DNA of 64,000 nt from Pseudomonas fluorescens (GTDB lineage: Bacteria > Pseudomonadota > Gammaproteobacteria > Pseudomonadales > Pseudomonadaceae), in the NCBI RefSeq assembly GCF_902497895.1, contig NZ_CABVHQ010000010.1:1-64000 (forward strand). The letters are read 5' to 3'. The translations under genes were made by a program, and so were the position numbers. Each line of letters begins with the position of its first letter. The stretch's first letter is position 1. This document shows, in pieces, positions 1-64,000 of the stretch. Under the pieces are notes generated by a model that was given only the letters and a program-made list of their open reading frames with translations, was not told the DNA's origin and did no database searches.

Positions 1-15
1 GTGTGGGAGATTGGG

Positions 16-345
16 TTATTGCTCCAGTTTTTGCGGCGTTTCCTCGCCCATGCAGCGCACAGCCTTCTTCTTGCTGTTGACCAGCACGCCGGTCAAGCCT
101 TTCTGCTCGGTGTCGAACAGCACCAGCACGCCATCAATGCACTGCGCGACCTGGGTAGCGGGCTCCAGGGAAACCTTGTAGTCCTCGCCCGGCTGGGTCT
201 TGACCATGGTGAATTCGCTGAGCAGCAGTGCGTCCTCCGGTTTTGCAAAATGCAGGTAACCGTAGTACCACAGGACCGCGACAGTGCCGAGGATGCTGCA
301 GATACCGGTGATGATCAGGGGAATGGCGTTACGTTCTTCACTCAT
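16..345 (-). CDS. Small single-pass membrane protein of unknown function
   Basis: A 109-residue protein I cannot assign to a named family. One hydrophobic segment (about residues 7-30, rich in I, L, V and ending WYYGYL) should anchor it in the inner membrane with the remaining 80 residues on one side. The soluble part has two cysteines (in AQCIDG and VRCMGE) and a basic patch NSKKKAVR. Its ATG overlaps the TGA of the upstream hydrolase gene as ATGA, so the two are probably translationally coupled and co-transcribed. The gene is complete, with its stop at positions 16-18. Confidence 0.75.
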   Translation of the reverse strand: MSEERNAIPLIITGICSILGTVAVLWYYGYLHFAKPEDALLLSEFTMVKTQPGEDYKVSLEPATQVAQCIDGVLVLFDTEQKGLTGVLVNSKKKAVRCMGEETPQKLEQ

Positions 346-1256
346 TGCGGACTCTCTGGAGGTTCAACTTTTGAATTCGGGGGTTGTGGGTAATTCGGGA
401 CTTCGCCCAGCCGGCGCAAGCCGTCGAAATGCTGCGGGTCATCAAGATAGCGCAGCATGACTTTTCGCCAGAGCGGATCGGCAAAGGTCTGCACATGCCC
501 ACCACGGGTCAGCTGCAGCACCCTGGGCGGCGGCGCAGCTTGATACAGACGGATGCCGTTGGAAAGAGGCACCAGCGGATCATCGATGCTGTGGTAGATC
601 AGTTTTGGCACTGCATTGAGTTGCGCCATGGCGTTGATCGCGCTGTCGTCGTCCGGCACCAGCCAGGACAGCGGCACCTGGAACGGCCAGGTCAGCCAGG
701 AAGAATTCAAGGCGAAGCGCCCGACATCCCGGTAACTGGCCGGCACACCGTCGAACACTATGGCTTTGAGCTGACGCTGGCGCTCGGGATGTTTGACCAG
801 GTAATGCACCGCCAGCGCGCCGCCAAGACTCTGGCCGAGGATCACCAGCGGCTTGCCCTGGACCTCGGGGGCCTGGTCCAGCCACTGGAACGCCGCGTCG
901 AGGTCCTGATAGATCTCTGGCAGCCTTGGCTCACCCTCGGACAGGCCGTAGCCGCGATAGTCCACCAGCAACACCTGATAGCCCTCCTCCGGCAGCCACC
1001 AGCTGCCGCCCAGGTGCCAGGCCAGATTGCCGCCATTGCCGTGCAGATGCAGCACCGTGCCCTTGACCGCCACACCCGTCTTGGCCGGTAGCCACCAACC
1101 GTGCAACTTGAGGCCGTCGGCGGTGGTCAGGGTGACGTCGCGAAATTGCAGTTTGGCTTTTTCCGGGGTAAACGGCTGGCCGGGTTCGGGGTAGAACAGC
1201 AAGGCGCTGCAGCCGCTCAGGGCGAGTAACAGGCTGAAGATGCCGAGGATTCTCAT
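342..1256 (-). CDS. Alpha/beta-hydrolase lipoprotein
   Basis: A predicted outer- or inner-membrane lipoprotein of 304 residues with a serine-hydrolase fold. The N-terminus is a lipoprotein signal ending in LSGC (Cys16). The hydrolase core has an oxyanion-type HGNGGN near residue 72, nucleophile elbow GQSLGG (Ser143), an Asp in the SIDDPLVP segment, and a late His in RGGHVQT, so the triad looks complete. Substrate is unknown; such proteins are usually annotated as esterase- or peptidase-like. The frame is open upstream to 1568, but that extension runs through a palindromic repeat. The ATG at 1256, with GAGG ten bases upstream and directly opening the signal peptide, is the better start. An ATG at 1274 is possible. 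Confidence 0.85.
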   Translation of the reverse strand: MRILGIFSLLLALSGCSALLFYPEPGQPFTPEKAKLQFRDVTLTTADGLKLHGWWLPAKTGVAVKGTVLHLHGNGGNLAWHLGGSWWLPEEGYQVLLVDYRGYGLSEGEPRLPEIYQDLDAAFQWLDQAPEVQGKPLVILGQSLGGALAVHYLVKHPERQRQLKAIVFDGVPASYRDVGRFALNSSWLTWPFQVPLSWLVPDDDSAINAMAQLNAVPKLIYHSIDDPLVPLSNGIRLYQAAPPPRVLQLTRGGHVQTFADPLWRKVMLRYLDDPQHFDGLRRLGEVPNYPQPPNSKVEPPESPQ

Positions 1257-1305
1257 CCGATTGAAACCTCGCATATAAGGGTGATGCATCAGTTTGGTGA
1301 TCACT

Positions 1306-1453
1306 TGTGGCGAGGGGGCTTGTCGGAACGCCGCATCGCCCCGCTCGGCTGCGCAGCAGTCGTAAAACCTGCCCAGTGGTCTGCCTGGCAGCACCGATTT
1401 GCAGGTTTTAGGGCCGCTTCGCGCCCCAGCGGGGGTAAGCCCCCTCGCCACAG
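1306..1453. repeat. Composite palindromic repeat, GAGGGGGCTTG family, forward orientation
   Basis: Outer arms TGTGGCGAGGGGGCTTG and its near-complement CCCCCTCGCCACA enclose two different inner arms. The left one is GGCTGCGCAGCAGTCGTAAA; the right one carries GGGCCGCTTCGCGCCCCAGC. The element fills the gap between the hydrolase lipoprotein gene and the QEGLA gene. Copies with the same organisation lie at 44435-44577 (same orientation), 26416-26548 and 58196-58329 (opposite orientation). It may form a long cruciform or RNA hairpin. Confidence 0.85.
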
Positions 1454-1498
1454 CAAGCTCCCTCGCCAAAAAAGCCCGTTCGCCGATAGACCTCATTG

Positions 1499-2776
1499 CT
1501 ACAAGATATTCGAATAATCCGCTTCGATCCGGTCCAGGCTCAGGTGATTGAGGAAGTTGGAGAAGCACATCCAGGCCGACAAGGCATTCAAGTCACGGAT
1601 TTGTTCGGGCAAATACTTTGGCGGCACCACCAGTCCTTCGTCCACCAGCTGGCGTAGCGTGCGCATGTCTTCCAGGGTGGTCTTGCCACAGAACAGCAAG
1701 GGAATCTGTTCAAGCTTGCCCTTACGCACGGCCAACTGAATGTAGTTGTAAACCATGATAAAGCCCTTGAGATAGGACAAGTCTTTGGTGAATGGCAGAC
1801 CGTCAGGCACCGAGCCGCGGAACACCCGGCTGGCGTTGCCGTAGCTTTGCGCCATATCGAAGCCATGCTCGCGGAAGAACTCGAAGATCTGCATGAAGTC
1901 CGCGCCCTCTTCCACCATATGGATGGCGCGGGTGCGGTTAGTCAGTTTGCGCAGGCGGCTTGGATAAGAGGCAAAGGTGATGATTTCCATCAGGATCGCC
2001 AGGCCTTCCTGGGTCACGGTCGAGGACGGCGGGCCCTTGGACAGGAAGGTGCAGATCGGCTGGTTCAGGCCGTTGAGGGTGGTGCCGACATGCACCAGCC
2101 CCTCATGGACTTCGAGGGCGCGCACGTCACGGTGGTTGAACATCGCGTCGGTACGGATCTTGATGTAGTCGGCACCGGCCGCCGCATCGGCGACGATCCC
2201 GTCGGACTCGAACACCCGAATGGTGTCCTCGGCCTCACCGAACACCTTGTTCAGACGGGTTTGCAGCAGGTGAACGGCTTCCTTGGCGGTCAGGATCTTG
2301 GGTTCGTCCTTGAGGTCGCCGCGGCCGTCGATGTTGTTCAGGTAATCGGAGAGCATCAGGCCCAGGTCGGCCAGGGTCGGGTCACCGGCATGGAAGGCGT
2401 CGGAAGCGGCGCCGTAAAGCTCCTGGGAGATCAGACCGAAGTCTTCGGTGCCGCGCGCTTCGAGCATGCGCACCACCATGCGGTACTCCTTGCACATACG
2501 CCGCATGATCTGCCCGACCGGGTTGAACTGCCCCAGTTGCCGGGTAATGTCCCGTTCGATGTTCTGGAATTCCAGTTTCACCGAACTGGGATCGAACGCC
2601 AGCGGGCGGTTGAGGTAGTAGTCGCGATCCACCGCAGGCATTTCCTTGCCATCGGCCTCGAGGAAACCGTTGCGGATGCTGTCGTCCCACTTGACCGCAT
2701 CCAGTACGCGGATCGGCGTTTGCGCCAGCACTATGCGATCGGACAAGAGGCGTATCGTCTGCTGGTATTCGTCCAC
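1499..2776 (-). CDS. QEGLA-motif (DUF1704) protein, probable zinc carboxypeptidase fold
   Basis: A 425-residue protein of the family annotated as flavohemoglobin expression-modulating QEGLA motif protein. The family motif TQEGLA is at residues 255-260. Upstream, at 224-229, is HEGLVH, an HExxxH pattern; in the eukaryotic relatives (MATCAP/KIAA0895 tyrosine carboxypeptidases) this motif plus a downstream Glu binds zinc. By inference Glu257 of QEGLA is the third ligand and Glu225 the catalytic base. No signal peptide, so probably cytosolic. The bacterial substrate is not known. It lies between two lipoprotein genes on the same strand, 34 bases from the one at 2811. Family assignment is firm; the enzymatic role is inference. 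Confidence 0.85.
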   Translation of the reverse strand: MDEYQQTIRLLSDRIVLAQTPIRVLDAVKWDDSIRNGFLEADGKEMPAVDRDYYLNRPLAFDPSSVKLEFQNIERDITRQLGQFNPVGQIMRRMCKEYRMVVRMLEARGTEDFGLISQELYGAASDAFHAGDPTLADLGLMLSDYLNNIDGRGDLKDEPKILTAKEAVHLLQTRLNKVFGEAEDTIRVFESDGIVADAAAGADYIKIRTDAMFNHRDVRALEVHEGLVHVGTTLNGLNQPICTFLSKGPPSSTVTQEGLAILMEIITFASYPSRLRKLTNRTRAIHMVEEGADFMQIFEFFREHGFDMAQSYGNASRVFRGSVPDGLPFTKDLSYLKGFIMVYNYIQLAVRKGKLEQIPLLFCGKTTLEDMRTLRQLVDEGLVVPPKYLPEQIRDLNALSAWMCFSNFLNHLSLDRIEADYSNIL

Positions 2777-2810
2777 CCGAAGCTCCTATAGATTACGTTC
2801 TTTGCCGCGT

Positions 2811-3356
2811 TTACTTACCTGAACGCTGGAAGCGCGCCACTTCGACGAATACGTCAGAGTTGGCGGGGTCATCCAGGTAGGCGAACACCTGATCCAGTGG
2901 ATTGCCGATCAGCACGCCCTCGCCTTCTTTGGTTTCAAACGGCTCGCCGCTCAGGGCCTCTTGCCCCAGTGCCTGATGGATCTGCTCGAGGTCGAGGTTG
3001 TAGACCACCAGTTCATGGTTATCGGTCAACTCGAAACCGGCGATAGTGAAATTACCGCCAAATTGGGCCGGTACTTTTGCCGACACATACCAGCGGTTGC
3101 CGTGGCGCGAGACAGTGAAGCCATAGGCGTCGCGCTCCCGGGGTTTGGCTTTGACATAGCTGACGGCCTGGTAGCGATGGGTACCGACACGGGTCAGCTC
3201 AAGGTTGAGCGCCTCGCCCCAGGCATTCTTGCTGGTCCATTTGCCGAGCAACCCCGCAGGCGCCGGCTCACTCGCCGGCAACGGCGCCTTGAAGGACACC
3301 AGACAGCCGCTGAGCAGCAGGAACGACAAGGCGATCACTACACGCCAGGACTTCAT
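2811..3356 (-). CDS. Conserved lipoprotein of unknown function
   Basis: A 181-residue predicted lipoprotein. The first 18 residues form a short basic-hydrophobic signal with lipobox LSGC (Cys18), followed by a Pro/Ala-rich linker and a soluble domain with many beta-prone stretches (for example GNRWYVSAKVP and NHELVVYNL). I do not recognise a catalytic motif. It precedes the QEGLA gene by 34 bases in the same direction and may share its transcript. A repeat element lies directly upstream. Envelope location is well supported; function is unknown. Confidence 0.75.
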   Translation of the reverse strand: MKSWRVVIALSFLLLSGCLVSFKAPLPASEPAPAGLLGKWTSKNAWGEALNLELTRVGTHRYQAVSYVKAKPRERDAYGFTVSRHGNRWYVSAKVPAQFGGNFTIAGFELTDNHELVVYNLDLEQIHQALGQEALSGEPFETKEGEGVLIGNPLDQVFAYLDDPANSDVFVEVARFQRSGK

Positions 3357-3388
3357 TCAACACTCCCTATGAACATATGACCGGCTTC

Positions 3389-3486
3389 TGTAGGAGCTGC
3401 CGCAGGCTGCGATCTGTTTCAGCCTGGTGAGATCTGCGTGGGCAGATCGAAGATCAAAAGATCGCAGCCTGCGGCAGCTCCTACAC
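3389..3486. repeat. REP pair (GTAGGAGCTGCCGCAGGCTGCGATC family)
   Basis: Two inverted copies of TAGGAGCTGCCGCAGGCTGC face each other about 45 bases apart, which is a BIME-like arrangement. The inner part also has inverted AGATC segments. It lies between the lipoprotein gene (starting at 3356) and the TetR gene (ending at 3538). Similar pairs occur at 15846, 18154, 25003, 38325 and 56517. Confidence 0.9.
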
Positions 3487-3537
3487 AAGGGACCGCGTGG
3501 TTCACGTCAATGCCATCACCGATGGCGACTGCGTGGC

Positions 3538-4254
3538 TCACACCGATGCCAGCACCAAATGCATGTAACGCTTGAGAATACCGAGCATTTCTTCCTCGGC
3601 CTGAGGCTCCGGAGCATTGAGCAGACCTTGATATTCCATCCGTCCGATAATCGCCGTCAACACTTTGGCATCTTGTTGTGGCTCACGGGAACCCAATACC
3701 TGGAAAAACTGGCATGTGCCCTGTAGGAGAATTTGCTGGTGCGAGCGCACCAACAGCGCCAGACGCGGATTGAGCAGCGCTTCCTGGCGGAACGCCTGCT
3801 CGGCCATCAGGTGCTCGCGACGGTTGTGCAATTGGCGCTGAACATAGTCGGCGGTCAACCGGGCAATGTCATCGGCCAATTGCGAACGGGACGCCTGGCT
3901 GCCATCACCATAGGCAACCATCTCACGCAGCAAGCCTTCGTTATTCGCCCAGAATTTAGCCATGAAGGCCGCGCTGCGTTCCACGTATTGAGCGAAGGTA
4001 TCGGTGAGCAGGTCATCGATATCCTTGAAATAGTAAGTGGTTGCCGACAGCGGCACACCCGCCTCGGCGGCCACTGCGCGGTGACGCACCGCCCGTACCC
4101 CGTCGCGTACGACGATGCGCATGGCGGCATCGAGAATAACCTGTCGGCGCTGCTCGCTGCCCTGTCGGCTGGCCTTGCGGCCCTGGTACTGAACACTTTC
4201 AGCGACCGCAGCGGCGATACCCGCTGCACCATCTAGAGCAATTGCACGATTCAC
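3538..4254 (-). CDS. TetR-family transcriptional regulator
   Basis: A 238-residue regulator with a TetR helix-turn-helix at about residues 35-80: the stretch RRQVILDAAMRIVVRDG is followed by RAVAAEAGVPLSATTYYF, a typical recognition helix. The C-terminal 150 residues should form the ligand and dimer domain; the ligand is unknown. A GTG at 4254 with GAGG 11 bases upstream is the likely start, which leaves an unusually long 30-residue tail before the DNA-binding domain; internal starts cannot be excluded. It lies downstream of lysS behind a strong hairpin terminator, so it has its own promoter. The short inverted repeat at 4283-4300 is a candidate autoregulatory site. Confidence 0.85.
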   Translation of the reverse strand: MNRAIALDGAAGIAAAVAESVQYQGRKASRQGSEQRRQVILDAAMRIVVRDGVRAVRHRAVAAEAGVPLSATTYYFKDIDDLLTDTFAQYVERSAAFMAKFWANNEGLLREMVAYGDGSQASRSQLADDIARLTADYVQRQLHNRREHLMAEQAFRQEALLNPRLALLVRSHQQILLQGTCQFFQVLGSREPQQDAKVLTAIIGRMEYQGLLNAPEPQAEEEMLGILKRYMHLVLASV

Positions 4255-4282
4255 GACAGGTATTTCCTCTCAAATGAAAGCA

Positions 4283-4300
4283 ACAAATTGATACGTTTGT
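4283..4300. promoter_or_regulatory. Candidate operator upstream of the TetR gene
   Basis: Inverted repeat ACAAA-N8-TTTGT lies 29 bases upstream of the GTG of the TetR gene, inside the only space available for its promoter. TetR proteins commonly bind such palindromes next to their own gene. The arms are only five bases, so this is tentative. Confidence 0.35.
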
Positions 4301-4314
4301 ACCAGACAGGCAAT

Positions 4315-4343
4315 AAAAAGCCGCCTGACGTAGGCGGCTTTTT
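4315..4343 (-). terminator. Intrinsic terminator of lysS
   Basis: The arms AAAAAGCCGCC and GGCGGCTTTTT form an 11-bp stem with a seven-base loop, ending in a T-run on either strand. It begins 12 bases beyond the lysS stop codon and separates lysS from the TetR gene. Confidence 0.9.
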
Positions 4344-4354
4344 CCTCAAAACAC

Positions 4355-5857
4355 TTAGGCTTGCGGCCGCATGTGCGGGAACAGGATCACGTCGCGGATC
4401 GACGGAGCGTCGGTGAGCAGCATCACCAGACGGTCGATACCAATCCCTTCACCTGCCGTTGGCGGCATGCCGTACTCCAGGGCGCGAACAAAGTCGGCAT
4501 CGTAATGCATGGCTTCGTCGTCACCGGAATCCTTGTCACGCACCTGGGCCTGGAAGCGCTCGGCCTGGTCTTCCGCGTCGTTCAACTCGGAGTAGGCGTT
4601 GGCGATTTCACGGCCGCCAATGAACAGCTCGAAGCGGTCGGTGACATTCGGGTTGGTGTTGTTGCGACGTGCCAGCGGCGACACTTCGAACGGGTATTCG
4701 GTGATAAAGGTCGGCTGTTCCAGTTTGTGCTCGACCAGCTCTTCGAAAATCATGGTTTGCAGCTTGCCCAGACCTTCGAAGCCTTTGACGTCGGCACCGG
4801 ACTTCTTGGCGATAACGCGGGCCTTGTCGATGTCTTGCAGATCGGCTTCGGTGATCTCCGGGTTGTACTTGAGGATCGAAGCAAACACCGAGATGCGCTG
4901 GAACGGCTGGCCGAAGTGGAACACCTTGCCTTGATACGGCACATCGGTGGAACCCAGAACCAGCTGCGCGAGTTCGCGGAACAGTTCTTCGGTCAGGTCC
5001 ATGTTGTCTTCGTAGTCAGCGTAGGCCTGGTAGAACTCGAGCATGGTGAACTCGGGATTGTGCCGGGTCGAAACGCCTTCGTTACGGAAGTTGCGGTTGA
5101 TCTCGAACACGCGCTCGAAACCACCGACCACCAAACGCTTGAGGTACAGCTCCGGCGCGATGCGCAGGAACATGTCCAGGTCCAGGGCATTGTGGTGAGT
5201 CTCGAACGGCTTGGCCGCGGCGCCACCCGGAATGGTTTGCAGCATCGGCGTTTCGACTTCAAGGAAGTCGCGCTGCATCAGGAAGCTGCGGATGTGCGCA
5301 ATCACTTGCGAACGAATGCGGAACGTCTGACGGACTTCTTCGTTGACGATCAGATCGACGTAGCGCTGGCGATAACGGGTTTCGGTATCGGTCAGGCCGT
5401 GGTGCTTGTCCGGCAGCGGGCGCAGGGACTTGGTCAGCAGGCGCACGTTGGTCATTTCAACGTACAGGTCACCTTTGCCGGAACGCGCCAGGGTACCTTC
5501 GGCGGCAATGATGTCGCCCAGGTCCCAGGTTTTGACCGCGGCCAGGGTGTCTTCGGACAGGGTTTTACGGTTGACGTAAACCTGGATGCGCCCGGACATG
5601 TCCTGAATCACCATGAAGGAACCACGGTTGAGCATGAGACGACCGGCAACCTTGACCGGGATCGCAGCCTCTGCCAGCTCTTCCTTGGTCTTGTCCGCGT
5701 ACTTCTTCTGCAAATCTTCGCAGTAGGCATCGCGACGGAAGTCGTTGGGGAAGGCCTGGCCCTTGGCGCGCTCGGCAGCAAGCTTTTCCTTGCGCAGGGC
5801 GATCAGGGAGTTTTCTTCCTGTTGCAGGGCTTGCGGATCGAGTTGTAGGTCGCTCAT
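4355..5857 (-). CDS. lysS: Lysyl-tRNA synthetase, class II
   Basis: Charges tRNA-Lys with lysine in the cytosol. The 500-residue length is normal. The N-terminal OB-fold anticodon-binding domain (about residues 60-170, including [18 protein letters not shown]) precedes the class II catalytic core. Motif 1 surrounds FLEVETPML, motif 2 is FRNEG followed by [10 protein letters not shown], and motif 3 is [11 protein letters not shown] near the C-terminus. It follows prfB by 110 bases in the same direction, the common gamma-proteobacterial prfB-lysS pair, and is closed by a hairpin terminator. I see no T-box or lysine riboswitch upstream. Confidence 0.98.
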
Positions 5858-5916
5858 GTCTTTAAATATTCCATCACAGGTTCATTGCCCCCGGCTTCGA
5901 GGGTTCGCGGGCTTCG

Positions 5917-5938
5917 CCGCGCTCCTGCGGGAGCGCGG
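5917..5938. repeat. REP-like hairpin between prfB and lysS
   Basis: The arms CCGCGCTCC and GGAGCGCGG make a perfect 9-bp stem with a four-base loop, with further GC-rich sequence on either side. It lies between the two genes of the prfB-lysS pair and could attenuate or stabilise the transcript. There is no T-run, so it is not a typical terminator. Confidence 0.6.
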
Positions 5939-5967
5939 TGGCTCCGCAGATTTCCGGTGTTGCCTGA

Positions 5968-7063
5968 TTACAGCCCTTGTTTGAGGCTGGCGATCAGGTA
6001 TTCGTCGATATCGCCGTCGAGCACCTTGTCGCAGTCGCTGCGCTCGATGTTAGTGCGCAGATCCTTGATCCGCGACTGGTCGAGCACGTACGAACGGATC
6101 TGATGACCCCAGCCGATATCCGACTTGGTGTCTTCCAGGGCTTGCGAAGCAGCGTTGCGCTTCTGCACTTCCTGTTCGTACAAACGTGCCCGCAACATTT
6201 TCATCGCGGTGTCTTTGTTCGCGTGCTGGGAACGTTCGTTCTGGCAGCAGACCACGGTGTTGCTCGGTACGTGGGTGATACGGACCGCCGAGTCGGTGGT
6301 GTTTACGTGCTGACCACCGGCACCGGAGGAGCGATAGGTATCGATCCGCAAGTCCGACGGGTTGATGTCGATTTCGATGTTGTCATCGATTTCCGGCGAA
6401 ACGAAAACCGCCGAGAACGAGGTGTGACGGCGGTTGCCGGAGTCGTACGGGCTCTTGCGCACCAGACGGTGCACGCCGATTTCGGTGCGCAGCCAGCCAA
6501 AGGCGTATTCACCCTTGATATGCACGGTCGCGCCCTTGATCCCGGCGACTTCACCGGCGGACAGCTCCATGATGGTCGCTTCGAAACCGCGTTTATCCGC
6601 CCAGCGCAGGTACATGCGCAGCAGGATGTTGGCCCAGTCCTGGGCTTCGGTGCCGCCGGAACCGGACTGAATGTCCAGGTAAGCGTTGTTGGCATCCATC
6701 TCGCCGCTGAACATCCGGCGGAACTCTAGCTTCTCGAGGGATTCGCGCAGACGCTCGACTTCAGCGGCAACGTCGTCTACAGCGGCCTGGTCTTCTTCCT
6801 CGGCAGACATCAGCAGCAGGTCTTTGGCATCTACCAGACCACTGGACATCTCATCAAGGGTATCGACGATCTGGGCCAGCAAGGAACGCTCGCGGCCTAG
6901 ATTCTGGGCGTATTCAGGGTTGTTCCAGACACTCGGATCTTCAAGCTCGCGATTGACTTCGGTCAGACGCTCATGCTTTTGATCGTAGTCAAAGATACCC
7001 CCGAATAGTTTCGGAGCGCTCGGACAGGTCCTTGATACTGTTAAGGATCGGGTTGATTTCCAT
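5968..7063 (-). CDS. prfB: Peptide chain release factor 2, programmed +1 frameshift
   Basis: Reads UGA and UAA stop codons and releases the peptide. Two joined segments encode it. Codons from the ATG at 7063 to CTT at 6994-6992 give 24 residues ending RGYL; then comes an in-frame TGA (6991-6989). Slipping one base at CTT-TGA-C continues as DYDQKHERL from 6990 down to the stop at 5968, giving 364 residues, the standard length. The Shine-Dalgarno-like CGGGGG just before the slip site is present. The catalytic GGQ lies in SGAGGQHVN. The stop-recognition tripeptide reads SPY (204-206) rather than the SPF of E. coli. The frameshift is the known autoregulatory mechanism: low RF2 favours slippage. 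Confidence 0.97.
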
Positions 7064-7157
7064 GGCGGGCAGCACTCGTTGGCGAACTTTTGAAAGCCGG
7101 CGAGTATACCGTAATCAGGCTGTCATCGCAGCCCGCTTGGCCGATGACACCCCTATT

Positions 7158-8159
7158 TCATTCAATCCCCACCTGATTACGCCCATCGTTCTTCGCCCGG
7201 TACAACCCTTTGTCGGCGGCCAGGATCAGTTGCCGACAATTGCTGCCCTGCTGCGGGGTCAGGGTCGACAGGCCGATGCTGATGGTCAGCTTCGCGCCTT
7301 CGGTCGGGTAGATGTGCGGGATATTCAGTGCGGCCACGGTCTGGCGCAGTTTCTCGGCGACCATCCGTGCGCCGCCTGGCGAGGTATTGGGTAGCACCAG
7401 GACGAACTCTTCGCCACCGTAACGGGCCGGCAGGTCCGACGGGCGGCTGCTGGCGTCGCGAATGGCCATGGCGACCTTGCGCAGGGCTTCGTCGCCCTCC
7501 AGATGACCGAAGCTGTCGTTGTACAACTTGAAGTAGTCGACATCGATCATCAATAGCGACAGTTGCGTCTGATCGCGCAGGCATCGCCGCCATTCCAGTT
7601 CGAGGTACTCGTCGAAGTGCCGGCGATTGGACAGCCCGGTCAGGCCGTCGGAGTTCATCAGGCGTTGCAACACCAGATTGGTGTCGAGCAACTGCTGCTG
7701 GCTGACCCGCAAGGCGCGATAGGCCGCATCGCGCTGCAACAGGGTCATATAGGAGCGCGAGTGATAGCGGATCCGCGCCACCAGTTCGATGTTGTCCGGC
7801 AACTTGACCAGGTAATCGTTGGCCCCGGCGGCAAACGCCGCGCTTTTGATCAAGGGGTCTTCTTTGGTCGACAGCACGATGATCGGAATATTCCTGGTCG
7901 CCGGGTGGTTGCGGTATTCACGGACCAGCGTCAGGCCATCCAGGCCTGGCATGACCAGATCCTGGAGGATCACCGTCGGCTTGATGCGCACAGCCTGGGC
8001 GATGGCCTGATGCGGGTCGGCGCAAAAGTGGAAGTCGATATTCTCTTCATTGGCCAGCCCGCGCCGTACTGCTTCACCGATCATTGCCTGGTCATCGACC
8101 AACAGCACCATCGCGGCATTTTCATCGGTTTTGAAATCGTCGAGCTGTAAATCATTCAT
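7158..8159 (-). CDS. wspR: WspR, response regulator with diguanylate cyclase output
   Basis: Output protein of the Wsp pathway; makes cyclic di-GMP when phosphorylated, favouring biofilm matrix production. The 333 residues comprise an N-terminal receiver domain (phosphoacceptor Asp67 in [10 protein letters not shown]; acidic pair in LLVDDQ), a helical stalk (about 130-165), and a GGDEF domain with active-site GGEEF at 248-252. An RPSD motif at 239-242, five residues upstream, is the product-inhibition I-site. The gene is last in the operon and separated from wspF by 48 bases, whereas all upstream wsp genes overlap. It ends 94 bases before prfB. Confidence 0.97.
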
Positions 8160-8207
8160 CGGTGATCACCTGAATTTCTAGGCTGACCAAGACAGCTATG
8201 TGGTCAG

Positions 8208-9218
8208 TCATTTGGCAAATATCTCCAGCAGTCGTGGCGCAATCTTGTCCAGCGGGCAAATTTCCACGGCGGCGTCAATCGCCGCCGCCGCTTTGGGCAT
8301 CCCATACACTGCACTGCTGCGTTGGTCCTGAGCGATGGTCAGGAAACCCTGCTGGCGCATCAATTTGAGACCCTGTGCGCCATCCCGGCCCATGCCGGTC
8401 AGCAATACGCCCACCGCATCGCCACTCCAGTAACTGGCCACGCTCTCGAAGAACACGTCGATCGAGGGACGATAGATCTCGTTGACTGGCTCTGCGGTAT
8501 AAGCCAGCGTGCCGTTCTTCAGCAAGCGAATATGGTGGTTGGTGCCGGCCAGCAGCACGGTGCCGCTTTGCGGCTGTTCTCCCTGTTGCGCCAGGCGCAC
8601 GGTCAACCCCGAAGCACTGCTCAACCATTCGGCCATGCCTGCGGCGAATACCTGGTCAACATGCTGAACCAGCACGATGGCCGCAGGAAAATCCCGTGGC
8701 AGGCTTTTGAGGAGGATTTCCAGCGCCGCCGGCCCGCCAGCGGAAGAACCGATGGCCACCAGACTCTTTCGCTGCGCCATGCTGCGCAACGGTGTCGGCG
8801 CCGAACATACCTCACTGCCGCTCTGGCCGATCAGCCAGCCGATGTTGAGAATCTTGCGCAGCAGCGGCGCTACGGCCTCTTTCGCGTTACTGCTACCGAC
8901 AACCGGCGTATCGACCACATCCAGCGCGCCAAAGCCCATGGCCTCGAACACCCGATGGACGTGTTGCTCGCGGTCGACGGTCACGATCACGATGGCACAT
9001 GGGCTCTGGGCCATGATCCGCCGGGTCGCCTCCACGCCATCCATTACCGGCATGATCAAATCCATCAGGATCAGGTCTGGAGTCAGTTCGGCGCACAGTT
9101 TCACGGCCTCGGCGCCATTGTTCGCGACCCACACCACTTCGTGCGCCGGCTCGAATGCCAGGGCTCTGCGCAAGGCTTCTACTGCCATGGGCATATCGTT
9201 GACGATAGCGATCTTCAT
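8208..9218 (-). CDS. wspF: WspF, CheB-like methylesterase response regulator
   Basis: Removes methyl groups from the receptor WspA and so resets the Wsp system. The 336 residues comprise a receiver domain (phosphoacceptor Asp53 in ILMDLIMP) followed by a CheB methylesterase domain with nucleophile Ser159 in GSSAGGPA, His185 in QHVDQVF and Asp278 in GMGRDGA, so the catalytic triad is intact. Its ATG overlaps the wspE stop as ATGA. In P. fluorescens SBW25, loss-of-function mutations in this gene cause the wrinkly-spreader phenotype; nothing in this copy suggests it is broken. Confidence 0.96.
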   Translation of the reverse strand: MKIAIVNDMPMAVEALRRALAFEPAHEVVWVANNGAEAVKLCAELTPDLILMDLIMPVMDGVEATRRIMAQSPCAIVIVTVDREQHVHRVFEAMGFGALDVVDTPVVGSSNAKEAVAPLLRKILNIGWLIGQSGSEVCSAPTPLRSMAQRKSLVAIGSSAGGPAALEILLKSLPRDFPAAIVLVQHVDQVFAAGMAEWLSSASGLTVRLAQQGEQPQSGTVLLAGTNHHIRLLKNGTLAYTAEPVNEIYRPSIDVFFESVASYWSGDAVGVLLTGMGRDGAQGLKLMRQQGFLTIAQDQRSSAVYGMPKAAAAIDAAVEICPLDKIAPRLLEIFAK

Positions 9219-11524
9219 GCCCGTGCTCTCCCTATCAGTTCCACCACTGCATCCAGCAACGCGTCATCATGGAAACTGGCTTTGGCTAGATAATAGTCGG
9301 CCCCGGCGTCCAGTCCACGACGGCGGTCTTCTTCGCGATCCTTGTAGGAAACCACCATTACCGGCAGCGACTGCAAACGAGTATCGCGACGCAACAGGGT
9401 GACCAATTCGATGCCATCCATTCGCGGCATATCGATGTCGGTGATCAGCAGATCGAAGTCTTCAGCGCGCAGGGCGTTCCAACCATCCATGCCGTCTACC
9501 GCCACCGCCACGTCATAACCGCGATTGAGCAACAGTTTGCGTTGCAATTCGCGCACGGTCAGGGAGTCGTCGACCACCAGAATGCGTTTGCGTGCGACTT
9601 CCGCCACCTGATGCGGGTGCCGGGCGATTCGTTCCAGGCGGCCGGTGTCGAGGAGTTTATTCACCGAGCGCAGCATGTCTTCGACGTCGACAATCAGCAC
9701 CACGGAGCCATCGTCCAGCAGCGCCCCGGCGCAAATATCCTGAATCTTGCCCAAGCGATCGTCGAGGGGCAGCACCACCAGCGTGCGTTCGCCGACAAAC
9801 CGCTCGACGGCCACGCCATACACCGCGTCGCGCTCGCGGATCACCACCACCTTGAGGCTTTGCTCGCTGCTCTGCGCCGCCGGGCGCTGCAACAGCTGGC
9901 TGGCCGCGACCAGGCCGACATGCCGGCCTTCGTGCCAGAAGTGCTGCCGGCCTTCGACTTGCACGATCGCCTCCGGTTCCAGGTCGCACATGCGTTCGAT
10001 GTGCGCCAGCGGGAAGGCATAGGCCTCGTCGGCGACTTCCACCACCAGGCTGCGCACCACCGAAAGGGTCAGCGGCACTTCAAGATGGAACCGGCTGCCC
10101 TCGCCCGCCGTTTGTTCCAGCACCACCGCTCCGCGCAACTGCCGGACCATGTGCTGAACCGCATCCAGGCCGACGCCGCGACCGGAGACTTCGGTGACCT
10201 TGTCACGCAGACTGAAGCCCGGCAGGAACAGGAAGGTCAGCAACTCTTCTTCGCTCAACTGGGCGGCGGTCTCGGCTGGTGACAATTGGCGCTCCACAAT
10301 GCTCTGGCGGACTTGTTCCAGGTCGACGCCGTGGCCGTCGTCGCTCAGCTCCAGTACCAGCAGCCCGGCCTGATGGGACGCCCGCAGACGAATCAGACCT
10401 TCTGCCGGTTTACCAGCGAGCAGCCGTTGTTCGGGGGCTTCGATGCCATGATCCACGGCGTTGCGCAGCAAATGGGTCAGCGGCGCTTCGAGTTTTTCCA
10501 GCACATCGCGATCAACCTGGGTCTTGTCGCCCTCGATCTCCAACCGCACCTGCTTGCCCAGGCTGCGCCCCAGATCGCGGACCATCCGTTCCTGGCCGGC
10601 CAGCACATCGGCGAACGGCCGCATGCGACAGGCCAGCGCCGTGTCATACAAGACTTGAGCGCGCTGACTGGCGTGCCAGCCGAACTCATCCAGCTCGGCG
10701 GTTTTCTCCGCCAGCAGTTGCTGGGACTCGGCGAGCAGGCGCCGGGCATCGGCCAAGTCTTCCTGGGCTTCAAGGCTCAGGTCGTGCTCTTTGAGATGAA
10801 GGTTGAGGTTTTCCAGGGCTCGCAGACTGTTGCTCTGCATGCGCCTTAGACGCTGCATAGTCACCAGCCAGGGCTTGAGACGCTGGGTTTCCACCAGCGA
10901 CTTGCTCGACAGATCGAGCAAACTGTTCAAGCGTTCGGCGGTCACCCGCAGTACCCGTTCGCCACCCTCGGTGACACGCCGGCTGTTGCGCGGCGTTTCG
11001 CTGGGTGCGGCAAGCATCGGACCTGGCTCCAGCAACAATTCCAGCTCGTTACGGGGCAGCGTGAGTTGCAGTTCAGCCATCGGCAGCGTGAGCGCTTCAA
11101 TGGCGGGGGCAGCACTTCTGACGAGCATCGCGGCCGGATCGAGCAACCGGCCCATCAAGGCGACATAGCCCTCGATATCGTTCGGGCCGACATTGGCACT
11201 GTCCGGCGTCGCGATGCGCATCAGCAGATCGGTGCCTTGCAGCAAGGCATCGATATGCTCGGGCAGCAAGTACAGACGACCTTCCTGAGCGCTGACCAGG
11301 CAATCCTCCATCACATGCGCCACGCTGACCCCGGCATCCACCCCGACAATCCGTGCGGCGCCCTTGAGTGAATGCGCCGCACGCATGCAGGCTTCCAGTT
11401 GATCGGCCTGGGTCGGGTTGCGCTCCAGCGCCAGCAGGCCAGCACTGAGCACCTGGGTCTGTGCTTCAGCTTCCAGGCTGAACAGCTCGAGCATCGACGC
11501 GTCGCGCATCTGATCGGGGGTCAT
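9215..11524 (-). CDS. wspE: WspE, hybrid CheA-type histidine kinase with receiver
   Basis: Kinase of the Wsp system; autophosphorylates on receptor signal and passes phosphate to WspR and WspF. Order of domains over 769 residues: N-terminal Hpt with AHSLKGAARIVG, dimerisation helices, HATPase with DHGIEAPEQRL and downstream glycine boxes, CheW-like regulatory domain (about 490-620), and a C-terminal receiver with phosphoacceptor in LLITDIDMPRMDG. The ATG at 11524 overlaps the wspD stop as ATGA, matching the other junctions of the operon. The frame stays open upstream to 11548, but that would add residues inside wspD. Confidence 0.96.
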   Translation of the reverse strand: MTPDQMRDASMLELFSLEAEAQTQVLSAGLLALERNPTQADQLEACMRAAHSLKGAARIVGVDAGVSVAHVMEDCLVSAQEGRLYLLPEHIDALLQGTDLLMRIATPDSANVGPNDIEGYVALMGRLLDPAAMLVRSAAPAIEALTLPMAELQLTLPRNELELLLEPGPMLAAPSETPRNSRRVTEGGERVLRVTAERLNSLLDLSSKSLVETQRLKPWLVTMQRLRRMQSNSLRALENLNLHLKEHDLSLEAQEDLADARRLLAESQQLLAEKTAELDEFGWHASQRAQVLYDTALACRMRPFADVLAGQERMVRDLGRSLGKQVRLEIEGDKTQVDRDVLEKLEAPLTHLLRNAVDHGIEAPEQRLLAGKPAEGLIRLRASHQAGLLVLELSDDGHGVDLEQVRQSIVERQLSPAETAAQLSEEELLTFLFLPGFSLRDKVTEVSGRGVGLDAVQHMVRQLRGAVVLEQTAGEGSRFHLEVPLTLSVVRSLVVEVADEAYAFPLAHIERMCDLEPEAIVQVEGRQHFWHEGRHVGLVAASQLLQRPAAQSSEQSLKVVVIRERDAVYGVAVERFVGERTLVVLPLDDRLGKIQDICAGALLDDGSVVLIVDVEDMLRSVNKLLDTGRLERIARHPHQVAEVARKRILVVDDSLTVRELQRKLLLNRGYDVAVAVDGMDGWNALRAEDFDLLITDIDMPRMDGIELVTLLRRDTRLQSLPVMVVSYKDREEDRRRGLDAGADYYLAKASFHDDALLDAVVELIGRARA

Positions 11525-12201
11525 GCGAGGCTCCGGGTCACGGCGCACAGCAACTGTTCTTCATCCAGCCAGCGCAAGCTGCGGCCTTTGAATTGCAAGA
11601 CACCCCGGGTGTATTTGCCGCTGGCTTGCGAACCGGAGCTGGAGGAAGCGTTCAAGGTGCGTTCATCGATAGCGTGAATCCCGTCCACTTCATCCACGGG
11701 CACCACTACCGGGCCACCATGGGCTGCGATGATCAACATGCGCGGCATGACCCGTGTACCGGAGGCAACCACGGTGGTAGCGTCCAGCCCCAGCAATTCC
11801 ACGAGCGACAGGCAGGCGACCAGGGCTCCACGCACATTCGCCACGCCCAACAGCGCACGAGAACGCTGGTGCGGCAAGGAATGGATCGGCTGCAACGGCG
11901 CAACCTCGACCAGGCAGCGGGTCGCCAGTGCCAGCCACTCTTCGCCCAGGCGAAACATCAACAGCGAGCGAGTGACGACATCGTTCTCGACGGCGATCGA
12001 CTGCTGATGGTCTTCCTGTTGCAAGGCATAACGATCGAGCAGGCGGGTGGCCGCAGCGGAATACACCGCGCAGTTGCGACAGTGAATATGTTCGGCCAAC
12101 AACGGGCAGGACTTGTCACCGTGGATACCGATACGGTTCCAGCAGTCATCGATGGCCTGCGCATCCTTGTGGGTCAGGCTCAACGAAACAGAACTGCTCA
12201 T
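11521..12201 (-). CDS. wspD: WspD, CheW-like coupling protein
   Basis: One of two CheW-type scaffold proteins linking receptor WspA to kinase WspE. The 226-residue protein has an N-terminal extension with several cysteines and histidines (C-x2-H...HCRNC around residues 35-45), then a CheW domain beginning at about residue 75 (LLMFRLGEEWLALATRC). The terminal region KYTRGVLQFKGRSLRWLD matches the end of a CheW fold. Start and stop codons overlap wspC and wspE by four bases each. The Cys/His cluster ahead of the CheW domain is worth noting as a possible metal or redox site, but no function is established for it here. Confidence 0.93.
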   Translation of the reverse strand: MSSSVSLSLTHKDAQAIDDCWNRIGIHGDKSCPLLAEHIHCRNCAVYSAAATRLLDRYALQQEDHQQSIAVENDVVTRSLLMFRLGEEWLALATRCLVEVAPLQPIHSLPHQRSRALLGVANVRGALVACLSLVELLGLDATTVVASGTRVMPRMLIIAAHGGPVVVPVDEVDGIHAIDERTLNASSSSGSQASGKYTRGVLQFKGRSLRWLDEEQLLCAVTRSLA

Positions 12202-13472
12202 CGTTTATCCTCACTATCAGCGGTGCGCTCGCTACGAGCGGCGCGTTCCTGCAACCGACGGGCACCCGCCGTATCCCCTTGGGACGCCAGCAAAACCGCC
12301 AGCTGCATCAAGGCTTCCGGGTGCTGCGGCTGCAGATACAAGGCCTTGCGATAGAAACCCTGAGCCTCCAGCACGCTGCCGGCGACATCGCTGAGCAAAC
12401 CCAGCCAGTAAAACACTTGAGCCACCGGTTCATGGCTGCGCAGGTACTGCTCACAAGCCACGCGGGCTTCGGCGCTTTTGCCGGCATTGGCCAGGGCGGC
12501 GATGTGGCCGAGCAAGGCCGCGGCATCAGTGGGCGCAGCACTCACCTGGGCAGGTCTAAGTGTTGGCACGACACTGGCGAAGGGCCGGCTGGGCGCAGGC
12601 GCTACCACGCTGCGTATTGGCTGGCGAACCGGCATCGGTGTTGGAATAAAGTCCGGCAGCGGCTCGGGTTCAGGCTCGATGTATCGACTGAAGGCAAAGG
12701 ACTGCGCAGCGCCGATCGAACGCATGCCCAAGCGTCCCAGCAAACTGCCCTCGGCCGGGCCGATAAACAGCACGCCGTCGACATGGGTCAGGCGCTTGAG
12801 CACTTCAAACACCTGTTGCTGAGTCGGCTGGTCGAAGTAGATCAGCAGGTTGCGGCAGAACACAAAGTCATAGGGCGGTTCGTTGGCCAGCAGGGCCGGA
12901 TCCAGCAGATTGCCCACCTGCAGACGGACCTGCTCGAGCACCCGCTGACTGACGTGATAACCCTCAGCCTCATTGCTGAAGTGACGCTCGCGAAAATCGA
13001 GGTCCTGTCCGCGAAATGAGTTCTTGCCGTAGATCGCGCGCCTGGCCCGTTCGACCGACAAAGGACTGACATCCAGCCCTTCGACCTTGAACTGATGGGG
13101 CGCCAGACCGGCATCGAGCAAGGCCATGGCAATCGAATAGGGCTCTTCGCCGGTCGAACACGGCAGGCTGAGAATCCGCAAGGCGCGCATATTGTTGATC
13201 TTGGCCAGACGCGTCACCGCCAGCCTGGCCAGGGTCGCGAAGGATTCCGGGTAGCGGAAAAACCAGGTTTCCGGGACGATCACCGCTTCGATCAGCGCAT
13301 GCTGTTCATCTAGCGAACCTTGCAGTGCGTGCCAGTACTCGTCCGCGCTCAGCGCCCGCTGAGCAGTGGCGCGCTGGCGCACTGCACGCTCGATGATCGC
13401 CGGCCCCACGGACGCCACGTCCAGGCCGATGCGCTCCTTGAGGAAATCGAAAAACCGCTGGTCGCTGCTCAT
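12198..13472 (-). CDS. wspC: WspC, CheR-like methyltransferase with TPR region
   Basis: Methylates the receptor WspA using S-adenosylmethionine, opposing WspF. Residues about 5-270 form the CheR domain: SLPCSTGEEPYSIAMAL is the SAM-binding loop and DFVFCRNLLIYF the conserved late motif. A Pro-rich linker (about 275-315) leads to a C-terminal TPR-like region with VFYWLGLL and ALYLQPQHPEALMQLAVLLASQGD. The length of 424 fits WspC orthologues. The gene overlaps wspB and wspD by four bases. Confidence 0.95.
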   Translation of the reverse strand: MSSDQRFFDFLKERIGLDVASVGPAIIERAVRQRATAQRALSADEYWHALQGSLDEQHALIEAVIVPETWFFRYPESFATLARLAVTRLAKINNMRALRILSLPCSTGEEPYSIAMALLDAGLAPHQFKVEGLDVSPLSVERARRAIYGKNSFRGQDLDFRERHFSNEAEGYHVSQRVLEQVRLQVGNLLDPALLANEPPYDFVFCRNLLIYFDQPTQQQVFEVLKRLTHVDGVLFIGPAEGSLLGRLGMRSIGAAQSFAFSRYIEPEPEPLPDFIPTPMPVRQPIRSVVAPAPSRPFASVVPTLRPAQVSAAPTDAAALLGHIAALANAGKSAEARVACEQYLRSHEPVAQVFYWLGLLSDVAGSVLEAQGFYRKALYLQPQHPEALMQLAVLLASQGDTAGARRLQERAARSERTADSEDKR

Positions 13473-14005
13473 GGACGCTCCTCAAGCCGAGCGAGATCCA
13501 GGGGTGGCGACGGGAACAGCAGCGCGCGAACCTCGGCGTCGAGCAAATCGACGACCCGAATCCATTGCAGCAAACCCTGCTGATCTTCGCGCACCGGCCC
13601 CAGATACGGCGCCTGGCGATTGTCCAGGCCATAGGGCTGAAAGTCCGCCGGGTTGCAGCGCAGGGTATCGGTGGCCTGTTCAAGAATCAGCCCGAGCAAT
13701 TGCCCGGGCAGCGAGGCATCCGGACGATAGTGCACCAGCACCAGGCGGGTGCTGGTGCGTGCCTGAGCCGGCTGGCCGAAGGTCAATTCGCTGAGGTCGA
13801 TAACCGGCACCACCGCACCCCGCCAGGCGAACACCCCGGCGACCCACGAGGGGGCCTTGGCGATCGGTTTGAGTGGCAGGCGCGGCAGCACTTCGGCCAC
13901 TTCTATGGCCTGCAGGGCATAACGGTCGTTGCCGATGCGGAACAGTAAAAACAACGAATGTTTCGGCGCTATTGCCACGCCGCGTTTCGCCACGAGCTCG
14001 CTCAT
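13469..14005 (-). CDS. wspB: WspB, CheW-like coupling protein
   Basis: Second CheW-type scaffold of the Wsp signalling complex, 178 residues and consisting almost entirely of the CheW fold: SLFLLFRIGNDRYALQAIEVAEVLPR at the N-terminus, then the GVFAWRGAVVPVIDL segment typical of CheW. The ATG shares one base with the wspA TGA (TGATG), indicating translational coupling, and the end overlaps wspC as ATGA. Confidence 0.95.
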   Translation of the reverse strand: MSELVAKRGVAIAPKHSLFLLFRIGNDRYALQAIEVAEVLPRLPLKPIAKAPSWVAGVFAWRGAVVPVIDLSELTFGQPAQARTSTRLVLVHYRPDASLPGQLLGLILEQATDTLRCNPADFQPYGLDNRQAPYLGPVREDQQGLLQWIRVVDLLDAEVRALLFPSPPLDLARLEERP

Positions 14006-15627
14006 CAGACTTTGAAACGCGAGACGCCGCTGCGCAGCCCCACCGCCACGTGACTCAGCTCATCGATGGCGGAGCTGGCCTGACGCAGCGAGTCCACGGT
14101 CTGGCTGCTGGCATCACCCAATTGCACCAGCGCGTGGTTGATCTGCTCGGCCCCGGTAGCTTGGGCCTGCATGCCTTCGTTGACCATCAGCACCCGCGGT
14201 GCCAGCGCCTGAACCTGATGAATGATCTGCGACAGCTGCTCGCCGACCTGCTGTACCTCGGACATGCCGCGGCGCACTTCTTCGGAGAATTTGTCCATGC
14301 CCATGACCCCGGCCGACACCGCCGACTGGATCTCACGGACCATCTGCTCGATATCGTAAGTGGCCACGGCGGTCTGATCCGCCAGGCGCCGCACTTCGGT
14401 GGCAACCACGGCAAAACCACGGCCGTACTCACCGGCCTTCTCGGCTTCGATGGCGGCGTTGAGCGACAGCAGGTTGGTCTGGTCGGCGACCTTGACGATG
14501 GTCACCACTACCTGATTGATGTTGCCCGCCTTCTCGTTGAGGATCGCCAACTTGGCATTGACCAGATCGGCCGCCCCCATCACCGAGAGCATGGTCCCTT
14601 CCATGCGCGCCAGGCCCTGCTGACCGGAGCCGGCCAGCACCGAGGCCTGGTCGGCGGCGGTGGAGACTTCGGTCATGGTCCGCACCAGATCCCGGGAGGT
14701 CGCGGCAATTTCCCGCGAAGTGGCGCCGATTTCCGTGGTGGTCGCCGCCGTTTCAGTCGCGGTGGCCTGCTGTTGCTTGGAGGTCGCAGCGATTTCGGTG
14801 ACCGAGGTGGTGACCTGTACCGAAGAGCGCTGGGCCTGGGACACCAGCGACGTGAGTTCGCTCATCATGTCGTTGAAGCCAGTTTCGACCGCGCCGAACT
14901 CGTCCTTGCGCTCCAGATTCAAACGCCCGCTCAAGTCGCCGGTACGCATGACATCGAGGATTTCGACGATGCGGTTCATCGGCGCCATGATCGCGCGCAT
15001 CAGCAGCAGACCGCACAGACCGGCAGCGAATATCGCGATCAGTAAAGAGACGCCCATGCTGATTTCGGCTTCAATCAGTGCGTCATGAATGGCGCCCATG
15101 GACTGATCTGCCACACCCTTGTTCTGGGAAATGATCTCGTTGAGCTTCTCGCGACCGGCGGCCCAGATCGGGGTCAACTCTTCCTTGAAAACCCGCTCGG
15201 CGTCAGTATTTTGCTCACGATGGTGCAGATCAAGCACAGTGGCCAGTGTCTTGGTGTAAGTCTGATGCAGCGTCTTGAAGGCATCGAACTCGGCCTGATC
15301 CTTTGGTCCATGGATGGTCTGCTGATAATTCGCCAGTTGCTGCTCGATTTGCTGCTCCAGGGATTTGAAGTCCGCCACATGCTTTGAGCCCTCCTCCCCT
15401 CCATGTTGCAGTCCAAACAGTTCCTCGACCTCCATGTAATTATCGATCCAGACGCCACGAATCATTGCGCTGAAGTACAAACCAGGCATGGCGTCGGTCC
15501 GTATGTTCTCCTCCGAGGATTCGATCTTCAGCAACCGAGAATACGAGACCAGGACCATCAGCAACATGATGCCGATAATCACCGCAAAGCTCGCCAAAAT
15601 GCGTTGGCGCAACGTCCAGTTCTTCAC
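14005..15627 (-). CDS. wspA: WspA, membrane chemoreceptor of the Wsp surface-sensing system
   Basis: Methyl-accepting receptor that starts the Wsp cascade, known in Pseudomonas to respond to surface contact. From the GTG at 15627 the protein is 540 residues: a transmembrane helix at about 12-32, a four-helix periplasmic sensor, a second helix at about 190-210, a HAMP domain (MAPMNRIVEILDVMRTGDLS), and a cytoplasmic signalling domain whose hairpin tip includes NLLSLNAAIEAEKAGEYG. GAGG seven bases before the GTG supports this start over the longer open frame to 15771. It is the first gene of the operon. Confidence 0.95.
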   Translation of the reverse strand: MKNWTLRQRILASFAVIIGIMLLMVLVSYSRLLKIESSEENIRTDAMPGLYFSAMIRGVWIDNYMEVEELFGLQHGGEEGSKHVADFKSLEQQIEQQLANYQQTIHGPKDQAEFDAFKTLHQTYTKTLATVLDLHHREQNTDAERVFKEELTPIWAAGREKLNEIISQNKGVADQSMGAIHDALIEAEISMGVSLLIAIFAAGLCGLLLMRAIMAPMNRIVEILDVMRTGDLSGRLNLERKDEFGAVETGFNDMMSELTSLVSQAQRSSVQVTTSVTEIAATSKQQQATATETAATTTEIGATSREIAATSRDLVRTMTEVSTAADQASVLAGSGQQGLARMEGTMLSVMGAADLVNAKLAILNEKAGNINQVVVTIVKVADQTNLLSLNAAIEAEKAGEYGRGFAVVATEVRRLADQTAVATYDIEQMVREIQSAVSAGVMGMDKFSEEVRRGMSEVQQVGEQLSQIIHQVQALAPRVLMVNEGMQAQATGAEQINHALVQLGDASSQTVDSLRQASSAIDELSHVAVGLRSGVSRFKV

Positions 15628-15659
15628 AGTCAGTCCTCGGGGCCGTTCAAATGGGGGGC

Positions 15660-15665
15660 AGTATA
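15660..15665 (-). promoter_or_regulatory. Candidate -10 box of the wsp operon
   Basis: On the minus strand this reads TATACT, 33 bases before the wspA GTG. No convincing -35 hexamer lies 16-18 bases upstream, so an activator or an alternative sigma factor may be needed, or the box is fortuitous. Confidence 0.35.
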
Positions 15666-15845
15666 GTCGAGGCCGTGTCTTCACCCAGTAACGTGTTGTG
15701 CTGTACGTCTCACTTAGTGAGCAGAAAGTTGGGGGCCGCTCTGGAGCGCTACTTTGGGGCAGGAGCAGCAAGCGTTGTCAGTGATGAATTGACAGGAAAA
15801 GACCGTGGGTGGGTCATTGAGGGGCTGAAAATTACGCAGAGCCTG

Positions 15846-15950
15846 AAAAGATCGCAGCCTGCGGCAGCTCCTACGGGGGAATTGTGTACACCCGCAACAT
15901 CGCGGGTGTACACGGTCGGCGTAGGAGCTGCCGCAGGCTGCGATCTTTTC
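15846..15950. repeat. REP pair upstream of the wsp operon
   Basis: Inverted AAGATCGCAGCCTGCGGCAG and GTAGGAGCTGCCGCAGGCTG units about 50 bases apart, with a smaller inverted repeat (TGTACACCCGC...GCGGGTGTACA) between them. The 343-base gap 15628-15970 between wspA and the TerB-like gene otherwise holds only the putative wspA promoter. Confidence 0.9.
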
Positions 15951-15970
15951 GATCCAGCTGCTTTCCCTGA

Positions 15971-16699
15971 TTACATCGAAGCCTGGCGAACCTGCTTCTC
16001 CAGTTCGACCTTCAAGCCTGGTTCCAGCTTGAGCTGACGCGCCAGTTCGTCCAGGTAGGATTTCTCCATGAAGTTCTCTTCATCCACCAGCATCACGCTG
16101 GCGATGTACATCTCGGCGGCCATTTCCGGGGTGCTGGCGGCGCGGGCAACGTCGGCCGGGTCCAGTGGCTTGTTGAGTTCGGCATGCAGCCAGTGCTGCA
16201 GTTCCTGATCGTTGTCCAGCTTGGTGAACTCGCCCTCGATCAACGCCCGCTCGCGCTCATCGACGTGGCCATCGGCCTTGGCGGCGGCGACCAGCGCCTT
16301 GAGGATCGCCTGGCTGTGCAGTTCAACTTGCGCTGGCGGCAGGCGATCGAGGGTTTGCGGCTCGGCCTGTGGCGCACTGGGCTGCTGTGCCTGCCAGTTG
16401 CCATAGGCCTTGTAGGCCAGGACACCCAGGGCCGCGAGACCGCCATAGGTCAGTGCCTTGCCGCCAAAGTTGCGGGTTTTTTTGTTGCCCAGCAACAAGC
16501 CCATGGCGCCAGCCGCCAGCGCGCCGCCGCCAGCCCCGGAAAGCAGGCTGCCCAGGCCGCCCGAACCGCCGCCACCCAGCAAGCTGCCCAGTGCACCCTT
16601 GTCCGAACCCGAGGTTTTGTTCCGAGTACCGCCGGCCTTGTTCTGCAACAAGTCCTGGCCGGACTTGAGTAACTGATCGAGCAATCCGCGTGTGTTCAT
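15971..16699 (-). CDS. TerB-family / DUF533 protein (YebE-like)
   Basis: A 242-residue protein with a low-complexity Gly-rich N-terminal third (GSLLGGGGSGGLGSLLSGAG) that includes a hydrophobic stretch, a short hydrophobic segment TYGGLAALGVLAYKAYGNW, and a C-terminal TerB-like helical domain (AAAKADGHVDERERALIEG, about residues 140-235). Such proteins are annotated as DUF533 or tellurite resistance TerB family; true tellurite resistance is not implied. GGAGG five bases ahead favours the ATG at 16699 over the GTG at 16705. It is a single-gene unit facing away from ydcS. Confidence 0.85.
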   Translation of the reverse strand: MNTRGLLDQLLKSGQDLLQNKAGGTRNKTSGSDKGALGSLLGGGGSGGLGSLLSGAGGGALAAGAMGLLLGNKKTRNFGGKALTYGGLAALGVLAYKAYGNWQAQQPSAPQAEPQTLDRLPPAQVELHSQAILKALVAAAKADGHVDERERALIEGEFTKLDNDQELQHWLHAELNKPLDPADVARAASTPEMAAEMYIASVMLVDEENFMEKSYLDELARQLKLEPGLKVELEKQVRQASM

Positions 16700-16979
16700 T
16701 TTCACCTCCGAAACAGGGGTTAACCGGACCCTTTAGGCTACCAGCCTAGTGCGAAGTGCCCTGCCCCGGTTTTCAAGAGTACTTCCAGATGTTGCCTGGC
16801 CCTTGTACAGACCCGTGGTTTCTACGCCAGGCCATTGATTAAAAAGAGCTGCAGCCCACCATGACCCGCCAGGACCAGCATCGGTAGAAAAACAGCACTA
16901 CGCTAATAACAAGCCGTACAAGCGTGACTTCACCATGTTCACAACTGCCCCGACCATAATTAAAGAAGAGGGAAACCCC

Positions 16980-18131
16980 ATGTTCGTGCACAAGACCGCA
17001 CTGCTCAGTGCAATGACCACCGCGCTGCTGACCAGTGCCTGCATCCAGGCCGCCGAACCGCTGAAAACCGTTGGCGCCGGCGAAGGCCAGCTGGATATCG
17101 TCGCCTGGCCGGGCTACATCGAACGTGGCGAAACTGACAAAAGCTATGACTGGGTGACTGACTTCGAGAAAGGGACCGGCTGCAAGGTCAACGTCAAAAC
17201 CGCCGGCACCTCCGATGAGATGGTCAGCCTGATGGCCAAGGGCGGTTACGACCTGGTCACCGCTTCCGGTGACGCTTCCTTGCGTTTGATTGCCGGCAAG
17301 CGTGTACAGCCGATCAACACCACGCTGATCCCGAACTGGAAGAACATCGATCCTCGGCTCAAGGATGGCCCCTGGTACGTGGTCAACAAGCAGACTTACG
17401 GCACCCCCTATCAGTGGGGCCCGAACGTATTGATGTACAACACCAATGTGTTCAAGCAGGCACCAACCAGCTGGGGCGTGGTGTTCGACCCGCAGAACCT
17501 GCCGGACGGCAAGGCTAACAAGGGCCGTGTGCAGGCCTATGACGGCCCGATCTACATCGCCGATGCGGCGCTGTACCTCAAGTCGGCCAAGCCGGAACTG
17601 GGCATCCAGAACCCTTATGAACTGACCGAAACCCAATACAAGGCCGTGCTCGACCTGTTGCGTGCCCAGCAACCGTTGATCCACCGCTACTGGCATGACA
17701 CCACGGTGCAAATGAGTGACTTCAAAAACGAAGGCGTAGTAGCCTCCGGCGCCTGGCCGTACCAGGTCAACGGGCTGGTGAACGAGAAACAGCCGATCGC
17801 TTCGACCATCCCCAAGGAAGGCGCCACCGGTTGGGCCGACACCACCATGCTGCACGCTGAGGCCAAGCACCCGAACTGCGCCTACAAGTGGATGGATTGG
17901 TCGCTGCAACCCAAGGTCCAGGGCGACGTAGCTGCGTGGTTCGGTTCGCTGCCAGCGGTTCCGGCGGCCTGCAAAGAGAGCGAGTTGCTCGGTGCTGAAG
18001 GTTGCAAGACCAACGGCTTTGACCAGTTCGACAAGATCGCCTTCTGGAAAACCCCGCAGGCCGAGGGCGGTAAATTCGTGCCGTATAGCCGCTGGACCCA
18101 GGACTACATCGCGATCATGGGAGGCAGGTAA
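16980..18131 (+). CDS. ydcS: ABC transporter periplasmic binding protein, YdcS-like (polyamine type)
   Basis: Captures substrate in the periplasm for the transporter encoded downstream. The 383-residue length matches E. coli YdcS. A signal peptide covers about residues 1-23 (ending QAAE), and the mature protein is a class D-type solute-binding fold: QLDIVAWPGYIERG near the start and the MVSLMAKGGYDLVTASGD hinge region. GAGGG seven bases before the ATG supports the start. The gene order with ydcT, ydcU, ydcV and patD points to putrescine or a related amine as substrate, by analogy. A REP pair separates it from ydcT. Confidence 0.9.
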   Translation: MFVHKTALLSAMTTALLTSACIQAAEPLKTVGAGEGQLDIVAWPGYIERGETDKSYDWVTDFEKGTGCKVNVKTAGTSDEMVSLMAKGGYDLVTASGDASLRLIAGKRVQPINTTLIPNWKNIDPRLKDGPWYVVNKQTYGTPYQWGPNVLMYNTNVFKQAPTSWGVVFDPQNLPDGKANKGRVQAYDGPIYIADAALYLKSAKPELGIQNPYELTETQYKAVLDLLRAQQPLIHRYWHDTTVQMSDFKNEGVVASGAWPYQVNGLVNEKQPIASTIPKEGATGWADTTMLHAEAKHPNCAYKWMDWSLQPKVQGDVAAWFGSLPAVPAACKESELLGAEGCKTNGFDQFDKIAFWKTPQAEGGKFVPYSRWTQDYIAIMGGR

Positions 18132-18153
18132 GCCCTCTTGAGATCAAAAGAAA

Positions 18154-18262
18154 GATCAAAAGATCGCAGCCTGCGGCAGCTCCTACGCCGATCGCAGGCA
18201 CCGCAAATGTGGCGTCTTCTGCAAATCCCGTAGGAGCTGCCGCAGGCTGCGATCTTTTTGAT
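18154..18262. repeat. REP pair inside the ydc operon
   Basis: Inverted AGATCGCAGCCTGCGGCAG and GTAGGAGCTGCCGCAGGCTG units occupy nearly the whole 182-base space between ydcS and ydcT. REP hairpins between a binding-protein gene and the membrane-component genes are known to stabilise the upstream mRNA part and could raise ydcS expression over ydcTUV. Confidence 0.9.
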
Positions 18263-18313
18263 GCCACAGCCGATTCAATTGTTCAAAAGCGCGCCTTTCT
18301 GGAGCACCGCACC

Positions 18314-19351
18314 ATGACGCTTGCAGTCCAGTTCACTAACGTTTCCCGGCAGTTTGGCGAGGTGAAAGCCGTTGACCGGGTTTCCATCGATATCCAGGAC
18401 GGCGAGTTCTTTTCCATGCTTGGCCCTTCCGGCTCGGGCAAAACCACCTGCCTGCGCCTGATCGCCGGCTTCGAACAACCAAGTGCCGGCTCGATCCGCA
18501 TTCACGGCAAAGAAGCCGCCGGTTTGCCACCCTATCAACGCGACGTGAACACCGTGTTCCAGGATTACGCGCTGTTTCCGCATATGAACGTGCGAGACAA
18601 CGTGGCCTATGGCTTGAAGGTCAAGGGAGTCGGCAAGACCGAACGCCTGAACCGCGCCGAAGAAGCTCTGGGCATGGTCGCCCTCGGCGGTTACGGCGAG
18701 CGCAAACCGGCACAACTCTCCGGCGGTCAGCGCCAACGTGTGGCCCTGGCTCGCGCCCTGGTCAATCGCCCGCGGGTGTTGCTGCTCGACGAACCGCTGG
18801 GCGCTCTCGACCTGAAGCTGCGTGAGCAAATGCAGGGCGAGCTGAAGAAGTTGCAACGCCAGCTCGGCATCACCTTTATCTTTGTCACCCACGATCAGAC
18901 CGAAGCGCTGTCGATGTCCGACCGAGTGGCGGTGTTCAACAAGGGACGCATCGAGCAAGTCGACTCCCCGCGCAACCTCTACATGAAACCGGCCACCATC
19001 TTCGTCGCCGAATTCGTCGGCACCTCCAATGTGATTCGCGGCGACCTGGCCAGGCAGTTGAGCGGCAGTGACCAGCCGTTCTCGATTCGCCCGGAACACG
19101 TGCGTTTCGCCGAAGGTCCGCTGGCCAGCCACGAAATCGAAGTCAGCGGCCTGCTCCACGACATTCAGTACCAGGGCAGCGCCACCCGTTACGAGCTGAA
19201 ACTGGAAAACGGCCAAACCCTGAACATCAGCCAGGCCAACAATCAATGGCTGGACAGCAGCATCGCGCATCAGCCAGGGCAACGGATCAGCGCACGCTGG
19301 GCCCGCGAAGCCATGATCCGCCTGACCGACACCGTTGCAAGCGAGATCTGA
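18314..19351 (+). CDS. ydcT: ABC transporter ATPase, YdcT/PotA-like
   Basis: Energises polyamine-type import by hydrolysing ATP at the inner membrane. The 345 residues include Walker A GPSGSGKTT, the Q-loop at FQDYALFPH, signature LSGGQRQR, Walker B LLLDEPLGALD and the H-loop THDQ, followed by a C-terminal TOBE-like domain (IRPEHVRFAEG onward). The frame extends upstream to 18209, but that part is repeat sequence. The ATG at 18314, preceded by GGAG nine bases away, is the start. One base separates its TGA from ydcU. Confidence 0.95.
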   Translation: MTLAVQFTNVSRQFGEVKAVDRVSIDIQDGEFFSMLGPSGSGKTTCLRLIAGFEQPSAGSIRIHGKEAAGLPPYQRDVNTVFQDYALFPHMNVRDNVAYGLKVKGVGKTERLNRAEEALGMVALGGYGERKPAQLSGGQRQRVALARALVNRPRVLLLDEPLGALDLKLREQMQGELKKLQRQLGITFIFVTHDQTEALSMSDRVAVFNKGRIEQVDSPRNLYMKPATIFVAEFVGTSNVIRGDLARQLSGSDQPFSIRPEHVRFAEGPLASHEIEVSGLLHDIQYQGSATRYELKLENGQTLNISQANNQWLDSSIAHQPGQRISARWAREAMIRLTDTVASEI

Positions 19352-19352
19352 C

Positions 19353-20297
19353 ATGAGCCTGGCCATGACCCACACCGCGCCCGGCAGCTCGCCGTTGCGA
19401 CGGTTTTCCAACCTGCTGTATCGACGGCCCAATCTGTACCTGTCGATGCTGCTGGTGCCACCCCTGCTCTGGTTCGGCGCGATCTATCTCGGCTCGTTGC
19501 TGATCCTGCTCTGGCAGGGTTTTTACACCTTCGACGACTTCACCATGGCGGTCACTCCCGACCTGACCCTGGCGAACTTTGCGGCGCTGTTCCAGCCGTC
19601 GAACTTCGACATCATTCTGCGCACCCTGGGCATGGCGGTCGCGGTATCGATCGCCAGCGCCATCGTCGCCTTCCCTATCGCCTACTACATGGCGCGCTAC
19701 ACCAGCGGCAAAACCAAGGCGTTTTTCTACATCGCGGTGATGATGCCGATGTGGGCCAGCTACATCGTCAAGGCCTATGCCTGGACCTTGCTGCTGGCCA
19801 AGGGCGGCGTCGCCCAGTGGTTCGTTCAGCACCTCGGGCTGGAGCCGGTGTTGCAGTTCGTGCTCGGCATTCCGGGGGTCGGCGGCAGCACCTTGTCCAC
19901 CTCCCATCTGGGTCGCTTCATGGTGTTCGTCTATATCTGGCTGCCGTTCATGATCCTGCCAATCCAGGCCGCCCTGGAACGCCTGCCGCCGTCGCTGCTG
20001 CAAGCCTCCGCCGACCTCGGGGCCAAGCCGCGCCAGACGTTCCTGCAAGTGACGCTGCCGCTGTCGATCCCGGGCATTGCTGCCGGGTCGATCTTCACCT
20101 TCTCGCTGACCCTCGGCGACTTCATCGTGCCGCAACTGGTCGGCCCGCCGGGCTACTTCGTCGGCAGCATGGTGTACGCCCAGCAAGGTGCCATCGGCAA
20201 TATGCCGATGGCCGCGGCCTTCACCCTGGTGCCGATTGTGCTGATCGCCATTTATCTGTCCATCGTCAAACGTCTGGGGGCCTTCGATGCGCTCTGA
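19353..20297 (+). CDS. ydcU: ABC transporter permease, YdcU-like
   Basis: First inner-membrane permease subunit, 314 residues with about six transmembrane helices. The binding-protein-dependent transport motif lies at [22 protein letters not shown] (the EAA loop), which contacts the ATPase. It starts one base after ydcT and its end overlaps ydcV by 11 bases, so it is translationally coupled. Length matches E. coli YdcU (313). Confidence 0.94.
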
Positions 20298-21129
20298 CTC
20301 AAAAAAACTTAAACCAGAAAAGCAGGGGGAAACAGCTTCCATCGGACTGCGTCTGGCCGCCTGGGGCGGGTTGCTGTTCTTGCACTTCCCGATCCTGATC
20401 ATCCTCATTTACGCCTTCAACACCGAAGACGCCGCCTTCAGCTTTCCACCCAAGGGCTTCACCCTGAAGTGGTTGAGCGTGGCCTTCTCCCGGCCGGACG
20501 TGCTGGAAGCGATCAAGCTGTCACTGCAGATCGCCGCCATTGCGACGCTGATTGCCATGGTCCTCGGCACCCTGGCGTCGGCCGCGTTGTATCGGCGGGA
20601 CTTCTTCGGCAAACAAGGCATCTCGCTGATGCTGATCCTGCCGATTGCCTTGCCGGGCATCATCACCGGCATCGCCCTGCTCGCGACCTTCAAGACCCTG
20701 GGCATCGAGCCAGGCATGTTCACCATCATCGTCGGCCACGCGACCTTCTGTGTAGTGATCGTCTACAACAACGTCATCGCCCGCTTGCGTCGCACCTCCC
20801 ACAGCCTGATCGAGGCCTCGATGGACCTTGGCGCCGACGGCTGGCAGACCTTCCGCTACATCATCCTGCCGAACCTCGGCTCGGCGTTGCTGGCCGGCGG
20901 CATGCTGGCGTTTGCCCTGTCGTTCGACGAAATCATCGTCACCACCTTTACCGCCGGCCATGAACGCACCCTGCCGCTGTGGCTGCTCAACCAGCTCAGC
21001 CGACCGCGGGATGTGCCGGTGACCAATGTGGTCGCAATGCTGGTGATGCTAGTGACCATGTTCCCGATCCTGGGCGCCTACTACCTGACCCGTGGCGGTG
21101 AAGGTGTTGCCGGGAGTGGCGGCAAATAA
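20287..21129 (+). CDS. ydcV: ABC transporter permease, YdcV-like
   Basis: Second permease subunit, 280 residues, six predicted transmembrane helices starting with [18 protein letters not shown]. The EAA loop is [24 protein letters not shown] 15-residue Lys-rich N-terminal tail makes it slightly longer than the E. coli protein. The start overlaps the end of ydcU; patD follows after 34 bases. Confidence 0.93.
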
Positions 21130-21163
21130 CCACCCCCCGAACCGCATTGAAGAGGACATCGAT

Positions 21164-22588
21164 ATGCAAACCAAACTCTTGATCAACGGCCAACTGGTCG
21201 ACGGTGAAGGCGCCCGCCAGCCGGTGTTCAACCCGGCGCTGGGCCGGGTGCTGGTGGAAATCAACGAAGCCAGCGAAGCCCAGGTCGATGCCGCCGTGTG
21301 CGCCGCCGACGCCGCCTTCGAAGGCTGGTCGCAGACCCCGGCCAGAGAACGCTCGTTGCTGTTGCTCAAACTCGCCGATGCGATCCAGGCCCATGGCGCA
21401 GAGCTGGCCAAACTGGAATCGGATAACTGCGGCAAACCCTACAGCGCGGCACTCAATGATGAGATCCCGGCGATTGCCGATGTGTTCCGCTTCTTCGCTG
21501 GCGCCAGCCGCTGCATGAGCGGCGCGGCCGGCGGCGAATACCTGGCTGGCCACACCTCGATGATCCGCCGCGATCCGGTGGGCGTAGTGGCCTCCATCGC
21601 GCCGTGGAACTACCCGCTGATGATGGTCGCCTGGAAAATCGCCCCGGCCCTGGCTGCCGGTAATACCGTGGTGCTCAAGCCGTCGGAACAGACCCCGTTG
21701 ACTGCGTTGCGCCTGGCCGAACTGGCATCGGAGATCTTTCCGGCCGGGGTGCTCAACCTGGTGTTCGGCCGTGGCCCAAGCGTCGGCAGTCCGCTGGTGA
21801 CTCACCCGAAAGTGCGCATGGTGTCCTTGACCGGCTCGATCGCCACCGGCGCGAACATCATTTCCAGCACCGCAAACAGCGTCAAACGCATGCACATGGA
21901 GCTGGGCGGCAAGGCTCCGGTGATCATCTTCGACGATGCCGACATCGACGCGGCCGTGGAGGGCATTCGCACCTTTGGTTTCTACAACGCCGGACAGGAC
22001 TGCACCGCCGCCTGCCGCATCTATGCCCAGGAAGGCATCTACGACACGTTCGTCGAGAAGCTCGGTGCGGCGGTCAGTAGCATCAAGTACGGCATGCAAG
22101 ATGATCCGGCCACCGAGCTTGGCCCGCTGATCACCGCTGAGCACCGCGATCGCGTGGCCGGGTTTGTCGAACGGGCGGTGGCGCAACCGCACATTCGCCT
22201 GATCACCGGCGGTAAGGCGGTGGAAGGCGATGGGTTCTTCTACGAACCGACGGTGCTGGCCGATGCGCAACAGGACGATGAGATCGTCCGCCGCGAAGTG
22301 TTCGGGCCGGTGGTCTCGGTGACCAAATTCAGCGACGAAGCACAAGCACTGGCGTGGGCCAACGATTCGGACTACGGCCTGGCGTCGTCGGTCTGGACCG
22401 CCGACGTCGGCCGCGCCCACCGCCTCGCAGCGCGCTTGCAGTACGGCTGCACCTGGGTCAACACGCACTTCATGCTGGTCAGCGAAATGCCCCACGGTGG
22501 GCAGAAACTCTCCGGCTATGGCAAGGACATGTCCACATACGGACTGGAGGACTACACTACTGTGCGGCATGTAATGTTCAAGCATTAA
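21164..22588 (+). CDS. patD: Gamma-aminobutyraldehyde dehydrogenase
   Basis: Oxidises 4-aminobutanal, made from putrescine by transamination or oxidation, to GABA with NAD. It is an aldehyde dehydrogenase of 474 residues, the same length as E. coli PatD (YdcW). Visible residues: the oxyanion Asn in APWNYPL, Lys in VLKPSEQTP, general base Glu in ELGGKAP and nucleophile Cys in [11 protein letters not shown]. The ATG at 21164 has AGAGGA seven bases ahead. Linkage to ydcSTUV matches the E. coli operon and supports amine uptake coupled to catabolism, though other amino-aldehydes are possible substrates. Confidence 0.93.
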
Positions 22589-22591
22589 CCC

Positions 22592-22625
22592 GAAAAGATC
22601 GCAGCCTGCGGCAGCTCCTACGGGG
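22592..22625. repeat. Single REP unit after patD
   Basis: One AAGATCGCAGCCTGCGGCAG unit begins four bases after the patD stop codon, without the usual inverted partner within the next 100 bases. Confidence 0.85.
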
Positions 22626-22699
22626 GCTGCGTAAGGCTCGATATCCAGGGTGTGCTATTGAGAAATATTACCTAAAACGTGGCCATTTAGCAGGTGTAC

Positions 22700-22724
22700 G
22701 AGGGGGCAAGATCCGTGCCCCCTC
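22700..22724. terminator. Hairpin between patD and the small ORF
   Basis: GAGGGGGCA and TGCCCCCTC pair over nine bases with a seven-base loop. There is no T-run on either strand, so termination is uncertain, but it lies between two converging transcripts. Confidence 0.45.
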
Positions 22725-22737
22725 ATCCACTACCCTC

Positions 22738-22923
22738 CTAAAACCGCGAAACACTCCTCATCGCATCCACCAGATAGCGCATGGCGATGCGATCACTCTC
22801 CGACAGTGCGCGGTACTGTTCGACCAGCTTCACCTCCTCCGAACTGAGTCGACGCGACTTTCGCGAGATGTTCCAACCACAAACAAGAGCAAAAAAACCG
22901 GCAATACCCTGTACTTTCGACAT
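22738..22923 (-). CDS. 61-residue protein of unknown function
   Basis: A short ORF with ATG at 22923 and AGGGG nine bases upstream. The first 20 residues are mildly hydrophobic (GIAGFFALVCGW). Then a basic stretch SRKSRR leads to a helix-forming tail SSEEVKLVEQYRALSESDRIAMRYLVDAM. That tail resembles the C-terminal helices following a Cro/CI-type helix-turn-helix in many regulators, but the DNA-binding part is absent. It could be a relic of such a regulator or a genuine small protein. The codon use and good ribosome site support expression; no function can be given. Confidence 0.5.
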   Translation of the reverse strand: MSKVQGIAGFFALVCGWNISRKSRRLSSEEVKLVEQYRALSESDRIAMRYLVDAMRSVSRF

Positions 22924-23345
22924 GGACGATGTCCCCTGCACGTCAAAGAAAACTTTAGACAGCTCATCGCCCTAACGTTTTTTTTCAGTAGCGGCGTAAC
23001 GCAAACCCTCTGCTGAAACCCACCGGCCTGAAGGGCCAAAGCCGGTTATGAGTACAAGAATAGAAAGTATCTGCACGCTGAACAGGGGTTTTTAGAGTAA
23101 TTAGTCAAAAAAAGCAGAAATGCCCTATAAACCAGAAAGTACTGTCGGAAAACTTCACCGACATTTCTTGTTTCATTGCAGCGCCACGCGGCGCCATCAT
23201 TCATTTTGATCTGCAACCGAACGGTTTAAGCTATTTGGTATCTGTTTAGTGTCAGTTGCGTTTGGCCGAAGGCATGTCCGAACCTCAATTTCTGATCCAG
23301 CACGTGCCAGGAACGGCGCGGGATCGCCCAAGACAGGTTGTACTT
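22924..23345. other. 422-base intergenic region upstream of opgD
   Basis: No convincing gene. By eye it is more AT-rich than its surroundings, with A and T runs near 22979 and 23109. It contains a TGTCGG-N9-CCGACA hairpin at 23144-23164, a GCGCC-N4-GGCGC hairpin just after, and a CCGGC/GCCGG inverted pair near 23028. It must hold divergent promoters for the small ORF and opgD, but I cannot place boxes with confidence. Confidence 0.5.
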
Positions 23346-24971
23346 ATGCACCGCAGGAATCTGCTCAAAGCCTCCATGGCCATTGCCGCCTATACCGGTC
23401 TCTCAGCCAGCGGACTAATGGCCGCCCACGCCTGGGCCGGCACCGACACCGCCGATGGCGAGGCCAAGACCTTCGACTTCGAGGCTTTGAAGGCTCAAGC
23501 CAAACAACTGGCAGGCAGCCGCTACGTGGATACCAAGCAGGTATTGCCGCCGACGCTCGCCAACATGTCTCCGCTGCAATTCAACGCGATCAAGTACGAT
23601 GGTAATCATTCGCTGTGGAACAAGCTGAACGGTCAACTCGACGTGCGGTTTTTCCATGTCGGTATGGGCTTCAAGCAACCGGTGCGCATGTTCAGCGTCG
23701 ATCCCAAGACCCGCCAGTCGAGCGAAGTGCACTTTCACCCATCTTTGTTCAACTATCAGAAAACCACGGTCGACACTAACCAGCTCAAGGGTGACCTGGG
23801 TTTCGCCGGGTTCCAGCTGTTCAAAGCCCCGGAGCTGGACAAGCACGATGAGCTGTCCTTCCTCGGCGCCAGCTATTTCCGCGCGATGGGTCCCGACGGT
23901 CAGTACGGTTTGTCGGCCCGCGGGCTGGCGATCGACACTTACGCCAAGCGCCAGGAGGAGTTTCCCGACTTCACCAAGTTCTGGTTCGAAACGCCGGACA
24001 AGGACAGCACGCGCTTTGTGGTGTACGCCCTGCTCGACTCGCCCAGCGCCACCGGAGCCTATCGCTTTGATATCGACTGCCAGGCCAATCAGGTGGTGAT
24101 GACTATTGACGCGCATATCAACGCGCGCAGCGCCATCGAGCAACTGGGCATCGCACCGATGACCAGCATGTTCAGCTGCGGCACCCACGAACGGCGCATG
24201 TGCGACACCATTCATCCAGAAATTCACGACTCCGACCGTCTGGCCATGTGGCGCGGCAACGGCGAGTGGATCTGCCGGCCGCTGAATAACCCGGCAACGC
24301 TGCAGTTCAATGCCTTTGCCGATACCGATCCAAAAGGCTTTGGCCTGGTCCAGACCGATCACGAGTTCGACAGTTATCAGGACACCGTGGACTGGTACAA
24401 CCGCCGCCCGAGTCTTTGGGTCGAGCCGACCACCGCCTGGGGTGAAGGCTCTATCAACCTGCTGGAACTCTCGACCACGGGTGAAACCCTCGATAATATC
24501 GTGGCTTTCTGGACACCGAAAAAAACCATCACGGCAGGCGACTCCCTGAACTACGGCTACAAACTCTACTGGAGCCCCCTGCCACCGGTCAGCACACCGC
24601 TGGCGCGGGTCAACGCGACACGCTCGGGCATGGGCGGTTTTATCGAAGGCTGGGCGCCGGGCGAGCATTACCCCGAGGTATGGGCGCGGCGTTTTGCCGT
24701 GGACTTTACCGGCGGCGGTCTGGAGCGCCTACCCGAGGGCACGAGCATCGAGCCGATCCTCACGGCGTCGAACGGTCAGGTAAAGGACTTCAACGTGCTG
24801 CCGCTTGAAGACATCAAGGGTTACCGCGTGATCTTCGACTGGTACCCCACCGACGATAGCGTGGCTCCCGTGGAGTTGCGGCTGTTCATCCGTACCCATG
24901 ACCGGACGTTGAGCGAGACCTGGCTGTATCAGTACTTCCCGCCGGCGCCGGACAAGCGCAAGTACCCTTGA
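23346..24971 (+). CDS. opgD: Periplasmic glucan biosynthesis protein OpgD (MdoD)
   Basis: Acts in the periplasm on osmoregulated periplasmic glucans, shaping their backbone. The 541-residue protein starts with a twin-arginine signal (RRNLLKAS, hydrophobic core ending near AHAWA), as expected for OpgD, which is a Tat substrate. The mature part matches the MdoG/OpgD family, for example [15 protein letters not shown] and [14 protein letters not shown]. The ATG at 23346 directly precedes the Tat motif; upstream codons of the open frame do not encode a signal. It is monocistronic and followed by a REP pair. Confidence 0.95.
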
Positions 24972-25002
24972 TTTGATCCATCTCCTTCATCGAGGGGGCA
25001 TC

Positions 25003-25099
25003 GAAAAGATCGCAGCCTGCGGCAGCTCCTACGGGATTTGCACATGGCTGCGATATTGCGGATGTACGTAGGAGCTGCCGCAGGCTGCGATCTGTTGAT
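25003..25099. repeat. REP pair between opgD and the reductase gene
   Basis: Inverted AAGATCGCAGCCTGCGGCAG and GTAGGAGCTGCCGCAGGCTG units fill the space between convergent genes. The pair ends immediately next to the TAA of the reductase gene at 25101. Confidence 0.9.
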
Positions 25100-25100
25100 C

Positions 25101-26207
25101 TTAGTCGCGCAAATCCGATTCATGGATCGGCTGATCACGGTGCGTTGCCCGCTGGTACTGTGCAGGCCAGATGGATTTGTGCCCGCCCAGGTCATCATCG
25201 GCATGCAGCGGCCAGTACGGATCGCGCAGCAGCTCGCGAGCCAGCAGGATAATGTCCGCCTGACAGGTGCGCAGGATGTGTTCAGCCTGCGCCGGCTCGG
25301 TAATCAACCCGACGGTACCCGTGGCAATTCCCGCCTCCTTGCGCACGCGCTCGGCAAAGCGCGTCTGGTAACCCGGCCCGGTGGGAATCTCGGCATTCGC
25401 CGCGGTACCGCCCGAGGACACATCGATCAGGTCGACCCCCAAAGCGTGCAGGCGACGCGCCAGCTCGACGGTTTCATCCGGGTTCCAGCCATCTTCGACC
25501 CAATCGGTCGCCGATACCCGCACGAACAGCGGCAACTCTTCAGGCCAGACCGCCCGCACCGCTTCGGTCACCTGCAGCACCAGGCGAATGCGGTTCTCGA
25601 AAGACCCCCCATATTGATCGCGACGCTGATTGCTCAACGGCGACAGAAACTGATGCAGCAGGTAACCGTGGGCGGCATGGACCTCGACCACTTTGAAACC
25701 GGCAACCAACGCGCGTTTGGCGGCATCGACAAACGCTTGAATGACCCCGGCGATCTGCCCTTCATCCAGCTGTTTCGGCGCAGTATGTTCGGGGTCGTAG
25801 GCAATCGGCGACGGGCCGACCGGGGTCCAGCCACCGTCGGCCGGCTTGACGCTGCCGTGTTTGCCCAGCCACGGCCGATGGGTGCTGGCCTTGCGTCCGG
25901 CGTGGGCCAGCTGGATACCGGCTACGGCGCCTTGGGCGGTGATAAAGCGAGTGATGCGTTGCAGCGGTTCGATCTGTTCATCGTTCCACAGGCCGAGATC
26001 CTGAGCGGTGATCCGCCCCTCGGCGGTAACCGCCGTGGCCTCGGTAAAGACCAGCCCGGCACCGCCTACGGCGCGACTGCCGAGGTGAACAAGATGCCAG
26101 TCATTGGCCAGCCCATCGGCGCTGGAGTATTGGCACATCGGCGAGACCGCGATGCGGTTGAGCAGCGTCAATTGACGAATGGTGTAGGGTTCAAGCAGCA
26201 GACTCAT
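25101..26207 (-). CDS. Old yellow enzyme family NAD(P)H:flavin oxidoreductase (YqjM/XenA-like)
   Basis: FMN-dependent ene-reductase, 368 residues, one TIM barrel. The N-terminal SPMCQYSS carries the Cys that tunes the flavin in the YqjM/XenA class. QLAHAGRKAS holds the substrate-binding His region, and HAAHGYLLHQFLSPLSN plus RRDQYGGSFENR are the class hallmark. Natural substrates of these enzymes are usually unknown; they reduce activated alkenes and nitro compounds in vitro. It stands alone between a REP pair and a long composite repeat. Confidence 0.93.
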   Translation of the reverse strand: MSLLLEPYTIRQLTLLNRIAVSPMCQYSSADGLANDWHLVHLGSRAVGGAGLVFTEATAVTAEGRITAQDLGLWNDEQIEPLQRITRFITAQGAVAGIQLAHAGRKASTHRPWLGKHGSVKPADGGWTPVGPSPIAYDPEHTAPKQLDEGQIAGVIQAFVDAAKRALVAGFKVVEVHAAHGYLLHQFLSPLSNQRRDQYGGSFENRIRLVLQVTEAVRAVWPEELPLFVRVSATDWVEDGWNPDETVELARRLHALGVDLIDVSSGGTAANAEIPTGPGYQTRFAERVRKEAGIATGTVGLITEPAQAEHILRTCQADIILLARELLRDPYWPLHADDDLGGHKSIWPAQYQRATHRDQPIHESDLRD

Positions 26208-26415
26208 GGGGCACCTCTCTATTTATGGTCAGGCTCCAGGGTTCTGTTTGAATAGTCGACGAGTGACTGGAAGGATGCAGCACCCGCCCCCGCGGGCAAA
26301 AAATTGACAAGATGTCACAAGGCCAATCAAGCAGTGCTTAGAGCCTAGTCGACAACGGGGGATGAGGGGGGGGTTCAGAACACTAAAGACCCCGATTTGA
26401 AAGGATGCACACCTC

Positions 26416-26548
26416 TGTGGCGAGGGGGCTTGCCCCCGCTGGAGCGCGCAGCGGTCCTGAAATCAGACAATGAGTTCCCTCAGTTAGAACTCGTGTGCCG
26501 GTTTTACGACTGCTGCGCAGCCGAGCGGGGGCAAGCCCCCTCGCCACA
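26416..26548. repeat. Composite palindromic repeat, GAGGGGGCTTG family, reverse orientation
   Basis: Outer arms TGTGGCGAGGGGGCTTGC and GCAAGCCCCCTCGCCACA. The left inner arm is the GGAGCGCGCAGCGGTCCT type, the right inner arm GTTTTACGACTGCTGCGCAG, so it is inverted relative to the copy at 1306. The 396-base gap 26208-26603 otherwise shows only a G-run near 26364 and no gene. Confidence 0.85.
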
Positions 26549-26603
26549 GAGTCCGTGTTCGACTTCCTGTTTCCAAACCCGCTCGCCACAACAGCTGCGC
26601 GAA

Positions 26604-28313
26604 CTACCGCGGTTCGATATGGGCAATCATCAATTGCACGGTTTCCTGGCCGCGGAACTCGTTGAGATCGAGTTTGTAAGCCAGCTCGACCCAGCGAATG
26701 GTCGGGTTCGGCCAGATGTCGCGATCGATGCCGAACGCGATACCGTCGAGTTTCAGCGAACCGCATTCACTTTTGAGCACCACTTTCAAGTGTCGCTCGC
26801 CGACGATGCGCTGCTCGACCAGCTGAAACACTCCATGAAACAGCGGTTCGGGGAAGTGCTGCCCCCAGGGACCCGCGTGGCGCAAGGCCCGGGCCAGTTC
26901 CAGGTGGAACTCTTCGACCGCCAGCGTACCGTCCGAGAGCAGCCGCCCGGTCAGGTCTTCCTCACGCAGTTGGCGACGGACTTCAGCGTCGAAGGCCTCG
27001 GCAAACGCCGGAAAATTCTGCTCCGGCAACGACAGTCCGGCCGCCATGGCGTGGCCACCAAACTTGCTGATCAATTCCGGATGTTTCGCCGCCACCGCAT
27101 CCAGTGCGTCGCGGATATGGAAACCCGGCACCGAACGCGCCGAGCCTTTGAGCATGCCTTCACCCGCATCGGCAAACGCAATGGTCGGGCGGTGGTAGCG
27201 CTCTTTCATACGCGAAGCGAGGATCCCGATGACCCCCTGGTGCCAATCGGCTTCGAACAGGCACAGGCCGAACGGCATCGATTCCAGCGGTAAGTCCTTG
27301 AGCTGGGCCAGGGCTTCGCGCTGCATGCCTTGTTCGATGGATTTGCGGTGCTGGTTCAGTTCATCGAGCTGGGTCGCCATTTCCCGCGCTGAGGCCATAT
27401 CTTCGCTGAGCAGGCATTCGATGCCCAGGCTCATGTCATCCAGGCGCCCTGCTGCGTTCAGACGCGGGCCAATGATAAAGCCCAGGTCGGTGGAGGTGAT
27501 TCGCGAGTGATCGCGCTTGGCGACTTCCAGGATCGCTTTGAGACCTGGCCGTGCACGTCACGCGCGAATCCGCTCAAGCCCCTGGTGCACCAGAATCCGG
27601 TTGTTGGCATCCAGTGGTACCACGTCGGCGACACTGCCCAGCGCCACCAGATCCAGCAGCTCACCGATGTTCGGCTGCGGCTTGCTGTCGTACCGGCCCA
27701 GGCTGCGCAGACGCGCGCGCAACGCCATCAGTACGTAAAAGATCACTCCGACCCCGGCCAGGGCCTTGCTCGGAAACTCGCAACCCGGTTGATTCGGGTT
27801 GACGATGGCGTCCGCCGCCGGCAACTCGTGACCCGGCACGTGGTGGTCGGTGACCAGTACGGTCAGCCCCGCCGCTTTCGCCGCTGCCACACCTTCGACG
27901 CTGGAGATGCCGTTGTCGACGGTGATCAGCAGCTGCGGTTTGCGCTGCAGGGCGACCGCGACAATTTCCGGGGTCAGGCCGTAACCGTATTCGAAACGAT
28001 TGGGCACCAGATAGTCGACGTGAGCGGCACCCAGCAGGCGTAGACCGAGCAGGCCGACCGTACTGGCGGTCGCGCCATCGGCGTCGAAGTCACCGACGAT
28101 CAGGATGCGTTGACGCTGTTCCAGCGCCAGCACCAGCAAATCCACGGCCGCGTCGATACCCTTGAGTTGCTGATACGGGATCAGGCGCGCCAGGCTCTTG
28201 TCCAGTTCAGCCTCCGACTGCACGCCACGGGCCGCGTAGAGACGGGTCAACAACGGTGGCAGGTCACCGAGAAACGGCAGGACAGCGGGCAACAGGCGGG
28301 GTTCGATACGCAT
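26604..28313 (-). pseudogene. recJ: recJ exonuclease gene interrupted by an in-frame TGA
   Basis: RecJ degrades single-stranded DNA 5' to 3' in recombination and mismatch repair. The frame from ATG 28313 to 26604 spans 570 codons, the full length of Pseudomonas RecJ, but codon 252 is TGA (27560-27558). Before it are the DHH-domain motifs GDFDADGA (75-81), VDNG and TDHH (155-158). After it, in the same frame, come RARPGLKAILEVAK, the GPRLNAAGRLDD region and the DHHA1 signature GGHAMAAGLSL. A single G-to-T change of a GGA glycine codon would explain it. Either recJ was lost recently, the stop is read through, or it is a base-call error. A shortened C-terminal piece could start at ATG 27434 but would lack the active site. 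Confidence 0.9.
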
Positions 28314-28380
28314 GGGACGAGGGATTCTACTCTTCAGGAGATGGGATCAAACACAGGTGATGCAGACGAAAGGCGAAGAA

Positions 28381-28923
28381 TCAGCCGCGCTCGCCGGTCA
28401 GCCACTGCAGCTGGACTTCGTGCTGACCGCGATCGTCGGTGACGAAAATCGTGCCTTCGCTGATCATCACGTCCCACTTGATGACCCGCGGCATGTCTTT
28501 GGCCAGCACTTCCAGAATCTCTTGCGGCACCGCGGCGATGTTGACGTTTTTCAGGTTTTTCACCGCCGGGATCACTTTGGTTTCCCAGACCCGCAGGCTG
28601 CCATAGGCCAGCAAACTGGTGCGTTCGGTACGACGCGAGCACCAGGTCAGGCGATCGGCGTCCGGCTGGCCGACTTCGATCCAGTGCAGGACACGGTCAT
28701 CCAGGCTTTTTTCCCACAGGGCGGGTTCGTCTACTTCTGACAGACCGCGACCAAAGGACAGCTGCTCGTTGTACCAAAAGGCGTAGGCCAACAGGCGCAC
28801 GGTCATCCGTTCTTCGGTTTCCGAAGGATGGCGGGCGATGGTCTGCTTGACGCTTTGGTATACCCCACGATCGAGGTCAGTAAGGTTCAGTTCAAACTTG
28901 TAGGTCGTGGACGGCTGGGCCAT
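28381..28923 (-). CDS. yaeQ: YaeQ family protein
   Basis: A 180-residue protein matching E. coli YaeQ (181 residues): YKFELNLTDLDRGVY at the N-terminus, RMTVRLLAYAFWYNE, and the C-terminal QHEVQLQWL. The family has a PD-(D/E)XK nuclease-like fold, but no nuclease activity is established and its function is unsettled. The ATG at 28923 is preferred to the longer open frame because family similarity begins there. It lies 67 bases upstream of recJ on the same strand. Confidence 0.9.
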   Translation of the reverse strand: MAQPSTTYKFELNLTDLDRGVYQSVKQTIARHPSETEERMTVRLLAYAFWYNEQLSFGRGLSEVDEPALWEKSLDDRVLHWIEVGQPDADRLTWCSRRTERTSLLAYGSLRVWETKVIPAVKNLKNVNIAAVPQEILEVLAKDMPRVIKWDVMISEGTIFVTDDRGQHEVQLQWLTGERG

Positions 28924-29072
28924 GAACGGGCTTCTTGATACGAGGAAAGGCGGCAAGTCTAACCGATGCGCAGGCCAATCAACGAATCCCGACACTCATC
29001 AACCTTTAGCCGGACCGCCGGGCTATGTTAAAACCCTCTCTCCGTTCAGCCGTTTGTCTTACAGGATTTCCC

Positions 29073-30272
29073 ATGCCGCTCACCGCCAAACCGCTTGCCG
29101 GGGTTAAAGTCATCGAACTCGGCACCTTGATCGCCGGGCCATTCGCATCGCGCATCTGCGGCGAATTCGGCGCCGAGGTGATCAAGGTCGAATCCCCGGA
29201 CGGCGGCGATCCGTTGCGCAAATGGCGCAAGCTCTATGAAGGGACTTCGCTGTGGTGGTTCGTCCAGGCGCGCAACAAGAAATCCCTGACCTTGAACCTG
29301 AAACACCCGGACGGGCTGGCGATTCTCAAACAGCTGCTCAGTGAAGCCGACATCCTCATCGAAAACTTCCGCCCCGGCGTGCTGGAAAAGCTCGGCCTCG
29401 GCTGGGAGGTTTTACATGCGCTGAACCCGAAACTGGTGATGGTGCGCCTCTCCGGTTTCGGTCAGACCGGGCCGATGAAGGATCAACCGGGTTTTGGCGC
29501 GGTCGGCGAATCCATGGGCGGCTTGCGCTACATCACCGGCTTCGAGGACCGGCCACCGGTACGCACTGGCATTTCCATCGGTGACTCGATTGCCGCGCTC
29601 TGGGGCGTGATTGGCGCGCTGATGGCGCTGCGTCACCGAGAGGTCAATGGCGGTCAGGGGCAGGTGGTGGACGTCGCGCTGTATGAAGCGATCTTCGCCA
29701 TGATGGAAAGCATGGTTCCGGAGTTCGACGTCTTCGGCTTTATCCGTGAGCGCACCGGTAACATCATGCCCGGGATCACACCCTCCTCCATCCACACCAG
29801 CGCCGACGGCAAGCACGTGCAGATCGGCGCCAATGGCGACGCCATCTTCAAGCGCTTCATGCAGGCGATCGGTCGCACGGATCTGGCTGAAGATCCGACC
29901 CTGGGCAGCAATGATGGGCGCGACGGCCGGCGCGATGAACTATACGGGGTGATCGATCGCTGGGTCAGTTCATTGCCACTGGACGCGGTGATCGAGCAAT
30001 TGAACCTGGCCGAAGTACCCGCCAGCCGGATCTTCAGCGCTGAAGACATGCTCAGCGATCCGCAATTTCTCGCCCGTGAAATGTTCCTGCAGGCCAAACT
30101 GCCCGATGGCAAAGCCTTCAAGATGCCGGGTATCGTACCGAAACTCTCGGATACCCCGGGCACATCCGAGTGGGTCGGGCCACAGCTCGGCGAACATAAC
30201 GCGCAGGTGCTCAACGAGCTTGGCTACGACGCCGAGCAAATCGCCCGCCTGCGTGTAGTCGGGGCTATCTAA
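29073..30272 (+). CDS. Class III (CaiB/BaiF) CoA transferase
   Basis: Moves CoA between carboxylic acids, in the cytosol; actual substrates are not deducible. The 399-residue protein has the family opening LAGVKVIELGTLIAGPFASR, the RNKKSLTLNLKHPDG segment, and Asp171 in SIGDSIAALW at the position of the catalytic Asp of formyl-CoA transferase. ATG 29073 has AGGA six bases upstream. It begins a plus-strand pair with the secreted protein gene that starts 16 bases after it. Confidence 0.92.
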   Translation: MPLTAKPLAGVKVIELGTLIAGPFASRICGEFGAEVIKVESPDGGDPLRKWRKLYEGTSLWWFVQARNKKSLTLNLKHPDGLAILKQLLSEADILIENFRPGVLEKLGLGWEVLHALNPKLVMVRLSGFGQTGPMKDQPGFGAVGESMGGLRYITGFEDRPPVRTGISIGDSIAALWGVIGALMALRHREVNGGQGQVVDVALYEAIFAMMESMVPEFDVFGFIRERTGNIMPGITPSSIHTSADGKHVQIGANGDAIFKRFMQAIGRTDLAEDPTLGSNDGRDGRRDELYGVIDRWVSSLPLDAVIEQLNLAEVPASRIFSAEDMLSDPQFLAREMFLQAKLPDGKAFKMPGIVPKLSDTPGTSEWVGPQLGEHNAQVLNELGYDAEQIARLRVVGAI

Positions 30273-30288
30273 GCTGAGGTGCTTGTCT

Positions 30289-31158
30289 TTGATTCGCTTG
30301 TTGAACATTTTTCCGTTGCTGGCGTGCCTGCTGGCAGTGCCAGGGGCCGCTCAGGCCAAGGAGACGCTGACTTGGTTGTTGCGCGACTTGCCGCCCTTGA
30401 CGATTTTCGAGGGACCGCAAAAAGGCCGGGGGGCGATCGATCAATTGATTCCGCTCCTGATCGCCAGCCTGCCGGAGTACGAGCACCAGATTGTGCGGGT
30501 CAACCGAGCGCGCGGCATGCAAATGCTCCGTGCCCCCTCATTCACCTGCGATCCTTCGCTGATCTGGAATAAGGAGCGTGCGCAGCGGATCGTGTATTCG
30601 ATAACGAGCCTCAGGATCATCAGCAACGGCCTGGCGGTGCGCCTTCAAGACCGCGCGACCCTGGCGCCGTTCATTAGCGACGGTAAAGTCGACCTGGCCT
30701 CACTGCTGACCGCTGGCGGCAAGAAACTCGGGGTGATTGCCGAGCGCAGCTATGGTCAACCGGTGGACGACCTGCTGCAACGGGCAGCGGCCGAAGCATT
30801 GACGACGCACTATGGCAATGACGCTCTGGGTAGCCTGTTGCAAATGCAGCGTCTGGGCCGTCTGACCGCGTTACTGGGCTATTGGCCGGAAATCCGTTAC
30901 CAGGCGCAACAGCAAGGCATATCACCCGCTGAGCTGGCGTTCTACCCAATCAAAGGCACGGAAAAATACCAGTCGATCCATGTCGGTTGCTCGGATACCG
31001 CACCAGGGCATCAAGCCATCACCCGCATCAACAGGGCCTTGGGTAATTTGCGTCAAGACACACTGAGCGGATTCTATGCTGCGTGGCTTGATCCACAGAT
31101 GCGTCGCGATTATCTGGAAGACACCAAGGCATTTTTCCAGGGCTCATCGGAGCAATGA
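30289..31158 (+). CDS. Secreted solute-binding-like protein (TIGR02285-type)
   Basis: About 289 residues with a signal peptide (LLNIFPLLACLLAVPGAAQAKE) and a mature part like the periplasmic amino-acid-binding fold: TWLLRDLPPLTIFEG near the start, and KLGVIAERSYGQPVDDLL in the second lobe. No transporter genes are adjacent, so it may be a sensor or orphan binding protein. No ATG fits; TTG at 30289 has GAGG nine bases upstream, and a TTG at 30283 is the alternative. It is probably co-transcribed with the CoA transferase and followed by a hairpin terminator. Confidence 0.75.
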   Translation: MIRLLNIFPLLACLLAVPGAAQAKETLTWLLRDLPPLTIFEGPQKGRGAIDQLIPLLIASLPEYEHQIVRVNRARGMQMLRAPSFTCDPSLIWNKERAQRIVYSITSLRIISNGLAVRLQDRATLAPFISDGKVDLASLLTAGGKKLGVIAERSYGQPVDDLLQRAAAEALTTHYGNDALGSLLQMQRLGRLTALLGYWPEIRYQAQQQGISPAELAFYPIKGTEKYQSIHVGCSDTAPGHQAITRINRALGNLRQDTLSGFYAAWLDPQMRRDYLEDTKAFFQGSSEQ

Positions 31159-31177
31159 CAAACGCCAGACAAAAAGA

Positions 31178-31209
31178 AACCCCGAGAAGTGGGGAGACGA
31201 CTCGGGGTT
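31178..31209 (+). terminator. Hairpin after the solute-binding-like gene
   Basis: AACCCCGAG pairs with CTCGGGGTT over nine bases around a 14-base loop, starting 20 bases after the stop codon. The downstream T-run is weak. Confidence 0.65.
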
Positions 31210-31325
31210 AAACGTGGCCAATTAAGACCAGTACAACAAGCTACAAGCACCGGAGCACAATGCTTGATCCTGTTGTATAAAATCTGACTGCCCCGACGGC
31301 ATTAAGGTTCCCCAAATACAAAAAA

Positions 31326-31613
31326 TCAATTGTTCCTGGCGAGCGCCTTGCCCTGTGCTGCATTGCGCAACGCGGCAATAACACAGGGTTCGAGGCGCCC
31401 TTCGGCGATCAACACGTCACGATGCAGGCCGTCGACGACATCTGTCAGCGAACGCTGGTCGGTCAACTGGGCCTGATTGAACTCCCGCTCGACCACAATG
31501 GCCCCGGCGGCATTCTTCAAGGTCACCAGGCATTCGCCATGGGCACCCGACGGGGTCAGGGCTACGTGATAGGGACTCAACGCCTCCCCCAGTAACAGGC
31601 TGATACTTTCCAT
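31326..31613 (-). CDS. Small DUF3509-like protein
   Basis: A 95-residue soluble protein starting MESISLLLGEALSPYHVALTPSG and containing the GECLVTLKNAAGAIVVERE beta-rich segment and a DVVDGLHRDVLIAEGRLEP helix. Its size and pattern fit DUF3509, a small Pseudomonas family of unknown role. The ATG at 31613 is used; a GTG at 31625 is also in frame. It is monocistronic. The 160 bases up to the sensor gene show no further gene. Confidence 0.65.
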   Translation of the reverse strand: MESISLLLGEALSPYHVALTPSGAHGECLVTLKNAAGAIVVEREFNQAQLTDQRSLTDVVDGLHRDVLIAEGRLEPCVIAALRNAAQGKALARNN

Positions 31614-31785
31614 CTCGATCACCACTCAATAGTCCGAAAACAAAGTGCCTAAGGGCGTGTGTCCACAGTAAATGACCACTGGCCCGTGAAGAAAGTTCGT
31701 CAGGTCGACCGAAAGCGCGCCCCATCAATGTGAATGGGTAGAGCATGCCGGTGAAAGATGACAAAAAGAAAACTGCTGTCCCGCG

Positions 31786-33147
31786 TCAATCGGCGTCAGA
31801 CTCTTTGCGCTCATTGAAATCGATCCAGCCACCCAGCAATCCCCGCAACTGCCCCTCGGCACTGTAGAACGGGACCGTCCACTGATAGACATTCATCACA
31901 CCGGTCTTGAGCCTCAACTGTCGATTGACGAACCTGGTTTTTTGCGTTTTCAACTGCTCCATGAGCTCCCCATGCAGCTGCTCGGCGGTCTCCCTGGGAA
32001 AGACATCGACCTCTGTCAAACGGCGCCCCTGAATCTGATCCTGGCGAACCGACAACCTCTCTTCATAGCTTTTGTTGCACATGACCAGGCGCGCTTGCAG
32101 ATCGCGGACAAAAACCGGATCGGGAAAGGCATTGAGCAGCACTTGTTCAAAAGCCAGTTGATCCTTGAGTTGTCTTTCGACCTTTAGACGCTGTTGCACC
32201 TGAAGCTTGAGCCGACGATTCCAGACCAGGGAAATCAATCCAGACACCATGGCGATAACCGCGCCCCAACACACCCAGCGCGAAACGCGTTGCCACAAAG
32301 AGGCCGGAGCTGCAGGCGTGATGCTGCCCACCCACTTCTGGCGAATAGCCTGCAACTCGGCGGCGGTGAACGCATCAAGAGCCTTGTTGAGGATACTCAA
32401 CAACTGTGGCTGGCTTTTACGTATAGCCAAATGATCGGACGCCCATTTGCCTTCGACACGGCTTCCCACCTTGAGTTGTCCTCGCGGATATAACTGCGCG
32501 CCCGTCTCGTTCTCGATAGTCACATCCGCCTCGCCACTTTCGACCAGGGCCCGGGCTTCGGCATAGGTCTTGACCAAGCGCAGACGAATATCCGGATAGT
32601 CAGCTTTGATGCCGGCCTCCAAAGCATGTCGTTCCGGTAGCGCCAGAACCCTCCCCGCAAGCTGTTCCAGGGAAATCCATGGGGAATCGTCTGCCCGGAT
32701 CACGAAGACCCAGCCCGATCCTCCAAAGGCATGGCTGAAACTTAGAAACGCTTTGCGCTCGTCATTGACCGCAAGGGTGGTGCTCATGTCCGCCTTGCCG
32801 CTTTCCAGCAGCTCAAGCATCTGAGCGTTGGAAAAGGTTTCCTCATGGATGAACTGCAAACCCGTCAGCGATGAAATGCGCTTGAGGATATCGCTGTTCC
32901 ATCCGGCCCACTGCCCGCGCTTGTCCTTGAACAGATACAGCGGATATTGCAATGAGGCCACTATGACTTGAGGGTGTTCACGGATCCATTCCAGCTCTGC
33001 TGCATCAAGCCTTGGCCTTTTGTCGGCGATAGAGGTTTCGGGGGCAAACGATCCGCCGTGAACCGCCAGGGCTGGATGGCCGAAAGCCATCGCTGCGAAA
33101 AACAACCACCGGCACAGGCCTGGTTTGAACCTGATAAAAAACTGCAT
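31786..33147 (-). CDS. BvgS/EvgS-like sensor lacking a kinase domain (periplasmic domain-TM-PAS)
   Basis: A 453-residue protein: signal peptide (about 1-27, ending PALAVHGG), one periplasmic Venus-flytrap domain (about 45-275, with IREHPQVIVASLQYPLYLF and ISLEQLAGRVLALPERHALE), a transmembrane helix (about 285-303), a linker helix, and a PAS domain (about 330-450, with LLNAFPDPVFVRDLQARLVMCN). BvgS and EvgS continue into a histidine kinase after the PAS; this one stops at GGWIDFNERKESDAD. No kinase fragment follows. GGAG lies five bases before the ATG at 33147. It may be a truncated sensor or a partner for another kinase. It is alone between two terminator-bounded units. Confidence 0.8.
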   Translation of the reverse strand: MQFFIRFKPGLCRWLFFAAMAFGHPALAVHGGSFAPETSIADKRPRLDAAELEWIREHPQVIVASLQYPLYLFKDKRGQWAGWNSDILKRISSLTGLQFIHEETFSNAQMLELLESGKADMSTTLAVNDERKAFLSFSHAFGGSGWVFVIRADDSPWISLEQLAGRVLALPERHALEAGIKADYPDIRLRLVKTYAEARALVESGEADVTIENETGAQLYPRGQLKVGSRVEGKWASDHLAIRKSQPQLLSILNKALDAFTAAELQAIRQKWVGSITPAAPASLWQRVSRWVCWGAVIAMVSGLISLVWNRRLKLQVQQRLKVERQLKDQLAFEQVLLNAFPDPVFVRDLQARLVMCNKSYEERLSVRQDQIQGRRLTEVDVFPRETAEQLHGELMEQLKTQKTRFVNRQLRLKTGVMNVYQWTVPFYSAEGQLRGLLGGWIDFNERKESDAD

Positions 33148-33221
33148 TACCACTCCCTTCACAGCCACTCGTCCGTCCTTCAATGGCGAAACTACGACAA
33201 GTGTGGCACGCAGAAATGAGA

Positions 33222-33243
33222 AAGCCCGTCAGGAGACGGGCTT
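33222..33243 (-). terminator. Intrinsic terminator of thrC
   Basis: AAGCCCGTC and GACGGGCTT form a 9-bp stem with a four-base loop, followed by T-rich sequence on the minus strand. It lies 23 bases after the thrC stop. Confidence 0.85.
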
Positions 33244-33266
33244 CAATTTGTGACAGATCTAGTCAA

Positions 33267-34676
33267 TCAAAGAGGTTTTCCGCGGTTGCCATGCTGACTG
33301 ACAAAGGCCTGCACAGCTTTCAGGTCATTGGCCAACACAGTGCAGCGTTCATCTCGCTCGAACAAATCAGAAAGATGAGCCGGCAGTTCAAGGGCTTTTC
33401 CTACGCCGGCTTTTTCCACGGCTTCAGGAAACTTGACCGGGTGAGCCGTTCCCAGAATCACCATCGGGATGTCCAGGCTGCGACGGCATTCACGCGCAGC
33501 CTTGACGCCGATGGCCGTATGCGGATCGAGCAACTCGCCGCTTTGGGCGAAGACTTCAGCGATGGTTTCGCAGGTTTGCGCATCATCGACCGCCAGCGAA
33601 TCGAACAGCTTGCGCGTTTCGGTCCAGCGCTCGTCGTCGACGCTGAAACCGCCGCCCTGCTTGAAGGTTTCCATCAGGTCGGCCAGTGCAGCGCCATTGC
33701 GACCGTGCATATCGAACAACAGGCGTTCGAAGTTCGACGAGACCATGATGTCCATCGATGGCGACAGGGTCGCGTGCAGGGTTTGCTTGACGTACTGATT
33801 GCCACTCATGAAGCGGTGCAGGATGTCGTTACGGTTGGTGGCGACGATCAATTGATTGATCGGCAGACCCATGTTGCGTGCCAGGTAGCCGGCGAAAATA
33901 TCGCCGAAGTTGCCGGTCGGCACCGAGAACGATACCGAACGGGCCGGACCGCCCAGCTGCAGGGATGCATGGAAGTAGTAAACGATCTGGGCCATGATCC
34001 GCGCCCAGTTGATCGAGTTTACCGCGACCAGGCGCGTGCCCTTGAGGAAGCTCTGGTCGGCGAAGCTGGCCTTGACCATTTCCTGGCAGTCATCGAAGTT
34101 GCCTTCGATGGCGATGTTGTGGATGTTCTCGCCGAAGAGGGTCGTCATCTGCCGACGCTGAACCTCGGACACGCGGTTATGCGGGTGCAGGATGAAGATA
34201 TCGACGTTTTCGCAGTGCTTGCAGCCCTCGATTGCCGCCGAACCGGTATCACCGGAAGTGGCACCGATGATGACCACCCGTTCACCGCGTTTTTCCAGCA
34301 CGTAATCGAGCAGGCGACCCAGCAGTTGCAGGGCAAAGTCCTTGAACGCCAGGGTTGGGCCATGGAACAGTTCAAGCACCCATTCGTTGCCGTTCAGCTG
34401 ACGCAACGGCGCCACGGCATCGTGGGAGAACACTGCGTAGGTTTCTTCAAGAATCTTTTTGAAATCGGCATCCGGAATACTGCCGGTAACGAACGGGCGC
34501 ATCACCCGGTAGGCCAGTTCGTGGTACGGCAGACCAGCCCAGGAAGCGATTTCTTCCTGGGTGAAACGTGGCAGGTTTTCCGGCACGTACAGGCCGCCAT
34601 CGCTGGCCAGACCAGCCAACAGGACTTCTTCGAAATTCAGGGCCGGTGCCTGGCCGCGGGTACTGATATAGCGCAT
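33267..34676 (-). CDS. thrC: Threonine synthase
   Basis: Last step of threonine synthesis, converting O-phosphohomoserine to threonine with pyridoxal phosphate. The 469-residue length and opening MRYISTRG fit the gamma-proteobacterial type. The PLP Lys is in LAFKDFALQLLG, and ATSGDTGSAAIEG is the phosphate-binding loop. It lies 150 bases after hom, a gap filled by repeat sequence. The ribosome site AAGG lies within a small AAACC/GGTTT hairpin immediately before the ATG. Confidence 0.98.
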   Translation of the reverse strand: MRYISTRGQAPALNFEEVLLAGLASDGGLYVPENLPRFTQEEIASWAGLPYHELAYRVMRPFVTGSIPDADFKKILEETYAVFSHDAVAPLRQLNGNEWVLELFHGPTLAFKDFALQLLGRLLDYVLEKRGERVVIIGATSGDTGSAAIEGCKHCENVDIFILHPHNRVSEVQRRQMTTLFGENIHNIAIEGNFDDCQEMVKASFADQSFLKGTRLVAVNSINWARIMAQIVYYFHASLQLGGPARSVSFSVPTGNFGDIFAGYLARNMGLPINQLIVATNRNDILHRFMSGNQYVKQTLHATLSPSMDIMVSSNFERLLFDMHGRNGAALADLMETFKQGGGFSVDDERWTETRKLFDSLAVDDAQTCETIAEVFAQSGELLDPHTAIGVKAARECRRSLDIPMVILGTAHPVKFPEAVEKAGVGKALELPAHLSDLFERDERCTVLANDLKAVQAFVSQHGNRGKPL

Positions 34677-34702
34677 AAGATCAAACCTTCGGTTTGGGCT
34701 GT

Positions 34703-34824
34703 AAGCTACAAGCTACAAGCTGCAAGACAAAAGCGACTCGGCTCTTACTTGCAGCTTGAAGTTTGAAGCTTGCCGCTGTGTTGATTGCTTTTACTTGCAG
34801 CTTGTAGCTAGAAGCTTGCAGCTG
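34703..34824. repeat. AGCTACAAGCTGCAAG repeat cluster between hom and thrC
   Basis: Copies of AGCTACAAGCTGCAAG (34711-34726) and its perfect complement CTTGCAGCTTGTAGCT (34794-34809), plus a diverged third copy at 34748-34778, fill the hom-thrC gap. The 16-bp perfect pairing could fold the intercistronic RNA into a long hairpin. The unit differs from the other repeat families in this window. Confidence 0.85.
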
Positions 34825-34826
34825 CC

Positions 34827-36131
34827 TCAGTTCAAGTGCTCGACGCGGATCCGTACGACCGGACCGACCACATCCTGCAACGCTTCCAGGGCAGTGATCG
34901 CATCATTCATGCGCTGTTCCAGCACACGGTGGACCAGCAGGATCATCGGCACCAGGCCGTCGTGTTCCTCGACTTCTTTCTGCATGATCGATTCGATGTT
35001 GATGCCACGCTCCGACAGGATACTCGCGACCTGGGCCAATACACCCGGATGGTCCTTGGCCTGGATACGCAGGTAGTAGGCACTTTCGCAAGCTTCGATC
35101 GGCAGGATCGGATGGGCCGACAGCGAGTCCGGCTGGAAGGCCAGGTGCGGGACGCGGTTTTCCGGATCCGAGGTCATGGCGCGAACCACGTCCACCAGAT
35201 CGGCGATCACCGAGGAAGCCGTGGGCTCCATGCCGGCACCGGCACCGTAGAACAGGGTCGAGCCCGCGGCGTCGCCGTTGACCATGACCGCGTTCATCAC
35301 ACCGTTGACGTTGGCGATCAGCCGATCGGCCGGGATCAGCGTCGGATGTACACGCAGTTCGATACCGCTCGCTGTGCTGCGTGCCACACCCAGGTGCTTG
35401 ATGCGATAGCCCAGGGCTTCGGCGTAGTTCACGTCGGCAGTGGCCAGCTTGGTGATGCCTTCGGTGTAGGCCTTGTCGAATTGCAGCGGGATACCGAAGG
35501 CAATGGACGCCAGGATCGTCAGCTTGTGGGCCGCATCGATGCCTTCCACGTCGAAGGTCGGATCGGCTTCGGCGTAACCCAGGGCTTGCGCCTCGGCCAG
35601 CACGTCTTCGAAGGTCCGGCCTTTTTCACGCATCTCGGTGAGGATGAAGTTGCCGGTGCCGTTGATGATCCCGGCGACCCAGTTGATGCGATTCGCCGAC
35701 AGACCTTCACGAATTGCCTTGATCACCGGAATGCCACCGGCCACGGCCGCTTCGAAGGCGACGATCACGCCCTTCTCACGAGCCTTGGCGAAAATTTCGT
35801 TGCCGTGAACGGCGATCAGCGCCTTGTTCGCGGTGACCACGTGCTTGCCGTTCTCGATCGCCTTGAGCACCAGTTCACGGGCGACGGTGTAACCACCGAT
35901 CAGCTCGATGACGATATCGATTTCAGGGTTGGTCGCGACGGCGAAGACATCGTTGGTAATGGGGGTACCGGTAATCTCGCACAGGGGGTTTGGCGTACGC
36001 ATGGCAATTTGTGCCACTTCGATTCCACGCCCGGCACGGCGAGCAATCTCCTCGGCGTTACGCTGAAGTACGTTGAAGGTGCCGCCACCGACGGTACCTA
36101 ACCCACAGATGCCTACTTTGACCGGATTCAC
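34827..36131 (-). CDS. hom: Homoserine dehydrogenase
   Basis: Reduces aspartate semialdehyde to homoserine with NAD(P)H, the branch point to threonine and methionine. The 434 residues include the Rossmann start VKVGICGLGTVGGGT, the catalytic domain (GYAEADPTFDVEGIDAAHKL) and a C-terminal ACT domain (YYLRIQAKDHPGVLAQVASIL) for feedback control. A GTG at 36131 with GGGGAG six bases ahead is the start; the open frame to 36227 is noncoding. thrC follows on the same strand. Confidence 0.97.
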   Translation of the reverse strand: MNPVKVGICGLGTVGGGTFNVLQRNAEEIARRAGRGIEVAQIAMRTPNPLCEITGTPITNDVFAVATNPEIDIVIELIGGYTVARELVLKAIENGKHVVTANKALIAVHGNEIFAKAREKGVIVAFEAAVAGGIPVIKAIREGLSANRINWVAGIINGTGNFILTEMREKGRTFEDVLAEAQALGYAEADPTFDVEGIDAAHKLTILASIAFGIPLQFDKAYTEGITKLATADVNYAEALGYRIKHLGVARSTASGIELRVHPTLIPADRLIANVNGVMNAVMVNGDAAGSTLFYGAGAGMEPTASSVIADLVDVVRAMTSDPENRVPHLAFQPDSLSAHPILPIEACESAYYLRIQAKDHPGVLAQVASILSERGINIESIMQKEVEEHDGLVPMILLVHRVLEQRMNDAITALEALQDVVGPVVRIRVEHLN

Positions 36132-36267
36132 TCTGAACTCCCCATGAAACGGCCGACTCAAGGTCGGCCGTGGAAAACAGCCGCACAACGCGCGGCTCTC
36201 TATTAATGGAACGACGACCGCTGTCACCGCACCATGATCGTCAACGGCTTAGCGTGACGATGCAGGA

Positions 36268-36999
36268 TTATTTCGCACCCAGTGCCAGTTTGGCGACTTG
36301 TGGCGCAGGCTGATAGCCCGGAATCACTTGGCCATCGGCCAAAACGATAGCCGGTGTACCGTTTACACCAATGGACTGACCGATTTCAAACTGTTTGGAA
36401 ACCGGATTGGCGCATTTGGCGGCCTTGATTTCTGTGCCGTCGACCATCTTGTCCATGGCCGCTTTCCTGTCTTTCGAGCACCAGACCGCTTGCAGCTGCT
36501 CGTCACCCGGCGAACCCAGGCCCTGACGCGGGAAAGCGACGTAACGCACCTCGATACCCATTTTGTTCAGCTCAGGCACTTCGGCATGCAGCTTGTGGCA
36601 GTACGGGCAAGTGGTGTCGGTGAATACCGTGATGTGCGACTTGGTTTCGCCGATGGCCGGATAAACCACAGTTTCAGCGACCGGGATGCCGTTAATCAAC
36701 TTGGAAACGCCCAGACGCTCGGTTTTTTCGGTCAGGTTGATCGGCTTGCCGTCCTTGAGCTGGAACATGTAACCCTGCATGACGAACTGGCCATCGGCAC
36801 TGGCGTACAGCACTCGGCTGCCTTTGAGTTTGACTTCATACAAGCCGGCCAACGGGCTGGCAGTAATGGTATCGACTGGCACTTCGAGTTGCAGGTTATC
36901 GAGGCTCTTGCGAATAGCTTGCTCGGCGGCCTGATCGGCCACCGCAAAGGTACTGACCAACGCAATGGCTGCGGCGGCGAAAATCTGGGTCACGCGCAT
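36268..36999 (-). CDS. dsbC: Thiol:disulfide isomerase DsbC
   Basis: Periplasmic isomerase that reshuffles wrong disulfides. From ATG 36999 (AGGAG eight bases ahead) it has 243 residues: signal peptide ending near FAVA, an N-terminal dimerisation domain, and a thioredoxin domain with active site CPYC at 131-134. A second pair, Cys174 and Cys196, matches the structural disulfide of E. coli DsbC. It lies 136 bases upstream of hom in the same direction, as in other Pseudomonas. Confidence 0.96.
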   Translation of the reverse strand: MRVTQIFAAAAIALVSTFAVADQAAEQAIRKSLDNLQLEVPVDTITASPLAGLYEVKLKGSRVLYASADGQFVMQGYMFQLKDGKPINLTEKTERLGVSKLINGIPVAETVVYPAIGETKSHITVFTDTTCPYCHKLHAEVPELNKMGIEVRYVAFPRQGLGSPGDEQLQAVWCSKDRKAAMDKMVDGTEIKAAKCANPVSKQFEIGQSIGVNGTPAIVLADGQVIPGYQPAPQVAKLALGAK

Positions 37000-37162
37000 G
37001 GGAACTCCTGAAGGCGGACAAATGGGACGGTTGGAACGCCGGTACCGAAACATCGGGTTCTAGCCGCCCACTGTGCAAACCGGCAAAGCCTACCACATAA
37101 GCCTTGCGGGGCCGAATGTGGCTGATGCAAGACACCTGCCGATCAACGCAGATCCGCTTTTC

Positions 37163-37293
37163 GTAGCAGCTGGCGAAGCCTGCGTTCGGCTGCGCAGCAG
37201 TCGTGAAATCAGGCGCTGCGGTGTTTCAATTAACCCGTGCGTACAGGATTTACGACTGCTGCGCAGCCGAACGCAGCCTGCGGCAGCTGCTAC
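37163..37293. repeat. Composite palindromic repeat, TAGCAGCTGGCGAAGCC family
   Basis: Outer arms GTAGCAGCTGGCGAAGCCTG and CAGCCTGCGGCAGCTGCTAC enclose two inverted copies of the inner arm GGCTGCGCAGCAGTCGTGAA / TTTACGACTGCTGCGCAGCC. The inner arm is the same one found in the GAGGGGGCTTG family. It lies between dsbC and xerD. Confidence 0.85.
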
Positions 37294-37317
37294 AGGTCGC
37301 ATCATTTCAATATCCAG

Positions 37318-38214
37318 TCAGCCGCGCGGATGGTGCTTGGCGTGCAGGTCTTGCAGCCGTGCACGGGCGACGTGGGTGTAGATCTGGGTGGTCGACAGAT
37401 CGCTGTGGCCGAGCAGCATCTGCACCACCCGCAGATCAGCGCCGTGATTGAGCAAATGGGTGGCAAAGGCATGGCGCAAGGTATGCGGAGACAGGGATTT
37501 GCCGATCCCGGCGACCTTTGCCTGGTGCTTGATCCGGTGCCAGAACGTTTGCCGGGTCATCTGCTCGCCCCGCTGGCTGGGGAACAGCACATCGCTGGGG
37601 CGCCCGCCCAGCAGCTCGTCGCGAGCGTCGCGCATATACCGCTCGACCCAGACGATCGCCTCCTCGCCCATCGGCACTAACCGCTCCTTGCTGCCCTTGC
37701 CCATCACTCGCAGCACGCCCTGACGCAGATTGACTTGCTCCAGGGTCAGGCTGATCAGTTCAGTCACCCGCAAACCACAGGCATACAGCACTTCGAGCAT
37801 GGCGCGATCTCGTTGACCGATGACCTCACTCAGATCCGGCGCCGCCAGCAGCGCTTCGACATCGGCTTCAGACAAGGATTTGGGCAACGGCCTGCCCAGC
37901 TGCGGCATATCGATCTGCAAGGTCGGATCGAGCGCAATCAGCTTTTCCCGCAGCAAGTACCGATAAAAGCCCCGTACTCCGGAGAGAAAACGTGCAGTGG
38001 AGCGCGGTTTATAAGCTTGCTCCAGACGCCAGGCGAGGTGATCGAGAATCAGCTCGCGACCGGCATTGATCAACTCAAGGCCCTGTTCCTGCAGCCAGCC
38101 GTTGAACAGCGCCAGATCACTGCGATAGGCGTCACGGGTGTTTTCGGCAAGGCCTTTCTCCAGCCACAAGGCATCGAGAAACTGGTCTATCAGGGGATGG
38201 TCGATGGCAGGCAT
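37318..38214 (-). CDS. xerD: Site-specific tyrosine recombinase XerD
   Basis: With XerC, resolves chromosome dimers at dif during division. The 298 residues match E. coli XerD exactly in length. The N-terminal SAM-like DNA-binding domain (about 1-90) is followed by the catalytic domain with Arg in CGLRVTEL, Lys in GKGSKERLVP, HTLRHAFATH, and GHSDLSTTQIYTHV holding the His and the nucleophilic Tyr. ATG 38214 is used; a GTG two codons upstream is possible. It is followed by a composite repeat. Confidence 0.97.
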   Translation of the reverse strand: MPAIDHPLIDQFLDALWLEKGLAENTRDAYRSDLALFNGWLQEQGLELINAGRELILDHLAWRLEQAYKPRSTARFLSGVRGFYRYLLREKLIALDPTLQIDMPQLGRPLPKSLSEADVEALLAAPDLSEVIGQRDRAMLEVLYACGLRVTELISLTLEQVNLRQGVLRVMGKGSKERLVPMGEEAIVWVERYMRDARDELLGGRPSDVLFPSQRGEQMTRQTFWHRIKHQAKVAGIGKSLSPHTLRHAFATHLLNHGADLRVVQMLLGHSDLSTTQIYTHVARARLQDLHAKHHPRG

Positions 38215-38324
38215 GAGCACTCAGGATTCGCAAGCTCAAGGCCGCGGGTGAATAGGCAGTGAACCGGGATTATTGTCACTAGTCTTTCATAGCCGGCTAT
38301 TTCAAGGAACAGGGGGCTGCCCCA

Positions 38325-38429
38325 AGATCAAAAGATCGCAGCCTGCGGCAGCTCCTACGGGGGGATCGACGCAACAACTAGTGAACACGGTCAGCGTAGG
38401 AGCTGCCGAAGGCTGCGATCTTTTGATCT
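38325..38429. repeat. REP pair between xerD and rplS
   Basis: Inverted AGATCGCAGCCTGCGGCAG and GTAGGAGCTGCCGAAGGCTG units about 45 bases apart. The 326-base gap 38215-38540 also holds the rplS terminator and presumably the xerD promoter. Confidence 0.9.
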
Positions 38430-38492
38430 CGCGCGCGCTGAAAATCTCTGGGTAACGTCGCCAGGGATCGAAAAAGACAAAAACCGGGCAAC

Positions 38493-38522
38493 AAAAAGGC
38501 AGCCCGCAGGCTGCCTTTTTTT
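38493..38522 (-). terminator. Intrinsic terminator of the rpsP-rplS operon
   Basis: AAAAAGGCAGCC and GGCTGCCTTTTT form a 12-bp stem with a short loop, 18 bases after the rplS stop, with T-runs at both ends. Confidence 0.92.
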
Positions 38523-38540
38523 GCATCGAAAAAGCTGGAC

Positions 38541-38891
38541 TTAAGCCAGTTTTTCCTTGATGCGAGCTGCTTTACCGGACAGGTCACGCAGGTAGTACAG
38601 CTTGGCTTTACGTACGTCACCGCGACGTTTAACGGCCATGCTGTCGATTTGCGGGCTGTAGGTCTGGAAAGTACGCTCTACGCCAACACCGTTGGAGATT
38701 TTACGAACGGTGAAAGCACTGTTCACACCACGGTTACGCTTGGCGATTACTACGCCTTCGAACGCTTGCAGACGCGAACGGTCGCCTTCCTTCACTTTCA
38801 CCTGAACGACAATAGTGTCGCCCGGGGCAAAGGTAGGGATCTCTTTGGTCATCTGCTCTGCTTCGAGTGCAAGAATGATTTTGTTAGTCAT
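38541..38891 (-). CDS. rplS: 50S ribosomal protein L19
   Basis: Ribosomal protein at the 30S-50S interface, 116 residues, normal length. Recognisable by [32 protein letters not shown] and the basic C-terminus KARIKEKLA-like tail. It is the last gene of rpsP-rimM-trmD-rplS, 45 bases after trmD, with a strong terminator behind it. Confidence 0.99.
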
Positions 38892-38936
38892 GCTGTGCTC
38901 CTAAGGTAAATCGTCGGATCTACCATCGATACGTTG

Positions 38937-39689
38937 TTAACTATCGTCCCGCTCGCGGATGTATTCCTCGAGCAGCTTCTTCTCTTCTCCAGAAAGCGAG
39001 CGGCTTTCCAGAAGATCGGCGCGTCGTTCAGAGGTCCGACCAAGGGACTGCTGTAAACGCCAACGCCGGATATGTGCGTGGTTGCCACTAAGCAACACGT
39101 CGGGAACACGCTGATCCGCATACACCTCCGGTCGGGTGTAATGCGGGCAATCCAGCAGACCATCCGTAAAGGAATCTTCCTCGGCGGAGTCCGCATGCCC
39201 TAAAGCTCCAGGCAGCAGTCGTGTAACCGCATCTATCAGGACCATCGCCGGCAGCTCGCCACCGGACAGTACATAGTCGCCAATTGACCACTCTTCATCG
39301 ACATGAGCTTCAATAAATCGCTCGTCAATGCCTTCATAGCGGCCGGCAATCAGGATTAATGCTTCCTCATTCGCCAACTCGCGTACCGCCGACTGAGTCA
39401 ATCGACGGCCTTGGGGCGACAGGTAAATGACCTTCGCCGCCTCCCCGGCTGCCTGCCTGGCCTGAACCAGAGCATCCTCCAGGGGCTTGATCTTCATCAC
39501 CATGCCCGGACCACCGCCAAATGGGCGATCGTCCACAGTGTGATGTCGATCCGTCGTGTAGTCTCGCGGATTCCAACAGGTCAGCTGCAAGAGCCCCTGT
39601 TTCACCGCACGACTGGTGATGCCGTACTCGCTGATGGCGGAGAACATCTCGGGAAACAAACTGATCACTTCTACGCGCAAATTAGCCAC
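38937..39689 (-). CDS. trmD: tRNA (guanine-N1-)-methyltransferase TrmD
   Basis: Methylates G37 of tRNAs that read CNN codons, preventing frameshifting. It is a SPOUT-class knotted enzyme of 250 residues: [13 protein letters not shown] at the start, the GGGPGMVMK loop, and the knot segment [15 protein letters not shown]. The GTG at 39689 lies two bases after the rimM TAA and begins exactly where family similarity starts. The ATG at 39755 lies inside rimM and would add unrelated residues. Confidence 0.97.
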
Positions 39690-39691
39690 GC

Positions 39692-40231
39692 TTAGAAGTC
39701 CGCATCCCATTCCACCCTCATCTCGCCCGCTGCCAGGTCGACGTTCAACACGCATTGCCCGGTATAGGGCAACAGGCGTTCGCGATCATCCAGGCTGCCA
39801 GCGCAAGGCTTGACCACCATTACATCATTCGAGCCGGTCTCCAGCAGGTGATCGATCTTCCCGAGCAATTGCCCGAGCTGGTCAATGACCTTGAGGCCTT
39901 CCAGCTGGTACCAGTAGTACTCGCCGTCGGTCAGATCAGGAAACAGGTTACGCGGCACGCAGATTTCGAAACCGGCCAGAAGACGAGCTTCTTCACGGTC
40001 ATCGAGACCCTTGAGCTTTGTGACCAGAAACTTGCCGTTATGTACACGGCCGCTGACCAGCTCTACCTGTCGTACATCGCCTTCGCGCTTGAGCGTCCAG
40101 GTCTTGTAATCCAACAGGTTTCCAACCGGATCGGTAAAGGAAAAGACCTTCACCTCGCCGCGAACGCCATGAATGGAGTAAATCTTGCCGATAACGATCA
40201 AATCATCAGCAATGGCAGGCGTCGCGTTCAT
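39692..40231 (-). CDS. rimM: 16S rRNA processing protein RimM
   Basis: Assists maturation of the 30S subunit head near protein S19. The 179 residues comprise an N-terminal RimM domain ([21 protein letters not shown]) and a C-terminal PRC-barrel domain ([27 protein letters not shown]). It lies five bases after rpsP and two bases before the trmD start, in the standard operon order. Confidence 0.98.
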
Positions 40232-40236
40232 ATTGC

Positions 40237-40488
40237 TCAGGCCGCGGCCTTAGCCGAATCCTTCAACAACTGAGCAACACGCTCAGAAGGTTGTGCACCA
40301 ACGCTCAGCCAGTAGGCTACGCGCTCTTGGTTCACGGACAGGCGGACTTCTTGACCACGAGCGATCGGGTTGAAGAAACCCACTTGTTCTTTGTGCGAAC
40401 CGTCGCGTGGATTGCGGCTGTCGGTCACGGTCAAGTGGTAAAACGGGCGCTTTTTGGAGCCGCCAAGGGCAAGACGGATTGTTAGCAT
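40237..40488 (-). CDS. rpsP: 30S ribosomal protein S16
   Basis: Small-subunit protein, 83 residues, with the family start [19 protein letters not shown] and the VGFFNPIA segment. It is the first gene of the rpsP-rimM-trmD-rplS operon. The 251-base space up to ffh contains two GC-rich hairpins (40638-40653 and 40664-40678) that may end ffh transcription, and must hold the rpsP promoter; a TATAGC on the minus strand near 40629-40634 is a possible -10. Confidence 0.99.
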
Positions 40489-40739
40489 GTGAACATCGTT
40501 CCTGTAGTCGGTGCTGCAAATCTAAATGCACAGCGGGCATAGGTGCCCGAAAGGCCGCATATTCTAAGGAATATCCGGACTTTTGCAAATGTCTTTTTCC
40601 GGCGCCTATCGGCATGCCATCAAGATTTGCTATAGAGCCGTTGCGAACAACGGCAGGTCAGCTCCCGCCAAGCGCGGGTTTGCTGGAGATCCCACGTCCG
40701 TGTGGGGCAGCGCCGACATGACTGTCGACGCGAAAACTT

Positions 40740-42116
40740 TTACCTTTTCGGCATGCCGCCGCCGGGCAACATTCCGCCCATGCCGCGCATCATTTTCGCC
40801 ATTCCGCCTTTGGCGGAGAATTTCTTCATCATCTTCTGCATCTGCTTGTGCTGCTTGATCAAGCGACCGATGTCCTGCACCTGAGTGCCGGAACCCATGG
40901 CAATCCGACGTTTGCGCGAACCGCTGATCAACTCAGGGTCGCGGCGCTCGGCCGGGGTCATGGAGTTGATGATGGCTTCCATCTGCTTGAACTGTTTCTC
41001 TGCCGCGCCCTGGGCATTGCCCATCTGCGCCAGATTCACTCCGCCGATGTTCGGCAGCTTGTCCATCAGGCCGCCGAGGCCGCCCATGTTCTTCATTTGT
41101 TGCAGTTGATCGCGGAAGTCTTCGAGATCGAAGCCTTTACCTTTCTTGAGCTTTTTCGCCAGCTTGTCGGCTTTGTCTTTATCGAGGGTCTGTTCGGCCT
41201 GCTCGATAAGGCTGAGCACGTCGCCCATGCCAAGAATACGCGAAGCAATCCGCTCCGGGTGGAACGGTTCGAGCGCATCGCTCTTCTCGCCCATACCGAT
41301 GAACTTGATCGGCTTGCCGGTGATTGCGCGAACCGACAGCGCGGCACCGCCACGGGCGTCACCGTCGACCTTGGTCAGGATCACCCCGGTCAGCGGCAGC
41401 GCATCGCCAAAGGCCTTGGCCGTGTTGGCGGCATCCTGGCCGGTCATGGCGTCGACCACGAACAGTGTTTCGACCGGTTTGATCGCCGCGTGCAGGGCCT
41501 GAATCTCGCCCATCATCTCGGCGTCGATGTGCAGACGACCGGCGGTATCGACGATGACCACGTCGATGAATTTGAGTCGGGCTTCCTTGATCGCCGCTTC
41601 AGCGATCGCCACCGGCTTCTGGCTGAGATCGGACGGGAAGAAGGTTACGCCGACTTCACCGGCGAGCATTTCCAGCTGTTTGATCGCCGCCGGACGGTAG
41701 ACGTCCGCCGACACCACCATCACGCTCTTCTTCTTGCGCTCTTTGAGGAAACGCGCAAGTTTACCGACAGTGGTGGTTTTACCCGCACCCTGCAGACCAG
41801 CCATCAACACCACGGCTGGCGGCACGGCGCTCAGATTCAGGTCTTCGTTGGCCGCGCCCATCAGGCTTTCGAGCTCGGCCTGAACGATCTTCACGAAGGC
41901 CTGGCCCGGCGTCAGGCTGCGCGACACCTCGGTGCCGACAGCGCGTTCCTTGACCGCATGGACGAAGTCTTTGACCACCGGCAAGGCGACGTCGGCTTCG
42001 AGCAACGCCATGCGCACTTCGCGCAGGGTGTCTTTGATATTGTCCTCGGTCAGCTTGGCCTTGCCGGTGACATGGCGCAGCGTCTGCGAGAGACGGTCGG
42101 TTAGGTTTTCAAACAT
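40740..42116 (-). CDS. ffh: Signal recognition particle protein Ffh
   Basis: GTPase of the signal recognition particle that directs membrane proteins to FtsY and the translocon. The 458 residues have an N domain, a G domain with GLQGAGKTTTVGKLA, DTAGR and TKVDG, and a Met-rich M domain at the C-terminus that binds 4.5S RNA and signal sequences, ending in a Gly/Met-rich tail. It is oriented divergently from the ypjD-like gene and upstream of the ribosomal operon. Confidence 0.98.
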   Translation of the reverse strand: MFENLTDRLSQTLRHVTGKAKLTEDNIKDTLREVRMALLEADVALPVVKDFVHAVKERAVGTEVSRSLTPGQAFVKIVQAELESLMGAANEDLNLSAVPPAVVLMAGLQGAGKTTTVGKLARFLKERKKKSVMVVSADVYRPAAIKQLEMLAGEVGVTFFPSDLSQKPVAIAEAAIKEARLKFIDVVIVDTAGRLHIDAEMMGEIQALHAAIKPVETLFVVDAMTGQDAANTAKAFGDALPLTGVILTKVDGDARGGAALSVRAITGKPIKFIGMGEKSDALEPFHPERIASRILGMGDVLSLIEQAEQTLDKDKADKLAKKLKKGKGFDLEDFRDQLQQMKNMGGLGGLMDKLPNIGGVNLAQMGNAQGAAEKQFKQMEAIINSMTPAERRDPELISGSRKRRIAMGSGTQVQDIGRLIKQHKQMQKMMKKFSAKGGMAKMMRGMGGMLPGGGMPKR

Positions 42117-42326
42117 GCGCGATCCTTTCAGGCCCTATAGTAGACCGAGGTAATGGCGGCCCAGCCCGTGAAAAACATGTGCTCGGCGAGCCTGCGGCGT
42201 GGGCAGGTCGCGGATTATAGCGAAGACTGGGGCTGGCGGACACCTCGCTGTCTGGTTCTGTGGTCTTTCGTGTCATGTGGGTTCTATGCCAAACTCAGTG
42301 CCTTTCGGGCTTGCCTAACAGGATTT

Positions 42327-43139
42327 ATGCTCCCCTTGTCACCCAGTTTGCTAACCACTCTCGCCGCCGCCTGCTTATATGCCGCTGCGACCCTCTATCA
42401 AGGCTCTCGTCTGGCTATGGGCGCCAAGGCGAACAAACGCCTGCTGGTCACGCTCGGCGTCCTCGCCGTGTTGGCCCATAGCGCCAGTCTTTTCACCCAC
42501 CTGATGACGCCGATCGGCCTGGGCCTGGACTTTTTCAGCGCTGCCAGCCTGATTGCCGTCGCGGTGATCGCGCTGACGCTGGTGGCCTGCTCGCGGATCC
42601 CGGTGGAGAATCTGCTGTTATTGCTGTTCCCACTGGGGCTGGCCACGGTGTTGCTGGCGCAGTTCGCACCGTCGGGCACGGTGCAGGTGATCGATGAGGC
42701 GCCGGGAATCCTGGCGCACATCCTGCTATCGATCCTGGCCTATGGCATGTTCACCATTGCGATGTTCCAGGCCTTGCTGCTGCTGATCCAGGATCACCGA
42801 CTCAAGCACAAGCATCCTTCCGGGCTGATCAAGAACTTCCCGCCATTGCAAACCATGGAAAGCCTGTTGTTCGGCTTCCTCTGGGCCGGCTGGACACTGC
42901 TGTCGCTGTCGCTGATTTCCGGCTGGCTGTTCGTCGAGAACCTGTTTGCCCAACACCTGGTACACAAAACCCTCCTTGCATGCCTGGCCTGGATCGTCTT
43001 CAGCGTGCTGCTGTGGGGCCGCAACCGCCTCGGCTGGCGCGGACACAAGGCCATTCGCTGGACCCTTGCCGGTTTCTGCCTGCTGATGCTGGCGTATTTC
43101 GGCAGCAAGCTGGTCCGCGAATACATCCTGCATGTCTGA
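42327..43139 (+). CDS. YpjD-like inner-membrane protein (CcsA/cytochrome c assembly family)
   Basis: A 270-residue polytopic protein with about eight transmembrane helices, resembling the CcsA/CcmF-type cytochrome c assembly family, with the segment APGILAHILLSILAYGMF and a C-terminal W-rich part. Genes of this type often lie next to ffh. E. coli YpjD is the closest named relative; a role in heme handling is not shown. ATG 42327 begins the hydrophobic sequence; the open frame to 42153 is not supported. CorB-like gene follows after 12 bases. Confidence 0.85.
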   Translation: MLPLSPSLLTTLAAACLYAAATLYQGSRLAMGAKANKRLLVTLGVLAVLAHSASLFTHLMTPIGLGLDFFSAASLIAVAVIALTLVACSRIPVENLLLLLFPLGLATVLLAQFAPSGTVQVIDEAPGILAHILLSILAYGMFTIAMFQALLLLIQDHRLKHKHPSGLIKNFPPLQTMESLLFGFLWAGWTLLSLSLISGWLFVENLFAQHLVHKTLLACLAWIVFSVLLWGRNRLGWRGHKAIRWTLAGFCLLMLAYFGSKLVREYILHV

Positions 43140-43151
43140 CGGGCAGTGATC

Positions 43152-44393
43152 ATGGACAACTTGCCCCTGGGGCCACTGCTCGCTGTACTGGCCCTGCTGA
43201 TTTTATGGTCAGGGCTGTTTACCGCCATCGAAATCGCCCAACAGCATCTGCTGGCCCAGCGCACCGCCTCGCGCTCGAGCGACAAGCCGTTGGCCAGGCT
43301 GAGTTTCCCCCGTGAAAGCCTGATTCTGTGCAATACCCTGTGCCGGGTGCTCACAGTGATCATCGGCACCTTGCTGGCCCTGAGTTACTGGCAGGACAAC
43401 GGACCGTGGCTGGCCTGTCTGAGCGCCACCTGCGCCCTGCTGGTCTTTGCCGACTACCTGCCGCGCACCCTGGCCACGCGGTATCCTGAAGCGATTCTGG
43501 GGCTGGGCAATAATCTGCTCAGCGTGCCGCTGAAGATTCTCTATCCCGCCGCATGGCTGCTCAACGCCATCGCTCAATTATTCCTGCGCCCGCTCAACGC
43601 CAAACCCTCCAGCGTCAAACAGAGCGAGGACGAGCCAGCGCCAACCCGTGACCATGGACCGGACCATGAGCAGGCCGCCTTCCGCCCGCACCTGCTGTCA
43701 GGTATTCATGCGCTGGACAACATCACGGTCAATGACATCCTGGTACCGCGCAGTGAAGTCGACGGGATCAATCTGGACGACCCGATCGAAGAGATCGTCG
43801 AACAGCTGAAGAACTCCAACCGCACCCGTCTGCCGGTGTTCCACAGCGATATCAATCAGGTCGAGGCGGTGCTCAATACCCGCCAGATCCGCCATTTGCT
43901 GATCGACGCGAGCCTGACCAAGGATGCCCTGCTGGCCGCCTGCCACGAACCTTACTTCGTTCCGGAAAGCACCCCGTTGCAGCTGCAATTGCTCAACTTC
44001 CACAAACAGCAGCGACGCCTGGGCATGGTGGTCGACGAGTATGGTGAAGTGCTGGGCATCGTTACTCTGGAAGACATTCTCGAAGAAATCGTCGGCGAGT
44101 TCGAAAGCCAGCAAAGCCTCGACAATCCGCATATCCACCCCCAGCCCGACGGCCGACTGATGATCGACGGTGCCGCATCGATCCGCGAGCTGAACAAGAG
44201 TCTCGGCTGGCACCTGCCCAGCGACGGCCCGAAAACCCTCAACGGACTGGTCACCGAAGCGCTGGAAACCATCCCGGAGAGCGCGGTCTGCCTGAAGATC
44301 GGTCGCTATCGCCTGGAAATCCTCGAAACCGAAGACAACCGGGTCAGCCGGGTGCTGATCTGGCATAACAGCCTGGTGCCGGCCACCGCGTAA
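43152..44393 (+). CDS. CNNM/CorB-type membrane protein with CBS domains
   Basis: Member of the HlyC/CorC-CNNM family linked to magnesium or cobalt homeostasis. The 413 residues comprise an N-terminal DUF21 membrane domain (four hydrophobic segments, residues 1-150), a CBS pair (about 185-315, including ILVPRSEVDGINLDDPIEEI and VVDEYGEVLGIVTLEDILEEIVGEF), and a C-terminal CorC_HlyC domain. GTG at 43146 is an alternative start. It is co-directional with the ypjD-like gene 12 bases away, suggesting one operon. Confidence 0.9.
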   Translation: MDNLPLGPLLAVLALLILWSGLFTAIEIAQQHLLAQRTASRSSDKPLARLSFPRESLILCNTLCRVLTVIIGTLLALSYWQDNGPWLACLSATCALLVFADYLPRTLATRYPEAILGLGNNLLSVPLKILYPAAWLLNAIAQLFLRPLNAKPSSVKQSEDEPAPTRDHGPDHEQAAFRPHLLSGIHALDNITVNDILVPRSEVDGINLDDPIEEIVEQLKNSNRTRLPVFHSDINQVEAVLNTRQIRHLLIDASLTKDALLAACHEPYFVPESTPLQLQLLNFHKQQRRLGMVVDEYGEVLGIVTLEDILEEIVGEFESQQSLDNPHIHPQPDGRLMIDGAASIRELNKSLGWHLPSDGPKTLNGLVTEALETIPESAVCLKIGRYRLEILETEDNRVSRVLIWHNSLVPATA

Positions 44394-44434
44394 TCCCATC
44401 CCGGGCCAGACTCATACTTGTGGTGAGGAAGCTC

Positions 44435-44577
44435 TGTGGCGAGGGGGCTTGCCCCCGCTCGGCTGCGAAGCAGTCGTAAAGTCGGTGCACGCGATGTTCC
44501 TGATACAACGAGTCAGCAGGTTCTAGGGCCGCTGCGCGCCCCAGCGGGGGCAAGCCCCCTCGCCACAGCCAGCTCCC
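44435..44577. repeat. Composite palindromic repeat, GAGGGGGCTTG family, forward orientation
   Basis: Outer arms TGTGGCGAGGGGGCTTGCCC and GGGCAAGCCCCCTCGCCACA. Left inner arm GGCTGCGAAGCAGTCGTAAA, right inner arm with GGGCCGCTGCGCGCCCCAGC, the same order as at 1306. It lies in the 441-base gap 44394-44834 ahead of the MHS transporter promoter. Confidence 0.85.
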
Positions 44578-44623
44578 TCGCCACATGAGGTCAGCGCCAG
44601 CCTTTTGCTGATCGATATACCCC

Positions 44624-44653
44624 TTGTTTGATCGATAGCTCCCTTCCTATAAT
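44624..44653 (+). promoter_or_regulatory. Sigma-70 promoter of the MHS transporter gene
   Basis: -35 TTGTTT (44624-44629) and a perfect -10 TATAAT (44648-44653) with 18-base spacing. The direct repeat TGATCGATA occurs at 44609-44617 and 44629-44637, 20 bases apart and overlapping the -35, which looks like a regulator binding site. The untranslated leader to the ATG at 44835 would be about 175 bases. Confidence 0.7.
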
Positions 44654-44834
44654 CCAAGCGCTTACCCAGCCCCGCCAGACCGCGTGCTACCCGCACTCAG
44701 CGGCATCCGGCCCCGCACTGCCCGCACCTGTCCGGTGCCGACTCCGACCTCGAGTCGCGCCCGCGCCAAACCCACATCCCTGGGTGTTCGACCATAATAA
44801 TTCGTTCCAGCTCATGACTGTCAGGGATAACCGC

Positions 44835-46151
44835 ATGACTACTACCAGTACCTATAACGACGCCGCGCCTGCCCAACCGACAAATTCCGCAACCCGCGTG
44901 GCCACCGCCAGCTTTATCGGCACCGCCATCGAGTTCTACGACTTCTACGTCTATGCCACGGCGGCGGCACTGGTCATCGGCCCGGTGTTCTTCCCGCAGA
45001 CCTCCGGCACGGCGCAGATGCTGTCGGCCTTCCTGACGTTCGGTATTGCCTTTCTGGCCCGCCCCCTGGGTTCAGCGCTGTTCGGTCATTTCGGCGATCG
45101 CATCGGGCGTAAATCGACGCTGGTCGCGTCTTTGCTATTGATGGGCGTCTGCACCACGCTGATCGGTGTATTGCCCGGCTACGACAGCATTGGCGCCTGG
45201 GCACCGATCCTGCTGTGCGTGCTGCGCTTCGGTCAGGGACTTGGCTTGGGCGGTGAGTGGGGCGGCGCGGCGCTGCTGGCCACCGAAAACGCCCCCAAGG
45301 GCAAGCGGGCCTGGTTCGGCATGTTTCCGCAGCTTGGCCCATCGATCGGCTTTCTTGCCGCCAACGGGCTATTTCTGACCCTGGCCATGACTCTGAACGA
45401 TGAGCAATTCCGTTCATGGGGCTGGCGGATCCCGTTCCTGCTCAGCGCGGCATTGGTGATGGTCGGCCTCTATGTACGTCTCAAGCTCCACGAAACCCCG
45501 GTATTCGCCAACGCCATGGCTCGTCAGGAGCGGGTGAAGATCCCGCTGGTCGAACTGTTCAGTCAATACTGGGCGCCGATGCTGCTGGGTGCCGGGTCGA
45601 TGGTGGTGTGCTACGCGTTGTTCTATATCTCGACGGTGTTTTCGCTGAGCTATGGCGTGTCGACGCTCGGCTACACTCGCGAAACCTTCCTCGCTCTGCT
45701 GTGTTTCGCCGTACTGTTCATGGCCGCCGCTACGCCGTTGTCGGCCTGGGCCAGTGACCGATTCGGGCGCAAACCGGTGCTGATCATCGGCGGCGTGCTG
45801 GCGATTCTGTCCGGATTCTTGATGGAACCGCTGTTGACCCAAGGCTCGACCTGGGGCGTGGCGCTGTTCCTGTGCATCGAACTGTTTCTGATGGGCGTAA
45901 CCTTTGCGCCGATGGGGGCGCTGCTGCCAGAGCTGTTTCCAACTCACGTACGCTATACCGGCGCATCGGCAGCCTACAACCTGGGCGGCATAGTCGGCGC
46001 ATCGGCGGCACCGTTCTTTGCCCAGAAGCTGGTGGCGATGGGCGGTTTGAGCTGGGTGGGCGGGTATGTTTCGGGTGCAGCGGTGCTCAGCTTGATTGCT
46101 GTGCTGTGCTTGAAAGAGACCAGGGATAACGATTTGAATCGAATCGCCTGA
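44835..46151 (+). CDS. MHS-family MFS transporter
   Basis: Proton-coupled symporter of the metabolite:H+ symporter group (as YhjE, ShiA, ProP), 438 residues, about 12 transmembrane helices. The hallmark loop between helices 2 and 3 is GHFGDRIGRKS; the EWGG motif follows in GLGLGGEWGGAALL. Substrate unknown; candidates are small organic acids or betaine-like solutes. ATG 44835 with AGGG eight bases upstream is preferred; ATG 44814 is in frame. It has its own promoter at 44624 and is followed by an inverted repeat facing purT. Confidence 0.92.
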   Translation: MTTTSTYNDAAPAQPTNSATRVATASFIGTAIEFYDFYVYATAAALVIGPVFFPQTSGTAQMLSAFLTFGIAFLARPLGSALFGHFGDRIGRKSTLVASLLLMGVCTTLIGVLPGYDSIGAWAPILLCVLRFGQGLGLGGEWGGAALLATENAPKGKRAWFGMFPQLGPSIGFLAANGLFLTLAMTLNDEQFRSWGWRIPFLLSAALVMVGLYVRLKLHETPVFANAMARQERVKIPLVELFSQYWAPMLLGAGSMVVCYALFYISTVFSLSYGVSTLGYTRETFLALLCFAVLFMAAATPLSAWASDRFGRKPVLIIGGVLAILSGFLMEPLLTQGSTWGVALFLCIELFLMGVTFAPMGALLPELFPTHVRYTGASAAYNLGGIVGASAAPFFAQKLVAMGGLSWVGGYVSGAAVLSLIAVLCLKETRDNDLNRIA

Positions 46152-46159
46152 TAGATCGA

Positions 46160-46242
46160 ATCGCGAGCAAGCTCGCTCCCACATTGGACCGCATTCTTTC
46201 TGACAGAACGCGGCCCCCTGTGGGAGCGAGCTTGCTCGCGAT
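46160..46242. repeat. Inverted repeat, TCGCGAGCAAGCTCGCTCCC family
   Basis: ATCGCGAGCAAGCTCGCTCC and its complement GGAGCGAGCTTGCTCGCGAT are separated by about 38 bases, between the convergent MHS transporter and purT genes. A part-copy of the family (GCTCCCACATTGG) also occurs near 58339. Confidence 0.88.
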
Positions 46243-46255
46243 GGCCGCGACTCGG

Positions 46256-47437
46256 TTACAGCTCTACCACGACGGCTTGAGAGGCACGAGTCGCTTTCGC
46301 GCGAGCAGTTTCGATCGACTCGTCACGGGCCAACGCAACACCCATCCGACGCTGACCATTAACCTCAGGCTTGCCAAACAGACGCAACGCCGTATCCGGC
46401 TCGCTCAATGCCGCGCCCAGGTTGGCGAAAGCGGTCTGGGTCGACTGCCCTTCCACCAGAATCACCGCCGAAGCCGATGGACCAAACTGACGGATCAATG
46501 GAATCGGCAACCCGAGGATCGCCCGCGCATGCAGGGCGAACTGCGACAGGTCCTGAGAAATCAGAGTCACCAGACCGGTATCATGGGGACGCGGCGAAAC
46601 TTCGCTGAACCACACCTGATCGCCCTTGATGAACAACTCGACGCCGAACAGACCCCGGCCACCCAAGGCTTCAGTCACCGCTTTGGCAACCCGCTCGGAT
46701 TCCGCCAGGGCAATCGGACTCATGGCCTGCGGCTGCCAGGATTCCTGATAATCGCCTTTTTCCTGACGGTGACCGACCGGCGCGCAGAAGGTAGTACCGC
46801 CGATATGCCGCACCGTCAGCAGAGTGATTTCGTAATCGAAGTCGATAAACCCTTCGATGATCACCCGACCTTTACCGGCACGACCGCCTTCTTGTGCATA
46901 GTCCCAGGCCTTCTGCACGTCATCGACGCTGCGCAGCAGGCTCTGGCCTTTACCCGAGGAACTCATCACCGGCTTGACCACGCATGGGAAGCCCAGGTCC
47001 TCGACCGCCTTGCGATAATCTTCGACGGTGTCGGCAAAGTGGTATGGCGAGGTCGGCAGGTCCAGCTCTTCAGCGGCCAGACGCCGTATACCTTCGCGGT
47101 TCATCGTCAGCTGAGCGGCACGGGCGGTCGGAATCACGGTAAAGCCTTCAGCCTCAAGCTCTACCAGGGTAGCGGTGGCGATGGCTTCGATTTCCGGCAC
47201 GATGAAGTGCGGCTTCTCCGCCTCGATCACCGCACGCAGCGCCGCGCCGTCGAGCATGTCGATCACATGACTGCGATGGGCCACTTGCATGGCCGGCGCG
47301 TTGGCGTAGCGATCCACAGCGATCACTTCAACGCCCAGGCGTTGCAGCTCGATTACCACTTCCTTGCCCAGCTCACCGCTACCACACAGCAAAACGCGGG
47401 TCGCGGTTGGCGACAATGGAGTTCCGATACGGGTCAT
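46256..47437 (-). CDS. purT: Formate-dependent phosphoribosylglycinamide formyltransferase
   Basis: Third step of purine synthesis by the formate route, using ATP to activate formate. The 393-residue protein is an ATP-grasp enzyme: [13 protein letters not shown] at the N-terminal domain, [14 protein letters not shown] as the ATP loop, and [15 protein letters not shown] near the catalytic region. It is monocistronic, convergent with the MHS transporter, and preceded by the composite repeat at 47605. The folate-dependent counterpart PurN is not in this window. Confidence 0.97.
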
Positions 47438-47604
47438 CTCAGGTCCTCAAAGGAGCGGATCATCGAGGGTAGCTACGCCAGGCGCGCTTCCCATGGGGAG
47501 AAAGCGCGGCATTTTACATGAACCGGGCGGTTTGGCTTCAGCCTGGCAGCGGGTTCTTGAGCAGCCGCCAGGCTATGGCAGAGGAGCCAAACGCAAATGC
47601 GACC

Positions 47605-47774
47605 GTAGCAGCTGCCGAAGGCTGCGTTCGGCTCGCGTAGCAGCTGCCGAGGCTGCGAGGCTGCGTTCGGCTGCGAAGCAGTCGTAGAATCAGGCACCGC
47701 GGTATTCCAGACACACCATGCAAGCAGAATTCGCGACTGCTGCGCAGCCGAACGCAGGCTACGCCAGCTGCTAC
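47605..47774. repeat. Composite palindromic repeat, TAGCAGCTGCCGAAGGC family, with partial duplication
   Basis: Left arm begins GTAGCAGCTGCCGAAGGCTG and is partly duplicated. Inner arms GGCTGCGAAGCAGTCGTAGA and CGACTGCTGCGCAGCCGAAC face each other, and the element ends GCTACGCCAGCTGCTAC. The TAG stop of the DUF1289 gene lies inside its right edge. It occupies most of the 333-base gap 47438-47770. Confidence 0.85.
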
Positions 47775-47986
47775 GGGTTCGGTGTTTTACCCAGCATCCA
47801 CACCAGCCCACTCGATTTGGCCCTTTCATGGCATAACCCCAAAACTTCCCGGCGCTCCTCATTATCCATCCGGCTCCAGCGGGTGATTTCATCGACGGTG
47901 CGCTGGCACCCGGTGCAAATGTCGTCATCATCCAACGCGCAAATGTTCACGCAAGGCGAAGCTACAGGTCGTTCTTTCGTGTTCAT
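47771..47986 (-). CDS. DUF1289 family Cys-rich small protein
   Basis: A 71-residue protein with [20 protein letters not shown], four cysteines in the DUF1289 pattern, then [19 protein letters not shown] metal- or cluster-binding role is plausible but not shown. Its start overlaps the preceding carbonic-anhydrase-like gene by four bases. The last codons, PNP followed by TAG, run into the palindromic repeat, which supplies the stop codon. Confidence 0.9.
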
Positions 47987-48507
47987 TCTTCCTGCTCGAC
48001 CAGATCCCGGGCATAACGCTGGGAGTTGTGCACATAGTGCGCAGCGCTGGCTTCGAGCATTTTTTTCTGTGCTTCGGTCAACTCGCGCACCACCTTGCCC
48101 GGCGAGCCCATCACCAGCGAACCGTCGGGGATTTCCTTGCCTTCGCCGATCAGCGAGTTGGCGCCGATGATGCAGTTCTTGCCGATTTTCGCCCCGTTGA
48201 GGATCACCGCATTAATGCCGATCAAACTGTAATCGCCGACAGTGCAGCCGTGCAACATGGCGTTATGGCCGATGGTTACACCTGTGCCGATGGTCAGTGG
48301 GTAGCCCATGTCGGTGTGCATGACAGTGCCATCCTGCACATTACTGTTCTTGCCAATCAGGATCAGCTCGTTGTCACCGCGCAGCACGGCGTTGAACCAG
48401 ACGTTGGCGCCCTCCTCCAGTTTGACCTTGCCCACCAGTGTGGCGTTGGGTGCGACCCAGCTCTGCGGATGGGTCTCGACTCGGGCGTCGCCCAGGCGGT
48501 ATTTCAT
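47983..48507 (-). CDS. Gamma-carbonic-anhydrase-like hexapeptide-repeat protein (YrdA-like)
   Basis: A 174-residue left-handed beta-helix protein. Hexapeptide repeats run from about 18 to 140 (for example [41 protein letters not shown]), followed by a C-terminal helix. The His residues in VMHTD, IGHNA and MLHGC fit the metal site of the gamma-CA family; carbonic anhydrase activity is often absent in such bacterial homologues. It overlaps the DUF1289 gene by four bases. Confidence 0.92.
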
Positions 48508-48560
48508 CTAGTTATCCTCAAGGCTCAGGTGCCACGGGTTCTGCCATACGAACGATGGCT

Positions 48561-49160
48561 TCAAATATTGATAAAGGTTTTCGGCGGGTGGTGCAGGCTG
48601 ATTTTCGCGTCGTAGAGCAGATTGATCAATTCGACGATCATGATCGCCGTCAGGCCCCAGATCTTGTACTCCCCAAAACGGTAGCTGGGGACGTACCAAC
48701 TTCGGCCCTGATAGTCGATGCGATGGGTATGTTCGCGCGGGTCCTGACGGAAAAACTCCAGGGGTACACTGAACACCGCGGCAATCTCGGCGTCATTGGC
48801 CAGGTACTCGACGTAATCGGGAATCACTCCGACGTAAGGCGTGACCTTGATGCCGTGCAATGAGATCAGCGGACTGAGCGGCCCGATCACCTCCACCAGC
48901 CCCGGCGGCAGACCGATTTCTTCTTCGGCTTCGCGCAATGCAGTGAAGATCAGGTCGGGGTCTTCCGGATCGCGCCGCCCACCCGGGAAAGCCACCTCGC
49001 CACCATGGGTCGAAAGCCCGCTGGCACGCAGGGTCAGGACCAGCTCCGGCTCGTCACTGCGGGTGATCGGCACCAGCACCGCGGCTTCGGGGAAACGTCG
49101 GTCGGTCTCCAGCGTTCGCGGGGTGTGGTTGCTTACACGATGAAGCAGCTCGTCCAGCAT
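48561..49160 (-). CDS. Nudix hydrolase, CoA pyrophosphatase (NudL) type
   Basis: Predicted to cleave coenzyme A or acyl-CoA to phosphopantetheine and 3',5'-ADP. The 199 residues contain the CoA-specific lead-in VLTLRASGLSTHGGEVAFPGG joined to a Nudix box ending TALREAEEEIGLPPG. The Glu normally seven positions into the box is Asp here, as in NudL-type enzymes. It lies 53 bases upstream of the carbonic-anhydrase-like gene on the same strand. Confidence 0.9.
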   Translation of the reverse strand: MLDELLHRVSNHTPRTLETDRRFPEAAVLVPITRSDEPELVLTLRASGLSTHGGEVAFPGGRRDPEDPDLIFTALREAEEEIGLPPGLVEVIGPLSPLISLHGIKVTPYVGVIPDYVEYLANDAEIAAVFSVPLEFFRQDPREHTHRIDYQGRSWYVPSYRFGEYKIWGLTAIMIVELINLLYDAKISLHHPPKTFINI

Positions 49161-49307
49161 GAGTCATCTCGATCTGTTGGCTACCTTGCATCATGCACCA
49201 AAGAAATCACGCGCCCAACCCCCGATCCACGGTATGTCGCTAAACGACAACTTGCCGTCAACGGGCCTCTCACGCCAAGATAGGCGCAGCATCCACGGAA
49301 ACCCAGC

Positions 49308-49859
49308 ATGAATTTTTGCAGCCACTGCGGCAACCCGGTCACCCAGCGCATACCCGAAGGCGATTCACGCCTGCGTTTCGTCTGCGACCATTGCCAGACC
49401 ATCCACTACCAGAACCCCAATATCGTCGCCGGCTGCCTGCCTGTCTGGGGCACCCAGGTGCTACTTTGCCGCCGCGCCATCGAGCCGCGGCGCGGCTACT
49501 GGACCTTGCCGGCAGGCTTCATGGAGAACGGTGAAACCGTGGAGCAGGCGGCGATCCGCGAGACCTTCGAGGAAGCCTGCGCGCGGGTGCGCAATTTGAG
49601 CATCTACACCCTGATCGATGTGCCGCATATCAGCCAGGTGCATGTGTTCTTTCGCGCGGAGCTGGCGGACCTGGACTTTGCCGTTGGCCAGGAGAGCCTG
49701 GAAGTGCGACTTTTCGAAGAAGCCGACATCCCTTGGTCCGAGCTGGCTTTCCGCACAGTCGGGCGTACATTAGAATGCTACTACGCTGACCGAAAGACAG
49801 AGGTTTTCCCTGTCCGGTCCGAATCGATTCCACCACTCGCTCAACCTGCGATCACATAA
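49308..49859 (+). CDS. Nudix hydrolase with N-terminal zinc ribbon
   Basis: A 183-residue protein whose first 30 residues form a zinc ribbon (CSHC ... CDHC), followed by a Nudix domain with GFMENGETVEQAAIRETFEEACA, a complete Nudix box. This layout resembles NADH-pyrophosphatase-like and ADP-ribose-type Nudix proteins; the nucleotide substrate is not clear. It is divergent from the NudL-like gene across 147 bases and followed by the L,D-transpeptidase gene. Confidence 0.92.
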   Translation: MNFCSHCGNPVTQRIPEGDSRLRFVCDHCQTIHYQNPNIVAGCLPVWGTQVLLCRRAIEPRRGYWTLPAGFMENGETVEQAAIRETFEEACARVRNLSIYTLIDVPHISQVHVFFRAELADLDFAVGQESLEVRLFEEADIPWSELAFRTVGRTLECYYADRKTEVFPVRSESIPPLAQPAIT

Positions 49860-49905
49860 ACAAAAAACGTACGCGGCCCCTCGTACTCTTAGGGATATCG
49901 TTTCA

Positions 49906-50409
49906 ATGCGCTGGTTGCTTGCCCTCTTCTGCCTGTCTTTCATTGCGGTATCCCAGGCCTCCACAGCGGATCCCCTGGACGGCAGGCTCATCGAAAAAGT
50001 GCTGATCATCAAATCGGCCCATCAACTGCAACTGATCAACGACGGCAAGGCATTCAAGTCCTATCGTATCTCCCTGGGCAGGCAACCCAGGGGACCGAAG
50101 CTTATGGAAGGCGACAAGCGCACTCCGGAAGGTTTCTATTGGGTGGACTGGCGCAAGACCAGCGACCGTTTCAACCTGTCCATGCACATCTCCTATCCGA
50201 ACATCAGCGACGCGGCCCGTGCGCGCCGTGAAGGGGTGGCGCCAGGCGGAATGATCATGATCCACGGCACTCCCGATACAGAGGACAACCCCGAGTACCT
50301 CTTCCATACCCTGGACTGGACCGACGGCTGCATCGCCATGCGCAATATCGACATGCGCGAAGTCTGGAACCTGGTCCCGGACGGCACCATGATCGAAATT
50401 CGGCCGTAA
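49906..50409 (+). CDS. Small secreted L,D-transpeptidase (YkuD domain)
   Basis: A periplasmic enzyme that cross-links or attaches proteins to peptidoglycan, or acts on related amide bonds. The 167 residues comprise a signal peptide (about 1-20, ending SQAST) and a single YkuD domain with HGTPDTED and the catalytic DGCIAM (His and Cys present). There is no peptidoglycan-binding domain. A REP unit and a strong terminator follow. The physiological acceptor is unknown. Confidence 0.92.
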   Translation: MRWLLALFCLSFIAVSQASTADPLDGRLIEKVLIIKSAHQLQLINDGKAFKSYRISLGRQPRGPKLMEGDKRTPEGFYWVDWRKTSDRFNLSMHISYPNISDAARARREGVAPGGMIMIHGTPDTEDNPEYLFHTLDWTDGCIAMRNIDMREVWNLVPDGTMIEIRP

Positions 50410-50416
50410 TCGAAAA

Positions 50417-50451
50417 AATCAAAAGATCGCAGCCTATCGGCAGCTCCTACC
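50417..50451. repeat. Single degenerate REP unit
   Basis: AAGATCGCAGCCTATCGGCAG with CAGCTCCTAC at its end, starting seven bases after the transpeptidase stop. The central palindrome is damaged relative to other copies, and there is no partner nearby. Confidence 0.75.
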
Positions 50452-50487
50452 GTGGAATCGGTGCACATCGATTAGATCCTGCCCAAT

Positions 50488-50519
50488 AAAAAACCCGCTG
50501 AACTATCGGCGGGTTTTTT
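50488..50519. terminator. Bidirectional terminator between convergent genes
   Basis: AAAAAACCCGC and GCGGGTTTTTT pair over 11 bases with a ten-base loop, serving the L,D-transpeptidase gene on the plus strand and the NIF3-like gene on the minus strand. Confidence 0.93.
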
Positions 50520-50538
50520 ATTTCTGCGGCCAGGAAGA

Positions 50539-50850
50539 TCAGAAATCTTCCAACCGCAATACCTCGTAAGCCGGCGTCTCGTAGGGATGGCTCTGCTTGA
50601 GCGCCATCACCACCGAGCGGATCAACTCATTGGCCACCACCAGCTCAACCTTCCACTCTTCCACCTGCTCGACCAGGCCGGTTTGCCCGAGAAACGGCTG
50701 ACTGCCGTCCAGCGGGCGAAACTGGCCCTGGCCCAGCGTCTGCCATGAGCACTGGTCGTAAGCGCCGATCCGCCCGCCACCGGCGGCGAATACGGCGCTT
50801 TTGACCACTTCCACATGGCTCGCAGGAACAAAGAAGCTGAGCTTGTACAT
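50539..50850 (-). CDS. NIF3-like / YqfO-type small protein
   Basis: A 103-residue protein similar to the inserted or C-terminal domain of NIF3/YqfO family proteins: YKLSFFVPASHVEVVKSAVFAAGGGRIG at the start and SHPYETPAYEVLRL at the end, a family motif. It is a stand-alone copy of that domain, without the metal-binding NIF3 halves. Function unknown. It follows purL by nine bases on the same strand and probably shares its transcript. Confidence 0.88.
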   Translation of the reverse strand: MYKLSFFVPASHVEVVKSAVFAAGGGRIGAYDQCSWQTLGQGQFRPLDGSQPFLGQTGLVEQVEEWKVELVVANELIRSVVMALKQSHPYETPAYEVLRLEDF

Positions 50851-50859
50851 GGTCGCCTT

Positions 50860-53800
50860 TTAGTTAACCCAAACACGAGCATTACGGAACATACGCATCC
50901 ATGGCGCGTCTTCGTTCCAGTCTTCCGAGCGCCAGGAGTTCTGCACCGCGCGGAACACTCGCTCAGGGTGCGGCATCATGATGGTCACTCGACCGTCACG
51001 ACTGGTCAGCCCGGTGATCCCGCGCGGCGAGCCGTTCGGGTTGGCCGGGTAGGTTTCGGTGACCTTGCCGTGGTTGTCGACGAAACGCATCGCCACGCAA
51101 CCGGACAGATCGGCTTCGAGCAGTGCCTCTTCGTTTTCGAATTCGGCATGGCCTTCACCGTGGGCGATGGCGATCGGCATGCGCGAACCGGCCATGCCCT
51201 GCAGGAAGATCGAGTTCGATTCCTGCACCTGAACCATTGCCACACGAGCCTCGAACTGCTCGGAACGGTTACGCACGAAGTGCGGCCAGAACTCGCTGCC
51301 CGGGATCAGCTCGTGCAGGTTGGACATCATCTGGCAACCGTTGCACACGCCGAGGGTGAAGCTGTCGTTACGCTCGAAGAAGCCTTGGAAGGCGTCCCGT
51401 GCGCGGCTGTTGAACAGCGCCGACTTGGCCCAGCCCTCACCGGCGCCAAGAACGTCGCCGTAGGAGAAACCACCGCACGCCACAAGACCTTTGAATTCGT
51501 TCAGGTCGACACGCCCGGCGAGGATGTCACTCATGTGCACGTCGATCGCGTTGAAGCCGGCACGGTCGAACGCCGCAGCCATTTCCACCTGACCGTTGAC
51601 GCCCTGCTCGCGCAGTACCGCCACCTGAGGACGAATGCCTTTCTTGATGTAGGGTGCCGCGACGTCCTGATTGACGTCGTAGCTGAGCTTGACGCTGAGG
51701 CCCGGGTTGTCTTCTTCCAGCAGCACGTCGAACTCTTGCTCGGCACACTCGACGTTGTCACGCAGACGCTGGATCTGGTAGCTGGTTTCGGCCCACTGGC
51801 GCTGCAGCAGACGACGCTGGCCTTCGAAAACGGTTTCGCCGTTGAAGGTGATGCTGATTTCGCCATTGTTGAGCGGCTGACCGATCACTGACACGCAATC
51901 GGCCAGGCCGGCAGCGCTGAACTGCGCGAGGATGTCCGGGGTGGCGTCCTGGCGAACCTGGATCACCGCGCCCAACTCTTCGTTGAACAGGATCGCAGCA
52001 ATGTCGGCCGAGGTTTCCGCCAGACCGTCGAGGTTCAGCGCCAGACCGCAATGGCCGGCGAAGGCCATTTCCACGGTGCTGGTCAGCAGACCACCGTCGG
52101 AACGGTCGTGGTAAGCCAGCAGGTGACCGTCGGCGTTGAGGCCCTGGATCACCGCGAAGAAAGCTTTCAGGTCTTCAGCGTCATCGACGTCCGGCGCCTG
52201 CGAACCGAGCTTGCCGTGAACCTGGGCCAGGATCGAGGCACCCATGCGGTTCTGGCCACGACCCAGATCGATCAGGATCAGGTCGGTGGTGCCCTTGTCC
52301 ATGCGCAATTCCGGGGTCAGGGTCTGACGGATGTCAGCCACTGGCGCGAAACCAGTCACGATCAGGGACAGCGGCGAAGTCACGCTCTTGTCGACGCCTT
52401 CGTCGTTCCAGCGGGTGGCCATGGACATCGAGTCCTTGCCCACCGGAATGGTAATGCCCAGCTCAGGGCACAACTCCATGCCGACCGCTTTCACGGTGTC
52501 GTACAGACGGGCATCTTCACCCGGGTGACCGGCAGCGGACATCCAGTTGGCCGACAGCTTGATGTCGGAAATCTTGTTGATGCGCGAAGCCGCGATATTG
52601 GTCAGGGTTTCGCCGATGGCCATGCGGCCCGACGCCGGAGCGTCCAGCAGGGCCAGCGGAGTGCGCTCGCCCATGGCCATGGCTTCACCGGTGTAAACGT
52701 CGAAGCTGGTGGCGGTGACGGCAACGTCGGCCACCGGAACCTGCCACGGGCCGACCATCTGGTCGCGGGCTACCAGACCGGTGATGGTCCGGTCGCCGAT
52801 GGTGATCAGGAAGCTTTTGCTGGCCACGGCCGGGTGATGCAGAACGCGCTCGACACACTCGGCGATGTCCAGCGTCGACGGATCGAAGTCGTCGCCCAGT
52901 TCGTTTTCGCGAACGGCCGAACGGTGCATGCGCGGGGCCTTGCCCAGCAGCACTTCCAGCGGCATGTCCACCGGGCTGTTGCCGAAGTGGCTATCCGTGA
53001 CAGTAAGCTGCGGCTCGGCTGTGGCTTCGCCGACCACGGCAAACGGGCAACGCTCGCGCTCGCAGATTGCCTGGAAGCGTTCGAAGTCCGCAGGCCCTAC
53101 GGCCAGAACGTAGCGTTCCTGGGATTCGTTACTCCAGATTTCGTGCGGGGCCATGCCCGGCTCGTCGTTTGGAATGTTGCGCAGTTCGAAGCGACCGCCA
53201 CGGTTGCCGTCATTGACCAGTTCCGGGAAGGCGTTGGACAGACCGCCGGCACCCACATCGTGGATGAAGCTGATCGGGTTGTGTTCACCCAACTGCCAGC
53301 AACGGTCGATGACTTCCTGGCAGCGACGTTCCATCTCAGGATTTTCGCGCTGTACCGAAGCGAAGTCCAGGTCCGCCGAGCTGGTGCCGGTGGCCATGGA
53401 GGAAGCTGCGCCGCCGCCCAGACCGATCAGCATTGCCGGGCCGCCCAGCACGATCAGCTTGGAGCCAACGGTGATCTCGCCTTTCTGTACGTGTTCGGCA
53501 CGGATGTTACCCATGCCGCCGGCCAGCATGATCGGCTTGTGGTAACCGCGAACTTCATCGCCACGCGGGGTGGTGATCGACTGTTCGAAGGTACGGAAGT
53601 AACCGGTCAGGGCCGGACGACCGAATTCGTTGTTGAACGCGGCGCCACCCAGTGGGCCTTCGATCATGATGTCCAGCGCGGTGACGATGCGCTCAGGCTT
53701 GCCGTATGGCACTTCCCACGGTTGTTCGAAGCCCGGAATCTGCAAGTTCGATACGGTGAAACCGGTCAGGCCAGCCTTCGGCTTGGCACCACGACCGGTA

Positions 53801-54756
53801 GCGCCTTCGTCGCGAATCTCGCCGCCGCTACCGGTGGATGCGCCCGGGAACGGGGCAATCGCGGTCGGGTGGTTGTGAGTCTCGACTTTCATCAGGATGT
53901 GCACCGGTTCCTGCACCGCGCCGTACTGGCGGGTTTCAGGGTCCGGGAAGAAACGGCCGGCGACGTTGCCGACGATCACCGAAGCATTGTCCTTATAAGC
54001 CGACAGAACGCCTTCGCTGTGCATCACGTAGGTGTTCTTGATCATGCCGAACAGGCTTTTTTCCTGGCTCTGACCGTCGATATCCCAACTGGCGTTGAAG
54101 ATCTTGTGACGGCAGTGCTCGGAGTTCGCCTGGGCGAACATCATCAGTTCGATGTCGTGCGGGTTGCGCTTCAAGCCGACGAAAGCGTTGACCAGGTAGT
54201 CGATTTCGTCTTCGGCCAGGGCCAGGCCCAGCTCGGTGTTGGCTTTTTCCAGCGCGGCGCGGCCGCCACCCAACACGTCGATAGCCGTCAGTGGCTTCGG
54301 CTCGGCGTGGCTGAACAAGCCGGCAGCCTGCTCCAGGCTGCCGAGGACGATCTGGGTCATGCGGTCGTGCAAGGCATCGGAAATCAGCTGCGCTCGCGCG
54401 TCGCTGAACTGGCCAGCAACGTAGAACGCGATACCGCGCTCCAGACGCTGGATCTTGCTCAGTCCGCAGTTGCGGGCGATGTCGCTCGCTTTACTGGACC
54501 ACGGCGAGATAGTGCCGAAACGCGGCAACACCAGGAACAGCCGACCGGTCGGCTCTTGTACCGGAACACTTGGGCCGTACTTCAGAAGGCGCGCTAGCAC
54601 CTGCTGTTCGTCGCCGGTCAGGACGCCGTTAACTTCGGCGAAGTGAGCGAATTCAGCATACAAGCCACTGACAGCCGGGACGCATCGGCAAAGTTGCTCA
54701 AGGAGTTTGCTGTGGCGAAAGGCAGAAAGGGCAGGAGCGCCGCGCAGGATCAACAT
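50860..54756 (-). CDS. purL: Phosphoribosylformylglycinamidine synthase, single-chain
   Basis: Fourth step of purine synthesis: converts FGAR to FGAM using glutamine and ATP. The 1,298-residue large form is typical of gamma-proteobacteria. An N-terminal PurS-like region is followed by the linker and two synthase halves ([15 protein letters not shown] and [20 protein letters not shown] among the motifs). A C-terminal class I glutaminase follows with Cys near 1138 in [10 protein letters not shown] and a His-Glu pair near 1262 in PHPERVF. It is divergent from mltF across 286 bases. Confidence 0.98.
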
Positions 54757-54883
54757 CTTCGGGACAGCCTCGGGAAGGGGTGTGCTTTGAGGCCGTGCAT
54801 TCTAGCCTAAACCGCCCGCGACAGCACCCGAAACGGTACACCAGGCCTCGGCCGAACGTCGGCCGGTGGTCCGGGGCCTGTAA

Positions 54884-56503
<1,620 letters not shown>

Positions 56504-56516
56504 ATCGTGGCGCCTG

Positions 56517-56622
56517 CAAAAGATCGCAGCCTGCGGCAGCTCCTACACCGACCGAGTGCACCCGTAAATTACGGGTGTATGCAAATCCTGTAGGAGCTGC
56601 CGCAGGCTGCGATCTTTTGATC
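56517..56622. repeat. REP pair between mltF and pdxJ
   Basis: Inverted AAGATCGCAGCCTGCGGCAG and GTAGGAGCTGCCGCAGGCTG units with a small TACACCCGTAAATTACGGGTGTA hairpin core between them (about 8-bp arms). It separates convergent genes and abuts the pdxJ stop codon. Confidence 0.9.
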
Positions 56623-57369
56623 TTAGGCTTTTGCCGCAGCCGCCAGAATCAGCGCCTTCATCTGCGCCACCGCCGACTTGAAGCCGACGAACAGCGCATG
56701 GGCCACCAGCGCGTGGCCGATGTTCAATTCATTGATGCCTTTGATCGCTGCGACCGCTTCGACGTTGTGGTAATGCAGACCATGGCCGGCATTGACGATC
56801 AGGCCCTGAGCCAGACCAAAGGCCACGCCATCCGCCACCCGTTGCAACTCTTCAGCGACTTCGCTCGGGGTCTGGGCATCGGCGTAACGGCCGGTGTGCA
56901 GTTCAATCGCCGGCGCGCCGACCCTTCTGGACGCTTCGATCTGCCGCTCATCAGCATCGATGAACAGCGAAACCTCACAACCGATTTTACTCAGGCGCTC
57001 TACCGCGGCCTTGATCCGCGCTTCCTGCCCGGCGACGTCGAGACCGCCTTCGGTGGTCAGCTCCTGACGGGTTTCCGGGACCAGGCAGATATGGGCCGGA
57101 CGGATGCGCTCGGCGAACGACATCATTTCTTCGGTGACGCCCATTTCGAAGTTCATGCGGGTTTGCAGCACGTCCTTGAGCAGCAGCACATCGCGTTCCT
57201 GAATGTGCCGGCGGTCTTCACGCAAATGCACGGTGATACCGTCAGCGCCCGCTTCTTCCGCATCCAGCGCGGCCTTGACCGGATCAGGGTAACGAGTGCC
57301 CCGGGCCTGACGCAGGGTGGCTACGTGGTCGATGTTGACGCCAAGAAGAATGCGATTGCTGGTGGTCAC
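56623..57369 (-). CDS. pdxJ: Pyridoxine 5'-phosphate synthase
   Basis: Final ring-forming step of vitamin B6 synthesis from 1-deoxyxylulose 5-phosphate and 3-amino-1-hydroxyacetone phosphate. The 248-residue TIM barrel begins [18 protein letters not shown] and contains [12 protein letters not shown] and [11 protein letters not shown], the phosphate and catalytic regions. It lies last in the lepA-to-pdxJ block, 90 bases after recO. Confidence 0.97.
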
Positions 57370-57459
57370 GGAAACGCTCCTGAAGAAGGGAAGATTCGGT
57401 GCACAGCATATAGTGTCCGGTCACGAAAATAACTGTTTCCGAGACCGGACACAGGATCG

Positions 57460-58149
57460 TTACGGCTTTCGAAACAACTCGCGACTGACCAATGGCCGGC
57501 CGCCGAGGTGCACGGCCAATGCCTGGCGCATCAGCCGCTTGGCAGCGGAGAGCGCGCCAGGGGCCGTCCAGTCGGCCTCAGCCATGGCCAGCAACTCGGT
57601 GCCACTGAACAGGCCCGGCTGCAGCAAGTAGACCCGTTCAAGCCCGGCGTCGACCTGCAGACGATACAAGCCATCCGCCGCGATGGGATCGCCATGGATA
57701 TCGGCCTCCAGCGCGAAGCCGTAACCGAGGTCATCCAGCAGTCGCCATTCGAACGCCCGCAGCAATGGCTCGAGCGGACGGCCTTCGGCCAGGGCCAGCA
57801 ACGTCGCGGCGTAGTGATCGAAAACCGCCGGGTGCGGATCTTCGGCCGGCAACAGGCGAATCAGCAGTTCGTTGAGATAGAGGCCGCTGAACAGCGCCTC
57901 TCCGTTGAGCCAATTGGAAACGCCGGCGCTTTCCATCCGTCCGACGTTTTTCAGCTCGCCGCGCCCACGGAACTCGACTTCCAGCGCAACGAACGGCCGC
58001 GCCAGAGTCCCGGCCTTGCCCCGCGCGCTACGCAATACCGCCCGCAGCCGCCCTTGAGGCGTGAGGAAGTCCACCAGCGCGCTGTTTTCGCGATAGGCCC
58101 GGCTGTGCAACACGTAGGCGGGGTGGGCGATGGGTGGGGTTGGGGACAT
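57460..58149 (-). CDS. recO: DNA repair protein RecO
   Basis: Helps load RecA onto SSB-coated DNA in the RecFOR pathway. The 229 residues have an N-terminal OB fold ([32 protein letters not shown]) and a helical C-terminal domain. From ATG 58149 the family similarity starts at once; the longer open frame to 58251 enters a palindromic repeat. It lies 227 bases after era, with the composite repeat between them. Confidence 0.95.
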
Positions 58150-58195
58150 GAGATCTGGATATCTCTGAAGAGGGATTACCCTGGCGATCGGGCTT

Positions 58196-58329
58196 TTGTG
58201 GCGAGCGGGCTTGCCCGCGCTGGGTCGCGAAGCGGCCCTAAAACCAGCCACCGCGCTATATCAGGTACGCCGCGCGGAATGGTTTTACGACTGCTTCGCA
58301 GCCGAACGGGGGCAAGCCCCCTCGCCACA
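58196..58329. repeat. Composite palindromic repeat, GAGGGGGCTTG family, reverse orientation
   Basis: Outer arms TTGTGGCGAGCGGGCTTGCC and GGGCAAGCCCCCTCGCCACA, slightly diverged. Left inner arm GGGTCGCGAAGCGGCCCTAA, right inner arm GTTTTACGACTGCTTCGCAG, as in the copy at 26416. It interrupts the era-recO operon. Confidence 0.85.
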
Positions 58330-58376
58330 GCAAGCCCGCTCCCACATTGGATCTTTGTATAACCGGGATTAAGCGA

Positions 58377-59271
<895 letters not shown>

Positions 59272-59279
<8 letters not shown>

Positions 59280-59961
59280 GGCCATTCTCCACGCCCAGGG
59301 CAATCAGTGCTGCAGCGGCCGCTACCTGTTCGGCAATACGACGACTCACACCCTGACCTCGGCTTTTTTCGTTCAGTAAGGTGATTTCGCATTCGACGAA
59401 GAACGTCCGGCAATGCGGTTCACCCTGGATATCCACCACTTCGTAACGCGGCAGGTCGCAGGCACGCGACTGCAGGAATTCTTGCAGTCGGGTCTTTGGA
59501 TCTTTGTTGGTGTCGACCAGCGTCAGGCCTTCGAACTCGGACGCCAGCCAGGCCAGCACGCGCTCACGCGCCATGTCCATGCCAGCATCCAGGTAGATGG
59601 CGCCGATCAGGGCTTCCAGGGCGTCCGCGAGGATCGATTCACGACGAAAGCCGCCGCTCTTCAACTCGCCGGAACCCAGTCGCAGGTACTCGCCCAGATC
59701 AAAACCGCGAGCCAGTACGGCCAGGGTTTCGCCTTTTACCAACCGTGCTCGCAACCGCGACAGCTGACCTTCGCGGGCGAGCGGGAAGCGATCGAACAAA
59801 GCTTCCCCAGCGACGAAGTTGAGAATGGCATCACCGAGGAATTCCAGGCGCTCATTGTTGCGCCCGGCAAAACTGCGGTGAGTCAGGGCCAGGATCATCA
59901 GTTCCTGGTCTTTGAAGGTATAGCCGAGCTGACGCTCGAGACGGCTTAAAGAGACGCTCAC
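59272..59961 (-). CDS. rnc: Ribonuclease III
   Basis: Cleaves double-stranded RNA, including rRNA precursors. The 229 residues comprise the catalytic domain with signature [14 protein letters not shown] and a C-terminal double-stranded RNA-binding domain. The GTG at 59961 overlaps the TGA of the degraded DUF4845-like gene as GTGA, preserving what was probably a translational coupling site. Confidence 0.98.
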
Positions 59962-60115
59962 GGTTTACCCACGCTGAGTTCGTGGTCGAATTTCACCACC
60001 CTAGGGGCGAGGCACCGACGGCCCTCGACAATTAACGCTGTGTTCAAATCCACATCCTGAATATCGTTGACTGCATGCTTTTGGCAATTTCCCTGTAAAG
60101 CTCATCGACCGCGGT
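59958..60115 (-). pseudogene. Remnant of a DUF4845-like membrane protein gene
   Basis: In Pseudomonas a small DUF4845 membrane protein usually lies between lepB and rnc. Here only its C-terminal half is readable: TAVDELYREIAKSMQ (down to 60071), then, after a lost base, NDIQDVDLNTAL and, after an altered middle, [13 protein letters not shown] followed by TGA at 59960. At 60071-60068 the bases read CAG-TC-AAC; restoring one G gives CAG GTC AAC, hence MQVN, as I recall for the family. The N-terminal transmembrane part is missing. The TGA still overlaps the rnc start. The identification rests on recalled family sequences, not on a search. Confidence 0.65.
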
Positions 60116-60161
60116 GCAAGCCGTTGCCATGAAGCATTCCACAAGACCCAGAAAAGCATTC

Positions 60162-60182
60162 GGCGCTGTGTTCAACAGCGCC
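60162..60182 (-). terminator. Hairpin after lepB
   Basis: GGCGCTGT and ACAGCGCC form an 8-bp stem with a five-base loop, starting eight bases beyond the lepB stop; TTTT follows six bases later on the minus strand. It may partly terminate transcription ahead of rnc. Confidence 0.5.
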
Positions 60183-60190
60183 GTGGGTGA

Positions 60191-61045
60191 TTACTTGATC
60201 AGGCCAACCCGCGAGAAATTCGGCAGGTGGCTGAGTTTTGGTTCGGGCCAGCTCATCCAGACCGCGAAGGCCTTGCCGACAATATTCTTGTCGGGAACCA
60301 TGCCTAGCAGATCCTTGGGAATACTTGGGTCATCCCAGTAGCGGCTGTCGTTCGAGTTGTCGCGATTGTCGCCCATCATGAAGTAATGCCCGGCGGGCAC
60401 AACCCACTGACGGTCCGGCGGCGAACGGTAGCGAGTCATTTCCTTGCGGATCAGGTGCTCGGCAGCGCCGAGTTTTTCCTTGTAGAGCTCGGCACTGCCC
60501 AGCGTACCTGGCTCGGAACCCACCATCTGCTCAGCGACCGACTGGCCGTTGACGAACAGTCGCTTGTCGCTGGTATAGCGAATCTGGTCACCTGGCAGGC
60601 CGACCACACGCTTGATGTAGTTGACGTTCGGGTCGCTTGGGTAGCGGAACACCATCACATCGCCACGCTGCGGCTCACCGACTTCGATGACTTTCCTGTC
60701 GAGCACCGGCAGGCGGATCCCGTAAGAAAACTTGTTCACCAGAATGAAATCGCCAACGTCCAGGGTCGGCTTCATCGAGCCGGAAGGAATCTGGAACGGT
60801 TCCACCAGGAACGAACGCAGCACCAGCACGATGAACAACACTGGGAAGAACGACTTGCCGTATTCGACCAGCAGCGGCTCTTTGTTCAGTTTTTCGACTA
60901 CCACCCCATCAGGCTGGCTGACGCTGCCCTGATAGGAGGCAATGGCGTCACGCCGACGCGGCGCCAGGAAAACCAGATCGAGCAACGCCAACAGGCCGCA
61001 GACGAACACGGCGATGACCAGCAACAGCGGGAAATTTAGTGACAT
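60191..61045 (-). CDS. lepB: Signal peptidase I
   Basis: Removes signal peptides at the outer face of the inner membrane by a Ser-Lys dyad. The 284 residues have two N-terminal transmembrane segments (about 5-27 and 62-82), Ser90 in IPSGSMKPTL and Lys145 in NYIKRVVGLPGD, the same numbering as in E. coli. It follows lepA by five bases. Confidence 0.98.
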   Translation of the reverse strand: MSLNFPLLLVIAVFVCGLLALLDLVFLAPRRRDAIASYQGSVSQPDGVVVEKLNKEPLLVEYGKSFFPVLFIVLVLRSFLVEPFQIPSGSMKPTLDVGDFILVNKFSYGIRLPVLDRKVIEVGEPQRGDVMVFRYPSDPNVNYIKRVVGLPGDQIRYTSDKRLFVNGQSVAEQMVGSEPGTLGSAELYKEKLGAAEHLIRKEMTRYRSPPDRQWVVPAGHYFMMGDNRDNSNDSRYWDDPSIPKDLLGMVPDKNIVGKAFAVWMSWPEPKLSHLPNFSRVGLIK

Positions 61046-61050
61046 AGGAC

Positions 61051-62850
61051 CTAACTATCCAACCTGAGCACAGCAAGGAAGGCTTCTTGTGGAATTTCCA
61101 CGTTACCGACCTGCTTCATGCGTTTTTTACCGGCCTTCTGCTTTTCCAACAGCTTGCGCTTACGGCTAACGTCACCGCCGTAGCATTTGGCCAATACGTT
61201 CTTTCTGAGAGCCTTGACGGAAGTCCGCGCAATGATCTGCCCGCCAATGGCGGCCTGGATTGCCACATCGAACATCTGCCGCGGAATCAGTTCTTTCATC
61301 TTCTCGGTCAACTGGCGACCTTTGTAGTGCGCATTGTCCTTGTGCACGATCAGCGCCAGGGCGTCGACTTTGTCACCATTGATCAACACATCCAGTTTCA
61401 CCAGATTAGCCGATTGATAACGGTCGAAGTGGTAATCCAGCGAAGCATAGCCGCGGCTGGTGGACTTCAGACGGTCGAAGAAGTCCAGGACCACTTCGTT
61501 CATCGGCAGATCGTAGGTCACCTGGACCTGAGTACCGAGGAACAGCATGTCGTGCTGTATGCCACGCTTTTCGATGCACAGGGTAATGACGTTACCCAGG
61601 TGCTCTTGCGGCACAAGAATATTGGCCCGCACGATCGGCTCGCGCATGTCTTCGATCGTGGACAGGTCCGGAAGCTTCGACGGGTTGTCGACGTAAATCG
61701 TTTCCCCGGTTTTCAGCAACAGCTCGAAAATAACCGTCGGCGCCGTGGTGATCAGGTCCAGGTCGTACTCGCGCTCCAGGCGCTCCTGGATGATTTCCAT
61801 GTGCAGCATGCCGAGGAACCCGCAACGGAAGCCGAAGCCCAGGGCGTCGGAGCTTTCCGGGGTGTACTGCAGGGACGAGTCGTTGAGCGTGAGTTTTTGC
61901 AGGGCTTCACGGAAATCTTCGAAGTCGTCGGAGCTGACCGGGAACAGACCGGCGTAAACCTGCGGCTGAATGCGTTTGAAGCCTGGCAGCACGTCGACGT
62001 CCGGCGTGGAGCTCAAGGTCAGGGTGTCACCGACCGGTGCACCGTGAATGTCCTTGATACCGGCAATGATGAAGCCTACTTCACCGGCTTTCAGGTCAAC
62101 GGTAGCGGAATGTTTCGGGTTGAATACACCGACGCTGTCCACCAGGTGGATCTTGCCGGTGGATTTGACCAGGATCTTGTCGCCCTTCCTCACACGGCCG
62201 TGGCGCACACGTACCAGGGAAACAACGCCCAGGTAGTTGTCGAACCAAGAATCGATGATCAACGCTTGCAGCGGATCTTCGATGTTGCCGGTTGGCGCAG
62301 GAATAGTGTGAACCAGGCGTTCGAGCACTTCGTCGACGCCCTGACCGGTCTTGGCGCTGCACTCGACCGCGTCGGTGGCATCGATACCGATGATTTTTTC
62401 GATTTCTTCCTTTACGCGATCCGGATCGGCCTGAGGCAGGTCGATCTTGTTCAGGACAGGCATGACTTCCAGGCCCTGCTCGATCGCCGTGTAGCAGTTG
62501 GCAACCGATTGCGCTTCAACACCCTGACCGGCATCGACCACCAGCAACGCACCTTCACAGGCCGCCAGCGACCGGCTGACTTCATAGGTGAAGTCGACGT
62601 GGCCAGGGGTGTCAATGAAGTTCAGCTGGTACTTGATGCCATCTCTGGCGGTGTAATACAGGGTAACGCTATGGGCCTTGATGGTGATCCCGCGCTCACG
62701 CTCGAGGTCCATGGAGTCCAGTACCTGGGCTTCCATTTCGCGCTCGGCAAGGCCGCCGCACATCTGGATGAAGCGATCGGCCAGCGTCGACTTGCCATGG
62801 TCAATGTGGGCGATGATGGAGAAATTGCGGATATGACTCAAATCACTCAC
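61051..62850 (-). CDS. lepA: Elongation factor 4 (LepA)
   Basis: Ribosome-associated GTPase that helps during translation initiation or stress. The 599-residue length is normal. The G domain has [21 protein letters not shown] and NKIDLP, then EF-G-like domains II, III and V and the LepA-specific C-terminal part ([19 protein letters not shown]). It starts the lepA-lepB pair. In P. aeruginosa the gene before lepA is mucD; here it is lptG. Confidence 0.98.
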
Positions 62851-62939
62851 GGATCAACACTCAAAAAGGCTGCAGGCATAGCCCGCCGAAAAATAGCCGG
62901 GAATTGTACCTGATCCACAGTGCCAGCGTCACGTTTGCC

Positions 62940-63019
62940 TGTGTAGCAGCTGGCGAAGCCTGCGTTCTACTGTGTAGCAGCTGGCGAAGCCTGCGTTCGA
63001 CTGCGTAGCAGTCGTAAAC
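62940..63019. repeat. 31-bp tandem repeat, TAGCAGCTGGCGAAGCC family
   Basis: A 31-base unit carrying GTAGCAGCTGGCGAAGCCTG occurs twice back to back (62940-62970 and 62971-63001) with one mismatch, followed by a fragment of the inner arm (GCGTAGCAGTCGTAAACC). It lies in the 281-base gap between lptG and lepA. It looks like a half element of the family at 37163, partly duplicated. Confidence 0.85.
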
Positions 63020-63069
63020 CCAACCCCGTTTACAGGTCAGCTGCACAGGAGCTTTCACGCTCTACAATA

Positions 63070-63103
63070 AAAAACGCCCCGGCCTTTCGACAGGGGCGTT
63101 TTT
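63070..63103 (-). terminator. Intrinsic terminator of lptG
   Basis: AAAAACGCCCC and GGGGCGTTTTT pair over 11 bases with a 12-base loop, 28 bases after the lptG stop. Confidence 0.92.
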
Positions 63104-63131
63104 CTCCAGCCAATGCAGGGCGAACCCGCTA

Positions 63132-64000
63132 TCAACCGGCTCGTCGCAACAGCCAGATCCCGGCCAGGGCGCAGATTCCGGCCGGTACCAGCACCGCAAA
63201 TAGCGGCGAGAAACCGAATACCAGGCTCGACGGCCCCAGCAAATCCTGGGCAATTCGGAAGGTGAAACCCACCAGCACGCCGGTGAACACTCGCTGACCG
63301 AGGGTCACCGAGCGCAACGGGCCGAAAATGAACGAAATAGCCATCAGCACCAGTGCGGCGGTGACCAGCGGTTGCAACACCTTGACCCAAAATGCCAACC
63401 AGTAGCGGCCATTGTTCAAGCCCTGGTCGGCCAGATAGTGGATGTAACTCCACAGGCCGCTGATCGACAACGATTCCGGCGCCATCACCACGGTACTGAG
63501 CAATTGCGGGCTCAAAGCCACTTCCCAGCGCTCTTCAGGCAAGGTAACGACTTCGGTGCTGCCATCATGAAACAGGGTGGTGGTGACATCGGTCAGCATC
63601 CAATGGTCTTCGTCGAACTTCGCACGCTTGGCGAAACTCGAGGACTGCATGTGGCGCTGATCGTCGAAGCGATAGCGGGTTACACCGTAGAGCAGACCAT
63701 TGGGTTGCACCGAGTTGACGTGAATGAACTCCTCGCCCTGACGGTGCCACAAACCATGCTTGGCGCTTTGCGCTTCACCGCCGCCCTGAGCCAGGGAGCG
63801 ATTGGCCTGCGCAATGTTTTCCGTGGCCGGGGCAACGTACTCGCCGACCAGCACGCCTGCCAGCATCAGCACCATCATCGGCTTCATCACCGCCCAGACG
63901 ATCCGACCGATGGACACCCCGGCAGCGCGCATGATGGTCAGTTCACTGGCACTGGCCAGGCTGCCCAGACCGATCAGACAGCCGATCAAGGCGGCCATCG
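63132..64000 (-). CDS. lptG: LPS export permease LptG, 5' end outside the window
   Basis: Inner-membrane permease half of LptBFG, which extracts lipopolysaccharide for transport to the outer membrane. About 289 C-terminal residues are visible: a membrane segment (TIMRAAGVSIGRIVWAVM), the periplasmic jellyroll domain (NGLLYGVTRYRFDD, WMLTDVTTTLFHDGS), and C-terminal helices (ALVLMAISFIFGPLRS). About 65 N-terminal residues lie beyond 64000. The gene ends normally and has a strong terminator. lptF should lie further to the right. Confidence 0.93.
   Translation of the reverse strand, partial: MAALIGCLIGLGSLASASELTIMRAAGVSIGRIVWAVMKPMMVLMLAGVLVGEYVAPATENIAQANRSLAQGGGEAQSAKHGLWHRQGEEFIHVNSVQPNGLLYGVTRYRFDDQRHMQSSSFAKRAKFDEDHWMLTDVTTTLFHDGSTEVVTLPEERWEVALSPQLLSTVVMAPESLSISGLWSYIHYLADQGLNNGRYWLAFWVKVLQPLVTAALVLMAISFIFGPLRSVTLGQRVFTGVLVGFTFRIAQDLLGPSSLVFGFSPLFAVLVPAGICALAGIWLLRRAG

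Follow-up and report, generated by a model that had tools for sequence, protein, structure and literature searches.

Is the TGA in the middle of an otherwise intact recJ gene a wrong base in the assembly, a codon that the cell reads as an amino acid, or a stop that has inactivated the gene? The recJ in question belongs to a Pseudomonas draft assembly (173 contigs totaling 6,340,107 bases; completeness, 100%; contamination, 1.91%) and lies on contig 10 (121,634 bases), in a window of 64 kb, by which we mean the whole stretch of DNA analyzed here.

An in-frame TGA in the only recJ detected

The initial annotation had reported a TGA at codon 252 of a 570-codon recJ frame on the minus strand, and we verified both the codon (27560..27558) and its surroundings, which read ERIRA-stop-RARPGLKA (Table 1). 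As it also stated, the reading frame continues open on both sides of the TGA and resembles RecJ there, with each half matching the NCBIfam recJ model TIGR00644. Like bacterial RecJ, a DHH-DHHA1-OB 5'-3' single-strand exonuclease, the read-through frame scores above the cut-off of this model (513.5 versus 396.9 bits) and shows the usual domain order in Pfam, with DHH at amino acids (aa) 69 to 226, DHHA1 at 353 to 445, and RecJ_OB at 461 to 564. Unlike bacterial RecJ, it is broken at codon 252, and the two pieces taken separately stay below the cut-off, at 247 bits for the 251-aa product and 195.6 bits for the other half. On the stricter model NF008290, the read-through frame falls below the cut-off (837.1 versus 900); the read-through protein also matches solved RecJ structures.

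A single recJ was detected in the genome, and no second copy was found there by the genus-genome search or by a family search. Among the genomes searched, the nearest recJ is that of the sister genome G332 (98% protein and 92.7% DNA identity), followed by that of G224 (97% and 89.7%). Named relatives such as P. chlororaphis (95% identity) place the genome in Pseudomonas. The open frame upstream of recJ, which we take to be YaeQ, recurs in G332 at 99% identity, again immediately before recJ. Downstream of recJ, we spotted by eye an inverted repeat formed by CGAGGGGGCTTGCCCCCGC and its complement.

Table 1. Positions of recJ, its interruption, and other features, numbered along the 64-kb window
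Feature	Position	Strand	Remarks
recJ frame	26604..28313	-	570 codons including the final stop (TAG); interrupted at codon 252
In-frame TGA, recJ codon 252	27558..27560	-	next base C
Expected shortened product	27558..28313	-	251 aa; DHH (69-226) alone of the three Pfam domains
Restart frame from Met294	26604..27434	-	276 aa; DHHA1 and RecJ_OB, without R290
L159V	27837-27839	-	adjoins DHH motif 156-158
D322H	27348-27350	-	linker helix
Upstream neighbor of recJ (presumably YaeQ)	28381..28995	-	open frame, same direction as recJ
Inverted repeat	26400-26560		downstream of recJ
prfB (presumed)	6980-7063	-	in-frame TGA frameshift site
Sensor-like protein	31786-33183	-	solute-binding and PAS domains
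Stretch with a short ORF	31420-31764		no Pfam match

Predicted product

The stop is located between the Pfam matches for DHH and DHHA1. The truncation had been said to remove DHHA1 and the rest of the DHH domain. The loss of DHHA1 stands; that of the rest of DHH does not by Pfam, whose DHH match precedes the stop, but does by the limits of the Deinococcus radiodurans RecJ structure, in which, according to the available part of PMC4846377, DHH extends to residue 295 and with which codon 252 aligns at residue 244 (residue count on the alignment). Also absent from the 251-residue fragment is R290, which belongs to NAAGR (286 to 290) and aligns with Arg280 of D. radiodurans RecJ (again by residue count), the arginine of motif V; motifs VI and VII are borne by the DHHA1 parts (both from the same portion of PMC4846377). 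Without R290, DHHA1, and OB, the fragment should have no exonuclease activity, and the inactive product foreseen by the initial annotation is, judging from sequence, probable. The first ATG, GTG, or TTG after the stop is Met294, 123 bases beyond it, so a product restarted there would lack R290 as well.

The stop is found in one genome only

Our genus search gave a recJ match in 394 of 398 genomes (our own included), and among the matches listed, our genome alone has an internal stop. We then compared DNA from 30 loci of this search, the best 80 of 564 matches from relatives, and 2 others, and found a glycine codon at position 252 in all 111 rows other than our own. Two rows of partial length were dropped for later counts, leaving 101 distinct sequences, ours included, and glycine is encoded in 100/100 of the other distinct Pseudomonas sequences. 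When 16 selected genomes were examined by family search, none of the others repeated this stop. The comparison with close relatives that had been proposed as a check thus places the stop in our genome alone and marks it as recent; in being absent from the relatives compared and in removing needed parts of the protein, it resembles a nonsense pseudogene.

An origin of the TGA by a single change from GGA, as initially suggested, is not demonstrated: codon 252 is GGC in one of the two nearest relatives and GGG in the other, and GGA is present in 18/108 relative rows (the sister G332 left out). The preceding codon also differs, being GCG here and in 2/108 of these rows and GCC in 94/108, so that codons 251 and 252 read GCG TGA in our genome versus GCC GGC and GCC GGG in the two nearest relatives. 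A broken mutS or mutY was tried as the cause and rejected, as the matches of both are without stops.

Several other genomes have an imperfect recJ of a different kind. G003 and G360 (loci L118 and L117), genomes of one and two contigs, share a frame break around codon 484 in the same TGGGG run, ahead of the OB domain; it is probably a base-run error in both, possibly a mutable site. The frame of G317 breaks near codon 147, G341 has recJ in pieces across two contigs, and G081 shows several frame breaks and out-of-frame stops, yet glycine at 252. In the 4/398 genomes where the genus search gave no recJ match, the family search was also negative. The contig of one of them (G299) stops right after the upstream neighbor, at the expected start of recJ, and in the three others (G180, G188, and G367) the upstream neighbor is missing along with recJ; these absences are likely assembly gaps.

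Age of the stop and selection on recJ

We placed the changes in recJ by comparison with the sister G332, with G224 as the outgroup and the stop left out of the counts. Our branch carries 5 replacement and 44 silent changes, of which 3 and 23 fall after the stop, versus 5 and 48 on the sister branch. In this comparison, 16 silent changes could be assigned to neither branch, and for residues 207 and 443 a wider set of 20 relatives favors the placing opposite to that given by G224. A fully neutral branch would yield ∼124 replacements versus the 5 observed, and a simple Poisson estimate puts the upper 95% bound on the unconstrained share of our branch at 3.7 to 8.5%. Because the two branches are so alike (5:44 versus 5:48), a long neutral decay of recJ is excluded, and selection on the gene was normal before the stop arose.

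Three changes in our sequence are private and fall at columns that are uniform in the 100 others, namely, L159V, the stop, and D322H, the last of which lies in the linker helix as delimited in the available part of PMC4846377. At least three private changes at near-invariant columns are found in 3/101 sequences, ours included, and at least two in 8/101, our own having two when the stop is excluded. This excess hints weakly at a relaxation of constraint and is no proof of it. As for selection after the lesion, the counts reveal no long relaxation, and D322H hints weakly at relaxed selection; a lesion of recent date would not be visible in such counts.

Error, alternative decoding, or inactivation

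An error of sequencing or assembly would mean that the recJ of the strain is intact and that only the consensus is wrong at codon 252. The draft state of the assembly, with its 173 contigs and 1.91% contamination, would accommodate such an error, as would the otherwise normal conservation of recJ and the broken recJ of G003, G360, G317, and G081, which look like errors. The breaks in those genomes are, however, frame breaks and not base changes, and a single miscalled base would not account for everything that separates our site from its two nearest relatives, since two additional bases differ within four positions. We also counted stops inside the matched stretches of two domain families, for which 150/201 ABC and 150/174 LysR candidates were scored, and found 0 in 112 ABC matches and 0 in 80 LysR matches. 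The absence of stops from these 192 matches implies that neither base errors nor the use of UGA as a sense codon is general in this genome. Together with the finding that, of the genes compared on the 121.6-kb contig, no recognizable one but recJ was broken, the clean domain counts speak for a sound assembly; we regard an error as rather unlikely and the TGA base as probably real in the organism. One LysR match, C24:58361, is weak and falls within an open frame of 34 aa.

If the codon is real, some ribosomes might read it as tryptophan or another residue and produce a little full-length RecJ from a reduced-level allele. UGA followed by C, as found here, is a leaky stop context; the frame remains conserved beyond the stop, and position 252 may tolerate change, given the Arg found there in D. 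radiodurans RecJ (residue count) and the low conservation of this stretch. Many bacterial in-frame stops are argued to keep a low dN/dS, and low-level decoding of TGA is mentioned, in the accessible portion of PMC7918605. Recency alone, however, accounts for the conservation after the stop, and the presence of the stop in one genome only argues against a conserved recoding. The tRNA-Trp gene is identical to that of the sister and has the G24 and the five-pair anticodon stem of an ordinary tRNA-Trp (features named in the part of PMC13092985 available), on which grounds an altered tRNA-Trp was rejected; UGA as a sense codon was likewise rejected, with 0 stops in the 192 domain matches and the prfB frameshift site kept. 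A stop in one genome, stop-free domain matches, and, as the candidate UGA suppressor compared, the same tRNA-Trp as the sister do not make a case of programmed readthrough or of a code change, and we consider a functional leak quite unlikely. Insertion of selenocysteine is highly improbable in spite of a tRNA-Sec in the genome (79 bits), as the sister also has one, yet keeps a glycine codon, and 100/100 others carry glycine in this column instead of cysteine. No Rfam match was found at 27400-27700 with E up to 1, the 41 bases starting with the UGA have an ordinary fold (z, -0.99; 31/200 shuffles as good), and the 60 bases around it one that is only slightly better (z, -1.66; 15/200); selenocysteine was rejected for want of a SECIS-like stem-loop after the UGA and of Cys in homologues. 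We give just as little credence to a split RecJ, in which two polypeptides would reassemble after a restart beyond the stop. The in-frame ATG at Met294 does open a frame with DHHA1 and OB, but residues 252 to 293, including the motif V arginine R290 (motif from the excerpt of PMC4846377), would be in neither piece, this first start codon lies 123 bases beyond the stop, and none of the relatives compared shares the stop.

The explanation that we consider probable is a recent nonsense mutation, private to the strain or its lineage, in the sole recJ, with UGA acting as a normal stop, the RecJ fragment inactive, and the loss tolerated. A chance mutation would have created the TGA at codon 252, and normal decoding of UGA as a stop would yield the 251-residue fragment lacking the motif V arginine, DHHA1, and OB, and with them exonuclease activity. 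The cell would survive, RecJ being non-essential and other single-strand exonuclease genes being present; the loss may be tolerated because of ExoI and ExoVII, and the matches of ExoI and of the ExoVII large subunit in the genome are stop-free. Against a nonsense mutation, it can be said that the still-conserved frame after the stop (3 replacement to 23 silent changes) would also fit use by readthrough, that one base may be wrong, and that one assembly of one strain was compared. Very unlikely, in our view, is a wild lineage that keeps a reduced-level recJ by UGA leakage or in which selection, for instance for altered recombination, has recently removed RecJ, D322H and L159V being companion changes in either case.

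The initial annotation considered a natural loss of recJ to be notable, a view that finds no support in the available portions of two papers. E. coli strains in which an engineered early stop and a frameshift inactivate recJ have been made and put to use, also with the three other exonuclease genes xonA, xseA, and exoX inactivated (PMC3434165); our case shares with these a premature stop in the recJ of a living strain, but theirs was engineered at the start of the gene in a laboratory strain, whereas ours is natural and mid-gene. In-frame stops in bacterial genes are described as widespread and mostly short-lived (PMC7918605), and the recJ stop resembles them in that purifying selection otherwise acts on the gene holding the single stop; it differs in being seen in one genome, whereas that study retained stops shared by at least two species. 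The recJ stop is an ordinary case that fits this picture, and it appears to be neither a new kind of gene nor a new decoding. Among the titles and abstract openings listed on recJ pseudogenes, nonsense mutations, premature stops, and Pseudomonas, we found no report of this allele. If real, the stop makes the isolate a natural recJ mutant that should be checked before it is used as a reference in studies of recombination or repair. In other respects, it adds another example to the young nonsense alleles of genes that are conserved yet non-essential.

Other features of the contig and window

For signs of decay elsewhere, ORFs of at least 100 aa from G332 and G062, in the stretches fetched from these genomes, were compared with the contig. 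Out of 83 ORFs from G332, 22 matched (15 intact, 4 flagged, and 3 under 60% identity left unjudged); the 126 from G062 gave 56 matches (29 intact, 19 flagged, and 8 unjudged by the same limit). All 23 flagged ORFs were set against the contig's own open frames: recJ was flagged twice, and nearly all the others were antisense or out-of-frame shadows of a longer intact frame, or 5' extensions before one. The standing of recJ as the sole recognizable gene found broken applies to those genes of the contig that were matched within the fetched stretches. Two further flagged ORFs stand apart: one, at the contig edge, is partially covered and has no stop, and the other, a 106-aa ORF of G332, has a match here whose frame shifts around 31657 and for which Pfam gave nothing.

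No tRNA and no Rfam family at gathering score was found in the 64-kb window. The gene that we take to be prfB, for release factor 2, which reads UGA, retains its in-frame TGA in CTT TGA C, presumably the usual frameshift motif. The sensor-like protein has no kinase domain, and G332 has a similar frame of 460 aa at its position. The stretch after it, at 31420-31764, contains a short ORF that differs in frame between our genome and G332 and is perhaps an old remnant.
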